Shown here piece after piece: positions 1-64,000 of a stretch of DNA of 64,000 nt. Made by a program: the position numbers and the translations under genes. The notes beneath the pieces were generated by a model. That model did no database searches. It was given only the letters and a program-made list of their open reading frames with translations, and was not told the origin of the DNA. This stretch comes from Chloroflexota bacterium (GTDB taxonomy: Bacteria; Chloroflexota; Anaerolineae; Anaerolineales; Villigracilaceae): positions 124,001-188,000 of the forward strand of contig JAIOOU010000015.1 in the NCBI GenBank assembly GCA_021414245.1, written 5' to 3'. How positions within the stretch are numbered: the first letter of the stretch is position 1; each line of letters starts with the position of its first letter.

Positions 1-784
1 TCCATCCGCTGGTCTCTGCCAGTTGCGCGGAAATTTCCTTTGCAGGCCTGCCTGCCTTCAATTCCTTCTTAATGGCTTTCAGCAATTCCGCCTCGGTCCA
101 TTGCTGTTTCTCCCCCGCTGCGCGTCCCTCAATGACCAGGGTGAATTCCCCGCGCGGCTCTTTGGATCTAAAGTATACAAGCGCCCCGCTGACGGGTCCG
201 CGCCAGAATTCCTCGTAGAGTTTGGTCATCTCGCGCGCCACGCAGATGCGCCGGTCACCCAGAACGGCGAGAATATCCTCCAGCGAGTCGAGGATGCGGT
301 GAGGGGATTCCAAAAAGATCAGGGTGTAGGCCAGATTTGAAACCTGATCCATCGTCTTGCGGCGGTCAGTGGCTTTATGCGGAAGATATCCGAGATAGAG
401 AAAGGAGTCCGTGGGCAGGCCGGAGACAGTCAACGCGGCGATGGGAGCCGAGGGACCGGGAACAGGCCGGACGTCGAAGCCTGAAGCGAGCGCCGCCTTG
501 ACCAGTTCATAGCCCGGGTCATTGATCGCCGGAGTCCCGGCATCCGAGACCAGAGCCACATCCCCGCCGGCCAATGCCTCCAGAATGCGGTCCAGTTTGT
601 GAATCTTGTTGTGTTCAAAATAACTGGTGAGTGGGGCGTTGATCTCAAAATGTTTCAGCAAAGTGCCGGTGTGACGGGTATCCTCGGCGGCGATCAGCAC
701 CGATTCACGCAGGATGCGCACCGCACGCGGGGAGAGGTCTTCCAGATTTCCGATCGGTGTGGCGACGAGATAGAGGATTCCCAT
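1..784 (-). CDS. rsmI: 16S rRNA (cytidine-1402-2'-O)-methyltransferase RsmI, partial
   Basis: RsmI uses SAM to 2'-O-methylate C1402 of 16S rRNA in the decoding centre. The leftward frame opens with ATG at 784 and reads MGILYLVATPIGNLEDLSPR, the diagnostic RsmI N-terminus (LVATPIGN), followed by AAEDTRHTG, the LVSDAGTPAINDPG motif and the VPGPSAPIAAL segment, all typical of the tetrapyrrole-methylase fold. The frame stays open for 261 codons to the left window edge, so only the last C-terminal residues are missing (family members are about 270-290 aa). No other gene is seen in this stretch. It lies downstream of the kinase gene but a terminator hairpin separates them, so it is probably transcribed from its own promoter. 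Confidence 0.93.
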   Translation of the reverse strand, partial: MGILYLVATPIGNLEDLSPRAVRILRESVLIAAEDTRHTGTLLKHFEINAPLTSYFEHNKIHKLDRILEALAGGDVALVSDAGTPAINDPGYELVKAALASGFDVRPVPGPSAPIAALTVSGLPTDSFLYLGYLPHKATDRRKTMDQVSNLAYTLIFLESPHRILDSLEDILAVLGDRRICVAREMTKLYEEFWRGPVSGALVYFRSKEPRGEFTLVIEGRAAGEKQQWTEAELLKAIKKELKAGRPAKEISAQLAETSGW

Positions 785-818
785 GCAGATATTTTATCAC
801 CCGCCTTCTTGAAAAGAA

Positions 819-842
819 AACCGGGCGCTTACGCGCCCGGTT
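819..842 (-). terminator. Rho-independent terminator of the Ser/Thr kinase gene
   Basis: A 10-bp perfect stem (819-828 with 833-842) has a 4-nt loop. On the minus strand it is followed by TTTTCTTTTC. It lies directly after the kinase stop codon at 846. Confidence 0.8.
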
Positions 843-845
843 CGA

Positions 846-2276
846 TTATCCACACCCTTTTAATTTTATCTTGTAGATCGCACAGCCTGCGCCTCCAGGG
901 GGAGGGGGCACACAACATTGATTGGCTGCGTCAAAGTTGGAGCCCTGGGAACATTTGCCCAGGTCACTCTCCGCCACCGGCGGCGGAGGAACACAAACCT
1001 TTAAATCATATTCCAGGAACCCAGGGCCTGTGCATAACAGAATATGTTTTCCGTCACTGGCCTTTTGAGAGACACAGGAGCCAGCCGGATCAAGCGGCTC
1101 GAATGTGGCCCCATCCGGGACAACGATCGTCACATAGGGATTCTTCTTGGCGCAAGTGCTATTCGTCTCCTTGATCTCGGGAGGAGGGGGAAGAGGCACA
1201 TTGGGTCCGCAGGCGGGTGCAAAGGAGGAATTAACGGTTTCCAAAGTGGGAGCTTCCGTTGATGCAGGGGCCTCGGTGGAGGAACCTTTTCCCGGTGCGA
1301 ATAATTGATTACGCAGCAGGAAGCCGCCCACCACCAAAACCAGAAGGACAATGCCAGCCACGACCAGGCCCATTTTTCCACGGGCGGGGGCGCTTTCAGC
1401 GGTTTGTTTGTAGATGCCGGAACGCAGCCCGGCGTTCGTGCCAAATGAAATGTTCCCTTCGTTCCCGAATGCGACCAGGTTCAATGCCTTGGCCAATTCA
1501 ATGGTATTTGCATACCGCAGGTTTTTATCCTTTGCCAGGGCCATCTTGATGATCTCATCCACTTCGGGAGGCAGGGTGGGAAGCACCTTCAAAATTTCAG
1601 GGACTGGTTCGGTGATGTGTTTGACGACCACGCCCATGGGTGTATCCGCACTATAGGGCTGCTGGCCGCTCAACATTTGATAGACGATCACGCCCAGTCC
1701 GTAGACATCACTGCGTTCGTCGATCTCGTTGCCTTGGGCCTGTTCGGGACTCATATAGGCGGGCGTGCCGATCACACCGCTGCCCGTCAAGCCCCCGCCG
1801 GCTTCCGTCAATTTGGCCACGCCAAAATCGGAAATAAAGGGATCCTCGTTATTATCAAAGAGGATGTTATCGGGTTTGAGGTCGCGGTGCACAATGCCTT
1901 TTTTATGGGCATAGGCCAGACCCTTGGCGATCTTTTCAATGACACGGGCCGTATCCTGAACGGAAAAATTTCCCTTGGCGATCTGGTCCGAAAGGGAGCC
2001 GCCGGTCATATAGCGCATCACAAAATACGGCTGGCCGTCCTCGTTGCCCACATCGTAGACCGGCACAATGGCGGGATGTTCCAGGCCCGCCACCATCTTG
2101 ATCTCGCGTTCAAAGCGGGACCGGAACTGCGGGTCATGCAGCATTTCGCGCGGCAGCACTTTGATCGCGACTTCGCGGTCAAAGCTCGGATCATAGGCAC
2201 GGTATACGGTTGCCATGCCTCCACGACCGAGTTCGGATTTAATTTCGTATCGACCAATTTTTTCTGGGAGCGCCAT
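846..2276 (-). CDS. Membrane-anchored eukaryotic-type Ser/Thr protein kinase (PknB-like)
   Basis: The protein has 476 aa. An N-terminal kinase domain (about 10-270) contains the glycine loop GRGGMATVY (17-25), the ATP lysine K39, catalytic HRDLKPDN (D132), DFG (150-152) and GTPAYMSPEQ. One transmembrane helix lies near 303-321. The roughly 150-residue outer part is rich in proline and cysteine (about ten Cys, two PPPP runs) and resembles no sensor domain I recognise; PASTA repeats are absent. The start at 2276 (MALPEKIGRYEI) was chosen because the kinase fold begins there; an in-frame upstream extension to 2387 looks non-coding. There is no Shine-Dalgarno sequence, and a TATACT box lies 7 nt upstream of ATG, which suggests a leaderless mRNA. 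Role: phospho-signalling at the membrane, substrate unknown; an FHA phospho-reader protein is encoded at 56.1 kb. Confidence 0.9.
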   Translation of the reverse strand: MALPEKIGRYEIKSELGRGGMATVYRAYDPSFDREVAIKVLPREMLHDPQFRSRFEREIKMVAGLEHPAIVPVYDVGNEDGQPYFVMRYMTGGSLSDQIAKGNFSVQDTARVIEKIAKGLAYAHKKGIVHRDLKPDNILFDNNEDPFISDFGVAKLTEAGGGLTGSGVIGTPAYMSPEQAQGNEIDERSDVYGLGVIVYQMLSGQQPYSADTPMGVVVKHITEPVPEILKVLPTLPPEVDEIIKMALAKDKNLRYANTIELAKALNLVAFGNEGNISFGTNAGLRSGIYKQTAESAPARGKMGLVVAGIVLLVLVVGGFLLRNQLFAPGKGSSTEAPASTEAPTLETVNSSFAPACGPNVPLPPPPEIKETNSTCAKKNPYVTIVVPDGATFEPLDPAGSCVSQKASDGKHILLCTGPGFLEYDLKVCVPPPPVAESDLGKCSQGSNFDAANQCCVPPPPGGAGCAIYKIKLKGCG

Positions 2277-2313
2277 GCGGCCAAGTATAAACCAGATGGA
2301 TGGTATGACGCAA
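2277..2313 (-). promoter_or_regulatory. Candidate leaderless promoter of the Ser/Thr kinase gene
   Basis: On the minus strand there is TTGCGT (2313-2308), an 18-nt spacer, TATACT (2289-2284), then 7 nt to the ATG at 2276. Transcription would begin at or within one base of the start codon. No SD-like sequence is present. Confidence 0.5.
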
Positions 2314-2509
2314 GCAACTGGATAATTCCGGCCCGATTTCATCCAAGACGAACAACGATGAGTTTCGTACCTGTGATTCCATGACATCCATCATGCTGAT
2401 TCCGAAACAACTACGTTTGTTTTAATAAAAATCTGTGCAAATCCGTATTGTTATCCAGCTGAAAACAGCGACAATACAAGGCAGATAAGTACAAATTCAA
2501 AAGGTCCTC

Positions 2510-2671
2510 ATGATCAAACAAATGCCCGCCAAAACCAGTCCCTCCCGCATCCCGCCAAACTCCCTTCTGTTCGAAAAGATCATTCCCGCCCTGCTGATCA
2601 TGCTGGGCCTTGTCACTCTGGGATTGATATTGTTCGCCGCGGGCGTTTTGCTTGGGATTATTCAATTCTAG
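2510..2671 (+). CDS. Small single-pass membrane protein (53 aa)
   Basis: ATG at 2510 to TAG at 2671 encodes 53 aa: a basic/proline-rich N-terminus (MIKQMPAKTSPSRIPP), then one long hydrophobic helix from about residue 25 to the end (LLIMLGLVTLGLILFAAGVL). It ends 17 nt before the next gene, on the same strand, so the two are probably co-transcribed and may form a complex. The upstream sequence has only a weak SD (AAAAGG, 5 nt from ATG). No homologous family is recognised. The reading frame is supported by operon position and by a typical membrane-insertion pattern rather than by similarity. Confidence 0.6.
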   Translation: MIKQMPAKTSPSRIPPNSLLFEKIIPALLIMLGLVTLGLILFAAGVLLGIIQF

Positions 2672-2688
2672 GTTTACAGGAGAAAAAC

Positions 2689-3510
2689 ATGTCCATCAAC
2701 CAGATCCTTCCATTTCTTTCGACAGCCATCATGCTTGGTTTCACCATTTATGTATTCCAGCGTTTCTTTGTGCGCCGAAATCCCGCCTTTCTGTACTGGG
2801 GCATCGGACTGGCCATGTTCTGTGCGGGCAGTTTTGCCGAGGCCTATTTGTCCCTGGCCTGGAACAAATCCGTTTTCTTTATCTGGTACCTGTTCGGAGC
2901 AGCACTGAATGCCGCCTGGCTCGGGCATGGGACCTTGAATCTTCTTGTGAAGAAATCATGGGTGCACGTTGTTACCGTGGCGCTGGTCGCAGGAAGTTTG
3001 TTCGCCACCTATCTCATGCTGCAAGCCATGCCAAAACTGGACACCGCCGTCTTTACGACCGACAAACCCGTCAGTGAACAATATGGAACCAAGGCCCTTG
3101 AAGCCGGGCAGGCCGCTCCCGCCGGCGCGCAAACGATGACCACCACCTATCGCGGCCGGGAAGTCACCGCTGTCCGCGGACTGCTGCCTTTGGGGACCCC
3201 CGTGCGCCTGACCACCCCCTTCTTCAACATCTATGGATTATTCACCCTGGTTGGCGGGGCGATCTGGTCCGCCTATCTTTTCTGGCGCAAGCGCGTCATG
3301 CCCAACCGGGTGATCGCCAATGTCTTGATCGCAGCAGGTGCCCTGTCCATTGGCTTTGCCAGCACACTGACCCGTCTGGGGTACGGTCAGTACCTGTATT
3401 TGGGAGAGTTGATCTCGGCAATTCTGATGTTTGTCGGCTTCCTTTACGCTGCCAAGCCGCAGACCGACGAAGAGCTGATCCAGAAAAGAGTTCCCGCTTC
3501 GGCTGACTAG
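2689..3510 (+). CDS. Seven-TM membrane protein of unknown function
   Basis: This is a 273-aa polytopic membrane protein with a clear SD (ACAGGAGAAAAAC before ATG 2689). Hydrophobic segments lie near residues 5-25, 35-55, 62-82, 92-112, 185-205, 215-235 and 245-262. A loop of about 70 residues between TM4 and TM5 contains Ala/Gly/Pro-rich sequence. The arrangement recalls the 7-TM membrane sensor modules that sit at the N-terminus of bacterial kinases (MASE/7TMR type), but no output domain follows. It is probably translated from the same mRNA as the 53-aa membrane protein upstream. A strong terminator follows. Function unknown. Confidence 0.75.
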   Translation: MSINQILPFLSTAIMLGFTIYVFQRFFVRRNPAFLYWGIGLAMFCAGSFAEAYLSLAWNKSVFFIWYLFGAALNAAWLGHGTLNLLVKKSWVHVVTVALVAGSLFATYLMLQAMPKLDTAVFTTDKPVSEQYGTKALEAGQAAPAGAQTMTTTYRGREVTAVRGLLPLGTPVRLTTPFFNIYGLFTLVGGAIWSAYLFWRKRVMPNRVIANVLIAAGALSIGFASTLTRLGYGQYLYLGELISAILMFVGFLYAAKPQTDEELIQKRVPASAD

Positions 3511-3520
3511 CCGACCCTGA

Positions 3521-3556
3521 ATCAAAAAGAGCCGTGAATTCACGGCTCTTTTTGAT
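3521..3556. terminator. Bidirectional Rho-independent terminator
   Basis: A 36-bp perfect palindrome with flanking A and T runs on both sides lies between the convergent 7-TM gene and the MerR-like gene. It can serve both strands. Confidence 0.88.
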
Positions 3557-3563
3557 TCCCTGC

Positions 3564-4187
3564 TTATCGAACCGCATTCAGGGATTGATAGGTTTGCAAA
3601 AGACTGATCAATATTTCATCCGTGAAAATATGCATTTTCCCAAAAGTCTCCGCGGTCCGCCCGGAGGGGACATTCGCATCCCCGTAGACTTTCATGACTG
3701 ATTCGATCAGGACATTTCGGAAGAACAGGAATGCCCTGGCTGCATCCACATAGCTTAAACTATACCGATGCGCACGGGAGGCATATTCATAGCCGATGGC
3801 ATAGGCTTCGGAGTCGGCTTCCTCCCCTTTCGTGGCAATATATGTCATCAAACCGTGGAACAGCGAACGGGCACTCTGGCGGTATTGCGCGCGCGCATCC
3901 TCATCCAGCTTTTGATACCACGATTCGGCCTGCAGGCGTCCTTCCGAGATCTGCATGCGGACGGTCTTAATGACCTCCTGCATCATATGCTCCGGTTCGA
4001 TGGAACTTGTGCGTGTCCTTTTATAGGACTGTGCCCACAGGGTGATTTCACTCTGCTTGTAGCGTCGGTGGCCCCCCTGCGTTTTGTGTGTGGGCAACAC
4101 GCCCTTGTCAGACCAAAGCCTGACGGTGCTGGGATGCACGCCCAATATTTTTGCGGCATCGCTCAATGAAAGCCATTCGTCGGTCAT
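3564..4187 (-). CDS. MerR-type HTH transcriptional regulator
   Basis: The protein has 207 aa from ATG 4187 (MTDEWLSLSDAAKILGVHPS). Residues 1-55 are a MerR/excisionase winged helix (SLSDAAKILGVHPSTVRLWSDKGVLPTHKTQGGHRRY). The remaining 150 residues are an all-helical effector domain without Cys clusters, so no metal or redox sensing of the SoxR/ZntR kind is apparent. An upstream in-frame ATG at 4205 overlaps the transporter stop (TAATG), but 4187 was preferred because a GGAGG lies 11 nt before it and the HTH begins there. The gene is translationally linked to the PucC-like transporter upstream and presumably controls it. Ligand unknown. Confidence 0.85.
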   Translation of the reverse strand: MTDEWLSLSDAAKILGVHPSTVRLWSDKGVLPTHKTQGGHRRYKQSEITLWAQSYKRTRTSSIEPEHMMQEVIKTVRMQISEGRLQAESWYQKLDEDARAQYRQSARSLFHGLMTYIATKGEEADSEAYAIGYEYASRAHRYSLSYVDAARAFLFFRNVLIESVMKVYGDANVPSGRTAETFGKMHIFTDEILISLLQTYQSLNAVR

Positions 4188-4204
4188 CCTGGATGATCCC
4201 TCCA

Positions 4205-5509
4205 TTAATCCACAGCCAGAGCCACTTTCTCCACGAAGGAGGGCTCTTCAACACTTTTTTGAAATTTTACGACATCGATACGTGTGAGCATGATCGCAGC
4301 GATCAGCAGCATCAAAGCCTCGATGCCAAACACGACAAGATATCCGCTCAGGGCCTGACCGGAGGCCTGTGTGACCACATCACGCACCACGCCGCCCAGA
4401 ATGGACCCTGTCAAACGCGAGAGGGCATTGGAGAATCCCCAGGCACCGATATACAAGCCGATCATGCCGGGGGCGGTCAGATCGAACATCAGGGACAGGT
4501 TCGCCACGGTGGAGAGTCCCGTGCCAATTCCCAATATAGTCACGCCTGTGTAGAAAACATGCCTGCTGACCATGAATCCGCTGACCACGATCACAAGAAA
4601 ACCAAGCAGGGCGCTCAAATTGCCGGCCTGTGCAATGGCCTTCTTTGCAACGCGTCCCTCGAGCGCACCCGCGATCAGAATCGCGACCAACACAAATGTA
4701 CCCCAAATGGACGTAATGCGGGTGGTCTGGGTCACGGTCATTCCGAAAGCCTGGGCGCCGAATGGTTCCAGCAAAACATCCTGTCCAAGAATGGCGGCGA
4801 GCAGCAAAAGCAGATACACAAAGAAGATGCGCGCCACCGGGTTGGCCGTGATGGCAGACATCATTTGTTTCACTGTATAGGATTCGGACGAGGCATTGGC
4901 GGGGGAGCTGCCTGAGCGGGGTTCCAGCCGGATCAGGCCGAGCAGGCCGAGGGTCAGGGCGGAAGCGGCTACAAATTCAAACGCGCGGATCAAGGCCTGC
5001 GGTGTGTATGGGTCCACCATGCGGCTGATGCCGATGGCAGTCGCAATGATCGCAACGATCATCATGAACCACATCGTCGCGATGGTCCGGCCGCGGCCTT
5101 TATCGCCCGAGAGTTCGGAAGCCAGGGAGAGATAGGAAACACTTGAGAGGTTGTATCCCATGCCCCAGGCCCCGAACGCCAGAATCCCGGCCAGGATTCC
5201 AAGTCCCATGTTTTTATTCATGAGAAAGGCAACCTGTGGCGAGACCATCAGACCGATCACACACAGGATCAAGCCGGCCAGGATGTATGGCGTTCGGCGA
5301 AATCCAAGGATGGGATGCCGGTCTGAATACGAACCGATCGCCACCTGAATGGGCGAGAACAAATACGGCAGGGAGGCCAGGATCGCGACCAGGGTGGCCG
5401 AAATGGAGAGTTCCTTGATCATCACACGGTTTAATGTGCTGTTGATCGGGACCAGGGTCATTGCGACCGCAACATGAATAAGGCCGAGTTGAAAGCGCTT
5501 GAGAAACAT
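4205..5509 (-). CDS. PucC/BCD-family MFS transporter
   Basis: This 434-aa, 12-TM protein belongs to the major facilitator branch that includes PucC and LhaA, which in phototrophs assist light-harvesting complex assembly. Supporting segments are FQLGLIHVAVAMTLVPINSTLNR at the N-terminus (positions 5-27), the SYSDRHPILGFRRTPYIL loop after TM2 and the GFSNALSRLTGSILGG region near TM11. The start at 5509 has AAAAGG at good spacing; GTG at 5515 is an alternative. The stop codon shares a base with an upstream ATG of the MerR-like regulator, so the two form one operon. No bacteriochlorophyll or reaction-centre gene occurs in the window, so a tetrapyrrole or other pigment-like cargo is only a guess. 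Confidence 0.85.
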   Translation of the reverse strand: MFLKRFQLGLIHVAVAMTLVPINSTLNRVMIKELSISATLVAILASLPYLFSPIQVAIGSYSDRHPILGFRRTPYILAGLILCVIGLMVSPQVAFLMNKNMGLGILAGILAFGAWGMGYNLSSVSYLSLASELSGDKGRGRTIATMWFMMIVAIIATAIGISRMVDPYTPQALIRAFEFVAASALTLGLLGLIRLEPRSGSSPANASSESYTVKQMMSAITANPVARIFFVYLLLLLAAILGQDVLLEPFGAQAFGMTVTQTTRITSIWGTFVLVAILIAGALEGRVAKKAIAQAGNLSALLGFLVIVVSGFMVSRHVFYTGVTILGIGTGLSTVANLSLMFDLTAPGMIGLYIGAWGFSNALSRLTGSILGGVVRDVVTQASGQALSGYLVVFGIEALMLLIAAIMLTRIDVVKFQKSVEEPSFVEKVALAVD

Positions 5510-5817
5510 GATCACCTTTTAAATATCGTGAGGGCGCTTGATACGCCCTCACCTTTAATGTTTTGGATTGTACTTTTTTAGGAAAAAAAAGCAATGTAGA
5601 TTTACATAGAATTTTATCGGGAATTTGTGAGTATCAGACGCGTCACTGTCGGCTGAACTTTTGGATCAAGTTTTTACATCAACTCCGGCAAAGGGTCATG
5701 CCCTCCAAAAGTCAGGAAGACTTTAAAGGCGGCCGCGCCATGCGGGTCAAGGAACTGTATCTGCCTGCACCATCCAACAATCTCCAGTCTTTCAACAGAA
5801 ATAAGATCGGGATTTAT
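5510..5817. promoter_or_regulatory. Intergenic regulatory region upstream of the PucC-like operon
   Basis: No convincing gene lies in these 308 bases. On the minus strand a promoter can be read as TTGCTT, 16 nt, TACAAT (about 5592-5565). A 7-bp hairpin (GAGGGCG/CGCCCTC, 5530-5550) falls in the predicted 5' UTR. A small palindrome lies just upstream of the promoter (separate entry). The right half, next to the FTR1 stop codon, shows no further recognisable signal. Confidence 0.45.
5594..5607. promoter_or_regulatory. Candidate operator palindrome ATGTA-N4-TACAT
   Basis: The 14-bp dyad ATGTAGATTTACAT overlaps or abuts the candidate -35 of the PucC/MerR operon. Its position fits an operator for the MerR-like protein encoded in the same operon (autoregulation). 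Inferred from position and symmetry only. Confidence 0.35.
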
Positions 5818-6642
5818 TTACGCCTGTGCCTGCGCTTCCTTGCGGGACCTTCGGCCTGACCATTGCAGCCCGAGACCAATCACCACGAAATAAGCAAGAT
5901 AGGCGATCATTTCACTTAAGGTTGGGCTGGGGTTGTAACCGAACAGGGCCCCAAGCAATTGTCCCAGCGTTGACTGTTCGCTGATAAACGAATTGAAATC
6001 CCAAACATGGTCAATGATGGCTGGAATCCAGCCGACTTCGGTGAATTCGTGCACACCGTGCGCGAACAGCCCGGCCGCGAAAAGCACCAGCATCACGCCC
6101 GTCACCTGGAAGAAACGCCGCAGGTCCAGGCGGACCGTACTGGCAAAAATGGACCAACCCAGCAGGATGGCCGTGCCGAGTCCGAGCAGAGCGCCGACCA
6201 TGGTTTGCAGAGAAGTGGAAACAAAGACCGAGGCGGTCAGAAAGAGCGCGAGCTCAATGCCTTCGCGCAGCACGGCAACAAACGCGACAAAAAATATGGC
6301 GCGTTGCCCAAATTGGGAGGCACGCTGAAGGTCGGCTTCGAGGCTGGCCTTCAAGGTCCGCGACTGGGTGCTCATCCAGAAGATCATCCAGGTCAACAGC
6401 GCGGCTGCGATCAGCATGGTGAATCCTTCAAAGATGGCTTCCCCGGGGTCCTTCATTTCAAGGCCCAGGGTGGTCAACAACACCGCGGTCAAAATACTGA
6501 GAACACCCGCACTTAAAGTGCCCAGCCAGATGACAGGCACGAGGTCAAGGCGTTTCATCTGGCGGACGGCCCCCAGTAAAATGCCAACGATCAGGGCGGC
6601 TTCAATACCTTCACGAAGGGAAAGCAGGTAACTTGGCAACAT
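5818..6642 (-). CDS. FTR1-family iron permease
   Basis: A 274-aa, 7-TM permease of the FTR1/EfeU (OFeT) family, which imports iron. Both diagnostic REGxE motifs are present: REGIE at residues 10-14 in TM1 and REGIE at 126-130 in TM4, the glutamates being the proposed iron ligands. The start at 6642 (MLPSYLLSLREGIEAAL) places TM1 at the very N-terminus, as in the family, and GGAG lies 10 nt upstream. No EfeO or EfeB partner is adjacent. It is transcribed divergently from a DtxR-family regulator, so iron-dependent control from the shared 160-nt region is likely. Confidence 0.92.
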   Translation of the reverse strand: MLPSYLLSLREGIEAALIVGILLGAVRQMKRLDLVPVIWLGTLSAGVLSILTAVLLTTLGLEMKDPGEAIFEGFTMLIAAALLTWMIFWMSTQSRTLKASLEADLQRASQFGQRAIFFVAFVAVLREGIELALFLTASVFVSTSLQTMVGALLGLGTAILLGWSIFASTVRLDLRRFFQVTGVMLVLFAAGLFAHGVHEFTEVGWIPAIIDHVWDFNSFISEQSTLGQLLGALFGYNPSPTLSEMIAYLAYFVVIGLGLQWSGRRSRKEAQAQA

Positions 6643-6803
6643 GTAAAATTCACTCCATCATTTTGGTTTACGATCGCGCAATGAACTGCAATGTTATAAT
6701 TCATCCAATTACAACAATCCAGATATTTATAGTATTCTTTATTGACACCCCCTTGCAACCAGAGTTCAACCTGGTTGATACTTTTCCGGAGTTCCAAGAG
6801 TTA
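6643..6803. promoter_or_regulatory. Divergent control region between FTR1 permease and DtxR-like regulator
   Basis: This AT-rich region carries TATAAT at 6695-6700, TATAGT at 6728-6733, a perfect TTGACA at 6742-6747 and the dyad TCAACC-T-GGTTGA at 6766-6778. The dyad is a candidate binding site for the adjacent regulator but differs from the classical DtxR box. Which -10/-35 pairs are used is not resolvable by eye. Confidence 0.4.
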
Positions 6804-7502
6804 ATGACCGCCAGCCCCGCAATGCAACGTTATGCCGCCGAGATCTTCCGCCTGCAGCAGGATAATGAACAGGTGTCGCTTTCGCTTTTAAGTTCCCATG
6901 TGGAATCCTCCGCCCAGGCCATATCCGCGATGGTCAAACGGCTGAACAAAGGCGGTTACCTGATCCATGAACCTTATCGCGGCGTACGTCTGACCCCCGA
7001 AGGCGAAAAGATCGCCATGCCCTCCCTGCGCCGCCACCGTTTGACGGAAGTCTTCCTGGTCAAGGTGATGAAATATGACTGGGCATCCGCCCATGAACTT
7101 TCTGATGTCTTCGAGCGCGGAGTCAACGATGAGATCGAAGCCCGCATGGATCAACTGGCCGGGCGCCCCACCCGTTGTCCGCACGGGGAGCCGATCCCAT
7201 CCAGGGAGGGCATCCTGCCTGCCGTTGTGGACATGCCATTGGTGGAAGTCCCCTCCGGTTCAGATTGCATCGTCAGCCGGGTACGCACGCATAACATGGA
7301 AAAATTAAATTACATCGGGGAGCTTGGCCTGGTCCCTGGAACTCCATTTCATCTGTTGAGCTGCGCTCCATTCAAGGGGCCATTGCGATTACAAATGAAA
7401 CCGCAGGATCATGTCATCGGATATGAACTGGCTGGCTCCCTGTGGGTGGAGGTACAAAAACAGGGGGAAGGCAACAAGTTACCGCCACGGAAAAGTGCCT
7501 GA
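6804..7502 (+). CDS. DtxR/MntR-family transcriptional regulator
   Basis: The protein has 232 aa. Residues 5-70 form the winged helix (MQRYAAEIFRLQ, ISAMVKRLNKGGYLIHEPYRGVRLT). The dimerisation domain contains RRHRLTEVFLVKV and the RPTRCPHGEPIPS signature, and a C-terminal FeoA/SH3-like domain follows (about 155-215). By alignment from memory to DtxR, the ancillary metal site is kept (His79, Glu83 and His98 equivalents). The primary site is altered: Met10 appears as Arg, Cys102 as Asp and His106 as Arg. The start is uncertain: 6804 was chosen because the HTH begins there, although the frame is open further upstream. Likely role: control of the divergent iron permease. Confidence 0.85.
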   Translation: MTASPAMQRYAAEIFRLQQDNEQVSLSLLSSHVESSAQAISAMVKRLNKGGYLIHEPYRGVRLTPEGEKIAMPSLRRHRLTEVFLVKVMKYDWASAHELSDVFERGVNDEIEARMDQLAGRPTRCPHGEPIPSREGILPAVVDMPLVEVPSGSDCIVSRVRTHNMEKLNYIGELGLVPGTPFHLLSCAPFKGPLRLQMKPQDHVIGYELAGSLWVEVQKQGEGNKLPPRKSA

Positions 7503-7509
7503 CGCTACT

Positions 7510-7551
7510 GACAACGAAATGCCCGGTCCATGGACCGGGCATTTCGTTGTC
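7510..7551. terminator. Perfect 42-bp palindrome between convergent genes
   Basis: Two 21-nt arms without a loop base lie between the DtxR-like gene (+) and rfbA (-). There is no clear T run, so it may be a terminator for both strands or a symmetrical protein-binding site. Position favours a terminator. Confidence 0.7.
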
Positions 7552-7585
7552 AGGGAAAAAACATAAACTTGAGGTTCTATAAATT

Positions 7586-8458
7586 CTACAATTTTTCGGA
7601 TGCAAGGCGGGTAAGGTATTGGCCATAATGTGTGCTGCTCATTGCCCTCGCCAGACCGAGAAGTTGATCGACAGTGATATACCCCATGCGATAGGCAATC
7701 TCCTCCGGGCAGGAGATCATCATCCCCTGCCGTTCCTGCACAGTCTGAATAAAGCCGGCCGCCTGGAGAAGGGATTCATGAGTGCCTGCATCCAGCCAGG
7801 CAAATCCGCGTCCCAGAACCTCCGTCGTTAATTGGCCTTTTTCAAGATACCGCCGGTTGAGATCCGTGATCTCCAATTCGCCGCGGGGGGAGGGCGTTAA
7901 TCGTGAGGCGATCTCGCATACCTGGTTGTCGTAAAAATAAATCCCGGGGACCGCATAGCGGGACCGGGGATGCGCCGGTTTTTCCTCCAGGCTTAGGACA
8001 TTCCCATCCTGATCAAACTCGATCACCCCGTAACGTTCCGGGTCATTCACCGGGTAGGCAAACACGCGCGCGCCTTCCTGAAGATTGGAACAATTCCGCA
8101 GAGTGTCCGGGAGCCCATGACCGTAGAATATGTTATCGCCCAGAATCAAACAAACCGGTTGCTGAGCGATGAAACCCCTGCCGAGGACAAAGGCTTCAGC
8201 CAGTCCGCGCGGCTCGGCCTGCTCGATATAGGAAAAGGACAAACCCCATGGATTTCCATCACCCAGAAGGCGGCGGTACTGCGGCAGGTCCTCCGGCGTG
8301 CTGATGATCAGTATCTCCCGAATGCCCGCCAGCATAAGCACCGAAAGGGGATAATAGATCATGGGCTTGTCGTACACCGGCAAAAGCTGCTTGCTGATCG
8401 CCAGGGTTAGAGGATGAAGGCGGCTTCCCCGCCCCCCCGCAAGAATAATTCCCTTCAT
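7586..8458 (-). CDS. rfbA: Glucose-1-phosphate thymidylyltransferase
   Basis: RfbA/RmlA makes dTDP-glucose from dTTP and glucose-1-phosphate, the first step toward dTDP-rhamnose and related deoxysugars. The protein has 290 aa starting [18 protein letters not shown], with the nucleotide-binding loop [34 protein letters not shown] and EEKP, all in family order and normal length. The start at 8458 overlaps the rfbB stop as ATGA, so the pair is translationally coupled. rfbC and rfbD are not in the window. Confidence 0.96.
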
Positions 8459-9534
8459 TTTGCCTTCTCCCTTGTTGCATAATTTTCCGTCAGCCAGGCT
8501 TGATAATCGTTCTGCATTTGAATGGCGGCAAGCCATTCCGGGTTGGCAAGGATCCATTGCACGGTGGCGAACAAACCATCCTTTAAGGAATATCGCGGCT
8601 GCCAGCCAAGTTCGTTTCTTATTTTCGCGATGTTCATGGCATAGCGGCGATCATGTCCGGGGCGGTCAGTCACAAATTTAATTAACTCCCGATGCGTTCT
8701 CGCACCTGGTCTTAACTCATCCAACAGGTCGCAGATCGTTTCCACGATGGTCAGGTTGGCGGGCTGGTTGTTTCCACCAATGTTATAAGTTTGGCCGGAA
8801 ACACCCCGAACCAGGATTTGATGGATCGCTTCGCAATGATCATCCACGAACAGCCAGTCACGGATCTGCTGGCCATCCCCATAAACAGGCAGCGGCCTGC
8901 CTTCCAATGCATTCAAAACGACAAGGGGAATTAATTTTTCCGGAAACTGTCGCGGACCATAATTATTGGAACAGTTCGAGATCGTCACCGGCAGGTGATA
9001 GGTATGATGATAAGAACGCGCCAGGTGATCACTGGAAGCCTTGGATGCCGCGTACGGAGAGTTTGGAGCATAAGGGGTCGTTTCGGAAAAAGCAGGTTCA
9101 TCCGGATTCAAGGAACCATATACCTCATCCGTCGACACATGATGAAAACGTATATCCGCGATCGGCAGGGCCTCTTCCACCAGCCAATATTGTCTGGCCG
9201 CTTCCAGCAGAGTGAACGTGCCGATCACATTGGTCCGGATGAAGGGTTCAGGACTCAGGATCGAACGGTCCACATGAGACTCGGCGGCAAAATGGACAAT
9301 GGTATCAATTCGATGGCGCCGAAGCAAATCATTCACCAGGTCACGATCGCAAATATCGCCCTTGATAAATGCATGACGATCCACAGGCAGGTCCCTGAGA
9401 TTCTCAAGACTGCCGGCATAGGTCAAGGCATCCAGATTTACAACATGAACTCCAGAATCGGCATTTAGCAAATAACGCACAAAATTGGAGCCGATAAAAC
9501 CAGCCCCACCGGTAACCAGGACCCTGTTCATCAT
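8455..9534 (-). CDS. rfbB: dTDP-glucose 4,6-dehydratase
   Basis: RfbB/RmlB converts dTDP-glucose to dTDP-4-keto-6-deoxyglucose with bound NAD. This 359-aa extended SDR has the NAD motif [10 protein letters not shown] near the N-terminus, [21 protein letters not shown] and the catalytic [10 protein letters not shown] (Tyr/Lys). Two adjacent ATG codons (9534, 9531) could start it; the first overlaps the stop of the upstream cysteine-desulfurase-like gene as ATGA. The downstream rfbA also overlaps it, so three genes form one tightly coupled leftward operon. The likely product is an activated deoxysugar for surface glycans. Confidence 0.96.
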
Positions 9535-10790
9535 GCTGCGATCTTCCTCAAGGCCTCGCCAAACCTGGCGATCTCATCCAGCGTGTTGTAATGCGCCGCA
9601 CCTACACGGACCATGCCGCCCTTATCCAGCAATCCCAATCTTTCCACAACGGCAAGAGCATAGTAATGACCGTCCCAAACATAGAAGCCCGCATCGCCCA
9701 ATTGTCTGGCGACCTCATTGGGATGCCTGCCCTCAAGCGTGAATGATACGGTGGATACACGTTCATCCAGCCGTTTCATATCGGTCAGGCCGTAGATACG
9801 TGTGCCGGGCACGTCGCTGATGGTTTGAATTAAAGCACGCGACAATTCGAATTCATACGCCTTCAAAGCGGACATGGCCTGCTTGAAAATCAATCTGCGG
9901 CCGCTGAAGCCCGCCTCTTTCCACGGTTGGGCCTGATCCTGTCCGAACTGCTTCCCGATCCACTCGAAGTATTCCAGGGCCCCCAGCACACCTGCGATGC
10001 CTTCATGATTCTGTGTACCGGTCTCAAATTTATACGGGAGCTCATTCGAGGCAGGGCGCACCTTATATGGTTTCAACCCGTTCAGCAGGTCATATCTTCC
10101 ATACAAGGCCCCCGCATGCGGACCAAAAAACTTATACGAGGAACATACCAGAAAATCACAACCCAAGTCCTGCACATCAATGGGACCGTGCGGCGCGTAT
10201 TGCACCGCATCGATGTAAACCAATGCCCCTGCTTCCTTCGCCATTTTGGTTAACTTGCGGACGGGATTAATGGTCCCCAATGCATTCGAGGCATAACCAA
10301 AGGCCGTGATCTTCGGTTTGCGCTCCATGGCTTTGGCGAACTCGTCCACTTTGAGGGTGCCGTCCTCCACATCGATATCGATCCAGGTGATCTTGCAACC
10401 CCTGTCCTCCGCCACCAGCAGCCAGGGCGAAATATTGGCATCATGATCCAGGCGGGTGACCACGATCTCATCGCCTGCGTTCAAGTTCCTCGCCAGCGTG
10501 CGGGAAAAATAAAGTGACAGTGTGGTCATGTTGTTCCCGAAGATGATCTCCTCGGGCCGTGCGGCATTGAGAAAATCGGCCATGGCCGCGTGTGCTTCGT
10601 GCAGGGTCTCGTCGGATTTCCGGCTCGTCTCGAACATGCCTTCATGATTGGCGTTGTTCTCCAGCAGGTATTTGTTAATACGGTCCAGGCTGGGCTTGGC
10701 GATCTGTGTCCCGCCCGGGTTGTCGAAGAAGACGGCAGGGCGGTCCAGGGAGGGAAACTGCCGGCGGATCAGGTCAAGGTCAAGAGGCAT
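9531..10790 (-). CDS. Cysteine desulfurase-like class V aminotransferase
   Basis: This 419-aa PLP enzyme of the SufS/CsdA-like fold begins MPLDLDLIRRQFPSL. Recognisable parts are FFDNPGGTQ near the N-terminus, NNMTTLSLYFSR, the Asp segment YIDAVQYAPHG and the PLP lysine in SSYKFFGPHAG (about K220). Length and pattern fit the cysteine desulfurase-like family often annotated next to isopenicillin-N-epimerase relatives. The exact reaction is not certain, and no mobile catalytic Cys loop could be assigned with confidence. GGAG lies 6 nt before ATG 10790, so that start was preferred over 10802. It is coupled to rfbB by ATGA overlap, although no functional link to sugar synthesis is evident. Confidence 0.85.
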   Translation of the reverse strand: MPLDLDLIRRQFPSLDRPAVFFDNPGGTQIAKPSLDRINKYLLENNANHEGMFETSRKSDETLHEAHAAMADFLNAARPEEIIFGNNMTTLSLYFSRTLARNLNAGDEIVVTRLDHDANISPWLLVAEDRGCKITWIDIDVEDGTLKVDEFAKAMERKPKITAFGYASNALGTINPVRKLTKMAKEAGALVYIDAVQYAPHGPIDVQDLGCDFLVCSSYKFFGPHAGALYGRYDLLNGLKPYKVRPASNELPYKFETGTQNHEGIAGVLGALEYFEWIGKQFGQDQAQPWKEAGFSGRRLIFKQAMSALKAYEFELSRALIQTISDVPGTRIYGLTDMKRLDERVSTVSFTLEGRHPNEVARQLGDAGFYVWDGHYYALAVVERLGLLDKGGMVRVGAAHYNTLDEIARFGEALRKIAA

Positions 10791-10863
10791 ATCGGACTCC
10801 ATTAATGAAATGTAGACAAAGAGACTGTATACTTAAATTGTACCCCACACAAAAGGAGAAACC

Positions 10864-11286
10864 ATGTTCGACAAAATTCTACTGGCAGTCGATGGCTCGG
10901 AGCACGCCCTGCACGCCGCCCGCACCGCTGCCGATCTGGCGCGGTCCATGAAAACCAGTGAGATCCGCATCGTCACAGCATATGATTTCATTCCACCCTA
11001 CCTTGGCGAACCCAACATGCAATACGCCATTGATGCGCGCATGGAATCCGCAAAAACCATCATGCAAAAAGCCGTCCATGCAGTGGGAGACGTTCCGTGC
11101 GAGATCCACACTGAGTTGATCGAAGGCCCGGCCGCTGAGGCGATCATTGATGTGGCTTCGACCCGCAAAAGCAACGTGATCGTGATGGGCTCGCGCGGTC
11201 TGGGTACCCTGGCAGGACTGCTGCTCGGCAGCACCAGTCAAAAGGTTGTGGCTCACGCCCCCTGTCCTGTTCTTATCGTCCGCTAG
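10864..11286 (+). CDS. Universal stress protein (UspA family)
   Basis: A 140-aa single Usp domain. The N-terminus MFDKILLAVDGSEHALHAA carries the conserved Asp of the nucleotide pocket. The ATP-binding signature G-x2-G-x9-G-S/T is present as GSRGLGTLAGLLLGSTSQKV near the C-terminus, so this is probably an ATP-binding type. A strong SD (AAAAGGAGAAACC) precedes ATG 10864. Its 3' end overlaps the convergent mobA gene by 14 nt, with no terminator between them. The role is a general stress or energy-status effector with unknown partner. Confidence 0.93.
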   Translation: MFDKILLAVDGSEHALHAARTAADLARSMKTSEIRIVTAYDFIPPYLGEPNMQYAIDARMESAKTIMQKAVHAVGDVPCEIHTELIEGPAAEAIIDVASTRKSNVIVMGSRGLGTLAGLLLGSTSQKVVAHAPCPVLIVR

Positions 11287-11869
11287 CACGCCTCTCGGCT
11301 TCCAAAAATTCCTCCGGCGTATTCAGATTCCAAAAACACAATCCTGACGGGTCCAGATCTTTCACTTCATCCGCAGTTAATTCACGGACTTTCACTTTGG
11401 GAAACCAGGCGATGACTTTCCATTGATCCGCATCGATGGCTGATTCGATGGCAGGCAGGCAGGTTTCACGGCGATACAAGGCATGGAAGGGTTCATACCC
11501 TTCCCCCGTTTTTGCGATGACCACATCCGCATCTTCCCTGACCATGAGACTGCGCGCGCCTTCGAAAAAATTCGGACTCGCGAAAGGCATGTCGCAGGCG
11601 ACCACCGCCACCAGGGGGGAATTGGCAGAGGCGATCGCAGTATAGAGTCCGCCCAGGGCGCCCCGTCCGGGCTTGAGGTCCGGGATGAGGCGCAGATTTA
11701 AAAATCCATATTCGGCGGGGCGGTTGGTCGTTACAATCACTTCATCCGCGATGGGCGCCAAGGTCCCGATCACGCGTTGAATGAGCGGGTGTCCCAGAAA
11801 TGGTTTGAGGGCCTTGTCTTCACCCATGCGGGAGGATTGTCCGCCCGCCTGAACAACAACGGTTAACAT
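11273..11869 (-). CDS. mobA: Molybdenum cofactor guanylyltransferase
   Basis: MobA transfers GMP from GTP to Mo-molybdopterin, giving the bis-MGD cofactor precursor. The protein (198 aa) opens with MLTVVVQAGGQSSRMGEDKA, the MobA signature, followed by GGLYTAI and VVACDMPF (the Mg-binding Asp). The start at 11869 coincides with the domain start; the frame continues upstream but without family similarity. There is no SD, and TATAAT sits exactly 6 nt before ATG, which suggests a leaderless transcript. A molybdoenzyme is implied in the genome, but none lies in this window. It is divergent from amrS with only 35 nt between the start codons. Confidence 0.92.
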   Translation of the reverse strand: MLTVVVQAGGQSSRMGEDKALKPFLGHPLIQRVIGTLAPIADEVIVTTNRPAEYGFLNLRLIPDLKPGRGALGGLYTAIASANSPLVAVVACDMPFASPNFFEGARSLMVREDADVVIAKTGEGYEPFHALYRRETCLPAIESAIDADQWKVIAWFPKVKVRELTADEVKDLDPSGLCFWNLNTPEEFLEAERRASGR

Positions 11870-11905
11870 GGGTATATTATAGTAGGTAGACCTATGGAGT
11901 CGCAA
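11870..11905 (-). promoter_or_regulatory. Candidate leaderless promoter of mobA
   Basis: On the minus strand there is TTGCGA (11905-11900), an 18-nt spacer, TATAAT (11881-11876), then 6 nt to the ATG at 11869. The -35 lies beside the divergent amrS start codon, so the two genes share a very compact control region. Confidence 0.6.
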
Positions 11906-13017
11906 TGAGTTCACTCGCAAAACAACTGGACAGCTTAACGGTGGAAGGCAGCCTATACGATGCACTGGAAGATCATTCCGTGCGCTGTCATGCCTGCGGA
12001 CATCACTGTCTGATCCACGAAGGCAGGCGCGGAATCTGTCAGGTCCGTTTTAATGAAGGCGGGAAATTACGCGTGCCATGGGGGTATGTCGCCGCACTGC
12101 AAAGCGATCCGATCGAGAAAAAACCTTTTTCCCATGTACTCCCCGGAACCAATGCACTGACCTTCGGAATGCTGGGGTGTGACTATCATTGCGGCTATTG
12201 CCAGAACTGGCTGACCTCCCAGGCTTTGCGCGATCCCGCTTCGGATGTTTCGGCGCAGCTGGTAAGGAAGATCAGCCCGGCACAAATGCTCGAGCATGCA
12301 AAAAGAACAAGGGCCTCGGTGATGGTCTCCTCCTATAATGAACCGCTCATTACCAGTGAATGGGCTGCGGCCATCTTTAAAGAGGCAAAGCTGGCGGGCT
12401 TGAAGTGTGCGTATGTATCCAACGGCAACAACACACCGGAAGTCATGGAATATCTGCGGCCTTACCTGGATGCCTATAAGGTCGACCTAAAATGCATGAG
12501 CGATAAAAACTACCGCAGTCTGGGCGGCACCCTGCAAAATACCCTGGACGGCATCCAGCGTGCCCGTGAAATGGGCTTATGGGTTGAAGTGGTGACCCTG
12601 GTGATTCCCGGCTTCAACGATTCAAATGAAGAGTTGTGGGATGCAGCCCGTTTTCTGGCCGGCCTTTCCCAGGACATTCCCTGGCATGTAACCGCCTTCC
12701 ACAAGGATTACAAAATGACCGAACCCGTGAACACGGATCCACAGACATTGATTCGGGCGGCCGAGATCGGACGCGAGGCCGGGTTGAGATATGTATACGC
12801 GGGAAATTTGCCGGGAAATGTGGGAGAGTATGAAACCACCTGTTGTCCGCAATGCAGCACCCGGCTGGTGAAACGAAGCGGGTATGTCATCCAGGAATAC
12901 AAAATTACCGGCGAAGGAAAATGTTCGAAATGCGGGGAGGAAATCCCGGGCATATGGCCCAAAGACCCTTCTACAGTAGGGTTATATGGAAGCGGCCATC
13001 CACTGCCCGTATGGTAG
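11905..13017 (+). CDS. amrS: AmmeMemoRadiSam system radical SAM enzyme
   Basis: A 370-aa radical SAM protein. The [4Fe-4S] motif C-x3-C-x2-C is CDYHCGYC at residues 92-99, followed by QNW, as in the AmrS/PflA-like group. An N-terminal Cys-rich segment (CHACGHHCLIHEGRRGIC) and a C-terminal zinc-ribbon (two CPQC/CSKC pairs) match the subfamily that accompanies AMMECR1 and Memo proteins. Neither partner gene is in the window. GGAG lies 5 nt before ATG 11905. The protein is cytosolic. Its reaction is not established for the family beyond radical chemistry; pyruvate formate-lyase activation is not implied. Confidence 0.9.
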   Translation: MSSLAKQLDSLTVEGSLYDALEDHSVRCHACGHHCLIHEGRRGICQVRFNEGGKLRVPWGYVAALQSDPIEKKPFSHVLPGTNALTFGMLGCDYHCGYCQNWLTSQALRDPASDVSAQLVRKISPAQMLEHAKRTRASVMVSSYNEPLITSEWAAAIFKEAKLAGLKCAYVSNGNNTPEVMEYLRPYLDAYKVDLKCMSDKNYRSLGGTLQNTLDGIQRAREMGLWVEVVTLVIPGFNDSNEELWDAARFLAGLSQDIPWHVTAFHKDYKMTEPVNTDPQTLIRAAEIGREAGLRYVYAGNLPGNVGEYETTCCPQCSTRLVKRSGYVIQEYKITGEGKCSKCGEEIPGIWPKDPSTVGLYGSGHPLPVW

Positions 13018-13031
13018 AGTGTGTTTTGTTG

Positions 13032-13109
13032 TATAATTTGTCCGTCAGGAGGTATGAGGGATTTTTTCTTATACCTCCATAATCCACTTATCTCTCTAAG
13101 GAGGAGAAC
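13032..13109 (+). promoter_or_regulatory. Promoter and leader of the ABC binding-protein gene
   Basis: TATAAT at 13032-13037 gives a start near 13044. The leader carries a hairpin with arms GGAGGTAT (13048-13055) and ATACCTCC (13071-13078), which hides a first SD-like GGAGG. A second strong SD (AAGGAGGAGAAC) directly precedes the GTG start at 13110. Confidence 0.45.
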
Positions 13110-14825
13110 GTGAAAAGAAACATTTCTGTTTTGCTTTCGCTGATCGTGCTGGCGGGCCTGATGCTTGCAGCCTGCGGCACCCCGGCGACCGAAGCGCCTG
13201 CCGCTGCCACGGAAGCACCCGCGGCGACCGAAGCGCCTGCCGCCTATGAAGGCATGAAGGTTGAAGCCGCCAGCTGCGATTACGGCGGTGAATTCAAATC
13301 CATCGAAGCGGTAGATGCGTCGACCGTCAAGATCACTCTCTGTGTGCCTGACCCGGCCTTCCCCTCGAAGATCGCCTTTACATCCTTTGCGGTTCAGCCT
13401 GCTGAATACCTTGAATCCACTGGTGGAAACGGTGATTTGCTCGAGAAACCGATCGGCACCGGCCCCTACATGGTCGATTCCTGGGTTCGTGGTGACCAAT
13501 TGATCTTAACCGCCAACCCCAACTATTGGGGCGAGAAGCCCGCTGACAGCACCCTGGTCTTCAAGTGGAGCACCGAGTCTGCCCAGCGCCTGCTCGAACT
13601 TCAATCCGGCACCGTCGATGGTATCGACAACGTCGGCCCCGATGATTTCGCGACCGTTCAGGGCGATTCAAACCTGGCACTTTATACACGCCCGGCCCTT
13701 AACATCATGTACATCGGTTTCAACAACAATCCGCAGGTCGAAGGCTTTGACAACACCAAGAATCCTTTGGCAAACGAAAAAGTACGCCAGGCCATTGCCA
13801 TGGGTATTGACCGCCAGCGCATCGTAGATAACTTCTACCCGGCCGGCTCCGAAGTGGCAGATTACTTCACCCCCTGCGCCATCCCGAACGGTTGTATTGG
13901 CGACAAGTGGTACGGTTTTGACGCCGCTGCCGCAAAAGCTCTTCTCACCGAAGCCGGTTACCCGGATGGTTTCGAAACTGTTTTGAACTACCGCGATGTT
14001 GTTCGTGGTTACCTGCCCGACCCGAACGTGGTTGCCCAGGACCTGCAAGCTCAGTTGAAAGAGAACTTGAACATCACCCTTAAGATCGAAGTGATGGAAT
14101 CCGGTGCTTACCTTGCTGCCGCAGATGCCGGACAGTTACAGGGACTTTACATGCTGGGTTGGGGTGCTGACTATCCTGATCAGACCAACTTCCTCGGCTA
14201 TCACTTTGGTGCCGGCGCTTCCAAGCAGTTCGGTGATAAATTCGACGACATCACCAGCGCATTGGATAGCGGCGCCCAATTGGCCTCCGACGCCGAGCGC
14301 GCTCCGTTCTACGAAGCCGCCAACAACGCGATTCGCACCCATGTACCCATGATCCCTGTGGCCCATGGCGGTTCCGCAGTTGCCTTCAAAGCTTCAGTAA
14401 CCGGTGCTCATGCCAGCCCGCTTGGCAATGAGAACTTCTCCGTCATGTCCAATGGTGGCGACACCTTCGTCTGGATGCAGAACGCCGAACCGATTTCCCT
14501 GTACTGTGCTGACGAAACCGATGGTGAGTCACTCCGTGCCTGTGAAGCGGTTACTCAGTCCCTGCTTGGCTATGAAACCGGTGGTACCGCGGTCGAACCT
14601 GTTTTGGCTGAATCCTATGAAGCCAGCGCAGACCTGACCGAGTGGACTTTCCACCTTCGCCCGGGCGTCCTCTTCTCAGACGGCTCCACGCTGGATGCGA
14701 ATGACGTGGTTACCTCGCTTTCCGTCCAATGGGATGCGGCGAATCCTCTTCACACCGGCAATACAGGTGCGTTCTCCTACTGGAGCGGCCTCTTCGGTGC
14801 ATTCCTGAATGCTCCTGCCCAGTAA
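13110..14825 (+). CDS. Family 5 solute-binding lipoprotein, circularly permuted
   Basis: A 571-aa extracytoplasmic binding protein of the peptide/nickel (DppA/OppA) family, GTG start with strong SD. Residues 1-22 are a lipoprotein signal (LMLAAC, C22), followed by a Thr/Glu/Ala/Pro linker to about 46. The mature domain begins in the middle of the usual fold: FKSIEAVDASTVKITL matches DppA about residue 140 onward, then IGTGPYMVDSW, NPNYWGEKP, VRQAIAMGIDR. The usual C-terminus (AHASPLGNENFSV) ends near 446 and is joined directly to what is normally the mature N-terminus (GDTFVWMQNAEPISL, 450 on), including LAESYEASADLTEWTFHLRP and DANDVV, up to the end. All parts are present once, in rotated order. 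It presumably feeds the two downstream permeases. Confidence 0.9.
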   Translation: MKRNISVLLSLIVLAGLMLAACGTPATEAPAAATEAPAATEAPAAYEGMKVEAASCDYGGEFKSIEAVDASTVKITLCVPDPAFPSKIAFTSFAVQPAEYLESTGGNGDLLEKPIGTGPYMVDSWVRGDQLILTANPNYWGEKPADSTLVFKWSTESAQRLLELQSGTVDGIDNVGPDDFATVQGDSNLALYTRPALNIMYIGFNNNPQVEGFDNTKNPLANEKVRQAIAMGIDRQRIVDNFYPAGSEVADYFTPCAIPNGCIGDKWYGFDAAAAKALLTEAGYPDGFETVLNYRDVVRGYLPDPNVVAQDLQAQLKENLNITLKIEVMESGAYLAAADAGQLQGLYMLGWGADYPDQTNFLGYHFGAGASKQFGDKFDDITSALDSGAQLASDAERAPFYEAANNAIRTHVPMIPVAHGGSAVAFKASVTGAHASPLGNENFSVMSNGGDTFVWMQNAEPISLYCADETDGESLRACEAVTQSLLGYETGGTAVEPVLAESYEASADLTEWTFHLRPGVLFSDGSTLDANDVVTSLSVQWDAANPLHTGNTGAFSYWSGLFGAFLNAPAQ

Positions 14826-14852
14826 GATCAAGATCTAGCCTCATTATATATA

Positions 14853-14883
14853 AGCCCCCCGCCAGGAGTCCTGGCGGGGGGCT
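14853..14883 (+). terminator. Strong intra-operon hairpin between binding protein and permease
   Basis: A 14-bp GC-rich perfect stem with a 3-nt loop is followed by C-rich sequence instead of T. It is more likely an mRNA-stabilising or partial termination element that lowers permease expression than a full terminator. Confidence 0.65.
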
Positions 14884-14895
14884 CCCCCAATTGCC

Positions 14896-15975
14896 ATGAC
14901 CACTTATATTATTCGACGACTTCTGCTCAGTATTCCGGTGCTATTTGGCATTTTATTTGCAACCTTTGCACTGGCTCGCTTGATTCCGGGCGATCCGTGC
15001 CGTGCCATGCTTGGAGAGAAAGCCACCAAAGTGGTCTGTGATGAGTTCAACCATCGTCACGGGCTGGACAGGCCAATAGCAATTCAGTTTGGAGTCTATG
15101 TAAATGAAATTGCTCATGGCGAATTTGGAAATTCCTTCCGCTATTCCAAACCCATCACTGAATTATTGATGGAGCGCCTGCCCATCACTGTTGAATTAAG
15201 TTTTGCGGCATTATTCGTCAGTATCGTTATCGGGATTCCATTGGGGGTGATCTCGGCAGTCCGCCATAATTCATGGGTGGACGTGGTCACCATGATGTGG
15301 GCCAATGTGGGTGTGTCCATGCCGGTTTTCTGGCTGGGATTAATGCTTGCGTATGTTTTTGCGCTCACATTAAAAGATACTCCGTTCCAACTGCCGCCCT
15401 CCGGCCGCCTCAGTTCCGGAGTTACCACGATTCCTTTTTTTGTGGCCTGGGGACTGCAAATGGGCAAGGATTCTTTTGGCTATAATATCTTCGATTTCTT
15501 CAGCCGGATGAATATTTTCAATTCCGTGCTCACCGCAGACTGGGTGGTGCTCAAGGATGCGATCAAACATTTAATTCTTCCCGCATTTGCACTCAGCACG
15601 ATTCCCATGGCCCTGATTGCACGCATGACCCGCTCCGCCATGCTGGAAGTACTCGGACAGGATTACATTCGCACAGCGCGCGCCAAAGGACTGGCGCGGC
15701 GTGCGGTTATATTGAAACACGCATTTCGCAATGCCCTGCTGCCTCTCGCAACCGTGATCGGATTATCCCTGGGCGGCCTGCTGGGCGGCGCCGTGCTCAC
15801 GGAAACCGTGTTCAATTTATCCGGTGTCGGCCGCATTCTTTACGATGGCATCACGGCCCGTGATTATGGTATTGTGCAGGGTTTCACGGTGGTAATCGCA
15901 ATATTCTTTGTGGTATTAAATTTGATCGTGGATATCTCTTATGCTTATCTCGATCCGCGCATCCGCCTTAACTAG
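14896..15975 (+). CDS. ABC transporter permease (DppB-like)
   Basis: This 359-aa inner-membrane permease of the dipeptide/nickel import family starts MTTYIIRRLLLSIPVLFGIL, the standard DppB N-terminus, with the RLIPGDPC loop and six predicted TM helices. The EAA loop that docks on the ATPase is seen as YIRTARAKGLARRAVILKHA near residues 257-276. The start at 14896 follows the hairpin by 12 nt and lacks an evident SD. It is somewhat longer than DppB because of a 50-residue insertion (GRLSSGVTTIPFF and following) between TM helices. It pairs with the next gene; ATP-binding subunits are not in the window. Confidence 0.93.
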   Translation: MTTYIIRRLLLSIPVLFGILFATFALARLIPGDPCRAMLGEKATKVVCDEFNHRHGLDRPIAIQFGVYVNEIAHGEFGNSFRYSKPITELLMERLPITVELSFAALFVSIVIGIPLGVISAVRHNSWVDVVTMMWANVGVSMPVFWLGLMLAYVFALTLKDTPFQLPPSGRLSSGVTTIPFFVAWGLQMGKDSFGYNIFDFFSRMNIFNSVLTADWVVLKDAIKHLILPAFALSTIPMALIARMTRSAMLEVLGQDYIRTARAKGLARRAVILKHAFRNALLPLATVIGLSLGGLLGGAVLTETVFNLSGVGRILYDGITARDYGIVQGFTVVIAIFFVVLNLIVDISYAYLDPRIRLN

Positions 15976-15983
15976 GACCTGAC

Positions 15984-16943
15984 ATGGCCTCCCAAACTGT
16001 CCCCCCCCTGAAACTGGACGCTCCCGAAGCCCTTTCCCTTGATTCGGTCAGTCTCTGGCAGATCACCCGGCGACGGCTCCTCCGTCGCAAATCATCCATC
16101 GTTGGAATGGTAATTCTGGCGATTTTGATCGTGATCGCCCTGACGGCACAATGGATCGCGCCTTACAGTCCAACGCTTTCCATGCTGGACACAACACCAG
16201 CGCAGAATATTCAAAAGCGTTCGCCTCCCTGCATTCACATGTTCGGATGCGCACAGGACCAGCCTGAACATTTCATGGGCACCGACGGAAACCTGCGCGA
16301 TGAGTTCAGCCGCATGCTTTATGGCGCCCGCTTGAGTTTAATGATCGGTCTTTCCACGGTTTCATTTGCCATTGTCATAGGAACCATTCTGGGCGCACTG
16401 GCCGGGTATTTTGGGGGCTGGGTCGATAATGCCATCATGCGTATCATGGATGTGCTGCTGGCTTTTCCATCCCTGCTGCTGGCGATTGCCATTGTTACGG
16501 TTCTTGGTCCCGGATTGATCAATGCCCTGCTTGCGATCGGCATCGTCTCCATTCCAGCTTATGCACGTGTAGTTCGCGGCAGTGTACTCTCCGTCCGCGA
16601 AATGGATTATGTCTCTGCATCCCGTGCTTTGGGCGGCAACACCTACGAAATATTGTTCAAACGCATTCTACCAAATGCATTGACACCGTTAATCGTACAA
16701 GGCACGCTGGGGATTGCCTCGGCAATCCTGGATGCGGCGGCCCTGTCCTTTCTTGGTCTCGGAGCCCAGCCCCCAACACCGGAATGGGGAGCCATGCTCG
16801 GCTCGGAACGCAACCAGGTCTTCACTGCCCCACACCTGGTCTTTTATCCCGGTCTTGCGATCATGCTGACCGTGCTGGCTTTCAATCTGCTAGGGGATGG
16901 TCTGCGCGACGCACTCGACCCGAGACTTGCCCACATAAGTTAA
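15984..16943 (+). CDS. ABC transporter permease (DppC-like)
   Basis: This 319-aa second permease of the same importer begins 8 nt after the first. A 35-residue cytoplasmic N-terminus (SLWQITRRRLLRRKSSIVG) precedes TM1. The periplasmic loop has four prolines and two Cys (CIHMFGCAQ). GTDGNLRDEFSRMLYGARLSL is the DppC signature, and the EAA loop reads YVSASRALGGNTYEILFKRI. It likely forms the membrane heterodimer with the DppB-like protein. A bidirectional terminator follows immediately. Substrate (peptide, nickel or sugar oligomer) cannot be decided. Confidence 0.93.
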   Translation: MASQTVPPLKLDAPEALSLDSVSLWQITRRRLLRRKSSIVGMVILAILIVIALTAQWIAPYSPTLSMLDTTPAQNIQKRSPPCIHMFGCAQDQPEHFMGTDGNLRDEFSRMLYGARLSLMIGLSTVSFAIVIGTILGALAGYFGGWVDNAIMRIMDVLLAFPSLLLAIAIVTVLGPGLINALLAIGIVSIPAYARVVRGSVLSVREMDYVSASRALGGNTYEILFKRILPNALTPLIVQGTLGIASAILDAAALSFLGLGAQPPTPEWGAMLGSERNQVFTAPHLVFYPGLAIMLTVLAFNLLGDGLRDALDPRLAHIS

Positions 16944-16987
16944 ATCAAAAACACGGCCGCAGAGTTCTGCGGCCGTGTTTTTGATTT
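16942..16987. terminator. Bidirectional Rho-independent terminator
   Basis: A 22-bp perfect stem (16942-16963 with 16966-16987), 2-nt loop, with A/T-rich outer parts, lies between the convergent permease and rhomboid genes. Confidence 0.9.
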
Positions 16988-16995
16988 AAGGACAA

Positions 16996-17775
16996 TTACT
17001 TAAACATTCCCCAGACGGCCAGCACGCTAAAAATAATGATCACCAATGCTGTGCCCAGGACCACATCGCGATATTCGCGTGCATCCTCCAGCTTTGGGCC
17101 AAGGAATGTGGCGGCCACTTCCCAATTGGGGCAGGCGAACCAGGCGAAGATCGCGCCACCCAACAGGCCGCCGACATGTCCCCAGTTATCGATACCGGGC
17201 GTGAGGCCGATGAACAGATTGATGGCAATAATAAAGATCGAGTTGCCGATCGCCTGGCGGGCGATATTGCCAAAAAGTTTTCTGTTTTGGTAGAAGAAGA
17301 TCAATTGCGCCGCGACCAGCCCAAAGACCGCAGTGGATGCGCCGACAGAATATCCATTTTCGCCGGTCAACAGGAAGGAAAAAACATTCCCGGAAAACGC
17401 ACCGAGAAAATACAGGAGGGCAAATCTGCCATGTCCGAACTGGCGTTCCAAAAAGGAACCGATCGAAAGCAGGGCATACATATTAAAGAATATATGCGGC
17501 ACGGAGCCGTGCAAAAATACCGGCGTGATGAAACGCCACAATTCGCCCATGCGGATGGCGGAATTAAAACGTGCGCCATACACCTCCAGCCAGTCGATTT
17601 GATTGGCGGCATAACCCAGGACAGCCACACTTGCCAGCTGCAATATATAAATGAAGGCTGTGAAGCCGATCAAAGTATATGTCACTGTGGGGGCAAGGGA
17701 GGGCAAAGGGACACTGACTGTCTGGGGAACAGGAGCAGGCTCAATGTTAAAAGGTGAAGCGGGGATCTGATTCAC
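16996..17775 (-). CDS. Rhomboid-family intramembrane serine protease
   Basis: A 259-aa membrane protease with a 30-residue Pro-rich N-terminus before TM1. The catalytic serine lies in GASTAVFGL (about S147) and the catalytic histidine in NWGHVGGLLGG (about H200). The HGSVPHIFFNMYALLSIGSFLE segment (His and Asn of the oxyanion region) is also conserved. Six to seven TM helices are predicted, with normal length for bacterial rhomboids. The start at 17775 overlaps the gmk stop as ATGA, so it is translationally coupled to guanylate kinase. Substrates unknown. Confidence 0.93.
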   Translation of the reverse strand: MNQIPASPFNIEPAPVPQTVSVPLPSLAPTVTYTLIGFTAFIYILQLASVAVLGYAANQIDWLEVYGARFNSAIRMGELWRFITPVFLHGSVPHIFFNMYALLSIGSFLERQFGHGRFALLYFLGAFSGNVFSFLLTGENGYSVGASTAVFGLVAAQLIFFYQNRKLFGNIARQAIGNSIFIIAINLFIGLTPGIDNWGHVGGLLGGAIFAWFACPNWEVAATFLGPKLEDAREYRDVVLGTALVIIIFSVLAVWGMFK

Positions 17776-18389
17776 AATGTCACCTTGCGATGATGCACGC
17801 GCAAATGTTCGGCCGCGATGATGGCGCGCACCTTGTCCACCGTGTCATCCAAATGAAAATCCTGATTGACGATCACATAATCAAATGCTTCAATGCGCTG
17901 CAGTTCCTTGCGGGCGGTGGCGATGCGCAGGGACAGGGAATCTGCTGTTTCCGTTTTTCGTTCGCGCAGACGGCGCTCCAATTCCTGTTCGTTCTCGCAG
18001 GTGATGAAGATCAGCAGCGCCTCCGGGGCAAGCTTGCGCACGGATTCCGCACCCTGCACGTCGATGCGCATGATCACATCCTGCCCACTGGCAAGCGCTC
18101 CGCGGACCTCAAATTTTGGAATACCCTTGTAATCGCCATAGACGATCGCATATTCGATCAATTCATTTTCCTCGATCATGCGCGCGAACTCATCCTTTGA
18201 AACAAACCAATAGTCCTTTCCGTTTGTTTCATTTTCACGTTTTTCACGTGTGGTGGCTGTGACCACGAAATGAAGGGGAAATCCCCTCTCAATCATTCGC
18301 TGTACGACGGAATCCTTGCCGACCCCGGATGGGCCGGAGATCACAATAAGGAGTGGATCGGGTTTTCGAAGTTCGAAGTTGGCTGGCAT
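17772..18389 (-). CDS. gmk: Guanylate kinase
   Basis: This enzyme phosphorylates GMP to GDP with ATP. The 205-aa protein has the P-loop SGPSGVGKDSV near residue 19, VVTATTREKRENETNGKDYWF (GMP-binding region), IDVQGAESV and RLRERKTETADSLSLR. The order and length are normal. Gmk P-loops usually read GPSGVGK(S/G)T; here the residue after K is Asp, a variant seen in some groups. The start at 18389 (MPANFELRKPD) adds a short N-terminus before strand 1. It overlaps the downstream rhomboid gene by 4 nt. Confidence 0.95.
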   Translation of the reverse strand: MPANFELRKPDPLLIVISGPSGVGKDSVVQRMIERGFPLHFVVTATTREKRENETNGKDYWFVSKDEFARMIEENELIEYAIVYGDYKGIPKFEVRGALASGQDVIMRIDVQGAESVRKLAPEALLIFITCENEQELERRLRERKTETADSLSLRIATARKELQRIEAFDYVIVNQDFHLDDTVDKVRAIIAAEHLRVHHRKVTL

Positions 18390-18472
18390 GGGTTTATTTT
18401 ACCAAAGAGACTGTCGCATCCCTGCCAATCCGGATTCCCGTTTCAGGACTCAGCCTGCGGCTTGATTCGCAG

Positions 18473-18484
18473 TAAAATTGACAT
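18473..18484 (+). promoter_or_regulatory. Candidate leaderless promoter of the FmdB-like gene
   Basis: TAAAAT at 18473-18478 is followed by 6 nt and the ATG at 18485. No SD is present. The -35 region lacks a good match, so this is the weakest of the leaderless candidates. Confidence 0.35.
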
Positions 18485-18865
18485 ATGCCAACCTATGATT
18501 ATATATGTAACGCTTGCGAAAAAAGATTTGAAGTATTCATGACTTTCAGTGAATACGGAAAAAAGCATGTTCAATGTACCCACTGCAATAGTGAAAACGT
18601 CCGGCGCCGGATGACGAAGGTGCGCATTGCCAGGTCCGATGAAAGCCGCATGGAATCCATGGCCGATGATTTTCCCGGACTGGACGGCCTGGAGGATGAT
18701 CCAAAGGCACTGGGTCAGATGATGCGAAAAATGGGAGGGAAAATGGGCGAGGATCTACCCCAGGAGTTCGATGAAGTGGTGGACCGTTTGGAGGCGGGAC
18801 AAAGCCCGGAAGAAATAGAATCTGCCCTGCCTGACTTGGGCCTGGATGATCCCGGCGAAGAATAA
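18485..18865 (+). CDS. FmdB-family zinc-ribbon protein
   Basis: A 126-aa small regulatory-type protein. Residues 1-45 form the FmdB zinc ribbon: MPTYDYICNACEKRFEV followed by CTHC about 22 residues on (CxxC-x22-CxxC). The rest is acidic, with a Met-rich stretch (QMMRKMGGKMGEDLP) and a Glu/Asp-rich tail, probably helical. Proteins of this family are often annotated as putative regulatory proteins, but their biochemical role is unsettled. The start is fixed by the conserved MPTYDY. A terminator hairpin follows. Confidence 0.9.
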   Translation: MPTYDYICNACEKRFEVFMTFSEYGKKHVQCTHCNSENVRRRMTKVRIARSDESRMESMADDFPGLDGLEDDPKALGQMMRKMGGKMGEDLPQEFDEVVDRLEAGQSPEEIESALPDLGLDDPGEE

Positions 18866-18893
18866 GGGTTGCAAAGAACTTCACGGATTATCA

Positions 18894-18934
18894 GCAAAAT
18901 GCGGACCTCAGATATGGGTCCGCATTTTGCTTTC
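18894..18934 (+). terminator. Rho-independent terminator after the FmdB-like gene
   Basis: A 14-bp perfect stem (18894-18907 with 18917-18930), 9-nt loop, followed by TTTC. It isolates the gene from the cytochrome operon. The 331-nt gap 18866-19196 holds this terminator, then the cytochrome promoter elements listed next. Confidence 0.8.
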
Positions 18935-19016
18935 ATATATAGGGCTAGATTGACATATCGCTATGCTTATATACCTATATATCCCTTAAAAATGCAATAG
19001 AATTCATCCAAATTGT

Positions 19017-19032
19017 CGTGACTTTTGTCACA
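19017..19032. promoter_or_regulatory. Candidate CRP/FNR-family binding site
   Basis: CGTGA-CTTTTG-TCACA matches 9 of 10 positions of the CRP-type consensus TGTGA-N6-TCACA. Its centre lies about 65 nt upstream of the start predicted from the TTGTCT/TAGAAT promoter, a typical class I activator position. Confidence 0.5.
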
Positions 19033-19053
19033 TGCCTTTTATGGCAAATTAAC

Positions 19054-19082
19054 TTGTCTTTAATCTTCGAAATGCTTAGAAT
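19054..19082 (+). promoter_or_regulatory. Candidate promoter of the decahaem cytochrome gene
   Basis: TTGTCT (19054-19059), 17-nt spacer, TAGAAT (19077-19082). Predicted start near 19089 gives a 5' UTR of about 107 nt; an AAAGGAG SD precedes the ATG at 19197. Confidence 0.55.
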
Positions 19083-19196
19083 TCCGAGGTAATTGCTCAT
19101 AAAGCCAAAGTAGAGATCACCTGACCAAAGGAGGTCCCCACAGGTAGTATTTTGAACTGACTCTTTGTTCCACCATGAAAAAAGGAGAATACCGCA

Positions 19197-21365
19197 ATGA
19201 ATTACAAGAAAATACTCGTTTTGCTGGGTGTAATGATCGTCGTCGGCGCTGTTTTGGCGGCCTGCGGCGGTGCATCCAGCCCCACTTCGGCTGCGACAGA
19301 AGCCCCTGTTGCGCCGATTCCAGATACCCCTTATCTGGCTGACTGGCAAGGCTCTGCCCACGCCAATGTTGCGGATGAACCCTTCCGCCATTGGGATGAT
19401 GCCACTGCCAATCCCGACGGTGTGCCCACCACCTGCGCCAAGTGCCACACCAGCGCTGGCTACCAGGATTTCCTCGGCCTGGACGGCTCCGAGGCCGGCA
19501 AGGTTGACGCCGCAGTACCCGCTGATCATTCACAGGGTATTCAATGCGTAGCCTGCCATAATGCCGGCACGATTTCCAAGACCACCGTCACATTCCCCTC
19601 CGGTGTCACCATCACCGCTGGTGATGATGTTCGTTGTATGGAATGCCACCAGGGTCGTGAATCCAAAGTCAGCATTGACAAAGCCATCGCATTATTTGGC
19701 GAAAATGTCGACCTCGACAAGGTGCCCGCGCCCGTCAAAGATGACGCCGGCAAGGATGTCACCCTTGGATTCAAGAATGTTCACTACTACGCCGCAGCCG
19801 CCACACTTTATGGCAGCATGACCCACGGCGGTTACGAATATGACGGCAACACGTACGACTCCAAGAATACCCACACTGAAGGCTACGATTCCTGCACAGG
19901 CTGCCACAATCCCCACACCCTCAAGGTGAAGGTCGATCAGTGCGCGAACTGCCATGAAGGCGTCGCGACCGTGGATGATCTCAAGAACATCCGCATGGTT
20001 TCCTCCGCCAAAGATTATGATGGCGATGGAAACTTGGAAGAAGGCATTTCCTTCGAGATCCAGGGTCTGCAGGAAATCCTGCTCGCCCAGATCCAAACTT
20101 ATGCCAAGGATACCGCTGGCGCTGAAATCAACTACGACGCTGCCACCTATCCGTATTTCATGGGCACAGACGGCAAGGCTTATCCGAACTGGACACCCCG
20201 CCTGCTCAAGGCCGCCTACAACTACCAGGTTTCCATGAAGGATCCCGGTGCGTTCGCCCACGGCCCCAAGTACATCATCGAATTACTCTTCGACTCGATC
20301 GCCGACCTCGGCGGTGACACCAGCAAACTGGCCCGCACTGATGCAGGTCACTTCGCCGGCAACACCATGCCCTTCCGCGATTGGGACCTCAACGCAGACG
20401 GTTCTCCAAACTATGTTGTACCGTTCGCCTGCGTGAAGTGCCACACCGCACAGGGTCTGCCCACCTTCCTTAAGGACGGCGGCACAACCGTGATCACCCC
20501 CAACGGCACGACCTCCATTACCGGTCTGGCCAATATGCCCTCCAGCAATGGCTATATGTGCTCCACCTGCCACGACGAAGCCAATTGGCCCAACCGCTAT
20601 GCGGTTGCCTCCGTGGTCTTCCCAAGCGGCAAGACCGTAAGCCTGGGCGGCAAGGATGCCGATGGCAAATTCGTTGCTGACGACTCCAACCTTTGCATCT
20701 CCTGCCATCAAGGCCGTGAATCCACTGCCAGTATGAACGCAGCGCTCAAGGGCAAGGATGCCGATGCAGTCGACCCGGCTGTGCGCTTCAAGAACATCCA
20801 TTATTTCGCCGCAGGTGCAACCCTCTTCGGCGGGGATGTCCAGGGTGCCTACCAGTATGACGGCAAGCAATACGTCGGCCAGAACATGCACGCCAGCGCC
20901 GATGGCAAGATGAACAAGTGCAAGGACTGCCATGATGTCCATGCCCTTGAACCGAAGCTGGAAGCCTGCCAGACCTGCCACGACACCACAGACCCGACAA
21001 CCATTCGTGAAACTGATGTTGACTATGATGGCGACGGCGATGTAACCGAAGGCGTCAAGGGTGAAGTCGATACCCTCGCAGAAGCCCTCTATGCCCAGAT
21101 GCAGACCTACGCAGCCACCCACGGTGGCCCGATCGAATATAAGGGCGATGCCTACCCATACTTCTATGGTGCCGATGGCAAATCCTATGCCACCTGGACT
21201 CCAAAACTGGTCAAGGCCGCATTCAACTATCAATACAGCCAGAAGGACCCCGGCGTTTACGTTCACAACAACAAGTACATCATCCAGATCATGATCGACT
21301 CGATCCAGGATCTTGGTGGTGACGTGAGCAAGTACACCCGCCCGGAAGTTCCCGCAGCCAAGTAA
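19197..21365 (+). CDS. Decahaem c-type cytochrome lipoprotein with internal duplication
   Basis: The protein has 722 aa. A lipoprotein signal is present (VLAAC, lipidated C23). Ten CxxCH haem motifs occur in two sets of five: CAKCH, CVACH, CMECH, CTGCH, CANCH and CVKCH, CSTCH, CISCH, CKDCH, CQTCH. Residues from about 51 and from about 381 align over their whole length, so the protein is a tandem duplication of a pentahaem unit of about 330 aa. Each half also has an acidic Ca-binding-like loop (DYDGDGNLEEG; DYDGDGDVTEG) and a YPYF-x4-GK-x-Y-x2-WTP segment. It is anchored outside the membrane and probably carries electrons. Downstream genes supply further cytochromes and a cytochrome b, but a terminator and a new promoter lie between. 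Confidence 0.92.
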   Translation: MNYKKILVLLGVMIVVGAVLAACGGASSPTSAATEAPVAPIPDTPYLADWQGSAHANVADEPFRHWDDATANPDGVPTTCAKCHTSAGYQDFLGLDGSEAGKVDAAVPADHSQGIQCVACHNAGTISKTTVTFPSGVTITAGDDVRCMECHQGRESKVSIDKAIALFGENVDLDKVPAPVKDDAGKDVTLGFKNVHYYAAAATLYGSMTHGGYEYDGNTYDSKNTHTEGYDSCTGCHNPHTLKVKVDQCANCHEGVATVDDLKNIRMVSSAKDYDGDGNLEEGISFEIQGLQEILLAQIQTYAKDTAGAEINYDAATYPYFMGTDGKAYPNWTPRLLKAAYNYQVSMKDPGAFAHGPKYIIELLFDSIADLGGDTSKLARTDAGHFAGNTMPFRDWDLNADGSPNYVVPFACVKCHTAQGLPTFLKDGGTTVITPNGTTSITGLANMPSSNGYMCSTCHDEANWPNRYAVASVVFPSGKTVSLGGKDADGKFVADDSNLCISCHQGRESTASMNAALKGKDADAVDPAVRFKNIHYFAAGATLFGGDVQGAYQYDGKQYVGQNMHASADGKMNKCKDCHDVHALEPKLEACQTCHDTTDPTTIRETDVDYDGDGDVTEGVKGEVDTLAEALYAQMQTYAATHGGPIEYKGDAYPYFYGADGKSYATWTPKLVKAAFNYQYSQKDPGVYVHNNKYIIQIMIDSIQDLGGDVSKYTRPEVPAAK

Positions 21366-21375
21366 GAATACAGTA

Positions 21376-21412
21376 TAAAAAAGGCGGGCGCATTGTGCGC
21401 CCGCCTTTTTTA
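21376..21412 (+). terminator. Rho-independent terminator after the decahaem gene
   Basis: A 16-bp stem (21377-21392 with 21396-21411) begins in an A run and ends in TTTTTT. Confidence 0.88.
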
Positions 21413-21476
21413 TCTCTTATTAATCACACCAAAAGAGTGATATTCAGCACTATTTCTCCATGATGACCTCCCGTAC

Positions 21477-21500
21477 AATATGGGGCAATTGCCCCATATT
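21477..21500. promoter_or_regulatory. 24-bp perfect palindrome with TGGGG-N6-CCCCA core
   Basis: Twelve-nt arms without a loop; core TGGGG (21481-21485), CAATTG, CCCCA (21492-21496). It overlaps the -35 hexamer of the nonahaem operon promoter, which fits an operator. A second copy of the core lies at 29050-29065. Confidence 0.6.
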
Positions 21501-21517
21501 TTTATTGCGACTATAAT
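21489..21517 (+). promoter_or_regulatory. Candidate promoter of the nonahaem cytochrome operon
   Basis: TTGCCC (21489-21494), 17-nt spacer, TATAAT (21512-21517). The -35 lies inside the palindrome. Predicted start near 21524, 34 nt before the ATG. Confidence 0.6.
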
Positions 21518-21557
21518 TATGGCAATGGTTGTAAAACAACAAATAGGAGAATGCATC

Positions 21558-22718
21558 ATGAGCTTTAGAAGACAATTTCAGCCGCCACGCTCCTGGAACC
21601 TGCTCTTGATCCTCGGGATTGGTCTTTTTATTTTTGCCCTGGCATCCCTCGTGACCCCTGCCCAGGCCGCGCCGGTCCCCCAAGGGGAGAAACCTGCCGA
21701 CGATTTTTGTCTGGCCTGCCATCACGAAGCGAGAATTAAAGTCACCCTGGGAACCGAATCACTGCCCGTCACAATAAACTCAACCCAGTTTAAGAACTCC
21801 GTCCATTCGGAAGAGGGCATCCATTGTGTGGACTGTCACACCAACATCAGCGAGTACCCCCACCCTGCTGTCAAGCAAAAGAGTGTACGCGATTTCACAT
21901 TAAGTTTTTTGGACACCTGCAAGGATTGTCATGAGGAACAGTACACAAAAGTCCATGACAGTGTTCATCAGGCCGCCTTTGACAACGGCAACAAGAATGC
22001 CGCCGTCTGCATGGATTGTCACAACCCACACACGCAGACCCGCCTGACTGGGAAGACAAGCGGGGAACTTACCTCCTCTGCACGTCTCGCCATTCCGGAA
22101 ACCTGCGCAAAATGCCACAGTATCATCTACGATACATATAAAACAAGCGTGCATGGCAACGCCCTGACCCAGGAAGGCAACACGGACGTACCCACGTGCA
22201 TCGACTGCCACGGCGTACATAACATCCAAGACCCCACCACGGTCACATTTCGCAACAGCACCCCATTCCTGTGCGCCAAGTGTCACACCGATGCAAAGAT
22301 CATGGACAAATACGGGATCTCCACCAATGTGGTTAATTCGTATGTATCCGATTTCCATGGCACGACCGTGAAATTATTTGAGGAGCAATTCCCGGGTCAG
22401 CCGACCAACAAACCCGTCTGTACCGATTGTCACGGTGTGCACAATATTTCCAAGGTGAATAACGAGCAGACCGGCGTATCGCTCAAGCAAAATCTGTTGA
22501 CCAAATGCCAGCGCTGCCACCCGGATGCGACAGCCAACTTCCCGGATGCCTGGATGAGTCACTACGAACCCAGTCCCGAACATTTCCCGATCGTTTACTA
22601 CGTCAATCTCTTCTACAAATTCTTCATCCCCGCCGTGCTTGGGGGCATGATCTTCTTCATCCTTACCGATATTTACAGGCGCATTGCGAACCGCGCGAAA
22701 GGAACTAAGCACTCATGA
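21558..22718 (+). CDS. Nonahaem c-type cytochrome with C-terminal membrane anchor
   Basis: The protein has 386 aa from ATG 21558 (AGGAGA 8 nt upstream). A signal peptide ends near the PAQAAP cleavage site. Nine CxxCH motifs follow: CLACH, CVDCH, CKDCH, CMDCH, CAKCH, CIDCH, CAKCH, CTDCH, CQRCH. Near the C-terminus one TM helix (FFIPAVLGGMIFFILTDIY) leaves a short basic tail inside. The frame extends upstream to 21480, but that part would cover the promoter and is rejected. The last 4 nt overlap the cytochrome b start (ATGA), so the two are translationally coupled and probably form a membrane complex. Confidence 0.92.
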   Translation: MSFRRQFQPPRSWNLLLILGIGLFIFALASLVTPAQAAPVPQGEKPADDFCLACHHEARIKVTLGTESLPVTINSTQFKNSVHSEEGIHCVDCHTNISEYPHPAVKQKSVRDFTLSFLDTCKDCHEEQYTKVHDSVHQAAFDNGNKNAAVCMDCHNPHTQTRLTGKTSGELTSSARLAIPETCAKCHSIIYDTYKTSVHGNALTQEGNTDVPTCIDCHGVHNIQDPTTVTFRNSTPFLCAKCHTDAKIMDKYGISTNVVNSYVSDFHGTTVKLFEEQFPGQPTNKPVCTDCHGVHNISKVNNEQTGVSLKQNLLTKCQRCHPDATANFPDAWMSHYEPSPEHFPIVYYVNLFYKFFIPAVLGGMIFFILTDIYRRIANRAKGTKHS

Positions 22719-23569
22719 ACAAAGTAAATCAAACCTATCTGCGCTTTCCGCTCGCGCGGCGCATCGAACACTGGGTGATGATGCTTTCCTTTGTCACCCT
22801 GGGCCTGACCGGCATCCCGCAAAAATTCTCAACCTCCGGTATTTCCATCGCTGTGATCGGAGCACTTGGCGGCATCGAAGTTTTACGCACAATTCATCAT
22901 ACGGCCGCGATCGTGATGATGCTGGGATCGGTGTGGCACATGCTTGTAATGGGCTACAGTGTATTCGTACTCCGGGATAAGATGACCATGCTGCCCAGTC
23001 TGCAGGATGCAAAGGACGGCCTCCAGGCCCTGTTGTATAACCTGGGCTTTGCCAAGACCTACCCTCAAATGGGACGATACACATTCGAGGAAAAAATGGA
23101 GTATTGGGCCTTTGTTTGGGGCGCAGCCGTCATGACCATCACTGGATTCTTTATGTGGAATCCGATCACAGCCACACGCTTTTTACCCGGCGAATTCGTC
23201 CCGGCCGCAAAAGCCGCACACGGCGGCGAGGCAGTGCTGGCGGTGCTCGCCATCATTATCTGGCACATGTATGGCGTGCATATCAAGCGCTTCAACAAGG
23301 CCATGTTCAACGGCCAACAAAGCGAAGAGGAAATGCTGCACGAGCATCCGCTGGAGCTCGCAGATATCAAAGCCGGGATCGCGGATCGCCGGCCCGATGC
23401 CGCCACCCTGCGCAAGCGCCAGATGATCTACTACCCGGTCGCGGCCATTCTGACCCTTGCCATGCTCGGCGGGATTTACGGATTCATCAACAACGAAAAG
23501 ACCGCCATTACCACCATCACCCCCCTGACAGAGACACAGATCTTCGTGCCGCAAACGCCCCAGCCATAA
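22715..23569 (+). CDS. Membrane cytochrome b (formate dehydrogenase gamma / b561-like)
   Basis: A 284-aa integral membrane protein with five likely TM helices. Histidines suited to bind two b haems occur in RRIEHWVMM (TM1), TIHHTAAIV and GSVWHMLVMGY (TM2), and IIIWHMYGVHIKRFN (TM4). This pattern belongs to the cytochrome b561 / FdnI superfamily, which passes electrons between the quinone pool and periplasmic redox partners. The C-terminal helix and an outer tail (Thr/Pro-rich) follow. It is translationally coupled to the nonahaem cytochrome, so that protein is the probable direct partner. A hairpin follows before the next cytochrome gene. Confidence 0.9.
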   Translation: MNKVNQTYLRFPLARRIEHWVMMLSFVTLGLTGIPQKFSTSGISIAVIGALGGIEVLRTIHHTAAIVMMLGSVWHMLVMGYSVFVLRDKMTMLPSLQDAKDGLQALLYNLGFAKTYPQMGRYTFEEKMEYWAFVWGAAVMTITGFFMWNPITATRFLPGEFVPAAKAAHGGEAVLAVLAIIIWHMYGVHIKRFNKAMFNGQQSEEEMLHEHPLELADIKAGIADRRPDAATLRKRQMIYYPVAAILTLAMLGGIYGFINNEKTAITTITPLTETQIFVPQTPQP

Positions 23570-23576
23570 CAACATC

Positions 23577-23617
23577 AAGACCCTAAATCTCTGGAAAGAT
23601 TTAGGGTCTTGAATTTT
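23577..23617 (+). terminator. Intra-operon terminator-like hairpin
   Basis: A 14-bp perfect stem (23577-23590 with 23597-23610), 6-nt loop, followed by GAATTTTT and, at once, the SD GGAGG of the next gene. It is likely a leaky terminator or attenuator. The stem contains GACCCTAAA/TTTAGGGTC, as does the hairpin at 49184. Confidence 0.7.
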
Positions 23618-23627
23618 TGGAGGAACC

Positions 23628-25322
23628 ATGAAATTACGCGAACGAATATCGAAATTCTTTTACCCGGAACCAGGCTCCCCCCCATGGAGATTCATTCTCC
23701 CCTTTGCATCCCTGGTGGTCGTGTTTATTCTGGTTGTCTTCGGGGGAATTCACACCTGGGAATACACCAACTCGCCAAAGTTCTGCGGCACCGCCTGCCA
23801 CACCATGCCTCCCGAGGATACGACCTACAAGCTGTCACCGCATTCGAACGTCACCTGCGAGGAATGTCACATTGGCCGCGCCTCCTTTGTGGATCAGGCC
23901 ATGCGCAAGACCCAGGGCATCAAGGAAACCTACTACGAGATCTTCAAGCTTTATGAATACCCCATCCGGGCCAAGGCCCTGCGCCCGTCCCTGGATACCT
24001 GCGAAAAATGCCATCGCCCCGAGACCTTCTCCGATGACAGCCTGAGACAGATCAATCACTTTGGAAATGACCGGGAAAATACCGCGACCAGTATTTACCT
24101 CATCATGAAGACCGGCGGCGGGGATGCCCGACAGGGAAATGCGCGCGGCATTCACTGGCACATTTCCAGCAAGGTCCTGTATTATTCGGATGATGAACTC
24201 AGCCAGACCATTCCCTACGTCCGCGTATACAATGATGATGGCACCTACACCGAATATACGGATGTGGAATCCGGGTTCGACCCCTCGACCATCGATGAAA
24301 ACAAACTCAGGCAAATGGATTGCGTAACCTGCCACAACCGGGTTACACACAATTTTAAGGAGCCTTCCAAGTCTGTTGACGAATCGATGTCAAATGGCCT
24401 GATCGATCCGTCCATTCCGCTCATCCACGCCAAAGCAGTGGCCGTGCTCAGCGCCAAATACGAGACACGCGACGAAGCGGTCAAAGCCATCTCAGCCATC
24501 GAGGATGATTACAAAAACAATCTATTCGACTATTACAGCACCAACGGGCAGGCCATAAAGAACGCGATCACTGAAATTCAAGCCATTTACGACCGCACCG
24601 TTTTCCACGATCAAAAGATCGACTGGACCACCTATCCGAACAACCTGGGGCACATCAACGCACCCGGCTGTTTCCGCTGCCATGACGGCAAGCATTTGAA
24701 TGACAAGAATGAATCTGTGCGCCTGGAATGCAATGTCTGCCATGCGATCCCCGTGGTTGCAAAATCTGACGATTTTGTGACCCAGATCGAGATCAGCCGT
24801 GGACCCGAACCCGAGACACACTTCAACCCGAACTGGATCAGCATGCACAATCAGGTGCTTGGCCCCTCGTGTTCGAACTGCCATACCACCAAGGACCCCG
24901 GCGGGACAAGCAACACCTCCTTCTGTTCCAACAGCGCCTGTCATGGGAATGTGTACACCTACGCCGGCTTCGATGCACCCGCCCTGCGGGAGATCATTAA
25001 GAGCCAGCTGCCTCCACCCGAACCCGCACTGGAAGTGCCCGTGCTGACAGAGGACCCAACCTATGAAAATTATGCCGGCGTGCTGCTCACCATTAAATGC
25101 ACAGGCTGCCATACCGAAGGCGATTCAGCTCCAAAGGGACTGAACCTCTCCAGCTATGCTGCAGCCATGAAAGGCGGCGAAGACGGCCCCGTAATCATCC
25201 CGGGCAATTCAGCAGACAGCCTGTTGGTACAGATCCAATCCGCAGATCATTTTGCCAACTTCACCGTTGAAGAACTCAACAATATCATCAAGTGGATCGA
25301 CGCGGGCGCTCCTGAAAAGTAA
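23628..25322 (+). CDS. NapC/NirT-like multihaem cytochrome with C-terminal monohaem domain
   Basis: The protein has 564 aa. One N-terminal signal-anchor (about 22-42) is followed by a NapC-like region: FCGTACHTMPPEDTTYKLSPH, where the first haem motif is C-x3-CH with a Met two residues after the His, and CEECH. Further motifs are CEKCH, CVTCH, CFRCH, CNVCH, CSNCH, then CSNSACH (C-x4-CH). A C-terminal domain (about 480-564) with CTGCHTEG, IIPGNSADSLL and IKWIDAGAPE resembles planctomycete-type cytochrome c. That is seven standard and two unusual haem motifs. It probably accepts electrons from quinol or from the upstream cytochrome b. SD GGAGG lies 5 nt from ATG. Confidence 0.9.
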   Translation: MKLRERISKFFYPEPGSPPWRFILPFASLVVVFILVVFGGIHTWEYTNSPKFCGTACHTMPPEDTTYKLSPHSNVTCEECHIGRASFVDQAMRKTQGIKETYYEIFKLYEYPIRAKALRPSLDTCEKCHRPETFSDDSLRQINHFGNDRENTATSIYLIMKTGGGDARQGNARGIHWHISSKVLYYSDDELSQTIPYVRVYNDDGTYTEYTDVESGFDPSTIDENKLRQMDCVTCHNRVTHNFKEPSKSVDESMSNGLIDPSIPLIHAKAVAVLSAKYETRDEAVKAISAIEDDYKNNLFDYYSTNGQAIKNAITEIQAIYDRTVFHDQKIDWTTYPNNLGHINAPGCFRCHDGKHLNDKNESVRLECNVCHAIPVVAKSDDFVTQIEISRGPEPETHFNPNWISMHNQVLGPSCSNCHTTKDPGGTSNTSFCSNSACHGNVYTYAGFDAPALREIIKSQLPPPEPALEVPVLTEDPTYENYAGVLLTIKCTGCHTEGDSAPKGLNLSSYAAAMKGGEDGPVIIPGNSADSLLVQIQSADHFANFTVEELNNIIKWIDAGAPEK

Positions 25323-25342
25323 TCGCAGCCGATTATCCGCAC

Positions 25343-25392
25343 TTAATATAAAACAAGGCAGTCCGAAAACGGACTGCCTTGTTTTATATTAA
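25343..25392. terminator. Bidirectional terminator between the two respiratory operons
   Basis: A 23-bp perfect stem (25343-25365 with 25370-25392), AAAA loop, with A/T-rich outer parts. The convergent operons both end here. Confidence 0.9.
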
Positions 25393-25404
25393 CCGACTAC
25401 CTGA

Positions 25405-26667
25405 TCAGGCTCTTACCGTCTCATCCGCATTTACCTGCACAGTCTCGTGCTCCCCACTGACCAGGCGATGGTCCACGACCCGCAGATATTTCACTCCGAG
25501 CGAGAATGCCAGCAAACCGTAGGATATGATTCCCAGGCCGGCCGCCCACTCAACAAGAGATGGATGATATGAAGTATAGGAGATTGCCGCTTCCCCGGGC
25601 AGGTAGGAAATGACTGTCAGCAGCCCCACAAGGTTCGTATCGTAACGGAAGGCCACCACACCACCCACAACCATTGCGAATGAGAGCATTCGCCAGAAGG
25701 GCGACAAACGCGTCGGTTTGTAGAGCAGGAGAAAGGTCGGGATGAGCGCGCCGAAGATCATCTCACCGAACCAGAAGTTGAAGGAGAGGGTCCCCTTGGT
25801 GAGCAGCTCAAATGCCTCTGTCCGTCCCGGCTCGTAGGTATAGGTTTGAGCGAGCCAGTCCCAAAAGCGGAAGTAAAGATACCCGATCATCAAATAGCCG
25901 AGGAATTGGGCCACCCGCTCGACAAGAATATCGTTGACCTTGGCCTTGGATGTCAACCGCGCCGAGAGCATGGAAGCCAGCAGGGTCAGGGCAATACCGC
26001 CAACAATGGCCGAGAACATGAACAAAACGGACATTTCAGGCTTGTACCAGATCGGACGCGCCTTGATCACACCGTACACCGCACCCAGCGAGGATTGATG
26101 CAGGCTGGAAAGGCCGAGACCAATGATGGCCAGCACCGGCGCATAATGATGGACCTGTTCCATTTTCTCCGCAATGCGCGGATATTTCCTGCGCAGCCAT
26201 TCGAAGGATGCAAGGATGGGCATGGTTTCAAAAAGAAGCACAGTGAGATACAACATGACGCACATGGTCACTTCCCAAAGCAGGGAGTGCGTATTCCAAT
26301 ACACCAGTGACTTCCAAAACCGGTCGGGACGGCCGATGTCGAGGATGAGGGCCAGCATGGCCATGGTGTATCCGATCAGGCCGACGAAGGTGGCTGTGCG
26401 TGCGATCGGGGCATAGCGTTTGAGTCCGAAGAGGTACACGCCCGCACACAGGCTGAATGCACCTGCACTCACCGCAATGGAAGACAGGTCGATCGTGATC
26501 CACAAGCCCCAGGGGACGAGGTCCGTCAGGTTCGTGATCGAAAGTCCAAACCAGAATACGGAGAGACCCGCGATCACGGCTGTGAACATCAATGCTCCCA
26601 GGAAGAGCAGCCACAAACCCCAGGGCCTGGTGATATTCTCGCGAATGGTCTTAATAATGGTACTCAT
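25405..26667 (-). CDS. NrfD/HybB-type membrane subunit
   Basis: A 420-aa polytopic protein, about ten TM helices, of the NrfD/PsrC/HybB family: quinone-interacting subunits without haem that pair with a four-cluster ferredoxin. Supporting segments are RPWGLWLLFLGALMF, NLTDLVPWGLWITIDLSSIAVSAGAF (positions about 46-71), DIGRPDRFWKS and SSLHQSSLGAVYGV. The SSLHQSSLG motif is typical of HybB. It starts 1 nt after the ferredoxin stop, so the two are made together. Long length compared with NrfD (about 320 aa) again fits HybB-like members. Probable role: quinone reduction or quinol oxidation coupled to the ferredoxin and octahaem subunits. Confidence 0.92.
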   Translation of the reverse strand: MSTIIKTIRENITRPWGLWLLFLGALMFTAVIAGLSVFWFGLSITNLTDLVPWGLWITIDLSSIAVSAGAFSLCAGVYLFGLKRYAPIARTATFVGLIGYTMAMLALILDIGRPDRFWKSLVYWNTHSLLWEVTMCVMLYLTVLLFETMPILASFEWLRRKYPRIAEKMEQVHHYAPVLAIIGLGLSSLHQSSLGAVYGVIKARPIWYKPEMSVLFMFSAIVGGIALTLLASMLSARLTSKAKVNDILVERVAQFLGYLMIGYLYFRFWDWLAQTYTYEPGRTEAFELLTKGTLSFNFWFGEMIFGALIPTFLLLYKPTRLSPFWRMLSFAMVVGGVVAFRYDTNLVGLLTVISYLPGEAAISYTSYHPSLVEWAAGLGIISYGLLAFSLGVKYLRVVDHRLVSGEHETVQVNADETVRA

Positions 26668-26668
26668 A

Positions 26669-27442
26669 TTAACCCTCCACTACCCTTTCTTCGGTAACGG
26701 GCAGATAGTACACACGCGGGTTGGTTCCCAGGTTTTCGCGCAACCGATAGCAGGGATGCGCCCTAAGGATCTGGCTGACATTCGAATTGGGATCTTTGAG
26801 ATCGCCGAATGCACGAGCACCGGTCGGGCAGGCCACACAGCAAGCGGGGGTAGCTTCCGCGTCCACACCGGGGACGAGGCCGACAGCCATGCCGCGGTCA
26901 ATGCGGTTGTAGCAGAAGGCACACTTCTCGGGCACACCACGCGGGCGCCTCTCCACTTCCGGTTCCCCCCATTCAGGCACGGCGGGGTTATCACCGGTAA
27001 AGGCTTCCCAATTAAAGGAGCGCGCATCATAGGGGCAGGCAACTTCACAATACCGGCAGCCGATGCATTTGTCGTAGTCCATCATCACAATCCCGTCATC
27101 GCGATAATAGGAGGCGCCTACAGGGCAGACTTCCACGCAGGGCGCGTGTTCGCATTGCATACACGGGCGGGGGAGATACACCATCTTGCCATTGATCTCG
27201 CCCGCGTTTATAACCTTGTTCCATTGAATATCCGGGTTGATATCGTTGTGCGCGTGGCAGACCAGGTTGCATTGGTCACAGCCTGTGCATTTTGACTGGT
27301 CGATCACCATGGCCCATTGATGCTCGCCTTGTGCTCCGGTAGAGGCTTCCACCTTCGTGATCGCCTTTGCCCCGGCAGCCACGGCTACGCCAACAGCTGT
27401 GAGCTTGATGAAATCGCGGCGGCTGAAATTATTTTCCGTCAT
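26669..27442 (-). CDS. Tat-exported four-cluster ferredoxin subunit (HybA/NrfC-like)
   Basis: The protein has 257 aa from ATG 27442 (MTENNFSRRDFIKLTAVG), which carries a twin-arginine signal, so it is exported folded. Four Cys clusters for [4Fe-4S] centres are present: CTGCDQCNLVC, CMQCEHAPCVEVC, CIGCRYCEVAC and CAFC with CCVAC. GAGG lies 9 nt before this ATG; an ATG at 27451 directly abuts the GAGG and is rejected. It overlaps the end of the octahaem cytochrome gene by 14 nt. It probably bridges the octahaem cytochrome and the NrfD-type subunit on the outer face of the membrane. Confidence 0.93.
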   Translation of the reverse strand: MTENNFSRRDFIKLTAVGVAVAAGAKAITKVEASTGAQGEHQWAMVIDQSKCTGCDQCNLVCHAHNDINPDIQWNKVINAGEINGKMVYLPRPCMQCEHAPCVEVCPVGASYYRDDGIVMMDYDKCIGCRYCEVACPYDARSFNWEAFTGDNPAVPEWGEPEVERRPRGVPEKCAFCYNRIDRGMAVGLVPGVDAEATPACCVACPTGARAFGDLKDPNSNVSQILRAHPCYRLRENLGTNPRVYYLPVTEERVVEG

Positions 27443-28412
27443 GGCGCACATCCTCGGATTTCTTCAGTAACAGCCGGTACCAGCGCTCCAACCAGGGAGC
27501 CAGCACCATGCCAGCTGCAAGCCCGACCAGGGCAGCCAGCCCGGCATATCCGATCGGGGAAACCGGGGTGGGTTCCGGAACGATGGAAGCCATTTCCACA
27601 GCAGGGGTATTTTCGACAGCATGCGCAACAGCGGAGACATTCGTGGTTTCCTTGGTTGCAACCGCGTCGCCTGGCGTATGCATTTGATCCGCATGGCAGG
27701 CATTGCAGGTCTGTACACTGGCTTTGAACGAATGATCGGCCACTCTGTGGATGTCCGTATTCGCCTCTTCAAGGTGCTCGAGATGACAGTCAATGCAGGT
27801 GACGCCCTGTTTGCTGTGGATCGAGTAGGGGAAGTTCATGCTGGCTTCCTCATGACAGCTGATGCACAAACGGGAGGCGTCCTTCGAATTCTGATCCTTC
27901 AAATTAACCGTGATCTTCAGCGAGGCATTGTGCGGGTCGTGGCAGGAGGAGCAATCCATGCCCTGTTGATAATGGGTGCTTCCTTCCCAGGCCTGCAGGC
28001 CAAACCGCGTATCCGTATGGCAGGTTCCACAGGTATTTGGCGTGGAATCCACGCTCATGGTGGTCCTGGGATGCTGTCCGGTGGTGTCGGTATGGCAGGC
28101 GGCGCAGGTCACACCATCTTCCTTCCAGGTACCGGTCGCCTCGTTATAGCCGGTCACATGGCAGGTTAAACAGGCACCCGGCTTGCCCTGATCCGTCCAT
28201 GCATTCACGAAGATCGGGTCATCCGTGGCGTGCCCGTGCGGACCGTTCTGCCAGCTCATTTGGACATTCTCGTGGCAGTCGGCACAATTGGTTTTCTCCT
28301 CCTGGGCAGGCGGAGGGGTCTCGTCCTGGGCGGAAACGGCCGCCAATGCGGCGCCCGCAAACATTACTGCAAACATCAATGCGATCAGAAATTTTCCAAA
28401 TCGTGGGAACAT
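27429..28412 (-). CDS. Octahaem c-type cytochrome with C-terminal anchor
   Basis: The protein has 327 aa. A signal peptide (cleavage near AVSAQD) is followed by eight CxxCH motifs: CADCH, CLTCH, CAACH, CGTCH, CSSCH, CISCH, CIDCH, CNACH. A Thr/Pro/Val-rich linker leads to one TM helix (GYAGLAALVGLAAGMVLAPW) and a basic inner tail. The spacing of motifs with SxH and HxxH-type distal histidines suggests bis-His haems of the cytochrome c3/c554 kind. Operon position places it as the extracytoplasmic redox partner of the ferredoxin/NrfD pair. Confidence 0.92.
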   Translation of the reverse strand: MFPRFGKFLIALMFAVMFAGAALAAVSAQDETPPPAQEEKTNCADCHENVQMSWQNGPHGHATDDPIFVNAWTDQGKPGACLTCHVTGYNEATGTWKEDGVTCAACHTDTTGQHPRTTMSVDSTPNTCGTCHTDTRFGLQAWEGSTHYQQGMDCSSCHDPHNASLKITVNLKDQNSKDASRLCISCHEEASMNFPYSIHSKQGVTCIDCHLEHLEEANTDIHRVADHSFKASVQTCNACHADQMHTPGDAVATKETTNVSAVAHAVENTPAVEMASIVPEPTPVSPIGYAGLAALVGLAAGMVLAPWLERWYRLLLKKSEDVRHDGK

Positions 28413-28427
28413 TCTCGTTACTCCTTA

Positions 28428-28766
28428 TTAAAGATGGGCATGCAGGTGTTTCGGGGCCGGCACCGGCGCATCCAAAAACACTTCACAATCGAGGCAGGCT
28501 TCACGCAGATAGCCATTCGACAGACGATGCGTCTGCCAGCAGGGTTGGTTGTCCTTTTCAGCACGGAACTTGATCTCCTCCGTGGAAAGCCCCTGTTCCT
28601 TCCAGCAAGGCATCTCATCCTTAACGAGCGTCTTGCGTTCCAGTTCGGCTTCGGCCTGCCAGCGGGCATCCAGCTTGCGAAGAGCGAACACGACCAGCGC
28701 AGTGATCGCCAGCGGCACGATCAAACGGACGAACAAACCTGTCAACACAGCGAGAATAGTATTCAT
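28428..28766 (-). CDS. Small membrane protein with conserved-looking cysteines (112 aa)
   Basis: Start ATG 28766 with GAGG 5 nt upstream; 112 aa. One TM helix (IVPLAITALVVFALRKL) lies near the N-terminus. The hydrophilic remainder contains four Cys arranged as PCWKEQG, PCWQTHRLS and CLDC, and ends in a His-rich tail (KHLHAHL). I do not recognise a family. The Cys pattern could bind a metal or haem, or form disulfides. It lies in the same operon as the octahaem cytochrome (15 nt upstream of it), so it may be an accessory subunit or assembly factor of that complex. Confidence 0.75.
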   Translation of the reverse strand: MNTILAVLTGLFVRLIVPLAITALVVFALRKLDARWQAEAELERKTLVKDEMPCWKEQGLSTEEIKFRAEKDNQPCWQTHRLSNGYLREACLDCEVFLDAPVPAPKHLHAHL

Positions 28767-28773
28767 GGGAACC

Positions 28774-28893
28774 TCATTTGAGCCAGTAATTGGATTCTTT
28801 GCGACGTAACCATTCGCCAACCAGCATCAGCAGCCCAAAGGGCAGGATGAGGCGGAAAACGAAGAGCAGGAAGATAATCTCTGAACCGTTCAT
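28774..28893 (-). CDS. Very small membrane protein (39 aa)
   Basis: ATG 28893 to TGA 28774 encodes 39 aa: one TM helix (IIFLLFVFRLILPFGLLMLV) and a basic tail ending SNYWLK. A strong SD (AAAGGAG, 6 nt from ATG) marks it as translated. Its stop codon lies inside the SD region of the 112-aa gene, giving tight coupling. It is the first gene of the leftward respiratory operon. It may be a structural micro-subunit, as are known from other membrane oxidoreductases. No family recognised. Confidence 0.72.
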   Translation of the reverse strand: MNGSEIIFLLFVFRLILPFGLLMLVGEWLRRKESNYWLK

Positions 28894-28931
28894 GGCATTC
28901 TCCTTTCTTATTCTTTCTTGATCTTGACTAC

Positions 28932-28960
28932 ACTATACGGCTTCCTTAAAACAAAGTAAA
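28932..28960 (-). promoter_or_regulatory. Candidate promoter of the leftward respiratory operon
   Basis: On the minus strand: TTTACT (28960-28955), 17-nt spacer, TATAGT (28937-28932). Predicted start near 28925, about 32 nt before the ATG of the 39-aa gene. The 231-nt gap to the response regulator also holds an inverted repeat and a terminator. Confidence 0.55.
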
Positions 28961-29049
28961 TTCGGCTCCACCCCCATCTTGACCGAAGGACTCACGCATC
29001 TTTTGGGACCTTTTGCCTGCTGTGCACACCCCAGTCATTTTCGACCCTT

Positions 29050-29065
29050 TGGGGGATTCGCCCCA
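29050..29065. promoter_or_regulatory. Inverted repeat TGGGG-N6-CCCCA, second copy
   Basis: TGGGG (29050-29054), GATTCG, CCCCA (29061-29065). It has the same arms and spacing as the core at 21481-21496. It lies about 130 nt upstream of the predicted start of the leftward operon; further TGGGG half-sites occur between (minus strand, near 29032 and 28974). Confidence 0.5.
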
Positions 29066-29067
29066 TA

Positions 29068-29100
29068 AAAAAAGAAGGCCACGCTTGAAGCGTGACCTTC
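29068..29100 (-). terminator. Rho-independent terminator of the two-component operon
   Basis: An 11-bp stem (29074-29084 with 29090-29100) contains a G-U pair that forms only in the minus-strand RNA, followed by seven T on that strand. Confidence 0.85.
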
Positions 29101-29124
29101 CGGTTCATAAGAAACGGGTGTTTC

Positions 29125-29772
29125 CTACGCCTTGATGATTCCCTTGCGAATCGCGTACCGCACAAGTTCGGAACGCGAGTGCAGGTTCAACTTTCGCATG
29201 ATGTTCTCCCGGTGACGTTCCACTGTCTTCGGGCTGATCACGAGGGCCTCCCCGATCTCGTCGTTATTGGCCCCCTCCGCAAGATGCGTCAACACCTCGC
29301 GCTCGCGGTCGGTCAGCCCATCCAGGCTGATCTTTTCCTCGGCCGGACGCTCCGCACTTAGATAGTCGCGTACCAGGAGTTTCGCCATGGACGGATACAG
29401 ATAGACTTCTCCGGCTGCCGCAACTGTAATGGCTGTGATCAACTCCTCCGGGGCGGCCCGTTTCGGCACGTAGCCCGAGGCGCCCGCATCCAGCATCTGG
29501 AAGAAATATTCTTCATCTTCATGAATGGTCAGGGCCACGATCTTGATATCAGGATATCTGGCCTTGATCGCACGGGTGGCTTCGATGCCGGTCTTGTCCG
29601 GCAGGCCGATATCCATCAGAATGACATCCGGCTTGAATTCCCCGGCTTTCTGCAGGGCTTCCTCAGCTGTGGCCGCCTCCCCCACAATTTCCATTTCGCT
29701 GTGACCGCTTAGGAGCATTCTCAGCCCCGAACGGACCACTGCATGATCATCGACCAACAGAAGGCGCGTCAT
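29125..29772 (-). CDS. NarL/FixJ-type response regulator
   Basis: The protein has 215 aa. The receiver domain (1-120) carries the acidic pair DD (8-9), phospho-acceptor D54 in VILMDIGLP, the Thr of ALTIHED and the Lys of VPKRAAP. A LuxR-type HTH is at the C-terminus ([37 protein letters not shown]). The start overlaps the kinase stop (ATGA), so the two are coupled. It lies directly beside the leftward respiratory operon and is the most likely binder of the TGGGG-N6-CCCCA repeats, although this is inferred from position only. Confidence 0.95.
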
Positions 29773-31235
29773 TGGTTTACCTCAACTTTTACAATGTGAT
29801 AGGGAATCCTGGCTTCCACTTCCGTTCCGTAATGCGGCCGTGAATGGATCTGGACTTCGCCGCCCATCAGCATGGCGCGCTCCTCCATGCCGGCCAGTCC
29901 CAGGGAGGTGCGACCGATCCGGCTTTGGACGGAATCCATGTCAAATCCCACGCCATTGTCCCGTACCAGGATCAAAACTTCCTTCTGGCGGTAATCGATC
30001 TTGATATTAACGTTGGTGGCCTGTGAATGTTTAATGACATTGTTCAGGGATTCCTGCACAATGCGGAAGATGGTGATCTTGACGGCATCATCCAGTACGG
30101 GCTCATCTCCATCAATGTCCACACGGATGTGCAGGGAGGTCAACTCGTGCAGACGGGTCGCGTACCACCTCAACGTGGCGGACAGCCCCAGGTCGTCGAG
30201 GTGCGCAGGCCGGAGGTCGGAAATGATGCGCTGCAATTCCTTTAAGGATTCGGAAGTCAGGGACTGCAGCTGCGCAAGGGTGTCGGTTTGCCTTTTGTTG
30301 TTGAGTTCATCCGCCAGTCCGCGCAGGCCCATGCCGATGGCGGTCAGGGACTGGCCGGTCTCATCATGCAAGTCGCGTGCAATACGCTGACGCTCGGATT
30401 CCTGGGCAGCCACCACTTTGCGGAAAAGTTCAGCGCGCAATTCCTCGCGCTGGCGCGCCTCATGCAGCCGGGCCTCCTGCAGTTCCGCGATCTTGTGATC
30501 GCTCTCCACCTGAAAAGCGCGCAGAAAACGGATCACAAACACGGCGGCAAAAACAGCCGTGATTGCGCGCAGCACCTGAATGGGGAATCCGAAGGTGACA
30601 ATAAAGAAATCTGAATTAATAAAATTGGAGGGAGGCAGCAGGCTTGGCGCAGGAAAGAGCTGCCCCACCAGACTGTACCAGCCGAATGCGATCGAAGCCC
30701 ACAGGCTGTCCCGTCCAAAACTGACCAGACCTGCATGACGAAAGGCGCGCTGCTGGACCACCAGTCCCGACGCAGCCAGCAAGCCGGCCGGTATGGCGAT
30801 CGCATAGCGCGTCCATGCATCGGCAATGGCGGGCAGGTCGCTTTGCAAATACTGCCCCTTGAAAGAGACCAGGCCAAAGACCCATACGGCCTCCAGGGCA
30901 AGCGGGATAATCAGGCTGACCCGCCAGGTCGATTCGCTGCCAAGCACCAGGTAGGAACCAAAGGCGGCCAGGGATAAAAAGGAGAATGCCAGCAGGACCA
31001 ATGAAAAAAAGGAGAGCACATCCAGCAGGTTCTGGCTGGCAAAGCCCAGGGAGGTGAACATGCTCAACCATTCATGCACGGCATGCACGAGGCCAAATCC
31101 CGCCAGCGGACGCAACGCCATGCGTAAACGCGCATCTGTTGAACGGCCGCCTTCCATTGCCACCAACAGCCCCATGCTGAAAAAAGCAAGGCCGTAAAAA
31201 AAGTAGATGAAAATGAAAGGCGGTTGATTTATCAT
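29769..31235 (-). CDS. NarL-class sensor histidine kinase with polytopic N-terminus
   Basis: The protein has 488 aa. Seven to eight TM helices cover about 1-265, followed by a short coiled coil. A HisKA_3 dimerisation domain follows, with the phospho-acceptor His in [17 protein letters not shown] (about H290), and a C-terminal HATPase domain ([26 protein letters not shown]). There is no separate extracytoplasmic sensor domain, so the signal may be sensed within the membrane, for example quinone state. It is coupled to the response regulator downstream. Confidence 0.93.
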
Positions 31236-31290
31236 GATTCGCCGGCCGGCCCTGGAAAATCCATGCAGGATATTTCCAGGGCCCCGTTAA

Positions 31291-32193
31291 CTACTCTTCC
31301 TGATGCCGGATGCGTCCGCCGCACACACGGCAGAAACGGTCACCGGGCTTGGCGCGTGTGCCGCACTGCGGACAATAGGTGTCTTCCTCATTTTCCCCGC
31401 CTTCTGTATTGGAATGAGCCCTGCGCCGCGGCTTTTTGGAGGAACCGCGTCCCGACTGCCAGTAATAGGCGAAGCCGCCCACGATCATCACGACTCCGAG
31501 TCCGCCCAGGATGTAGGGCAGGTAATTGCTCAAGGACACGCGGCCGGGTGTGGTTTCATCGACTGGAGCGGCCGGTTGAACCGCCTGGGAGGAAGTGATC
31601 AAGGCATCCGTGGATTTTTTATAATCCAGGTTCAGCGCGAACTGCTGTCCAGCCGTCAACTTGACAGGCTCGCCCGTATAATATTTAAGATCGCCTTCCT
31701 GCAAGATGGATGTCAATTCGGGCGTGGTCGCCAGGGAAGTGGTATCCAACGGTTCCAGAACGCGGAGGTTGAAAGTATCCACGGCATAGGCGCCGTCCCA
31801 CAAATAGGAGAAAATCCGCTGTTCGCCATTAAAAGAGAGCGGTTGGTAGTATTCAAAACGGGCCGCCGAGGATGTCAGATTGATCGTAAACACCCGCCAC
31901 TCCCCATCAGCAGTCGGGCCTTCGAAGTCTGTAATGTTCACCAGGCTTCCGTTCACATCATAAGCCGCCACTGCGATCAGGTTGGCATCCTGGGGAATGC
32001 GGAAGGTGACGCTGACGGGAAACTGCGTGTTCTCCGCTACAATAAAATCCGTGATCACGAGCATGCTGGGCTGGTCATATTCCGGCCACAGCTGCACGTT
32101 CACACTGGCGAGGGTCACATTATCTTGAGCTGACACCACTGATGGAAATACAAACAACACCCCCACAGCCAATAACAGGAAAAACTTGCGCAT
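31291..32193 (-). CDS. Exported membrane-anchored protein with cytosolic zinc ribbon
   Basis: The protein has 300 aa from ATG 32193 (GGAGG 5 nt upstream). A signal peptide (MRKFFLLLAVGVLFVFPS, cleavage near SAQD) leads to an extracytoplasmic beta-rich domain of about 180 residues, one TM helix (YLPYILGGLGVVMIVGGFAYY, about 221-241), a basic segment (KKPRRR) and a terminal zinc ribbon (CPQCGTRAKPGDRFCRVCGG). The outer domain resembles the carboxypeptidase-regulatory or DUF-type beta domains of Chloroflexota surface proteins, but I cannot name it. The gene stands alone between the kinase and panE. Confidence 0.75.
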   Translation of the reverse strand: MRKFFLLLAVGVLFVFPSVVSAQDNVTLASVNVQLWPEYDQPSMLVITDFIVAENTQFPVSVTFRIPQDANLIAVAAYDVNGSLVNITDFEGPTADGEWRVFTINLTSSAARFEYYQPLSFNGEQRIFSYLWDGAYAVDTFNLRVLEPLDTTSLATTPELTSILQEGDLKYYTGEPVKLTAGQQFALNLDYKKSTDALITSSQAVQPAAPVDETTPGRVSLSNYLPYILGGLGVVMIVGGFAYYWQSGRGSSKKPRRRAHSNTEGGENEEDTYCPQCGTRAKPGDRFCRVCGGRIRHQEE

Positions 32194-32303
32194 GAAAGCC
32201 TCCAAACAATAAGAGTTTCATTTATCTTACCATGCGCCATTTGCAATGAGCAGAAACGAAGTCACCTCCTATAGCGGAAGAATGTCACCCTTTTTATCGG
32301 CAT

Positions 32304-33203
32304 TTACTGGATCGCACTGACCATCTGCCAGCAGGCACGGTTGTACGGCGTGGAAATGCCGTGCAGTTCAGCCCGGCGCGTAACAGCCCCGCAGATCGCA
32401 TCGATCTCGGTGGGCGCCCCACGGCTGACATCCTGGTACATCGAGGAGTGATTCCCCGCAGTGCTGCGCGCCACCTCCTCCGCAGCACGCACAGGATTAC
32501 CAAAGGGCAGACGGACCCGTTCTGCGGCCGCCACCTGTGCAGTTTCCCGGGCCAGGGCTGCCATCATTTTATGCGCGGCGGGGTGATTCAATAATTCACC
32601 GTTCGGTATCCGTAACAGGGCGGTCAGGGGATTAATGGCGGCATTGATGACCAGCTTGCCCCAGATCAGCGAGCGCGCATCGTCGACAACATGCAGATTG
32701 AAATTTGAGGAACGTAAAGCCGCTTCAAGCGGACCGAGGGCCTGATTCTGTTCAAGGGAGATCACGCCCTCCCCGCCGGCTCTCACCAACCCCGGACCCA
32801 GCAGGGTTGCCCCCGTGGTGGTCACTCCCAATGCGACCCGGGCAAACCCAAGGTCACGCACGAGCGTTTCGCGGTTGCCCAATCCATTCTGTAAAGTCAC
32901 AGCCAGTCCATCCGTTGCAAGGGCCTCGCTCAATTGATGGGCCGCGCGTTCCGTCTGCCAGGATTTCACCAACACCAGGGCATATTTTGACCCGCGCACT
33001 TCGCGTGGGTCGTCCGTCACATGCACGGGGTAAGCACGCTCTTCACCATTGGAGTCCTTGATGCGCGCGCCATGCTGCTTTAATTCGTCAAGACCCTTTC
33101 TCCAGGTGCCCAGCATGTGTACGCAGTGGCCGGCTTCGCTTAATCGCGCTGCGAATAATGTGGCCAGTGCGCCTGTGCCAACCAATAAAACATCCTGTCT
33201 CAT
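32304..33203 (-). CDS. panE: 2-dehydropantoate 2-reductase
   Basis: This enzyme reduces ketopantoate to pantoate with NADPH in pantothenate/CoA synthesis. The 299-aa protein has a Rossmann motif VGTGALATLFAARLSEAG at the N-terminus, VKSWQT, LQNGLGN, the catalytic Lys in WGKLVINAAINPLTAL and the SMYQDVSRGAPTEIDAICG signature. The start at 33203 overlaps the panB stop (ATGA). Together with panB it supplies two consecutive steps from ketoisovalerate to pantoate. Confidence 0.95.
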   Translation of the reverse strand: MRQDVLLVGTGALATLFAARLSEAGHCVHMLGTWRKGLDELKQHGARIKDSNGEERAYPVHVTDDPREVRGSKYALVLVKSWQTERAAHQLSEALATDGLAVTLQNGLGNRETLVRDLGFARVALGVTTTGATLLGPGLVRAGGEGVISLEQNQALGPLEAALRSSNFNLHVVDDARSLIWGKLVINAAINPLTALLRIPNGELLNHPAAHKMMAALARETAQVAAAERVRLPFGNPVRAAEEVARSTAGNHSSMYQDVSRGAPTEIDAICGAVTRRAELHGISTPYNRACWQMVSAIQ

Positions 33204-34087
33204 TTTATTTCCTTTTGAAAAGCGGCCCACTCTTCATCTGTCATCTCAACGGTATGTTCAGGGGCGGGAAATCGTTTGGTTTCCACATCATCGATATATT
33301 CGAGGAAGGCCTTGTTCATCTCTTCATGGAAGTTCGCGTACTGCTTGACGAATTTTGGCGTGAAACGTTCAAAGAGGCCGAGCAGGTCATGCGTGACCAG
33401 CACCTGGCCGTCGCAGCCCGCGCCTGCGCCGATGCCGATGGTGGGAATGGAAATTTGTTTGGAGATGTATTCCGCCAGTCGCGCAGGCACGGATTCCAGC
33501 ACGATGCCGAACGCGCCCGTCTCCTCGAGAATCTGCGCATCTTCAAGCAGACGTTTCGCAGCGGAAGCTGTTTTGCCCTGGGCGCGGAATCCGCCCAACT
33601 GGTGCACGGATTGCGGCGTGAGGCCGAGATGCCCCATGACCGGGATGCCCGTCCCGACAATCGCACGGACCGCATCCGCCCGCTCGCGGCCGCCCTCCAG
33701 CTTGACCGCATCCATGCCGCCCTGCTGGAGAAAACGCCCCGCATTCCGCACAGCCTCCTCCACGGAGACCTGATAGGACATGAAGGGCATGTCGCCAATT
33801 AACAGCGCGGTCTTTGCACCGCGCGCCACGGCACGGGCATGGTGAAGCATTTCCTCCATAGTGACAGGCAGGGTGTTTTCGTAACCCAGCACCACCATCG
33901 CCAGCGAGTCACCGACCAGGATGGAATCCACGCCGGCCTTGTCCATGGCCAGTGCGGTCGGGTAGTCATAGGCGGTCAGCATGGTGACCGGTTCGCCGCG
34001 TTCTTTTTTCTGGCGAAAGGCAAGAGTGGTCACCTTCCTGCGCGAAGCATGGGTTGTGTTTGTGGAAACGGGTGTGGTTGTCGACAT
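33200..34087 (-). CDS. panB: 3-methyl-2-oxobutanoate hydroxymethyltransferase
   Basis: PanB adds a hydroxymethyl group from methylene-THF to ketoisovalerate, forming ketopantoate. The protein has 295 aa. MLTAYDYPTALAMDKAGVDS, ILVGDSLAMVVLGYE (metal-binding Asp), VKLEGG, PVMGHLGLTPQ and GIGAGAGCDGQVLV are all in place. A 20-residue Thr/Ser-rich N-terminus precedes the fold. SD GGAGG lies 8 nt before ATG 34087. It is coupled to panE by a 4-nt overlap. Confidence 0.96.
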   Translation of the reverse strand: MSTTTPVSTNTTHASRRKVTTLAFRQKKERGEPVTMLTAYDYPTALAMDKAGVDSILVGDSLAMVVLGYENTLPVTMEEMLHHARAVARGAKTALLIGDMPFMSYQVSVEEAVRNAGRFLQQGGMDAVKLEGGRERADAVRAIVGTGIPVMGHLGLTPQSVHQLGGFRAQGKTASAAKRLLEDAQILEETGAFGIVLESVPARLAEYISKQISIPTIGIGAGAGCDGQVLVTHDLLGLFERFTPKFVKQYANFHEEMNKAFLEYIDDVETKRFPAPEHTVEMTDEEWAAFQKEIK

Positions 34088-34401
34088 AATGGTACCCTCC
34101 GGTAAAGGTAGAGTCCGCTCTGCGTGCTGATCCCCTGAATGTGCACGCGGTTTGGGTTGGATTGATTTTGTTTCGTCACGTTCACAAGGATACGTGCGAT
34201 GCCTGTATTATTCCATAAAAACAGAATTTCGCCAACACAGGATTTCTGTATATATTGACTGGGGGACAAGATGGTTTCTTACGGTCTGGGTGGAGTTTTC
34301 AGGACCCGCAGCAAGAGAAGTATAATAAATTTTTCGAGTATTTTCTTCCAAAAAAATCCGGCAATTTGAAAATTTCCGTTGTTATATAACAGGAGGAAAT
34401 C
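34088..34401. promoter_or_regulatory. Divergent intergenic region panB / orphan membrane gene
   Basis: These 314 bases hold no convincing gene. Rightward, TATAAT at 34321-34326 and AGGAGG before ATG 34402 serve the orphan gene. Leftward, a TAATAC box near 34206-34211 may drive panB, leaving a leader of over 100 nt. I found no confident riboswitch fold. Confidence 0.4.
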
Positions 34402-35511
34402 ATGAAACCTGACAGCCAATTCGTCCGATGGGGAATTCCAGGATGGACACTTGCCATTTCGTTTATTATCTTTGCCTTGTTCGACAACAACTCCAAAATT
34501 ATTGTAAATACCGCGAATTTATTCGCCACCCAGGGTAATGGTGACAATTTTTGGGCGCTGCTTTTTGCGGGGGTTCTGACAATTGGCGCAGGCATACCTG
34601 TTGGATATTTAATTTATCAAATATATTTTTATCTGCGATGGGTCTCGCCGGTTTCCAAAAACGGTTTTTGGCCTCCGGCGATTCATGGCCGAATGGAGGA
34701 AATGAATGACAGTCTCCGTGAAATTAAAAAACTAACACTGGGGTTTGGGGAGCCGTGGAGGGAGGGCGTCATAAAAGACACCAGCGATCACAGAACTTTC
34801 TGGCATTATATCAACCCATTGCTGCACGAAGCCCTGGTCAAAATCGATAGGAACGATGTGTATTACAGGCATTTGGGCTACCTGAAGGAAACACTTCATT
34901 CGTTGGGGGCAAGTCATCTCGGATTCCTGTTCGGATATCTCATATATTTGGACATGAAACTGGCAAGCAAAGAATTAACCGCGGGAGACATAGCCATAAT
35001 CCTAGTTTGCACAGTTTCCAATTATTTTCTTATTACAAGAGGGGAACAAAACCGCCGAAAACAGAAAGTTGAAAAGAGGCATTTTTTTGACGCACAGGCA
35101 GAGCTTTTTACTTCAATGTTAATATTTGTTTATGCAACATTAAACCCAAATATCAATCAAACTTACTCCCCCTTTATCACTGGGGCAATCCTGCTCGGCC
35201 TGGTGGTCATGTGGATACGCAGCGTCGGAAGCAATGACAAAGACGGAACGCAACCGCAGGACGCAGGCGAAAACGAAGAGCGGGCAATGATCGGGGTGGC
35301 GTTTTTCTATCTGGCGCTCGTTGTCTGGTGTCTATATGTTTCGAATGAATACGGAATCATGTCAAAAATGGTGAACTGGTCAACAATATTTGGAGTAATC
35401 ATTTACAATTCAATCACAATCGCATTTCTGAAAATAAAACAGAATACGGTTGACTCATTAACCATGGTTCAATACTATTTGATAAAACTTCTGGCGAATG
35501 AAAAGAGATAG
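34402..35511 (+). CDS. Orphan polytopic membrane protein, function unknown
   Basis: This 369-aa protein has about eight predicted TM helices: two near the N-terminus, a central cytosolic region (about 95-165, with FWHYINPLLHEALVKIDRND), then six more. Codon and base use are clearly more AT-rich than in neighbouring genes, and the sequence is rich in Asn, Lys and Ile. I do not recognise the family. A good SD (AGGAGG, 6 nt) and its own promoter are present. The AT bias and solitary position suggest recent acquisition, but no mobility gene or repeat borders it. Confidence 0.75.
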   Translation: MKPDSQFVRWGIPGWTLAISFIIFALFDNNSKIIVNTANLFATQGNGDNFWALLFAGVLTIGAGIPVGYLIYQIYFYLRWVSPVSKNGFWPPAIHGRMEEMNDSLREIKKLTLGFGEPWREGVIKDTSDHRTFWHYINPLLHEALVKIDRNDVYYRHLGYLKETLHSLGASHLGFLFGYLIYLDMKLASKELTAGDIAIILVCTVSNYFLITRGEQNRRKQKVEKRHFFDAQAELFTSMLIFVYATLNPNINQTYSPFITGAILLGLVVMWIRSVGSNDKDGTQPQDAGENEERAMIGVAFFYLALVVWCLYVSNEYGIMSKMVNWSTIFGVIIYNSITIAFLKIKQNTVDSLTMVQYYLIKLLANEKR

Positions 35512-35660
35512 GATTCTTGGCCAATATTACGCTTCTCATTTGCACAATTTCATTTTTGACATGTTTGGATTGGAACACCACCCTTGCGCCCGTTGATTAT
35601 GCAATAATCAGCAGTATAATTTGATTAATCCATGAAGAATTGTGTGAAGGAGGAATATCC

Positions 35661-35879
35661 ATGCGAAGAATGTTCGGTTTCATCATCGGAATTTTGGTGG
35701 GCGCCCTGGTGGGCTCGACGGTGGCCCTGTTGGTGGCGCCTGAATCCGGCGAGCACCTGCGCGGTCAGATCCGTGACCGCGGACAGGGATTCCTGAATGA
35801 CGTGCGCCACGCGGCCGACTCACGCCGCATCGAATTACGCAACCGGCTGGACTCGCTGCGGGCTCCCCGGGAGATATAA
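35661..35879 (+). CDS. YtxH-domain small membrane protein
   Basis: The protein has 72 aa from ATG 35661, with GGAGG 7 nt before it. It starts MRRMFGFIIGILVGALVGS, a Gly-rich TM helix, then LLVAPESGEHLRGQIRDR, the YtxH/GvpP-like motif (APxSGxxLR), and a charged helical tail. Such proteins are general-stress or envelope-associated; the biochemical role is not known. A frame extending upstream to 35640 would cover the SD and is rejected. An imperfect hairpin (about 35885-35912) separates it from the convergent glycosyltransferase. Confidence 0.88.
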   Translation: MRRMFGFIIGILVGALVGSTVALLVAPESGEHLRGQIRDRGQGFLNDVRHAADSRRIELRNRLDSLRAPREI

Positions 35880-35908
35880 GTTTGTATAAGGATCGGGCAA
35901 CCCGGCCC

Positions 35909-37051
35909 TTATATGATTGATTTGTAAAACTCGGCCACCCTTTTCATATTCATTCCATATTCCGCGCGTGCGGAGATCATTTTGGCGTTCAGACCTGCGG
36001 CTTCCCGTCGCAGGTCTTCCCTTTCCAGGCCCAGCAGGATCGCATCCGCAAGGGCCTGCGGATCGTTGGGATCCACCAGCAAACCATTCCGCCCGTGCGT
36101 AATCCACTCGCGAATCGATTCAAGGTCCCCGGCGATCGGGAAACATCCGCAGGCCATGCCCTCCAGCAGGGAATTCGGGGTGCCGTCGTGAATGGCCGGC
36201 GAAACGACAATTTGCACGCTCCGAAACACCTCCCCCATTTTGTCATGCGAAACCGGCGCCAGTAATTGCACCGCATGCCCAATGTTCAATTCCGTGATCC
36301 ATTCTTCAGCCTGCAGTTCCCCCAACATGGATGCGCAAACAAATTTTGCATCCGCCCGCTTTGCAAGCACGAGAGGAATGGCTTTGAAAAAGACATCGTT
36401 GCGAACGTAGGCCCGAAATCCGCGCGGATTCAGGATGATGGGACTCTTGACCGCCTCGGGGGGCGGATAAAAGATCCCGCCTCTGACTCCGCCGTTGCCG
36501 GGTGCGACCAGGGTGGGTTTGTCGGCCGCCAGGCCCCACTCACGGGCAAGACGAATATCACGTTCCACATCCGCATGCAGGCCGTCGACGGCCAGCATCA
36601 CCCGCCGGGTTTGACGTTTCATGAGCGGCGTGGATGGGGCATGCAGGGTAAAGTCATTCCCCCAAATCGAAACGATCAATGGCTTGTGCATGTGGGCCGC
36701 AGCAGCCAGCATGCCCTCATACGGCACACGCAAGGCATGCACGAGGTCCGGCTGGACTTCATTGATGAAAGCCCGTAATTTCTTCGCGGAGCGGGAAATG
36801 GTCAACGGGCCGAGCCACTGCCTGACAAGAGTCCGCAGGCCGAGGGTCCGGGAAGATCCGCTGCCAGGGCGGGAAATCCCTTTCCTGACCGAACTAAAGG
36901 CCACAGGCGTGAATTCCAGCCGTTCGACGGGAAAATCCAGGTCACATTCAAAGGTGGAGGCCAGAAAGACCCGGTCTCCGCGCTCAACAAAATAGCGGAT
37001 CCAATTTTTGGAAATGGGAGAACGGCCGTCGGCCACAAAGAGAATTTTCAT
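35909..37051 (-). CDS. Glycosyltransferase family 4-type protein
   Basis: A 380-aa GT-B protein. The N-terminal half reads MKILFVADGRSPISKNWIRYF, with LVHALRVPYEGMLAAA and VSIWGNDFTLHAPSTP. The C-terminal half holds the nucleotide-sugar site: HDKMGEVFRSVQIVVSPAIHDGTPNSLLEGMACG (EX7E-like) and NGLLVDPNDPQALADAI. The donor and acceptor are unknown. A TATAAT lies 11 nt before the start, facing the divergent response regulator. Likely role: surface polysaccharide or glycolipid synthesis, in line with ugd nearby. Confidence 0.9.
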   Translation of the reverse strand: MKILFVADGRSPISKNWIRYFVERGDRVFLASTFECDLDFPVERLEFTPVAFSSVRKGISRPGSGSSRTLGLRTLVRQWLGPLTISRSAKKLRAFINEVQPDLVHALRVPYEGMLAAAAHMHKPLIVSIWGNDFTLHAPSTPLMKRQTRRVMLAVDGLHADVERDIRLAREWGLAADKPTLVAPGNGGVRGGIFYPPPEAVKSPIILNPRGFRAYVRNDVFFKAIPLVLAKRADAKFVCASMLGELQAEEWITELNIGHAVQLLAPVSHDKMGEVFRSVQIVVSPAIHDGTPNSLLEGMACGCFPIAGDLESIREWITHGRNGLLVDPNDPQALADAILLGLEREDLRREAAGLNAKMISARAEYGMNMKRVAEFYKSII

Positions 37052-37072
37052 GGGGTTCGTTGATTATACACA

Positions 37073-37107
37073 TTGCCCGCATTCGGGAGACGTAGTATAG
37101 TAGCGAG
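37073..37107 (+). promoter_or_regulatory. Candidate leaderless promoter of the single-domain response regulator
   Basis: TTGCCC (37073-37078), 17-nt spacer, TATAGT (37096-37101), then 6 nt to ATG 37108. No SD is present. This is the best-formed leaderless promoter in the window. Confidence 0.6.
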
Positions 37108-37491
37108 ATGGGCCCAAAACGCATTCTGGTGGTCGAAGACAGCATGGACACCTACGAGCTTGTGCGCTTTATCCTTGAACGGAACGGCTATGAAACCTTT
37201 CTGGCGATGAATGGGCGCGACGGGGTCAATGCGGCCGCCCTGCAAAAACCGGACCTGATCATCATGGACATGTCCCTGCCGGAAATGGATGGCTGGACCG
37301 CCGCCAGCATGCTCAAGAAAGATGAACAGACCGCCGCGATCCCGCTGATCGCATTGACCGCCCACGCCCTGCCCGGCGACCGCCAGCGCGCCATGGATGC
37401 CGGCTGCAACGAATACATCACCAAGCCCATGGACCTGACCGAACTGACGGGCGTGGTAAATCACTGGGTCAACAAACGGCCTGTCATTTGA
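37108..37491 (+). CDS. Single-domain response regulator (CheY-like)
   Basis: A 127-aa receiver domain alone: acidic pair ED (10-11), phospho-acceptor D54 in IIMDMSLPEMDGW, Thr in IALTAHALPGD and Lys in YITKPMDL. There is no output domain and no partner kinase beside it. The DivK/CheY-like form suggests a phospho-relay or a diguanylate/kinase partner elsewhere. The start is fixed by the fold and by the absence of upstream coding sequence. Confidence 0.92.
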   Translation: MGPKRILVVEDSMDTYELVRFILERNGYETFLAMNGRDGVNAAALQKPDLIIMDMSLPEMDGWTAASMLKKDEQTAAIPLIALTAHALPGDRQRAMDAGCNEYITKPMDLTELTGVVNHWVNKRPVI

Positions 37492-37565
37492 TATGATTCC
37501 TGCATCCTGCGGGATTTGATATATCGGGTACATCACAAAAAATCTTTCGAACAAGAGGAAATGTC

Positions 37566-38864
37566 ATGAAACAGATCTGTGTTGTCGGCGTGGGATACGT
37601 CGGACTTGTCACCGCGGCTTGTTTTGCCGATCTCGGCAACCGCGTAACCGCACTGGATGTAAATGAACAGCGCGTGGAGAATCTCAAAAAAGGCATCATG
37701 CCCATTTATGAGCCGGGTCTCGACGAACTGGTAAAACGGAATGTCAATGCCGGGCGGATCACCTTCACCACGTCCTACAAGGAAGCCTTGAAGGATGCCG
37801 AATATGCCTTCATCGCTGTGGGAACCCCCTCCGGCGAAAGCGGCGAAGCGGACCTGCAATATGTGGCCGCCGCCGCCACTTCGATCGCCAGGGAAATGAC
37901 CGCGCCGCTGATCATCATCAACAAATCCACGGTTCCGATCGGGACCGGGGATTGGGTTGCTGACATTGTAAAAAAGTCCCAGCCCAAGCCGATCGAATTC
38001 GCCGTGGTTTCCTGCCCCGAATTCCTGCGCGAAGGTTCGGCCATTGCCGATTTCACCAGCCCACACCGCACCGTGATCGGCTCCATGGACAAGGATGCCG
38101 CAAATAAAGTGGCCCACCTGCATTTGCCCCTGCGCGCTCCGATCGTGATCACGGATTTGAGAACCGCGGAAATGATCAAATATGCGAGCAACGCCTTCCT
38201 CGCCACAAAAATCTCCTTCATGAACGAACTGGCTGACCTGTGTGAACTGGCCGGGGCGGATGTCAAGGAAGTGGCGGCGGGTATGGGGTACGATGCCCGC
38301 ATCGGCCGGCACTTTTTGGATGCCGGCCTCGGCTGGGGCGGCTCCTGCTTCCCCAAGGATGTGGAAGCCCTGGCCTTCATGGCCAAGGAGAAGGGACTCA
38401 ACCCACGCATTCTCAATGACGTCATGCAGGTCAACAATGACCGCCGCAAAAATGCAGTTGTACATATTGAAAAAATGCTGGGCGGAAATCTGAAGGGCAA
38501 GACCATCGGCCTGCTTGGGCTGGCCTTCAAGCCAAACACCGATGATATGCGATACGCGCCATCCATTGACATTTCCGAAGCTTTAACCAAGGCGGGCGCA
38601 AAAGTCCGCGTGTATGATCCGGTTGCCATGGAGGTGGCCCGCCCATTGCTGCCAGGCTCGGTGGAGATGTTCAAGAATTCCTACGATCTGGCCGCGGGTT
38701 GCGACGCCTTGATGGTCATCACGGAATGGAACGAGTTCAAGCAGCTCGATCTGGAAAAGATCAAGGGATTGCTTAAATCTCCCATCATTTATGATGGCCG
38801 CAACATCTATGACCCTCAATTAATGAAGGAAATGGGCTTCACCTACCGCGCCGTAGGAAGATAG
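37566..38864 (+). CDS. ugd: UDP-glucose 6-dehydrogenase
   Basis: This enzyme oxidises UDP-glucose to UDP-glucuronate with two NAD. The 432-aa protein has the Rossmann motif [41 protein letters not shown], the catalytic Cys in [16 protein letters not shown] and [17 protein letters not shown] of the C-terminal domain. Length and order are normal. SD AGAGGAA precedes ATG. A terminator follows. UDP-glucuronate feeds acidic surface polysaccharides, which fits the glycosyltransferase nearby. Confidence 0.96.
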
Positions 38865-38908
38865 TCGGCTATTCGTAGGAAAGTAGTTCAAATATCGTTT
38901 AGTTTCCA

Positions 38909-38953
38909 GGTCGGATAGTCGGGTACAATAGCCCGCTATCCGACCTAATTTTT
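38909..38953 (+). terminator. Rho-independent terminator after ugd
   Basis: A 10-bp outer stem (38909-38918 with 38936-38945), a 4-bp inner CGGG/CCCG stem, then TAATTTTT. Confidence 0.82.
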
Positions 38954-38977
38954 CAACTCCAGGCGAAACCAAAACAC

Positions 38978-39901
38978 ATGAACAACACCCCACCCGTTTG
39001 TAATTACGAAGGCTCCGACTACCAGCAATCGTTTTGGGAGCAGGGCGGGCGCGAGTACGAAGACCGCGCCGAAGCCATTGCCTTAAAAAGAATGCTGCCC
39101 CCCGGGGGAAAACTCATGCTTGAGTTGGGAGCCGGCGCCGGCCGGAATACATCACGCTATGCGGGCTTCGAGCGAATCGTCCTGCTGGATTACTCCACCA
39201 CCCAGCTTGCCCAGGCCCAGGAAAAATTGGGACCCTCATCAAAATACATTTACGTTGCCGCGGACATTTACCGCCTGCCCTTCCGGGGCCGTCAATTCGA
39301 CGCAGCCACAATGATTCGCGCCCTGCACCACATGGCAGATGCACCCAAGGCTCTGGGCCAGGTCCGGAACGTGCTTGCACCGGGAGCCGTCTTCATCCTG
39401 GAATTCGCGAACAAACTCAATCTCAAATCCATTCTTCGATACTGGGCCGGAAAGCAGGATTGGAATCCGTTTTCGCTGGAACCGGTCGAGTTCGTAAAAT
39501 TAAATTTTGATTTTCATCCGCAGGCGATTCGTGCCTGGCTGAAGGAATTGGGCTTCTCCATTGAAAAAACCCTTACCGTTTCACATTTTCGAGTGGGTCT
39601 GTTAAAACGGGTTGTTCCGGCCGGGCTGCTGGCCGCCCTGGATGGGCTCTTCCAACCCACCGGATCATTCTGGCAGGTCACGCCCAGCATATTCGTAAAA
39701 GCCAGAGCCGGAGGAAACGATGTTGCGAAATCGGACGCATTTCCCGTCCCTGTCCTCGATCTGTTCAAATGTCCGGACTGTGGCAACGAAAAACTGGAAG
39801 ACAAAAAAGACCATTTGTACTGTTCGAAATGCAGCGCGCAATGGGCGTTGAGCAACGGCATTTATGATTTTCGCGAGCGATTGAACACAGCCAAAAAGTA
39901 A
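38978..39901 (+). CDS. SAM-dependent methyltransferase with C-terminal Trm112-like zinc ribbon
   Basis: The protein has 307 aa. The class I methyltransferase domain (about 40-160) shows motif I LELGAGAGRNTSRY, the acidic end of strand 2 (LLDYS), AADIYRLPF and MIRALHHM, as in UbiE/COQ5-like methyltransferases. The C-terminal 45 residues are a zinc ribbon (LFKCPDCGNEKL and YCSKCSAQWAL, ending GIYDF), like Trm112/YcaR-type domains that activate or accompany methyltransferases. Substrate unknown. It lies upstream of a 6-TM protein gene and may be co-transcribed with it (28-nt gap). Confidence 0.88.
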   Translation: MNNTPPVCNYEGSDYQQSFWEQGGREYEDRAEAIALKRMLPPGGKLMLELGAGAGRNTSRYAGFERIVLLDYSTTQLAQAQEKLGPSSKYIYVAADIYRLPFRGRQFDAATMIRALHHMADAPKALGQVRNVLAPGAVFILEFANKLNLKSILRYWAGKQDWNPFSLEPVEFVKLNFDFHPQAIRAWLKELGFSIEKTLTVSHFRVGLLKRVVPAGLLAALDGLFQPTGSFWQVTPSIFVKARAGGNDVAKSDAFPVPVLDLFKCPDCGNEKLEDKKDHLYCSKCSAQWALSNGIYDFRERLNTAKK

Positions 39902-39929
39902 CCTGTATAAGGCCGGGAGACAATCAAAT

Positions 39930-40634
39930 ATGGCGACACTGCAACGGAAGGTCGAAAATCCACGCAAGCACGGAGTGGACACCCGCGGAATGCTGAGCAT
40001 CGCAACCATGTTCGTCAGCCTGGCCGCGCTGACCGTCTCCATGGGCGGTGCAGGAAAATTGATCCTTGACATCTTCGATGATGGACTGACCAGCAATCTG
40101 GACGGCATTCTGGTCAAGATCCTCGTGCTCGGCCTGACCTTTTTCTTCGGCTGGTGCATTGGATTGGTCAGCATTCGCGCTTTTGCAAACCTGGTCTATC
40201 CGATCATTGTCAGGATCTATGCCTGGGCCAGCCTGGTCGCAGTCTGCATTCTGTATATCAAGGTGATCCAGAAGCTGTACCTGCAGCTATATGACGGAAT
40301 GCATTTCTGGGCCTATCTGATCATCCTGCTTGGCGGGCTGTTTGTACTGATCAGCCTGCACCTGCTTATCGAAGGCCATGACCTGCGGCCCTTCGCCATT
40401 CCCCTGCTGATCATCAATGTGCTGCAACTCTTCGTGATCGTCGTCCGTTATGTTTTCGCCAAAAACCCAAATGGTTTCATGTTGTTCGCGGATTTCACGA
40501 TCTTTGGCGTGATGATCCTGATCTCGGCCCTCATGCTGATGCATATCGGCATCCTCTCGCCCGTCCGTGAGCAGATCAACAATCTTTTTATCAGAAATGA
40601 AACCCCTGGTAATGAGGTAAATGAAACAGAATAA
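39930..40634 (+). CDS. Six-TM membrane protein, function unknown
   Basis: The protein has 234 aa with six hydrophobic segments (about 18-42, 52-78, 90-112, 120-142, 148-172, 182-205) and basic cytosolic ends. No family is recognised. A weak SD (GGGAGA) precedes ATG 39930. The close spacing to the methyltransferase gene suggests one operon ending at the strong terminator at 40636. Confidence 0.75.
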   Translation: MATLQRKVENPRKHGVDTRGMLSIATMFVSLAALTVSMGGAGKLILDIFDDGLTSNLDGILVKILVLGLTFFFGWCIGLVSIRAFANLVYPIIVRIYAWASLVAVCILYIKVIQKLYLQLYDGMHFWAYLIILLGGLFVLISLHLLIEGHDLRPFAIPLLIINVLQLFVIVVRYVFAKNPNGFMLFADFTIFGVMILISALMLMHIGILSPVREQINNLFIRNETPGNEVNETE

Positions 40635-40635
40635 T

Positions 40636-40671
40636 AAAAAGGTCCTTCCTGATATCAGGAAGGACCTTTTT
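40636..40671. terminator. Bidirectional Rho-independent terminator
   Basis: A 36-bp perfect palindrome with A and T runs at its ends lies between the convergent 6-TM gene and the sensor-kinase gene. Confidence 0.9.
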
Positions 40672-43600
40672 CTACTTTAATAACGGCAGGCGGATGACAA
40701 AGGTGCTGCCCGTGAAATTCACCTCGTCCAATCCTTCACTCTCCACCCAAATACTGCCCTGTAGCGCCTTTACGATCCCGGAAGCGATGGCCAGTCCGAG
40801 GCCCGCCCCCCCGCCCTTGTAATTCGTGCGGCTGGAGGAGTGCAATTCCACCTTGCCCAATTGATACAGCTTTTCAAAAATGATCTGGTGGTGTTCAGGG
40901 TCAATGCCAATGCCGGTATCCTTCACACGGATTTCGGCCATTTTGCCCGCGCGAGCCTCCTCCACCACCGATGCGGAAACCGTGATCGCCCCTCCGTCAG
41001 GGGTAAATTTAATGGCATTGACGATTACGTGGTCCAACGCCTTCTTCAACAATTCGGTGTCCGCAAGAACAGGAGGGATGTTCTGCACATTCTCCTCGAT
41101 CGTAAAGTTCAACTGGCGGGCAGTCAGGTCCGCCGCATAATCCTTGTGGATCAACCTGAGGACCAGACTTAAATTGACCGGCTCAACATTTGGGTTGACC
41201 ACCTGGCTGTCCAACCGCGCCACATCCAGCATGCTGTTCACGATCTGATGCAGGCGGTTGGTCCCCTGCAAGACACCGTCCACGGCCTGGACCAGCATGG
41301 GGTTGGCCTGAACCGCCGGGTCGATCTTGATCATCCCCAGGTATCCCAAAATGACCGTGAGCGGCGTGCGTAATTCATGGGCCGCAACCTGGATGAAGGC
41401 TGATTTGTTCTTGTCATGTTTTGCGAGGGTCTTGTAGGCGATGTTCAATTCCTCGACCCGCTGAGCCACCATGCGCTCCATCATTTGATTGATGCTGGTC
41501 ATCTCATCGTACAAGCGTGCATTTTCGAGAGCCACCGTGGCCTGCATGGCAAACGTGGTGGCCATTAAACCATCATCATCGTTAAATGCCCGGTTTGAAC
41601 GGCTTAACAGAAGCAGGCCGTTGACCTTGGTCTTTGAATATAACGGGACTCCCAGCCAGGAACGGTCACGGGGCAGCCAGTCCGGCTGCCGCCAGCCCGG
41701 AACGGCATTCACATCGCTGACCAGGAAAATCTCTCCCCGGTCTGAAACCACCTGATAAAAATCCACGCCGTTGATCTGCAGGCTGAAATCGGAGGCATTC
41801 ACCCCCTCCGGCAGACCCTTATGCGAACGCAGGCGCGGCACGTTATTTACGTCCTCCATCAACAAAACCCCGCGATCATACGGCACGACCTGTTGCAGCT
41901 GATCCAGGATCTCCTGGGGAATTTTATCGATGGTGGTCAATGAAGATAACTGGCGGGATGAACGTGCCAGCGCTTCAGCTCCGCGACGCCGGTCCTGTTC
42001 TGTCTCAAAGAGCTTTGCGTTTTGCGCCGCGGCCTTTTCCGCCACATCCCGCGCCCGGGCAAGTTCCACGGCTCTTTCGCGCGCTTCACTCAACAGGCGC
42101 TCCACCTCCCTTTGTGCATGCTCGCGCTGCTGTACAAGCATGGTCCGCAGGAGGGCGCTGGAAAGCAGGTTCCTTAATCGGGTATACACATCCCAATCGG
42201 TGGAACCCATCTCCACCCACATAAAACCAAAACGGTTGGAAGCCAGGGTTAGCGGCATGACGACCGCATCATAACGATGATCTTCTGGGGTCTTCCCGCG
42301 CGGTACAAGCCTTCCGGTCGCAAGAGTGGATTTTTCACGCGGGATCTCAAATTTATTCTGATCGTACTGCAATAGCAAACGGTAATTTTCAGGGGGAGCG
42401 GAAGCCACGGAACCGGGCGTGCTGATCTCGCTATAAAACATCACATACCAGCGTTCCAGTCCAAGCATCGGGAAATTTTTGGTGATCGCCTCGCCGATCC
42501 CGTCCAAGGTCATGGCCGGCGCCATTGAAAAGCTGAAATTACTGAGCGCCTCTTCCTTCTGTTCAAACTGCAAGCGCCGATAAGCTTGTGCCCGCTGGGA
42601 GAGTTCCCCCACCAGGAGGCGCGCCTGTTGAAAAAGATTTTCTGCGCGCAGCATGGTGGTGGTATTGCTGGTGATGCCTCCCAATGCATATCTTCTAAAT
42701 GTGGAAATTACATTATGCCAGACGGTGGAATCATAATTATTACGCTGCAGAACCTCCACCATGGACTGTATCATTTTCAGGAAGGCATCGCTTTTGTCTG
42801 TCTCATGCAGGCTTGCCAGAAACACATCCCAGGTCCGGCCGAACACGTCAATAAATTGAGCCTTGACTGGGGAATTTTCCGGGATGCTTGCCGCCCCAAA
42901 CAAGGCGCGAATGGCGGCATCCCGTTTGTTTTCCAGGCGGCCCGTCTGTGCCACCTCCTTCGTGAGCACCTCCGCCCTCTTCACATTTTCCGGCAGACAA
43001 CCGCAGGACCAGCGCACCACCAGAGGGGCAGGCAATAAGTTTACATCCTCGACCCTTTCCCCATTCATACGCTTTAATAAGGATCCAAATGCCCCCACGC
43101 CGGCTTCATAAAAATCCTGGTGCACTGTGGTGAGCGGCACACCCATCGATTGGGATTCACTTACATCATCAAAGCCCGTCAACGCGATCGTGTCCGGCAC
43201 CTGGATCCCGCGCTGCTGCAAGGCCTCCAACACACCAAACGCCATACGGTCATTGGAGGCGGCGATGGCTTGAACACGGATCCCTCGTTCATCAAGCAGG
43301 GTCCGGACTGCCGCGCGGCCGCTCTCAGGGCTGTAATCCCCTTCGACCACAAGATGCTCGTCAAAACGAATATCGTGCGCTTTCAGTTCCTCCTTATAGG
43401 CATTTAACCGCTGCTCGGATTCAAAGGAGCCCTGAATACCGGTGACAAAGCCAATACGCTTGTACCCGTGCACTTCAATCAAATGGCGGATTACGGCACG
43501 CATCCCGCCGGCATTATCGGAAACATGGGAGGAAACGCCCTCCGCCTGCACTACAAAGGATGCAATCGGCATGGGGGCAAACATCCGGCAGAAATTCCGC

Positions 43601-43881
43601 AGCTCATCCGCAGAAGGACCGTGACCCATATCCGCAGCCAGAATGATTCCATCAAACTGGCCCGGCTTGATCAGGTCATAAAGCCCGTAGGATCGCCCGC
43701 CATTTCCCGGTCCGTCAAGAACCGCCGGTTTCCCGCCGGCGAAATAAACCACGTTCATGTCATGCGTCTTGGCGGAAGCCAGCACACCGGCCATGAATTC
43801 AGCACCCCATACGCGGCTCAATTGCGCGCCAAGCACGGCAATTGTCTTTCGTTGCGCGGCAGATCCCTGAATTATCGTCAT
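40672..43881 (-). CDS. Soluble sensor histidine kinase with LacI/PBP-type sensory domain and GAF domain
   Basis: The protein has 1069 aa. Residues about 12-310 are a type I periplasmic-binding-protein fold of the LacI effector kind (KTIAVLGAQLSRVWGAEFMAG; YKRIGFVTGIQGSFESEQR; PDTIALTGFDDVSES), but neither a DNA-binding HTH, signal peptide nor TM helix is present. A helical region, a coiled coil (about 600-640), a GAF domain (about 655-800), a HisKA domain (FIQVAAHELRTPLTVILGYLG, His about 835) and HATPase (NAIKFTPDGGAI, DTGIGIDPEH, GLGLAIASG) follow. So a sugar-type ligand is probably sensed in the cytoplasm. No response regulator is adjacent. Confidence 0.92.
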   Translation of the reverse strand: MTIIQGSAAQRKTIAVLGAQLSRVWGAEFMAGVLASAKTHDMNVVYFAGGKPAVLDGPGNGGRSYGLYDLIKPGQFDGIILAADMGHGPSADELRNFCRMFAPMPIASFVVQAEGVSSHVSDNAGGMRAVIRHLIEVHGYKRIGFVTGIQGSFESEQRLNAYKEELKAHDIRFDEHLVVEGDYSPESGRAAVRTLLDERGIRVQAIAASNDRMAFGVLEALQQRGIQVPDTIALTGFDDVSESQSMGVPLTTVHQDFYEAGVGAFGSLLKRMNGERVEDVNLLPAPLVVRWSCGCLPENVKRAEVLTKEVAQTGRLENKRDAAIRALFGAASIPENSPVKAQFIDVFGRTWDVFLASLHETDKSDAFLKMIQSMVEVLQRNNYDSTVWHNVISTFRRYALGGITSNTTTMLRAENLFQQARLLVGELSQRAQAYRRLQFEQKEEALSNFSFSMAPAMTLDGIGEAITKNFPMLGLERWYVMFYSEISTPGSVASAPPENYRLLLQYDQNKFEIPREKSTLATGRLVPRGKTPEDHRYDAVVMPLTLASNRFGFMWVEMGSTDWDVYTRLRNLLSSALLRTMLVQQREHAQREVERLLSEARERAVELARARDVAEKAAAQNAKLFETEQDRRRGAEALARSSRQLSSLTTIDKIPQEILDQLQQVVPYDRGVLLMEDVNNVPRLRSHKGLPEGVNASDFSLQINGVDFYQVVSDRGEIFLVSDVNAVPGWRQPDWLPRDRSWLGVPLYSKTKVNGLLLLSRSNRAFNDDDGLMATTFAMQATVALENARLYDEMTSINQMMERMVAQRVEELNIAYKTLAKHDKNKSAFIQVAAHELRTPLTVILGYLGMIKIDPAVQANPMLVQAVDGVLQGTNRLHQIVNSMLDVARLDSQVVNPNVEPVNLSLVLRLIHKDYAADLTARQLNFTIEENVQNIPPVLADTELLKKALDHVIVNAIKFTPDGGAITVSASVVEEARAGKMAEIRVKDTGIGIDPEHHQIIFEKLYQLGKVELHSSSRTNYKGGGAGLGLAIASGIVKALQGSIWVESEGLDEVNFTGSTFVIRLPLLK

Positions 43882-43963
43882 CTTTTGGTGCCAAAATTAT
43901 ACGATATGAAACACAAATCAGAAATGACAAATCCGTAAAGAAAGACTCCCGCCGCGGAAAAAC

Positions 43964-44287
43964 TCAGGCACGGATCATGGTCAGGAGCATTTTAAATTTC
44001 CGAACCGCGAACAAGGCATGCGGTTCATTGGCCGGCATGATGATCGCGTCACCCGCCTTCAGGTCAAAGCGCCTGCCGGAGATTGTCACCTGCGCCTCCC
44101 CATCAAGAACCTGAACCAGCGCGTCAAAAGGCGCGGTATGTTCGCTCAAGGCTTGATCCTGGTCAAAAGCGAACAACGTAATGTTTCCCCCGTCCGTTTT
44201 GGTGATCTGGCGGCTGACCACGGACGCATCCTGATAACCAGCCATATCGATCAAATTCAAAACCTGTGACTTTTGTGCTACAGACAT
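43964..44287 (-). CDS. Single-domain cupin protein
   Basis: A 107-aa protein of one conserved beta-barrel (cupin_2). The first cupin motif contributes SEHTAPFDALVQVLDGEAQV (His and Asp) and the second GDAIIMPANEPHALFA (His). The metal ligands look partly conserved. Proteins of this size often bind small carboxylates or metals, or protect against redox stress; the function here is unknown. SD AAGGAGG precedes ATG 44287. It is monocistronic. Confidence 0.88.
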   Translation of the reverse strand: MSVAQKSQVLNLIDMAGYQDASVVSRQITKTDGGNITLFAFDQDQALSEHTAPFDALVQVLDGEAQVTISGRRFDLKAGDAIIMPANEPHALFAVRKFKMLLTMIRA

Positions 44288-44432
44288 TAGTTCCTCCTTG
44301 GAAAAGACAACTCTGACCCGGGATCGTTTTTTGACCCGCCAGAGCCAGTTTTGTGTGCGAAAAACACGGATCTACAACATGTCCATAATTGACAACCCTA
44401 TAATACCGCGTATATGTAAAAACGCCATAAAC

Positions 44433-44473
44433 ATAAGGGACGAAGGAGGCCCGAGCCATCCTTCGTCCCTTAT
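44433..44473. repeat. Large stem-loop in the cupin/metalloprotease gap
   Basis: A 15-bp perfect stem (44433-44447 with 44459-44473), with an inner GGC/GCC pairing, has no T run on either side. It may terminate the metalloprotease mRNA or be a structural repeat. The 236-nt gap also holds TTGACA and TATAAT close together (44387-44404), too near to be one promoter. Confidence 0.6.
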
Positions 44474-44523
44474 GCAACACTTCCAGCCTTGGCGTGATTA
44501 ATTCACACCCATCCTGCCTAGGG

Positions 44524-46548
44524 TTATTTTATTTCAATCTGATAGACCGAATTCTTGCGGGTATAACGGGTGGTGCCCGTCACGATCAAAACCGCCTCTT
44601 CGCCGTCCTGCAAGGACAAGGGAATCTCGGCCAACTGATCGGAAGTCAGTTCGATCGACTCAACCGTGGTCCCGGCGCCCTTCTTGATAAGGGTTAACCG
44701 GAAGGTCTGCGGGATGATGTTCTGAACCCGCGTAAAGCCTTTTGCCTCCCAACCGCCGTCGTCCGCTTCAAAATCGGATTTGTAATCGATCGCATCCACG
44801 GAGACATCGTCCAGCAGAAAACCCTCCCCGGTGACTGCCGCATCCGTTACATATTCAAAGCGGACTTGAACCTTCTTGCCCGCGTACTGGGAAAGGTCGA
44901 CCTGCTCCTGGATCCAATTATTCGTTGCGCCGTTGTACCCCCAACCGTACGAATTCCCCGAAGGATTTTCGTCCGTTCCGGAAGGCGTGGTGATAATCTG
45001 CCAATTCTTTCCGTCTTCGGAAACCTCCAGATAAAGGTAATCGTAATCCTTTTCCAGGTCGTACCAGGTACGGAAGGAAAAATTCAACGGGCCGCTGACG
45101 TTCGTAAAATCGAATTCGCGAGTCAGGGTCATGTCCGACTCGTTGCCCAGATTTGTCGCAAACGAATAGGAACCGGAATAGGGGTCAACCGGCAGCATGT
45201 GGATGGCGGTGGAGCCGGTGAAACTCAGGGTATGCTCGCCCGGGCAGGAAATATTGATGTAATCAATTCCAAATTGGTGAACATCGCGGGTGATGGCAGA
45301 TTGCGGGCAGGTGGAGATCGTTTCGGTGTCCGATGTCCGGGGGGCATCGGGGTAGTTATGATAGGTATAGCGCCCGTCACCCACATTGCCGTCCAGCAGA
45401 TACATGGCCGCCGCCCAATCCATGAAGACATCATCGGCCGTGATCAACCTCCCCGTTTGCGGGTCAATGGCGTTCAGGGTCTTGAGCGTGTCATCCACGC
45501 TGGCAAGATCGTTGACCGGGTTGGCAGTCAGGGCCTTGGTGGCTTTTTCTCCAAAGCGGTCCAGGAAATAGGTCAGATATAAAAAGCTCTGTCCGTAATG
45601 GGAGCCGAAATCAGGCGAATCATTGGTAGCCCAGTCATTAAGCTGGAGGTCGGGCGATTGAGCGTAATACCAGTCCGCGCCGCCGACGTCATAACCGTTC
45701 AGGAAGGCCCCAACCTCGGCAAATCCCTCATTGATCCAGGACACATCATTCCGATCGGTCGGGAATTGGATCATGTGGACGAATTCATGGGCCAGGGTGC
45801 TGTAGGCGTATTCATCTCCCAACGGCTGGGAACTGGTCAACACATAGGCTTCATGCCCGTTGGAATATTGGCGCACTAATGGATTGTACTCATCGGAGGA
45901 CGAATAATAACCACCGATATTGCTGCCGAGGTTGCCCGCATAGAGAACATAAATGTGCGGATCGCCATCGACGCCCGGGGTCCATTCGCTGCCGAAAAAC
46001 TCACGGTCAGTCGGGATAATTTTCTGGTCGAACTCGTCCATTAAGGCCTTCATGTCGTCTTTATTCACACTCTCGGGGTTTTCCGCCCAAAAATATGTAA
46101 GCGGTGTAATATTCATCAAGGTCATCTCGACTTGAAAATTCTTATTTGTATCCGCATTGATCAGCCAAAACTTCTGCTTTGCACCCACCTGAAGGGGCGT
46201 GGTCGGCGCGGGCAGAGTGGTGGGGATATTGCACTTGCCCTGCAACCGACAGGCCAGTTCATAGACATCATTTTCAGGTATGACCGATTGATCCAGCAAT
46301 TGAATGGTCTCGTCCGAGATCGTATCCGGTGAGGGGCGGAAGAGTTCCAAATCACCTGTTGGGGTGTTTCCGTCGATCTGGGGAATCAAGGGATTATCGG
46401 TAAGGGTCGGGACCACCTTCGAGAAGGCGTAATACCCGTATCCCGCCATGCCTGCCACAAGCACACAAATGCAGCAAAGCAGGATCACGATCCCGATCAC
46501 AATGGCAGTACTGCCTGATTTTTTTTCGGTCGAATTATTTTCAATCAT
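44524..46548 (-). CDS. Membrane-anchored zinc metalloprotease with MAM-like C-terminal domain
   Basis: The protein has 674 aa from ATG 46548 (GAGG 5 nt upstream); a GTG at 46563 is rejected. One TM helix (about 14-37) anchors it with the bulk outside. The catalytic domain holds HEFVHMIQF (HExxH, about H251) and, some 20 residues on, WINEGFAEVGAF with the third-ligand Glu, which marks a gluzincin related to M30/M6 peptidases. Residues about 440-620 are beta-rich with SFRTWYDLEKDYDYLYLEVSED (about 471-492), a pattern found in immune-inhibitor-A/MAM-like domains. Probably degrades proteins at the cell surface. Confidence 0.85.
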   Translation of the reverse strand: MIENNSTEKKSGSTAIVIGIVILLCCICVLVAGMAGYGYYAFSKVVPTLTDNPLIPQIDGNTPTGDLELFRPSPDTISDETIQLLDQSVIPENDVYELACRLQGKCNIPTTLPAPTTPLQVGAKQKFWLINADTNKNFQVEMTLMNITPLTYFWAENPESVNKDDMKALMDEFDQKIIPTDREFFGSEWTPGVDGDPHIYVLYAGNLGSNIGGYYSSSDEYNPLVRQYSNGHEAYVLTSSQPLGDEYAYSTLAHEFVHMIQFPTDRNDVSWINEGFAEVGAFLNGYDVGGADWYYAQSPDLQLNDWATNDSPDFGSHYGQSFLYLTYFLDRFGEKATKALTANPVNDLASVDDTLKTLNAIDPQTGRLITADDVFMDWAAAMYLLDGNVGDGRYTYHNYPDAPRTSDTETISTCPQSAITRDVHQFGIDYINISCPGEHTLSFTGSTAIHMLPVDPYSGSYSFATNLGNESDMTLTREFDFTNVSGPLNFSFRTWYDLEKDYDYLYLEVSEDGKNWQIITTPSGTDENPSGNSYGWGYNGATNNWIQEQVDLSQYAGKKVQVRFEYVTDAAVTGEGFLLDDVSVDAIDYKSDFEADDGGWEAKGFTRVQNIIPQTFRLTLIKKGAGTTVESIELTSDQLAEIPLSLQDGEEAVLIVTGTTRYTRKNSVYQIEIK

Positions 46549-46631
46549 TTTTTCCTCTGGCACGTCAAAGATTTGTTTATGATACCGCTAATGAGTAAAT
46601 ACAGGATTAGGAAATTAGTCCCCTTTCCCGT

Positions 46632-46675
46632 AAAAAAGGAGCGAAGAACGGCAATGCCGTTCTTCGCTCCTTTCA
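46632..46675 (-). terminator. Rho-independent terminator of clpC
   Basis: A 19-bp perfect stem with a 1-base centre (46635-46653 with 46655-46673), with six T on the minus strand. It lies 17 nt after the clpC stop. Confidence 0.88.
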
Positions 46676-46691
46676 TTTCATCGTAATGGTT

Positions 46692-49163
46692 TTACACTTC
46701 CACTTTGTGCTTTGACTTCTTCGCCGACGCCGCAGTATGGAATACGATCTTGTTTTCCCTCGCGTCCACATCCACGATCACCGCGACACCGTCCTTGAAT
46801 TTGCCGCCTAGTAATTCCACCGAGAGCGGACTCTCAACGTATTTCTGGATCGCTCGGCGCAGCGGACGTGCACCGAAAGCCGGATCGTACCCCTCCCTGG
46901 CAAGCCAGACCCGGGCAGCGTCCGTCAACTGGACGGAAATGTCGTGCTCGTTCAAACGATCCTGGACTTCCTTCATCTGCAGGACGACGATCTCCTCCAT
47001 TTGCTCCAGGGAGAGCGGAGAGAACATGATGGTCTCGTCCACCCGGTTGAGGAACTCGGGGCGGAAGGCACCCTTGAGGGCCTTCTCGATTTTATCGTGC
47101 ATGGCACGTTCGTCATCATCAGCTTTTTGGGTGAGGAAGCCAAGGGTGCCGCCCTTGGTCACATATTCAGTGCCCAGGTTCGAGGTCATGATGAGAACCG
47201 TGTTGCGGAAGTCAACCACCTTGCCCTGGCCGTCCGTTAATCGGCCATCATCCAGGATCTGGAGCAGGGCATTCCACACTTCGGGATGCGCCTTCTCGAT
47301 CTCATCGAAGAGCACGACACGATACGGGCGTCTGCGGACCGCCTCCGTGAGCTGGCCGCCTTCCTCGTACCCAACATATCCGGGTGGGGCGCCAAAGAGG
47401 CGGCTGACCGTATGCTGTTCACGATATTCGGACATGTCGATCCGGACCAGCGCGTCCTCGTCATCGAACATGAACCAGGCCAGAGCTTTGGCCAGCTCGG
47501 TCTTCCCGACTCCGGAGGGACCGACAAAGATGAATGAACCGATCGGGCGGCTGGGGTCCTTCAAGCCTGAACGCGCACGGCGGATGGCATCCGACACGGC
47601 GCGAATGGCCTCCTGCTGGCCGATGATACGTTCGCCCAATCGGGCTTCCATGTGAAGCAGTTTTTCGGATTCAGTTTCCAGCATCTGATTAACCGGAATG
47701 CCCGTCCATTGGTGCACCACCGAGGCGATGTCGTCCACATCCACAACCTCATCGAGCTGGTGTTCGGTTTCCCATTTATCGCGCTTTTCCGTATATTCGG
47801 ATTCAAGCCTTAATCGCTCGGCCTTTTTCTGCGCGGCGCGTTCGTAATCACGTTCCAAACCGGCCTGCTCCTCTTCAGCGCGCAAGCGGTCCACGTCGGT
47901 CTTCATGCCCTTCAGGTCGGGAGGCATGGAATACAATGCAACACGGACCTTTGCGGCGGCCTCGTCGATCAGGTCAATGGCTTTATCAGGCAGGTGCCTG
48001 TCTGTTACATAACGATCAGCCAAACGCGCGGCAGCGGTAAGGGCTTCATCCGAAAAATGGACCTTGTGATGCGCTTCATAACGGTCGCGCAAACCATGCA
48101 GCATCTTGATCGTGTCGTCCACGCTGGGCTCGTCCACATGAATGGGCGCGAAGCGCCTTTCGAGTGCGGCATCTTTTTCAATATGTTTGTGGAATTCATC
48201 AAGCGTGGTCGCACCGATGCACTGCAACTCGCCGCGCGCAAGCGCGGGCTTGAGCATGTTGCTCGCATCCATCGCGCCCTGGGCTGCCCCTGCCCCGACA
48301 ACCGTGTGCAATTCATCGATCATCAGGATCACATCGCCCTTGGCACGCTGGACTTCATCCATGACGGCCTTGAGGCGCTCTTCAAATTCACCGCGAAAGC
48401 GTGAGCCTGCGATCATGGCGCCGAGGTCCAACGCCACCACACGCTTGCCGGACAGGATCTCCGGGACATCGTTGGTGGCGATCTTTTGGGCCAGGCCCTC
48501 TGCAATGGCGGTCTTGCCCACACCCGCTTCCCCGATCAAAACCGGGTTATTCTTTGTACGACGGGAGAGGATCTGGATCAGACGCAAAATTTCCTTGTCA
48601 CGGCCAATGACCGGATCCAGCTTGCCCTCACGCGCAAGCTGGGTCAGGTCACGGGAATATTTTTCGAGAGTACGATAGCGCGTCTCGGCCTGCGGATCGG
48701 TCACGCGTTGACCGCCGCGCAGGTCCTGGATCGAATCATAGACACGGTCACGGGTCAAGCCTGCGCTCTCCAAAATACGTGCAGCCGGGGTATTGCGCTC
48801 GGTCAAAATGGCCAGGAAGATGTGTTCCGTGGAAATATATTCATCCTTAAGACGGTTGGCTTCCTCGTTGGCCAAATCGATGATCCGCTTCACGCGGGGG
48901 GTAATAAAGATCTGTCCGGCACCGCCCCCAAAAATATTGGCTTTCGGGCTGGCACGCAGGGTGGCGTCCAGGCGTTCGGTCAGGGCCTCGGCGCTTACAC
49001 TTAACTTTTCAAGAATCTGGGGAATCACACCGCCCGGCTGTTCGATCAAGGCCAGCAGAATGTGTTCAGTATCGATCTGATTATGTCCATAGCGCTGGAT
49101 GATCTCGGCGGCACGCTGCGCGGCCTCCTGCGCTCTTTCGGTAAATCGGTCAAATCTCATCAT
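46692..49163 (-). CDS. clpC: ATP-dependent Clp protease ATP-binding subunit ClpC
   Basis: ClpC unfolds proteins and feeds them to ClpP. The protein has 823 aa. Two Clp N repeats (1-145) start [23 protein letters not shown]1 has Walker [16 protein letters not shown] (about 214), and a short M-domain lies at about 415-470. AAA2 has Walker [15 protein letters not shown] (about 549), followed by [13 protein letters not shown] and [17 protein letters not shown]. The short middle domain separates it from ClpB. ClpP is not in the window. A 17-bp hairpin lies in the upstream region. Confidence 0.95.
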
Positions 49164-49183
49164 GGGAATTATCCTTTTCTAAC

Positions 49184-49224
49184 AAATAGACCCTAAAGGT
49201 CTCAATGACCTTTAGGGTCTATTG
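49184..49224. repeat. Large stem-loop between clpC and the GNAT gene
   Basis: A 17-bp perfect stem (49185-49201 with 49207-49223), 5-nt loop. It lies in the clpC 5' region and upstream of the GNAT promoter. The stem contains GACCCTAAA/TTTAGGGTC, shared with the hairpin at 23577. It could regulate clpC translation or be a dispersed repeat. Confidence 0.6.
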
Positions 49225-49349
49225 TGACAGGGGCGATTATAACAAAAGCCTGATTTACAGATTGTAAATGGGGCGTAAGAGGTATGTTAGATTTTCCGGG
49301 AAAACAGGCAAAATATCGTCAAAAGCAGGGATTATCAAGGGTCTTTTTG

Positions 49350-49385
49350 TTTACCCCTGCAAAACATGGGGCTATAATACCTCTA
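49350..49385 (+). promoter_or_regulatory. Candidate leaderless promoter of the GNAT gene
   Basis: TTTACC (49350-49355), 17-nt spacer, TATAAT (49373-49378), then 7 nt to ATG 49386. No SD is present. Confidence 0.55.
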
Positions 49386-50360
49386 ATGTCCTCCATTACC
49401 ATCCCTGCACGTGCGGATGCACACCCCAAGCTTCGCACTTTGAACATTTTGCGTGACCTGCCTGCCGTGGCAGACCTGATCGAGATCTGCTTCTCCAGCA
49501 CCATGGACAGCGAAGGCAAACGCTATGTACAGGATATGCGTCGTGCTGGAAATGACAACTCATTCATTAAATGGGCCAACCGCGCCGCCGAAACCACATC
49601 CCTGCCTTTGAGCGGCTATGTTTGGGAGGAAAACGGCAGGATCGTCGGCAATGCCAGCCTGGTCCCATTTCGCCACAACAAACAACGTCTATACCTGATC
49701 GCCAACGTGGCTGTACATCCGGACTTTCGCCGGCATGGCATCGCCCGCGCCCTCACCGAACGCGCCCTGCAGCACGCCCGCGAAAAAAAGGTAAGTGACA
49801 TCTGGCTTCATGTTCGTGACGACAACGCCGGTGCCATGGATTTGTATTCAAAACTCGGATTCGCCGAACGTGCCCGGCGGACAAGCTGGCAGGCGGTTAC
49901 GGATATCCATACTCCGGCCATGAACACGGATATTGCCATCACGAACAGACACCCCCGGGACTGGCCAACCCAGCAACTCTGGCTCTCGCGGCTCTATCCC
50001 GACCTTTTGGCCTGGCACCGCAATTGGAACTTTCGCTCCCTGCGGCCGGGTTTTTGGAACTGGCTGTATCTTTTTTTTGTGGATATCAATATCCGCCAAT
50101 GGACCGCGGTCCGCAGGGATCACCTGGAGGCTGCACTGGCCTGGATCCCCTACGGACGGGGTGAATCGCTTTTCGTCGCAACAGGTGAAAGGTCGGACCC
50201 TGTGGCGGTGACCGCCCTCCTGCTCCAGGCGCGCCGTGACCTGGCCCATTCCCATCCAAACATTGCCCTCGAATTCCCGTCCGGGGATTTTGACGGTGCC
50301 ATTCTTGCCGCGGGGTTCAAGGCACTGCGCACTTTAATCTGGATGCAGGCAACTTTGTAA
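49386..50360 (+). CDS. GNAT-family N-acetyltransferase
   Basis: The protein has 324 aa from ATG 49386 (MSSITIPARADAHPK); the frame opens earlier, at 49284, but the promoter box lies inside that part. Residues about 18-165 are a GNAT domain with the acetyl-CoA motif VAVHPDFRRHGIARALTERAL and IWLHVRDDNAGAMDLYSKLGFAE. The second half (about 180-324) looks like a degenerate GNAT repeat, without a clear CoA loop. Substrate unknown. Confidence 0.88.
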   Translation: MSSITIPARADAHPKLRTLNILRDLPAVADLIEICFSSTMDSEGKRYVQDMRRAGNDNSFIKWANRAAETTSLPLSGYVWEENGRIVGNASLVPFRHNKQRLYLIANVAVHPDFRRHGIARALTERALQHAREKKVSDIWLHVRDDNAGAMDLYSKLGFAERARRTSWQAVTDIHTPAMNTDIAITNRHPRDWPTQQLWLSRLYPDLLAWHRNWNFRSLRPGFWNWLYLFFVDINIRQWTAVRRDHLEAALAWIPYGRGESLFVATGERSDPVAVTALLLQARRDLAHSHPNIALEFPSGDFDGAILAAGFKALRTLIWMQATL

Positions 50361-50432
50361 TTTATTTTACGTATTCATAATAAGCCTGCATCATGGCAGG
50401 TATAAACGGATTAATAAATAAAAGGAGTTCAG

Positions 50433-50816
50433 ATGATCAAATTTGTTATTCGCTGGGCGATCAACGCCGCCGCACTTTACGCCGCAGCGTTGATCGTACC
50501 AGGCATTGATTTCGAAGGCGACTGGAGGGGGATCGTGTGGCTTGCCCTGATCATCAGCCTGCTCAATGTCCTTTTACGGCCGCTTCTCAAACTGCTGACC
50601 CTGCCCCTTATCATCCTCACCCTGGGCCTGTTCACCGTTGTGATCAATACAATTGTGCTCATGCTAACCAGTTCGATCGGCCAGATCTTTGGTCTTGGTT
50701 TGACGGTGAATGGTTTCTGGCCCGCTTTATTGGGCAGCCTGGTGATCAGCATCGTAAGCATGGTGATGAGCGCAATCTTCCGCGACGAACTCAAAGGCGG
50801 AAAAAAGCACAATTAA
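50433..50816 (+). CDS. Phage holin family 4-like membrane protein
   Basis: A 127-aa protein with four TM helices. It begins MIKFVIRWAINAAALYAAALIVPGI, with LLNVLLRPLLKLLTLPLIILTLG in the middle, the typical pattern of the Phage_holin_4_2 (YvlD) family of chromosomal membrane proteins. These are housekeeping envelope proteins rather than phage lysis genes in most genomes; no phage genes are near. SD AAAGGAG precedes ATG 50433, and a terminator follows. Confidence 0.9.
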   Translation: MIKFVIRWAINAAALYAAALIVPGIDFEGDWRGIVWLALIISLLNVLLRPLLKLLTLPLIILTLGLFTVVINTIVLMLTSSIGQIFGLGLTVNGFWPALLGSLVISIVSMVMSAIFRDELKGGKKHN

Positions 50817-50820
50817 CGCA

Positions 50821-50859
50821 AACAAAAAGGGGCCGCTCATAGTGCGGCCCCTTTTTGTT
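50821..50859. terminator. Bidirectional Rho-independent terminator
   Basis: A 16-bp perfect stem with A and T runs on both sides (50821-50836 with 50844-50859) lies between the convergent holin-like gene and the polytopic protein gene. Confidence 0.88.
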
Positions 50860-50870
50860 TAACTGCAGAT

Positions 50871-52346
50871 CTAGCTGACAAAGGGGGAGATCGTTTGAAA
50901 GATAAGGGCAAAAAATTGGTACTGGTTATATGCCAGCAAGGCCAAAAAGACGAGCATTCCCAATTGAAACCAGCGGTTTCCGGCCAGAGGCGCCAATCCG
51001 AATGCTACAAAAAAGATCAACGCATATCCCCAATCTGGTGAATATAGAAACGGTTCATACCCATAGCTCAAATGAAGGGCAAAGTTGAAGAGCAGGGACA
51101 GCGCAAATGCAAGGGACAGGTCCGCCTTGCGGGTGCGAACGAGGTTCCACAGGAAACTCAAGCCCGCTGCAAAAAGAACAACCGCCCAAATCATGACCAG
51201 AAGATTGCCCAGGCCTGCATAATTACTATAGGCAAATGTGCCGGGCGAGATCTCAAAGAAATTAAAACGGGGAAAGGTCCCACCCACGCTCTGCGTAAAG
51301 ATATGCGGCCGGGGCGCAATGATCGTATAAAGCAGAATCGTACGGGCAAGAAGAATGATCCGTCCAAAAGTCCTCCAGGAAAAATTGGAGAATATCCAGG
51401 ATGAAAATTCCTCCTCAGCCTGCACCCCGGATGGAAGAAAAAACAATTTACTGGAGGGGTACCAGGCTGCATGTGCCAGGCTCAGGAGAATTCCCACTGA
51501 AAGCGTCCAGGCGGCAAAGCGGAAGACTTCCTTCCAGCGCGGACGTGTAACCAGGATGCCAATAAAATTTTGAACAAAATTTGTCAAAGTGATGCCAAAG
51601 GTCAACAGGCCGGATGCCACCAACGCCCCTGTGGCACTCTGCGCCTGCAGCAACAGCAGGAAACCGATCAATGCGGCAGCCGAAAAAATATAACTCTCGA
51701 CAATAGAACCAAAGAAAATATGGGCTGTGCTCATACCAAACAGGCCCGCAATTAGGGCAGCATAAACGGAATTTTGAAATTCCCGTTTGATAAACATCCA
51801 GGCCATAAATACACAAAGCGCGCCTGCAAAAGTATTCAGGAGAATCGCAGACAGCGGAGGGTAATGAGTAAATACATTCATCACCCAGCCAAGCGGACGA
51901 AAAATAAAATAGGCAAAGGGATGCGGACCGCGCATTTCGATCTTATATCCGCCCGGATCTGAAATGCGCAACATCCATGTGGAGTTATCGGCATCGAGGT
52001 AATTATCGGTTGTATCGATGCCGGCCTGATTAAGTTTTAAACCAATGAAGAAGTACACCGCAAAAAAAAGAATGGCCAGCAGCAGGCCCGGCAGATGTTC
52101 CCTCAAAAATCCACCGACGTCAATCCGGTTAATTTTAATGTTTGGGACTGAAAGAGATATGTTCCTTCCGGAAACGGCCTCTGAAACCGAGAAGACCACA
52201 AAAGAGAGTGCCGCCGTCGACGTCAAAATGAGCAGGGCCTGGTCCAGGAGCGGCCGCTCAAACAAATCAAGCAGAAAAAAATCAAACAAAAATGCGATCG
52301 CAAAAGCCGCCAGGATGGAGAGGAAAAGTTTGAGGATTAATTTCAT
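50871..52346 (-). CDS. Polytopic membrane protein, paralogue 1 (ArnT/GT-C-like)
   Basis: A 491-aa membrane protein with about eleven TM helices. The N-terminal TM pair is followed by a soluble-looking loop with NYLDADNSTWMLRISDPGG and RGPHPFAYFIFRPLG, then helices with FAGALCVFMAWMFIKRE and FFGSIVESYIFSAAALIGFLLL. The acidic loop after TM and the His-Pro motif recall GT-C glycosyltransferases or mannosyltransferase-like proteins, but this is not certain. It is clearly related to the gene directly upstream (C-terminal 480 residues). No strong SD was found, so the exact start is tentative. Confidence 0.75.
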   Translation of the reverse strand: MKLILKLFLSILAAFAIAFLFDFFLLDLFERPLLDQALLILTSTAALSFVVFSVSEAVSGRNISLSVPNIKINRIDVGGFLREHLPGLLLAILFFAVYFFIGLKLNQAGIDTTDNYLDADNSTWMLRISDPGGYKIEMRGPHPFAYFIFRPLGWVMNVFTHYPPLSAILLNTFAGALCVFMAWMFIKREFQNSVYAALIAGLFGMSTAHIFFGSIVESYIFSAAALIGFLLLLQAQSATGALVASGLLTFGITLTNFVQNFIGILVTRPRWKEVFRFAAWTLSVGILLSLAHAAWYPSSKLFFLPSGVQAEEEFSSWIFSNFSWRTFGRIILLARTILLYTIIAPRPHIFTQSVGGTFPRFNFFEISPGTFAYSNYAGLGNLLVMIWAVVLFAAGLSFLWNLVRTRKADLSLAFALSLLFNFALHLSYGYEPFLYSPDWGYALIFFVAFGLAPLAGNRWFQLGMLVFLALLAYNQYQFFALIFQTISPFVS

Positions 52347-52372
52347 TGGTGGGAAGGTTTACAAACTGGCGA

Positions 52373-54430
52373 TCAGGAGGAGGCGAAGTTGGCAGCCAGC
52401 CCGCGGAGGATAACAAAAATAAACCAGGCATTATTCATCATCATCATCCAGACAAAACCCGTCAGGATGGATTCAAACCAGCGCCGGCCGGAAAGACTTG
52501 CGAATGCAAGCGCGGTCCAAAAGACCAGCAGATAGGTCCAGTTGGTTGAATACAGGAAAAACTCCTCGCCATAGTTCATGTGCAGCACGAAATTAAATAC
52601 AAGGCAGCCAAGCAAACCCAGCATAAGTGGCATGTGGACCGAGGATTTCAGGCCCTTGAAAAAGAAGAAAAGCGCGCCTGCAAGCAGCAAAACCCAGAAT
52701 ATAAACGGTATGTATCCCAGGCCGGAATACCAGGCGTACACATGGTCATGCAAGATAAAGGTTTTGAATTGAATAAACGGCGTCGGGCTGGCAGGCAGAG
52801 TATCTTCAACTGGCTTTGGCGCCACAACACCATAGAGAAAGATGGTCCGGCCAAGCGCACTGGCTTTTTCAACAACCTGTTGAAGCGGGCTTTTATAAAC
52901 CGGCTGGGAATAACGGGATTCGAATGAAATATCCCTGGGTACGAAAAAGAAACTTTGATTTTTGGGGTAAAGCATACTGACCAATGCGGTCAAAACCACA
53001 CCGGCAGCAAGCAGGGTCATGCCATATTGCACCAAACGCCTGAAACCAAATTTATTAAACAACAAGGCAATCATGGCCTGGGCAATATTGGTGATTGTGA
53101 CGCCAAAAACCAGCAGACCGGCCGGCAACAGCACCGAAAACCTTTTTTCCCCGGCCTGAACGAGAAGCAAAAAGAAAATCAGCGAAGTCACGCCGAATAT
53201 ATAAGTTTCCACAAGCGAACCGAACAACAAATGCGCAGAGGTGGCGCCAAGCATTATCGCAAAGAGGAATGCGTAGGTATCCTTTTGTGTCGCCCGTTTC
53301 ACAAACAGCCACGCCATTAACACGCATAAACCGCTCATTGCTGAAACAACAAGGATCGGAGCAATGAACCATTTTTCAGCAGTAAACAAGCCTACAAACC
53401 GGACCAGGGGCCGCAAGGTAATCAGCACCAAAGGGTGAACCGAACGTTCCACACGGCCGCCCTCCGGATAACCCAAAATGGTCAACCACAGACCGGAATC
53501 CGCCCGGAACAAGAGGCTATTGATGCTGAAAGTCGGATGATTGAGGGCCCGCGCCATCACAAAATTCACCATGGAGAACATGGCCCCTGCATAAATACCG
53601 GGTAAATTCTCCTTGAAAAATGCAAACAGACGGGTTTGTCTCAACAGGATATAAAATCCACGCGACTCAAACTGTTCCAGGACTGGAATACCCCACACGC
53701 CTGCAACCACCGCTGCGGGGAGAAATAAACCAAGCCAGGACGCCGGCATCTGGATATAGCTCATGTGGAACATGGCCGGAAACAGCACAAGGATCTTAAT
53801 GATTACAATCAGAAAAAACGGCAGTATTAGCGTCAACAGTATATTCAAGATGTTGTGAAGAAAACCATTCTGGAAGGAATGAATCGCACGCCGAACAAGA
53901 TAGTATCCCGTCAGAATGCCCAACATGGAGAGAACCGTTGAAAAAACAAGGACCTGGAAACCGCCTGAAAGCACATTATTAAGGGCGCCGATCACCCCAT
54001 AAACAAAAACAAGGCTGAATATAAAACCAAAAAAATAATTACACAGAAAACGAGCTGTTCGTTGACGTTCAATCGCCGGCACGGCAGGCAGCATCAGGGC
54101 ATAAAGGACCACGGCAAAAGAAAACATCCCCAAATAATAGACCCGTGAGACCGCAAAAGGCAGCCCGACAATGCCCGCGACCAGAAGGGCTGCTACAGCC
54201 AAACCGACCAACACATCCTTGTGACGTTGAGCCAGCCAGTCCCAGAGCCGCGGGAATGATCCGAATAAAAGGAATGCAATTGCCAATGCAGGCACACCGA
54301 CAAGAAAGGCGCGGTCTGATGCCTGCCGGTAGCCGGTGTAATCAAAAAAAATCACCGCGGACGAAAAGCTGGCGGAAAATGCAATCAGGACACTAAAGCC
54401 CATTCGAAACAAGAATCGCAGGATGTTCAT
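52373..54430 (-). CDS. Polytopic membrane protein, paralogue 2 (ArnT/GT-C-like)
   Basis: A 685-aa protein. The first 240 residues add about seven TM helices. From residue about 265 on it aligns with the next gene: NSLLFRADSGLWLTILGYPEGG, HPLVLITLRPLV, SGLCVLMAWLFVKRATQKDTY and LFGSLVETYIFGVTSLIFFLLL, then SLSGRRWFESILTGF near the end. So the two arose by tandem duplication. The start at 54430 (MNILRF) was chosen over an upstream codon at 54469, since the latter lies inside a 21-bp hairpin. Function uncertain, perhaps lipid-linked sugar transfer. Confidence 0.75.
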   Translation of the reverse strand: MNILRFLFRMGFSVLIAFSASFSSAVIFFDYTGYRQASDRAFLVGVPALAIAFLLFGSFPRLWDWLAQRHKDVLVGLAVAALLVAGIVGLPFAVSRVYYLGMFSFAVVLYALMLPAVPAIERQRTARFLCNYFFGFIFSLVFVYGVIGALNNVLSGGFQVLVFSTVLSMLGILTGYYLVRRAIHSFQNGFLHNILNILLTLILPFFLIVIIKILVLFPAMFHMSYIQMPASWLGLFLPAAVVAGVWGIPVLEQFESRGFYILLRQTRLFAFFKENLPGIYAGAMFSMVNFVMARALNHPTFSINSLLFRADSGLWLTILGYPEGGRVERSVHPLVLITLRPLVRFVGLFTAEKWFIAPILVVSAMSGLCVLMAWLFVKRATQKDTYAFLFAIMLGATSAHLLFGSLVETYIFGVTSLIFFLLLVQAGEKRFSVLLPAGLLVFGVTITNIAQAMIALLFNKFGFRRLVQYGMTLLAAGVVLTALVSMLYPKNQSFFFVPRDISFESRYSQPVYKSPLQQVVEKASALGRTIFLYGVVAPKPVEDTLPASPTPFIQFKTFILHDHVYAWYSGLGYIPFIFWVLLLAGALFFFFKGLKSSVHMPLMLGLLGCLVFNFVLHMNYGEEFFLYSTNWTYLLVFWTALAFASLSGRRWFESILTGFVWMMMMNNAWFIFVILRGLAANFASS

Positions 54431-54446
54431 CTGGCAAACCCGGTTG

Positions 54447-54494
54447 AATTGAATCTCTATGGAGACCATAAAAGGTCTCCATAGAGATTCAATT
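54447..54494. repeat. 21-bp perfect stem-loop between two leftward genes
   Basis: Arms 54447-54467 and 54474-54494, loop of 6 nt. It begins 2 nt after the stop of the 59-aa gene and ends 17 nt before the next start. There is no T run, so it may protect or cleave the mRNA rather than terminate it. Confidence 0.65.
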
Positions 54495-54496
54495 AT

Positions 54497-54676
54497 CTAT
54501 TTCAAAGTCCGCACAAGCTCGAGAAATTCAGTCCATTCCTCTTCAAAGAAGTGCACGGTAACATTGTTCAGTTCAACATGGTAGGTCACTTCCCCATCAG
54601 GCTCCTCAGCCTTCCAGGCGATGAAATTCTCGGTCTCGGCGATGGTGGTGGTGCGGGGTTCACTTGTATTGCTCAT
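54497..54676 (-). CDS. Small acidic protein (59 aa), function unknown
   Basis: ATG 54676 to TAG 54497 encodes 59 aa: MSNTSEPRTTTIAETENFIAW at the start (1-21) and VTVHFFEEEWTEFLELVRTL near the end, with EVTYHVELNN in between. The SD AGGAGATCCAC precedes the ATG. Alternating beta-type residues and a final helix suggest a small alpha/beta fold. Short proteins of this kind (YHVELNNVTVHFF...EF) appear widely in Chloroflexota as uncharacterised genes in my recollection, but I cannot name the family. It is too short for most gene-finding cut-offs. Confidence 0.7.
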   Translation of the reverse strand: MSNTSEPRTTTIAETENFIAWKAEEPDGEVTYHVELNNVTVHFFEEEWTEFLELVRTLK

Positions 54677-54758
54677 GTGGATCTCCTATGGTTGATTACT
54701 GGTTGGTCAAAGTGGGCATATGATAACGCTCACGGATTCACAAATGGACGAGGCCGGA

Positions 54759-55973
54759 TCATTTCGTCCGGCTGCGATTCAGGCCCAGGCTGCGAAAGAA
54801 GCGGCGGATCGAAACGAGGAACTTTGCCCCCGGTGGAGGAGGCGGTTGATGAGATTCCGGTTCTGGCCAGGGGTCCAAATCCAGCATTTTCCGCATTGTA
54901 TATTTCCATAACAGGGCGGCGGTGGCAAGAAGAGGAGCGGCCACGACCACGCCAAGCAAACCGAACAGATTGGCTGAAATGATGGCGGCAACCAGCACTG
55001 CAGCCGGGTGGACTTTAAGTGCGGCAGAAAGAATTCGCGGGGAGATCAGGTTGTCAAAGACCTGATCAATTAACAGGGCAATCACGAGGACAAGCAGGGT
55101 GTAATACAAGGGTGAGAGGCCGAATAACTTGTAAACTTGAAAGTAGGAGACCAGCACGAGAATGGTCCAGTTAATGGCCGGCCCAACATAAGGAACAAAA
55201 CGCGCCAACCCCGCCACAAATGCAAGCGTGATTGCATAATGCACGCCCAACACACTGAGCACGATCGAATAGACGATCACTGCCAGGAAGAAAATAATGA
55301 CCTGTCCGCGCAGAAACGCATTCCAGACACGGCTTAGTTCGCGGCCCAAACGCTCGATATCCCGGGAGTATCCGGGGATGTCCACCGTAATCATGGGTCC
55401 GTGCAGACCACCGCTCTCGGCAAGGATAAAATATGAAACCAGAACCACAAACAGGGTCCAGCCGAAGAAATTGGCTGCACTACCCGCCACGGTCCCGACC
55501 AGTGCACCCGTCCGGCTCAAAAGGGGCTGAATCAGGCCAAGGATTTGGCTGCTTAATGCCTTCAGGTCTATGACACGGAAATCTATTTTGAACGGTCCAA
55601 ATTGGTATATCTGACCGGATATGTTTTCTATCAATCCCGGCAGGTTTTTAATGGCATCCTGAATAATGGAAACCAGACTTTGCACCTGCTGCAGCAATCC
55701 CACGCCGCCCAATGTCAAGAGGCCCAACAGGAGAACAATGACCAGCAGGTAGATCACTCCAACAGCCAGATTCCATGAAAAACGCAATCGGTTTTGAATA
55801 AAAATTGCAATGGGGTGGAATAAATATGCCAGAACGAGCGCGATCAACAGGGGGGAGATGACAAATTGAAATTTAACCAGCAGGGCGCCGATCACCACCA
55901 CAATGGTCAACGCCACGACCAGTTTCATATTGGTTCCCCAGGTCGGAGAGCTTGGGTTTTCAGGTTGAGTCAT
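54759..55973 (-). CDS. AI-2E family transporter (PerM-like)
   Basis: The protein has 404 aa. Eight TM helices are arranged in the family pattern: FVISPLLIALVLAYLFHPIA near the N-terminus, a long outer amphipathic segment (QSLVSIIQDAIKNLPGLIENI), then LARFVPYVGPAINW (motif typical of PerM/TqsA proteins) and LISPRILSAALKVHPAAVL. Members export small molecules or ions (AI-2, Na+/H+ in some). The C-terminal tail is proline-rich and basic. The start at 55973 (MTQPENPSS) gives a 20-residue cytosolic N-terminus. Confidence 0.92.
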   Translation of the reverse strand: MTQPENPSSPTWGTNMKLVVALTIVVVIGALLVKFQFVISPLLIALVLAYLFHPIAIFIQNRLRFSWNLAVGVIYLLVIVLLLGLLTLGGVGLLQQVQSLVSIIQDAIKNLPGLIENISGQIYQFGPFKIDFRVIDLKALSSQILGLIQPLLSRTGALVGTVAGSAANFFGWTLFVVLVSYFILAESGGLHGPMITVDIPGYSRDIERLGRELSRVWNAFLRGQVIIFFLAVIVYSIVLSVLGVHYAITLAFVAGLARFVPYVGPAINWTILVLVSYFQVYKLFGLSPLYYTLLVLVIALLIDQVFDNLISPRILSAALKVHPAAVLVAAIISANLFGLLGVVVAAPLLATAALLWKYTMRKMLDLDPWPEPESHQPPPPPGAKFLVSIRRFFRSLGLNRSRTK

Positions 55974-56049
55974 GGAGTTTCTTCCAATCTATGCATATAT
56001 TTCGCATGTTTTGATTCTATCAAAGATAAGTGATTTTACAGCATAATAT

Positions 56050-56084
56050 AAAAAAACCCGCGAGTTTGGCTCGCAGGTTTTTTT
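56050..56084 (-). terminator. Rho-independent terminator of the FHA gene
   Basis: A 9-bp stem extended by A/T pairs has a 5-nt loop. Its G-U pair forms in the minus-strand RNA, and a T run follows on that strand. Confidence 0.82.
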
Positions 56085-56098
56085 GGGGTCTTCAGGGT

Positions 56099-56650
56099 TT
56101 AACAACCGGGGATGAAGGGGAGGAACGTGCACCAACGGTAGGTGGCGTCCACCCACCAGAGAAAACCACCGCACATGCACAGGAATAACAATACGCCGAC
56201 ACCGATCAGAATGGGGGTCATATTGGTCTTTTTGGCCGGAGCTGCCGGAGCGGAGGCATAAACGGGTTGGGGTGGAGCTGATTGAATGGGGGGAGGAACC
56301 GCCGCCTGGACCGCCTTGCGGGAAACGGCCACTGTGGCGCCCGGATCCGAGTTGATCACATCATACATCAATACGATCTGCTCACCGAGGGACACAACAT
56401 CCCCAGCTTTCAGCACAACCGGGCCGGCCAGCCTCTGTCCATTCACAAAGGTCCCATTGGTGGAACCAAGGTCCTCAAGTACATATTTTCCGCCCTGGAA
56501 GGAAAGGCGGGAGTGCTTGCGTGAGATCTCTGCATCATTGATCGCAACTCCGTTGGACGAGTCGCGCCCAATCGTGAGTTGATCCCCGGAAAGAGGAAAG
56601 GTGACGCCGGGTGTGGGACCTGACCGCATTACAAACTGAAATTGAGACAT
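56099..56650 (-). CDS. FHA-domain protein with C-terminal TM helix
   Basis: The protein has 183 aa. The FHA domain (about 20-95) has the phosphothreonine-binding residues in TIGRDSSNGVAI, ISRKHSRLSF and DLGSTNGTFVNGQRL. A Pro/Ala-rich linker is followed by one TM helix (ILIGVGVLLFLCMCGGFLWWV) and a short Cys-containing tail. It is anchored with the FHA domain in the cytosol. It could read phosphorylation by PknB-like kinases such as the one at 0.8-2.3 kb. SD GGAGG lies upstream of ATG 56650. Confidence 0.92.
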   Translation of the reverse strand: MSQFQFVMRSGPTPGVTFPLSGDQLTIGRDSSNGVAINDAEISRKHSRLSFQGGKYVLEDLGSTNGTFVNGQRLAGPVVLKAGDVVSLGEQIVLMYDVINSDPGATVAVSRKAVQAAVPPPIQSAPPQPVYASAPAAPAKKTNMTPILIGVGVLLFLCMCGGFLWWVDATYRWCTFLPFIPGC

Positions 56651-56738
56651 TTTCTTCCTCCAAAATAAACAATCGCAAGTATTTTCGCCTAGTGTACAAT
56701 CTTAGCGCGAAAAAGTCAAATCGCTGCACTTTCCGGTT

Positions 56739-57962
56739 CTATTTATTGTCAACTTCCTCGATCTTCGGCGTGACCTTGCTTGCACGGGGCAATACCACCT
56801 GAAAAACGGTCCCCACGCCGATCTTGCTCTTGACCTCAATGCGGCCTCCATGTCCCTGAACAATCTGCTTGCAAATGGAGAGACCCAGCCCGGTGCCTGC
56901 CACACGTGATTCGTGCTCGCGCACCCGAAAGAATTTCTGGAACAAATGCGGCAGGGATTCCTCGGGGATCCCCAGCCCTGTATCCTGAACAAACAGGGTG
57001 ATGTCCTTTTCTGACGCTTCCGCACGGAACAGCACCGTCCCATTGGGGCGGTTATATTTAATGGCATTGCTCAACAAGTTCAAAAGAACCTGCTTGACCT
57101 TGTCACGATCCGCCTCCAACAGAGGCAGCCCCTCGGGAGATTCCACCCGAATTTGGATGTTGTCCTCCGTGGCGCGGGAAGCCATCACATCCTTGCATTC
57201 ATAAATGAGATCGGCAACGCTAAAGACCGTCTTGCGGAATTGAACGCGGCCCGACTCCAGCCTTGCCAGGTCCAGGAAGGAGGAGGCAAGCGCATTGAGG
57301 CGGATGGTCTCATTATGGATGTTATGGACGATCTGGCTGCGTTGTTCCTGGGACATTTCGGGGCGCAGGAGTAAATAGGTGGCCGTGCTCAGGGAAGCCA
57401 GCGGCGTGCGTAATTCGTGCACGAACTCGGAGATCAGGTCGGATTGCTGGAACAGGCGGGCATTCTCGATCGCCACCGCCGCCTGCGCCCCCAATACCAG
57501 CAGCATCGATTCATCGGTATCCGTAAATTTGCCCTTATGTTTGTTCAAGGCCTCCAGCACACCGACAATCTTGTTCTTGGTCACAAGGGGAATTCCCAAA
57601 AGGGATTCCGTGGACAGGCCCGTGGTATCCTCCACATTGGAGAAAAAGCGCGGATCGTCGTGCGCATTCATCACGCGGACCGTCTGTCTGTTTCTTACGA
57701 TCCATCCCGCGATACTTCCATCCAAAGGGACGATGATCCCGCGCCGCGTGGCGTCATCCATGTTGGTGGAGACCTGGAAATACAACTGCTGAGAGACATC
57801 GTCATACAACAGGATGGAGGCGGCTTCCGCGCCGCTGATCTCGGCTGCAGCATGTACAATGCGCGAGAGCAGGATATCCAGGTCCAGGGTGGAAGCAAGG
57901 TCACGGGCAATGTCGATCAACCGGCGATAACCGTCCAAACGCTCTGTTTTGATTTCAGCCAT
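56739..57962 (-). CDS. GAF-domain sensor histidine kinase (soluble)
   Basis: The protein has 407 aa without TM helices. A GAF domain covers about 15-165 (SRIVHAAAEISGAEAASILLYDD; GIPLVTKNKIVGVLEALNK). HisKA follows with the phospho-acceptor in SEFVHELRTPLASLS (about H182), then HATPase with SNAIKYNRPNGTV, DTGLGIPEE and GLGLSICKQIV. The start overlaps the Sir2 stop codon by 8 nt, so it is the last gene of an overlapping trio. It may phosphorylate the receiver domain of the first gene of the trio. Confidence 0.93.
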   Translation of the reverse strand: MAEIKTERLDGYRRLIDIARDLASTLDLDILLSRIVHAAAEISGAEAASILLYDDVSQQLYFQVSTNMDDATRRGIIVPLDGSIAGWIVRNRQTVRVMNAHDDPRFFSNVEDTTGLSTESLLGIPLVTKNKIVGVLEALNKHKGKFTDTDESMLLVLGAQAAVAIENARLFQQSDLISEFVHELRTPLASLSTATYLLLRPEMSQEQRSQIVHNIHNETIRLNALASSFLDLARLESGRVQFRKTVFSVADLIYECKDVMASRATEDNIQIRVESPEGLPLLEADRDKVKQVLLNLLSNAIKYNRPNGTVLFRAEASEKDITLFVQDTGLGIPEESLPHLFQKFFRVREHESRVAGTGLGLSICKQIVQGHGGRIEVKSKIGVGTVFQVVLPRASKVTPKIEEVDNK

Positions 57963-58731
57963 GTAGTACTTTCTCCACGATCGCAGGAATGATCACAGAT
58001 ACATCCTCCAGGATCACCACATCCGCACGTACATTTAAATAAGTGGGTGTATTGTTGATAATGACCAGATGTGCGCCGCGATCCAAGGCCTGCATGGGCA
58101 AACCGGCCACCGGCAAAACTTCCAGCGAGGAGCCCGCCACCAGGATCAGATCACACTGGCGCGCCTCACGCTGCGCATTGAACCATGCATTTTGAGGCAG
58201 TTGTTCACCAAAAAGGATCACATCGGGTTTAAGAACCTGTGCGCATACAGGGCAATGAGGGATTTCACCTTTTTCAACGAAGGGTGCAAGATACGCAGCG
58301 GATTGTACTTGATGATAACACTGGGTGCAGGTTAAGGTTCTGAGGGTGCCATGCATTTCGATCACCGACTGGGAACCGGCTTTCTGGTGAAGGATGTCAA
58401 TGTTCTGGGTGATGATGGAATGAACGCGACCGGCTTTTTCCAAATCAGCCAGTGCGTTGTGCGCGGGATTGGGTCTGGCGTTGAAGATCTGACTGGCCAG
58501 GGGCCGGAACCATTCGTAAAACTTTTCAGGAGCGGTACGAAAGGTGCTCAAGGAAGCGACTTCCATCGGCTCATCATGTGACCATAAGCCTGTTCCGGTG
58601 GATCGGAAATCAGGAATACCCGACGGAGTGGAAAGCCCTGCGCCTGTCAACACAACGGCGTATTTCGATTGGCGAAATAGATCCGCCGCAAAATCAATGC
58701 CGGCCAGTATCTGGGACGAAAACGAGGTCAT
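57955..58731 (-). CDS. cobB: Sir2-family NAD-dependent protein deacylase
   Basis: The protein has 258 aa. The NAD site motifs GAGLSTPSGIPDFRS and TQNIDILHQKAGS, the catalytic His in VIEMHGTLR, the zinc cysteines CTQC and CPVC, and the VAGSSLEVLPVAGLP and VIINNTPT segments are all present. It removes acyl groups from lysines at the cost of NAD. The gene overlaps both neighbours (4 nt with the receiver-ParA gene, 8 nt with the kinase), an unusual place for a deacylase. The N-terminal extension before the NAD motif is about 28 residues. Confidence 0.93.
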   Translation of the reverse strand: MTSFSSQILAGIDFAADLFRQSKYAVVLTGAGLSTPSGIPDFRSTGTGLWSHDEPMEVASLSTFRTAPEKFYEWFRPLASQIFNARPNPAHNALADLEKAGRVHSIITQNIDILHQKAGSQSVIEMHGTLRTLTCTQCYHQVQSAAYLAPFVEKGEIPHCPVCAQVLKPDVILFGEQLPQNAWFNAQREARQCDLILVAGSSLEVLPVAGLPMQALDRGAHLVIINNTPTYLNVRADVVILEDVSVIIPAIVEKVLHG

Positions 58732-59891
58732 CTCGCCTTTTCACGCTCGAGAATGCCATCTGCAATTTTCAAAATTTGCTGGGAAGTCATGTTGGTGGGC
58801 TGGCACATTACCGCCGAGGTCAGCATGCGTACGGCCTGCGGGAATAACTCCGGAGCCGGGGTAAGCGTGGAGGTTATGGAATGGCCCAAAGCTTCCTGGA
58901 CCTGTGCCGCCGCCATTTGCGATTCGGAACGCTGCCGGTTATTCAAGACAACACTGATCGTCTGGCGGTCGATTTTCAACCCGGCGATCTCCTCAATCAA
59001 AAGTTTGGAATGTTGAATGGAATTGGGCTGGCCCTCGACAACGACGATCCGTTCCGTGCACATCGGAAGGATGCTCTGCACAAAATTGGGCAGACCGCTT
59101 CCCAGGTCGAGAACCACGAAGCGTGCCAGGGTCGAGAGGCGTACGATCAACGCCTCATAATTCTTGACCTGTGAAGTCAAAGTCACATCGCGCGGGTTTT
59201 CCGAGGCCAGAAGAAACTTCACTCCCGAGATATGTGTAACCAGGGCACCATAGACTTTCTCACGAGTCACCTCGACTTCGCTGCCCTGCAAAATTTCGTT
59301 GAGACCTTTCTGATTGGGCATGCCCAGGTCCATGCCGAGCGTTCCCCTGCCGGGAGTAAGCTCAGCCAGGATCACCTCGGATTGGGAACGGGTAAATAAG
59401 GCGGCCGCCAGATTGGAAGCCAGTGCTGAGACCCCCAACCCACCCCTGGCTGAAAGTACGCCGATTATGTAGCCGTGATGTTCCTGTGATCGGGTGACAA
59501 TTTCGCTTTCCCCTTTTTGTGCATTGCGTGCCAGCAGGGCTTTTACGTGCGCCTGCAATTCAGTTGGATGTGTGGGTTTGGTCAGATAATCATCGGCACC
59601 GACTTCAAAACCCGTCACCTTGTCATCCAATTGGGTTTTGGCGGTAAACATCAGGATCGGAATCGCGGCAGTTGCAGGATTCTTGCGCAGCCGTCGTGTC
59701 ACTTCATAACCGTCCATGTCTGGCATCATCACATCCAGGAGGATCAAACTGGGCCGCTCCTCGAGGGCTTTTGCCAGTCCCTGGGAGCCGTTGGAAGCAG
59801 CCAGGATCTCATACCCCTGTCTTTGCAGCATTAACCCGACAAGCCTGAGCGTGTCAACATCATCATCAACAATTAGGATCTTTTCAGCCAT
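58728..59891 (-). CDS. Receiver domain fused to ParA/CpaE-like ATPase domain
   Basis: The protein has 387 aa from ATG 59891 (AGGAAAC upstream); longer frames extending to 60110 are non-coding. The receiver domain (1-120) has DDD (9-11), D53 in LLDVMMPDMDGY, Thr in LMFTAKT and Lys in LTKPTHP. The second domain (about 140-385) has a degenerate P-loop (SARGGLGVSALASNL), with Arg at the deviant-Walker-A lysine and no GKT/S, and then AELTPGRGTLGMDLG, VVLDLGSGLPNF and SVVLNNRQ. This is like CpaE/TadZ proteins that position pili or secretion systems. No pilus gene is in the window. It is coupled to Sir2 by ATGA. Confidence 0.9.
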   Translation of the reverse strand: MAEKILIVDDDVDTLRLVGLMLQRQGYEILAASNGSQGLAKALEERPSLILLDVMMPDMDGYEVTRRLRKNPATAAIPILMFTAKTQLDDKVTGFEVGADDYLTKPTHPTELQAHVKALLARNAQKGESEIVTRSQEHHGYIIGVLSARGGLGVSALASNLAAALFTRSQSEVILAELTPGRGTLGMDLGMPNQKGLNEILQGSEVEVTREKVYGALVTHISGVKFLLASENPRDVTLTSQVKNYEALIVRLSTLARFVVLDLGSGLPNFVQSILPMCTERIVVVEGQPNSIQHSKLLIEEIAGLKIDRQTISVVLNNRQRSESQMAAAQVQEALGHSITSTLTPAPELFPQAVRMLTSAVMCQPTNMTSQQILKIADGILEREKAR

Positions 59892-59965
59892 AGTTTCCTC
59901 TGCACCACAAAAACCTGCCCGGTAATTATAACGGACAACTTTATTATAATTCACCGACATCGTTA

Positions 59966-60006
59966 TGCTATAATCATTATGCAAGGGAAGAATTCCCTTG
60001 TCATTC
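59966..60006 (+). promoter_or_regulatory. Promoter and 5' leader of ssrA
   Basis: Extended -10 element TGCTATAAT (59966-59974). A short hairpin (CAAGGGAA/TTCCCTTG, 59982-60000) precedes the mature 5' end at 60007 and is probably removed by RNase P. Confidence 0.6.
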
Positions 60007-60384
60007 GGGGATGATCGGCTTCGACGGGAGAGGCTGGTTCCGGAATGCGAGCCGAGCGTGCGCCGAACTCGTAAACTCAGCGCAAACTTTAAGTGCCAAC
60101 CGCACTTCATACGCTGCTATGCCCCTCGCCGCTTAAGGTGAGAGCCTAACAGTCAATCTCTTAGGAGATTGCGTCCGCCGTCACCGTTCTTCGCCGGGTG
60201 ACGGGTCGGGCGAAACAAAGGCGAAGTGCTGCGTATGACTCTGCTAAATGCGCCCAAGACCAGCAGATGGTCACAGAGTTACCTGCCCGCCGAGATCTCT
60301 GTGATGACTACCTTCGGCAGGCTACGCTCGTAGATTTCCGAGGGTCGAATCTTTCGGACGCGGGTTCAATTCCCGCCATCTCCA
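60007..60384 (+). ncRNA. ssrA: Transfer-messenger RNA (tmRNA)
   Basis: tmRNA rescues stalled ribosomes and adds a degradation tag. The 5' GGGGATG (60007-60013) pairs with CATCTCC (60377-60383) to form the acceptor arm; the T arm reads GGACGCGGGTTCAATTCCCGC. The tag frame runs from GCC 60095 to TAA 60136 and encodes ANRTSYAAMPLAA. The CCA end is not encoded (ACA follows), so it is added later. The mature length is about 378 nt plus CCA. ClpC, a protease partner for tagged proteins, is encoded 11 kb away. SmpB is not in the window. Confidence 0.95.
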
Positions 60385-60388
60385 CAAG

Positions 60389-60425
60389 ACTTAGGCCAGC
60401 AGTTATTTGCTGGCCTAAGTTTATT
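60389..60425 (+). terminator. Rho-independent terminator of ssrA
   Basis: A 13-bp perfect stem (60389-60401 with 60408-60420), 6-nt loop, followed by TTATT. Confidence 0.85.
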
Positions 60426-60443
60426 AAAAATGGAAAACCAACT

Positions 60444-61166
60444 ATGAAAAGAATCTGCCTATTCCTTGGACTTCTCGTCCTTTCCGTTGCCTGCAATATC
60501 CCGACCTCCGCCCGTACGCCTTTGTCAGCATCAAGCACATCGACTCAGACACCTCCCGAAACCGCCACCCCGCCTCCCACGCTGGTCATCAGCCCAACGC
60601 CCGTTCCCCTGAACTTTACCGAGGAATTTAACAGCGACCTCAGCGGATGGACCTTCCTTCAAACCGGCGGCGAATCCAGCCCGACAACAGTCATTGAAAA
60701 CGACATGCTTCGGGTGGAAATGGCCTCAATCCACACCTGGTATTTTGGGATCCACAATGCGAACATCTACGAAAACGTCTCTGTCGAAACCCTGTTCAAT
60801 GGCTCACCCTCCGGGTCGATGGGACTGATCTGCCGCTACAGCGAAAGCGGATGGTATGAATTCAACATTGCCAGCAACGGGGTCTACAGTTTACTGTTGG
60901 GGAAATGGCTCAGTGACGGGGTCGCGCAATACCTCCCGATTGCAACTGATTCCAGCGTGTATTTGCAGCCCGGGAACATGAATTACGATATAAAACTGAC
61001 CTGCCAGGACCAGACCATCCTTCTTTCCATTAATGGAAAAATATTCCGAAAACTGGACGTTGCCCATTACGGTCTCACGGAAGGCAAGGTCGGGATCACC
61101 GCGGCTTCATTTGAAGATGTTCCAACCACCCTGTTCTTCAACTGGTTTAAAGTTGACAGCGAGTAG
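60444..61166 (+). CDS. Lipoprotein with beta-sandwich (LamG/DUF1080-like) domain
   Basis: The protein has 240 aa from ATG 60444 (MKRICLFLGLLVLSVAC); the lipidated Cys is C17. A Thr/Pro/Ser-rich linker to about 53 is followed by a domain of about 180 residues starting LNFTEEFNSDLSGWTFLQTGG and containing GLICRYSESGWYEFNI, LTCQDQTILLSINGK and TEGKVGITAASFEDVPTTLFFNWF. This order of strands is that of concanavalin-like / DUF1080 carbohydrate-related domains. A longer frame beginning at 60198 overlaps tmRNA and is not real. Surface-exposed; ligand unknown. Confidence 0.85.
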   Translation: MKRICLFLGLLVLSVACNIPTSARTPLSASSTSTQTPPETATPPPTLVISPTPVPLNFTEEFNSDLSGWTFLQTGGESSPTTVIENDMLRVEMASIHTWYFGIHNANIYENVSVETLFNGSPSGSMGLICRYSESGWYEFNIASNGVYSLLLGKWLSDGVAQYLPIATDSSVYLQPGNMNYDIKLTCQDQTILLSINGKIFRKLDVAHYGLTEGKVGITAASFEDVPTTLFFNWFKVDSE

Positions 61167-61189
61167 ACCCCGGATTCAATCTCCGCTGC

Positions 61190-61222
61190 AAAAAGCCGCC
61201 TGCATAATAAGGCGGCTTTTTT
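61190..61222 (+). terminator. Rho-independent terminator after the lipoprotein gene
   Basis: An 11-bp stem (AAAAAGCCGCC/GGCGGCTTTTT) with a 10-nt loop ends in a T run. Confidence 0.88.
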
Positions 61223-61309
61223 ATGCATATCCTACATCCCGTTAACAGAATTCTTGTACAATTCGCTTAACATTACAACCATTGAATACCATCAGTAAGG
61301 AGTTACATC

Positions 61310-63202
61310 ATGGGAAAAATTATTGGCATTGACCTGGGCACAACGAACAGTGTAGTCGCTGTAATGGAAGGCGGCACACCGACTGTCATCACCACTGCGG
61401 AAGGCGGACGACTCTGCCCCTCCATCGTCGCATTCAACAAGAATGGCGAACGCATGGTGGGACAAACCGCCAAACGGCAGGGCGTCATCAATTCGGATAA
61501 TACCGTTTATTCCATTAAACGCTTCATGGGACGGCATTTTGAAGAAACCAGTGTCGAACGCGGCATGGTTCCGTTTAAAGTAACGGAAGGACCCTCCAAT
61601 GATGTGCGCGTAAAAATCCCGGTCACCGGGAAGGAATACTCGCCGCAGGAAATCAGCGCGATGATCCTGGGCAAGCTTAAATCAGATGCCGAAGCCTATT
61701 TGGGACAGGCTGTCACACAGGCCGTCATCACCGTCCCTGCATATTTCAACGACAGCCAGCGCCAGGCCACCAAGGACGCCGGCAAGATCGCCGGACTCGA
61801 GGTCCTGCGCATTATTAACGAGCCAACGGCCTCCGCTCTTGCCTATGGCCTTGACAAGAAAAAGAATGAGACCATCCTGGTCTTTGACCTCGGCGGCGGT
61901 ACGTTTGACGTATCGGTTCTGGAAGTTGGCGAAGGCGTGATCGAAGTCAAATCCACCAACGGTGATACCCACCTCGGCGGTGATGACTGGGACCAGAAGA
62001 TCACCAACTGGGCCGCGGACGAATTCAAGAAGGACCAAGGCATTGACCTGCGGACGGATAAACAGGCCCTGCAGCGTTTACGGGAAGCCGCGGAGAAGGC
62101 CAAGATCGAGCTTTCCACCGTAATGGAAACCGAGATTAACCTGCCTTATATCACCGCCGATGCAAGCGGACCCAAGCACTTGCAGGTCAAACTCACCCGT
62201 GCAAAATTCGAGCAAATGACCAACGACCTGCTGGCCCGCTGCCGCAAACCATTCGAAGCCGCCCTCAAGGACGCAGGGCTTTCAGCTGACAAACTCGACG
62301 AAGTGGTTTTAGTCGGGGGTTCATCCCGCATGCCGATGGTCCAGGACCTGGTACGCAGCCTGACAAACGGCAAGGATCCAAATAAGGGCGTCAATCCCGA
62401 TGAGGTAGTGGCGATCGGCGCCGCGATCCAGGCCGGCGTACTTGGCGGGGATGTCAAGGATATTTTATTGCTGGACGTCACCCCGCTTTCCCTGGGCGTG
62501 GAAACCATGGGCAGCGTTATGACCGTGATGATCGAACGCAACACCACCATCCCGGTCCGCAAGACCGAGACCTATTCCACTGCCGCAGATAACCAGACCG
62601 CCGTTGACATTCACGTGCTGCAGGGCGAACGGCCAATGGCGAATGACAACATGAGCCTCGGCAGATTCCGACTGGATGGGATCCCGCCGGCTCCACGCGG
62701 CATTCCACAGGTGGAAGTCACCTTTGACATCGATGCGAACGGCATCTTAAATGTCACCGCAAAGGATAAAGCCTCCGGCAAGGAACAAAAGGTTACGATC
62801 ACCGCCTCCACCAACCTAAACAAGACCGATATTGAGCGCATGGTGCAGGAAGCCCGGCAGAACGAAGCCGCGGACAAACAGCGCCGCGAAGTGATCGAAG
62901 TAAAAAACAACGCTGACAACCTCGTCTATCAAACTGAAAAGGCATTACGCGACCTGGGAGACAAGGTCCCGGCTGCGGAACGCAGCTCGATCGAGACCCA
63001 GATCAACGAACTGAAGCAGGCCGCACAGGGCGAGGATATCGCCGGCATCCGGAAGCATACCGAGACCCTGCAAAATGCCTTTCACGCCTTGAGTCAACAG
63101 TTGTACTCACAAGGTCAGCCACAGGCGCAGCCGGAAGGCGGCCCCTCCACTCCGCCGCCTCATGATAATGGTGATGTCATTGACGGTGAAGTAAAGGAAT
63201 AA
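61310..63202 (+). CDS. dnaK: Molecular chaperone DnaK (Hsp70)
   Basis: The protein has 630 aa. The nucleotide-binding domain shows [58 protein letters not shown] and [12 protein letters not shown]. The linker and substrate domain follow ([45 protein letters not shown]), and the tail is Gln/Pro-rich, ending DVIDGEVKE. Start ATG 61310 with AAGGAG upstream. dnaJ and grpE are not adjacent. No CIRCE element was found upstream; TACAAT at 61257-61262 may be the -10 box. Confidence 0.97.
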
Positions 63203-63209
63203 AAAATAT

Positions 63210-63247
63210 AAAACGGGCGACAATGAACATTGTCGCCCGTTTTGCTT
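63210..63247 (+). terminator. Rho-independent terminator after dnaK
   Basis: A 16-bp perfect stem (63210-63225 with 63228-63243), 2-nt loop, with A and T at the ends. Confidence 0.88.
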
Positions 63248-63280
63248 TTCGGATGGGGATGAATTTCGAAACAGGGCCGG

Positions 63281-64000
63281 TTATCCCTGAGTCGGACGCG
63301 CTGCCGGGGCGGGAACCGGCTTCCTGTTTTGAGGAAAGAGTCGATCGATCACCACAGATAGAATGCGATAGATCAAAAGAAAAAGCAGACTTCCGGCGGA
63401 TATCCAATAATAGCTTTGAGCCCAGCCTGCGCCGGTGTCTGTGCCGCTGAAAAGGCCATGAAATATCCCCATCAGATACATCAAAAAACTTCCATAATGA
63501 AGAAAGCGCCATGATTTCTGGCCGATGACCGGGCGAACATAAAAGCTGGCTGCCAGGATCGCCCAGGTGTAAAACCCAAGCTGTCCGATGCCGACCCAAA
63601 ACGGACGATAATTCACGGTGCTGAAGGGAATCAACAATTGCAGGGGAGTGAAATTGATGTAATGATCCCCGAGGATTACGACCGCATGAAAAACAACAAA
63701 GGCCAGCCCCAGCAGGCTGACATATTCATGCAAGGCAAAGGCCGCAGGCGCCCCGGGCCACAATCTAGCCATCTTATTGGTGATGCCCAGGCCCAGCGCC
63801 ATGGAAAGCCACAACAGGCTTAAAGACACAAAAGCCGTGGCACGTGATACATACCAATAGGCTTTGGGCGCATCACCGCCCAGAGAGAATGACATGTTGG
63901 GCAGCCAGGAAGGCAGAATCAAGACCGCCACCAGAAGTCCGACCGTCATTGCGACCAGAAACATCAAAAAGGATTGAATGTTTACCGATGACTCATACTC
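63281..64000 (-). CDS. Ferric-reductase-like transmembrane protein, probably partial
   Basis: The frame reads leftward from the window edge to a stop at 63281. Six to seven TM helices and paired histidines suited to b haems (AFALHEYVSLLGLAFVVFHAVVIL, positions about 76-99 from Met; RFLHYGSFLMYLMGIFHGLFS) mark the ferric-reductase-like / YedZ (MsrQ) superfamily. A C-terminal basic and Pro/Ala-rich tail follows. ATG 63964 could begin the protein, but it has no SD and the frame stays open to base 64000 (YESSVNIQSF precedes), so the true start probably lies outside. Partner (molybdopterin or reductase domain) unknown. Confidence 0.78.
   Translation of the reverse strand, partial: EYESSVNIQSFLMFLVAMTVGLLVAVLILPSWLPNMSFSLGGDAPKAYWYVSRATAFVSLSLLWLSMALGLGITNKMARLWPGAPAAFALHEYVSLLGLAFVVFHAVVILGDHYINFTPLQLLIPFSTVNYRPFWVGIGQLGFYTWAILAASFYVRPVIGQKSWRFLHYGSFLMYLMGIFHGLFSGTDTGAGWAQSYYWISAGSLLFLLIYRILSVVIDRLFPQNRKPVPAPAARPTQG

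Follow-up and report, generated by a model that had tools for sequence, protein, structure and literature searches.

A probable natural circular permutant of the DppA-type peptide-binding lipoproteins in Chloroflexota

Among the ABC binding proteins a naturally occurring circular permutant is known in Tp0684 (MglB-2) of Treponema pallidum, a crystallised type I glucose-binding protein designated 'Type Ic / Cluster Bc', whose relatives are described in other treponemes and in Gram-positive bacteria (PMC4990184). Tethering was raised by its authors as a possible driver of the new topology (PMC4990184). The open-access literature searched holds one clear natural permutant among the ABC binding proteins; here three cut points in one family are presented. 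For the family 5 protein DppA of Escherichia coli it is described that the dipeptide is held by R383 at its carboxyl end and by D436 at its amino end, and that both residues are contacted in the complex by E41 and R42 of the DppB scoop loop (PMC12136057).

The window, a 64,000-nucleotide stretch of DNA from a Chloroflexota bacterium, contains a gene which very probably encodes a genuine, functional and natural circular permutant of the DppA type (family 5, cluster C), acting as peptide receptor for the adjacent DppB/DppC. In common with Tp0684 it shows a natural permutation of an ABC binding protein, a new N-terminus within the N-lobe and tethering as a lipoprotein (PMC4990184); the other permuted family 5 proteins reported here are also lipid-anchored, as predicted from their sequences. 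However, Tp0684 is a type I, cluster B protein for glucose (PMC4990184), and the family 5 matches of the window protein suggest a different fold class and a separate permutation event. With E. coli DppA it shares the parts of the fold, the ligand-binding Arg and Asp and the DppB/DppC partners with their scoop residues, whereas the swapped segments and a lipid anchor at new ends inside lobe I set it apart. The initial annotation held that no natural permutant has been described in this family. The open-access literature searched yielded no report of permutation in a family 5 binding protein; among binding proteins in general natural permutation is not new, as Tp0684, from another cluster, is permuted (PMC4990184). 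The finding also extends beyond the single gene and comprises a conserved clade, recurrent fusions and two further permuted types.

Segment order and predicted fold

The gene starts with GTG and is open over 571 codons (Table 1). Its product reaches 274.3 bits with the Pfam profile SBP_bac_5 (PF00496; cut-off 32.4) in two stretches and is a member of the family by sequence. Residues 59-371 correspond to profile positions 62-366 and are followed by a C-terminal stretch corresponding to positions 2-55, which was also recovered when the C-terminal 124 amino acids were searched alone (E 9.6e-16). The canonical order of the SBP_bac_5 segments is thus absent, and two half-models, A (residues 450-571) and B (residues 60-447), are read in the order B-A. 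The best PDB chain in a phmmer search, DppA 5f1q, is matched in the same swapped manner (chain 59-146 to residues 480-561, chain 153-533 to residues 63-447). In NCBIfam the highest-scoring entry is DppA_dipep, likewise hit in two stretches; the score of 184 bits lies below the cut-off of 1005, and by it the protein is a relative and not the equivalog. At the joint, DPLGKHHFENVS of the old C-terminal strand of E. coli DppA corresponds to SPLGNENFSVMS, and NGGDTFVWMQNAEPISLYC follows directly. The new ends fall at a single site, in the few residues that separate FEGM from ELISEVKKVDD in the alignment to E. coli DppA (precursor about 147-151). The swapped order of DppA/OppA segments proposed in the initial annotation is therefore confirmed by Pfam, PDB sequences and NCBIfam alike, and its further claim, that the old ends are joined within a few residues and each part occurs once, by the alignment and the half-model gaps. 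In profile searches proteins of this kind appear among the usual members of family 5, and their swapped order can easily escape notice.

Table 1 Features of the permuted receptor gene and the neighbouring permease genes (positions in the window)
Feature	Position	Strand	Basis or conservation
Substrate-binding lipoprotein of family 5 (DppA-like), circularly permuted, 571 aa	13110..14825	+	ORF, PDB-sequence and Pfam matches
Lipoprotein signal peptide to lipobox cysteine C22 (LAAC)	13110..13175	+	Sequence; C22 invariant in 27 aligned orthologues
Low-complexity linker, TEAPAA repeats, residues 23-55	13176..13274	+	Sequence; model pLDDT <50 at 21-43
C56, close to new N-terminus	13275..13277	+	Cys in 110/113, aligned column; presumed pair C78
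B part, residues 60-447: DppA from after precursor residue ~151 to usual C-terminus	13287..14450	+	PDB-sequence and Pfam matches, alignment
C78	13341..13343	+	Cys in 113/113 permuted; commonest canonical residues K, T, N
R299, equivalent of DppA R383 (dipeptide carboxylate)	14004..14006	+	R in 111/113 distinct permuted proteins
D354, equivalent of DppA D436 (dipeptide amino group)	14169..14171	+	D in 113/113 distinct permuted proteins
Junction of old C-terminus and old N-terminus, residues 448-449	14451..14456	+	Half-model gaps, alignment
A part, residues 450-571: usual opening segment of mature DppA fold	14457..14822	+	PDB-sequence and Pfam matches, alignment
C466	14505..14507	+	Presumed pair C478; both in 111/113, both missing in 2/113
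C478	14541..14543	+	Presumed pair C466
Strong hairpin separating receptor gene from permease gene	14853..14883	+	-33.4 kcal/mol, z -4.27
DppB-like permease (BPD_transp_1 + BPD_transp_1_N)	14896..15975	+	Pfam
E41-K42, DppB scoop loop (E. coli DppB: E41-R42)	15016..15021	+	Alignment
DppC-like permease (BPD_transp_1 + OppC_N)	15984..16943	+	Pfam

The initial annotation had named two incomplete domains, as opposed to one closed fold, as an outcome that would speak against a permutant. An AlphaFold2 model based on an alignment of 27 orthologues has a mean pLDDT of 85.9 and a pTM of 0.81, and values below 50 are confined to residues 1-3 and 21-43. The model accordingly predicts one confident fold, and two incomplete domains are unlikely. 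In sequential superposition residues 59-450 match 5f1q 149-536 (Z 28.8, rmsd 2.5, 381 aligned) and residues 58-449 match 1dpp (Z 28.4); the rows of the sequential aligner span 48-450, and the moved C-terminal segment of about 120 residues lies outside the alignment. The fold-search matches listed for the protein are family 5 proteins, in line with its sequence and Pfam matches.

C78, C466 and C478 are conserved among the permuted proteins, while in 21 canonical rows a cysteine is lacking or rare at the corresponding positions, and in the three of 113 proteins that have no aligned C56 a cysteine lies a few residues off (by eye). The pairs 256/262 and 503/514 are each present or absent together throughout the 113 permuted proteins. 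Since cysteine pairs are gained and lost together, disulfides 466-478, 256-262 and 503-514 are probable. A further disulfide, 56-78, may pin the new N-terminus.

Distribution and origin of the permuted clade

Looking for the same order in relatives had been suggested in the initial annotation, and the order is recurrent. In 31 of 61 related genomes (the window genome counted) 33 matches of the same order were found, with identities of 38-100%. A profile of 27 orthologues, applied to 301 genomes of the phylum, gave at least 39 matches with 477 bits or higher, in 38 genomes; because three to four candidates per genome were scored in the phylum searches for all three permuted types, the numbers from these are minimum values and a second copy may have been missed. 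All but one of the 39 extend into both halves, the exception being a 439-aa frame in G283 without the A part. A second class of 20 matches, at 306 bits or less, covers only the B part (about positions 69-456), and all 14 of the 20 that were retrieved have the canonical order.

When the fetched loci were scanned with the half-models, 127 ORFs of the order B-A (116 distinct sequences) and 23 with A before B were obtained; the latter include E. coli DppA and count one gene twice. The gap between the two half-model matches amounts to 3-6 residues in 124 of the 127. An origin by tandem duplication is plausible; an A-B-A ORF, as expected for an intermediate, was not found in the loci scanned.

Beyond these genomes, a scan of named genomes yielded 467 stretches encoding a relative. 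The titles of the best 80 of these 467 name Anaerolineae and unclassified Chloroflexota, Chloroflexales (Oscillochloris, Kouleothrix, ZM16-3), Ardenticatenia, Caldilineales, Promineifilum, Thermoflexia and two Actinomycetota bins. The phylum of one Actinomycetota bin has the permuted protein in 4 of 198 genomes, each time in the order B-A, and in a quick tree its sequences stand at two places within the Chloroflexota clade, which suggests transfer. The remaining phyla were sampled through plasmid and phage collections. Four of the 71 plasmid records with at least 80% cover were retrieved as candidate permutants (two from Deinococcus, one each from Paracoccus and Azospirillum) and rejected, as all four are canonical.

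A careful tree was built from 46 permuted and 25 canonical proteins with their parts reordered to the canonical arrangement. All permuted proteins fall on one side of one branch, with support 100/100 and in 200 of 200 sampled bootstrap trees, and a first tree with 64 permuted and 21 canonical rows agrees in setting the permuted set apart together. Support for the clade is 100 from the B part alone and 90 from the A part alone. As judged from these trees the permuted clade is of single origin. Its nearest canonical sister is L131/L134-L136 in the first tree; the careful tree differs and has a fork (92/92) holding L168/L169 together with L131/L134-L136/L170/L172.

Instead of a permutation, the C-terminal A segment could have come from another family 5 gene and been joined behind a truncated one, as was also considered for Tp0684 by its authors (PMC4990184). 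The nearest canonical neighbours of the clade do differ between the half trees, being the E. coli DppA branch for A and L168/L169 for B. However, the A-only tree has 121 columns (from a part of 122 residues) and is too short to resolve many forks; moreover both half trees group the permuted proteins together among DppA-like proteins, and the short gap at the joint is kept almost throughout. Such a chimera is considered unlikely.

According to the preferred reading, a single ancestral event in a DppA-like branch would have carried the first ~120 mature residues to the C-terminus and joined the old ends, and the new ends would have opened in the short loop ahead of the 'I.SVE.VD..TV' hairpin of lobe I. 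The lipoprotein signal and the linker would now anchor the permuted protein at its new N-terminus. That this is a natural permutant with its new termini inside lobe I, as the initial annotation proposed, is supported by the order, the conservation, the single origin and the model.

Peptide binding and permease partners

Both DppA residues that hold the dipeptide ends have their equivalents in the 571-aa protein, and the permeases expected of a DppA receptor, with the scoop residues in DppB, are encoded behind it (Table 1). The initial annotation had pointed to these adjacent DppB/DppC-like permeases, and it is borne out by Pfam as well as by the other permuted loci, 112 of 124 of which have DppB on the same strand within 1.5 kb downstream (some genes counted twice). 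Several of the 12 loci without a downstream DppB lie at contig ends or have short flanks, and in L149 DppB is on the opposite strand. Among 102 distinct DppB proteins encoded directly downstream, E41 is present in 101 and position 42 is K in 81 and R in 19. A hairpin between receptor and permease genes is expected if the receptor is made in excess of the permease, and the one found here may keep the amount of receptor above that of the permease.

A DppD/F-like gene follows within 6 kb in 16 of 124 loci, many of which are shorter than 6 kb. Eight oligo_HPY ATPases were found in the window genome, all on contigs other than that of the gene (on C1, C6 and C7, with the gene on C14), so that the transporter presumably shares ATPases encoded elsewhere. 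Also within the window, at 19197-21365 (+), a 722-aa lipoprotein with many CxxCH motifs is encoded, by eye a multihaem cytochrome c.

As ligand and docking residues are kept, the permuted protein is most likely a normal peptide receptor that serves the neighbouring DppB/DppC. Its fold is predicted to close as in DppA. Short peptides would be captured by their free ends via R299 and D354, to judge from the conserved residues, and would be handed to DppB/DppC, whose scoop loop keeps the partners of the DppA Arg and Asp. The benefit of the new ends may lie in another tether point and in a free N-terminus open to added receptor domains.

A folded protein without a role in transport, that is a sensor or scavenger which presents peptides or carries another receptor, would fit the absence of an adjacent ATPase gene in the window genome and the fusion to other binding domains in some members. 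This is quite improbable, as DppB adjoins the great majority of the permuted loci, DppD/F-like genes stand behind some of them, and the ligand and scoop residues are conserved. An assembly artefact or a decaying gene can practically be dismissed: the same order recurs in named records from a large number of projects as well as in two single-contig genomes (G025 and G264), and dN/dS is 0.05-0.22 in 14 of 15 comparisons of B, joint and A with five orthologues, the remaining one being dS-saturated. This recurrence in independent genomes, together with purifying selection on both halves and the joint, excludes chance and also misassembly, which the initial annotation had named as the finding that would overturn it.

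Receptor fusions and further permuted types

Nineteen of the 127 ORFs encode larger proteins in which the permuted domain forms the C-terminal module. By Pfam, the N-terminal domain is SBP_bac_3 in L069, L073, L075, L087, L090, L093, L094, L100, L111 and L147, Peripla_BP_6 in L076, L086, L148, L109 and one L103 gene, two stretches of Peripla_BP_6 in L095 and the other L103 gene, and SBP_bac_1 in L128; the frames of L086, L090 and L148 run off the contig at the 5' side. The L073 genome has one more SBP_bac_3 fusion, in a second and divergent gene outside the 19. One long frame, L129:2345-13885 (+), encodes 3847 aa in which a Bmp domain and another, partial piece of family 5 accompany the permuted domain; by eye, repeats and a C-terminal part resembling Peripla_BP_6 are visible in addition. 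The long N-terminal extension of L145 was rejected as a fusion, being open frame ahead of the likely start. On the first tree the fused state requires seven changes, several of them on weak forks.

The model of the L073 fusion is of moderate confidence (pLDDT 72.2, pTM 0.52). Its residues 50-303 superimpose on the amino-acid-binding protein 3vv5 (Z 27.5) and residues 314-705 on the family 5 protein 3m8u (Z 25.5). The gene order at L094 is LivK-LivH-LivM-LivG-LivF, fusion, DppB, DppC, HisQ, HisP; the L073 locus has the same set plus DppD- and DppF-like genes. Read from these gene neighbourhoods, one lipid anchor would bear receptors for two or three importers. Several receptor domains per chain are also described for GlnPQ (PMC8025302), but those are linked to their own permease, whereas here different SBP families are carried on one lipoprotein and the neighbouring genes encode different permeases. 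No description of mixed-family receptor fusions was found in the open-access literature searched. Two other genes were noticed: L219:9269-11545 (-) encodes a HisQ-like BPD_transp_1 amino acid permease behind a WD40 beta-propeller in a 759-aa frame at a composite importer locus, and L103:1240-2934 (+), with 565 aa and two HisJ-like stretches, adjoins the two fused permuted receptors.

A second permuted type is encoded in the window genome outside the window (G000:C6, L174:2971-5541 (+)). In the genome Pfam scan this 857-aa lipoprotein shows SBP_bac_5 positions 148-352 ahead of 25-141, and genes for two Dpp/Opp-type permeases and two such ATPases lie behind it. The closest PDB sequence, 7fi3, aligns with its parts exchanged (residues 116-288 to chain 388-570, 514-726 to chain 91-294). 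The cut is some 85 profile positions away from the one in the first type; by the profile positions it would fall between the lobes. The C-terminal stretch is Ig-like, with a FlgD_ig match below threshold. Including itself, 35 full-length matches occur in 28 of the 61 genomes, and at least 29 of the 301 phylum genomes have matches.

A screen of 15 phylum genomes with SBP_bac_5 gave eight swapped ORFs; the window genome has the first and second types, G025, which is a single-contig genome, all three, G067 the first, and G071 the first and third. The third type is represented in G025 by a 624-aa lipoprotein (L220:3016-4887 (+)) that begins with HPILSDLRVRQA and ends with GGTWEHIDIQLFIR, followed by two permeases and two ATPases, and in G071 by a protein of 655 aa (L221:2385-4349 (-)). 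In the G025 protein residues 56-219 match chain 246-395 and residues 426-583 match chain 61-215 of the best PDB relative, 4oet; the profile positions would place the cut inside lobe II. Both 7fi3 and 4oet are family 5 proteins of canonical order, whose two parts the second and third types match in opposite order. At least 28 matches spanning both parts of the third type were found in 26 of 301 phylum genomes (G025, G071 and 24 more), and 19 in 19 of the 61 relatives, the search of which did not find it in the window genome. The phylum also has canonical relatives of the third type, as in G335:C2, with query residues 318-619 at 220123-221022 and 63-317 at 221056-221817. Three other candidates were discarded: G070:C211 from the 15-genome screen is a frame truncated by the contig in which the B part is not followed by an A part, and thus no evidence of permutation, and G069:C4 and G061:C76 consist of two pieces each in canonical order.

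The different cut points argue for the independence of the second and third types. Taken together, it appears reasonably likely that permutation is recurrent in the tethered peptide receptors of Chloroflexota, with at least three independent, conserved cut points, each heading a Dpp/Opp-type operon, and that the new N-terminus of the first type repeatedly strings receptors for polar amino acids, branched-chain amino acids and sugars on one anchor for several importers. Conserved permuted clades with canonical relatives in the same phylum make the effect of new ends on a Venus flytrap testable with respect to stability, closure, docking and tether geometry. The question why tethered receptors should favour permutation becomes approachable as well, and natural permuted scaffolds are offered for biosensors.

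As a minor observation, three half-size proteins of 270-283 aa, two in the window genome and one in G025 (L175:1368-2177 (+), L176:1522-2370 (-) and L216:1533-2372 (+)), carry only profile positions 2-149 of canonical family 5 and end approximately where lobe II would begin.
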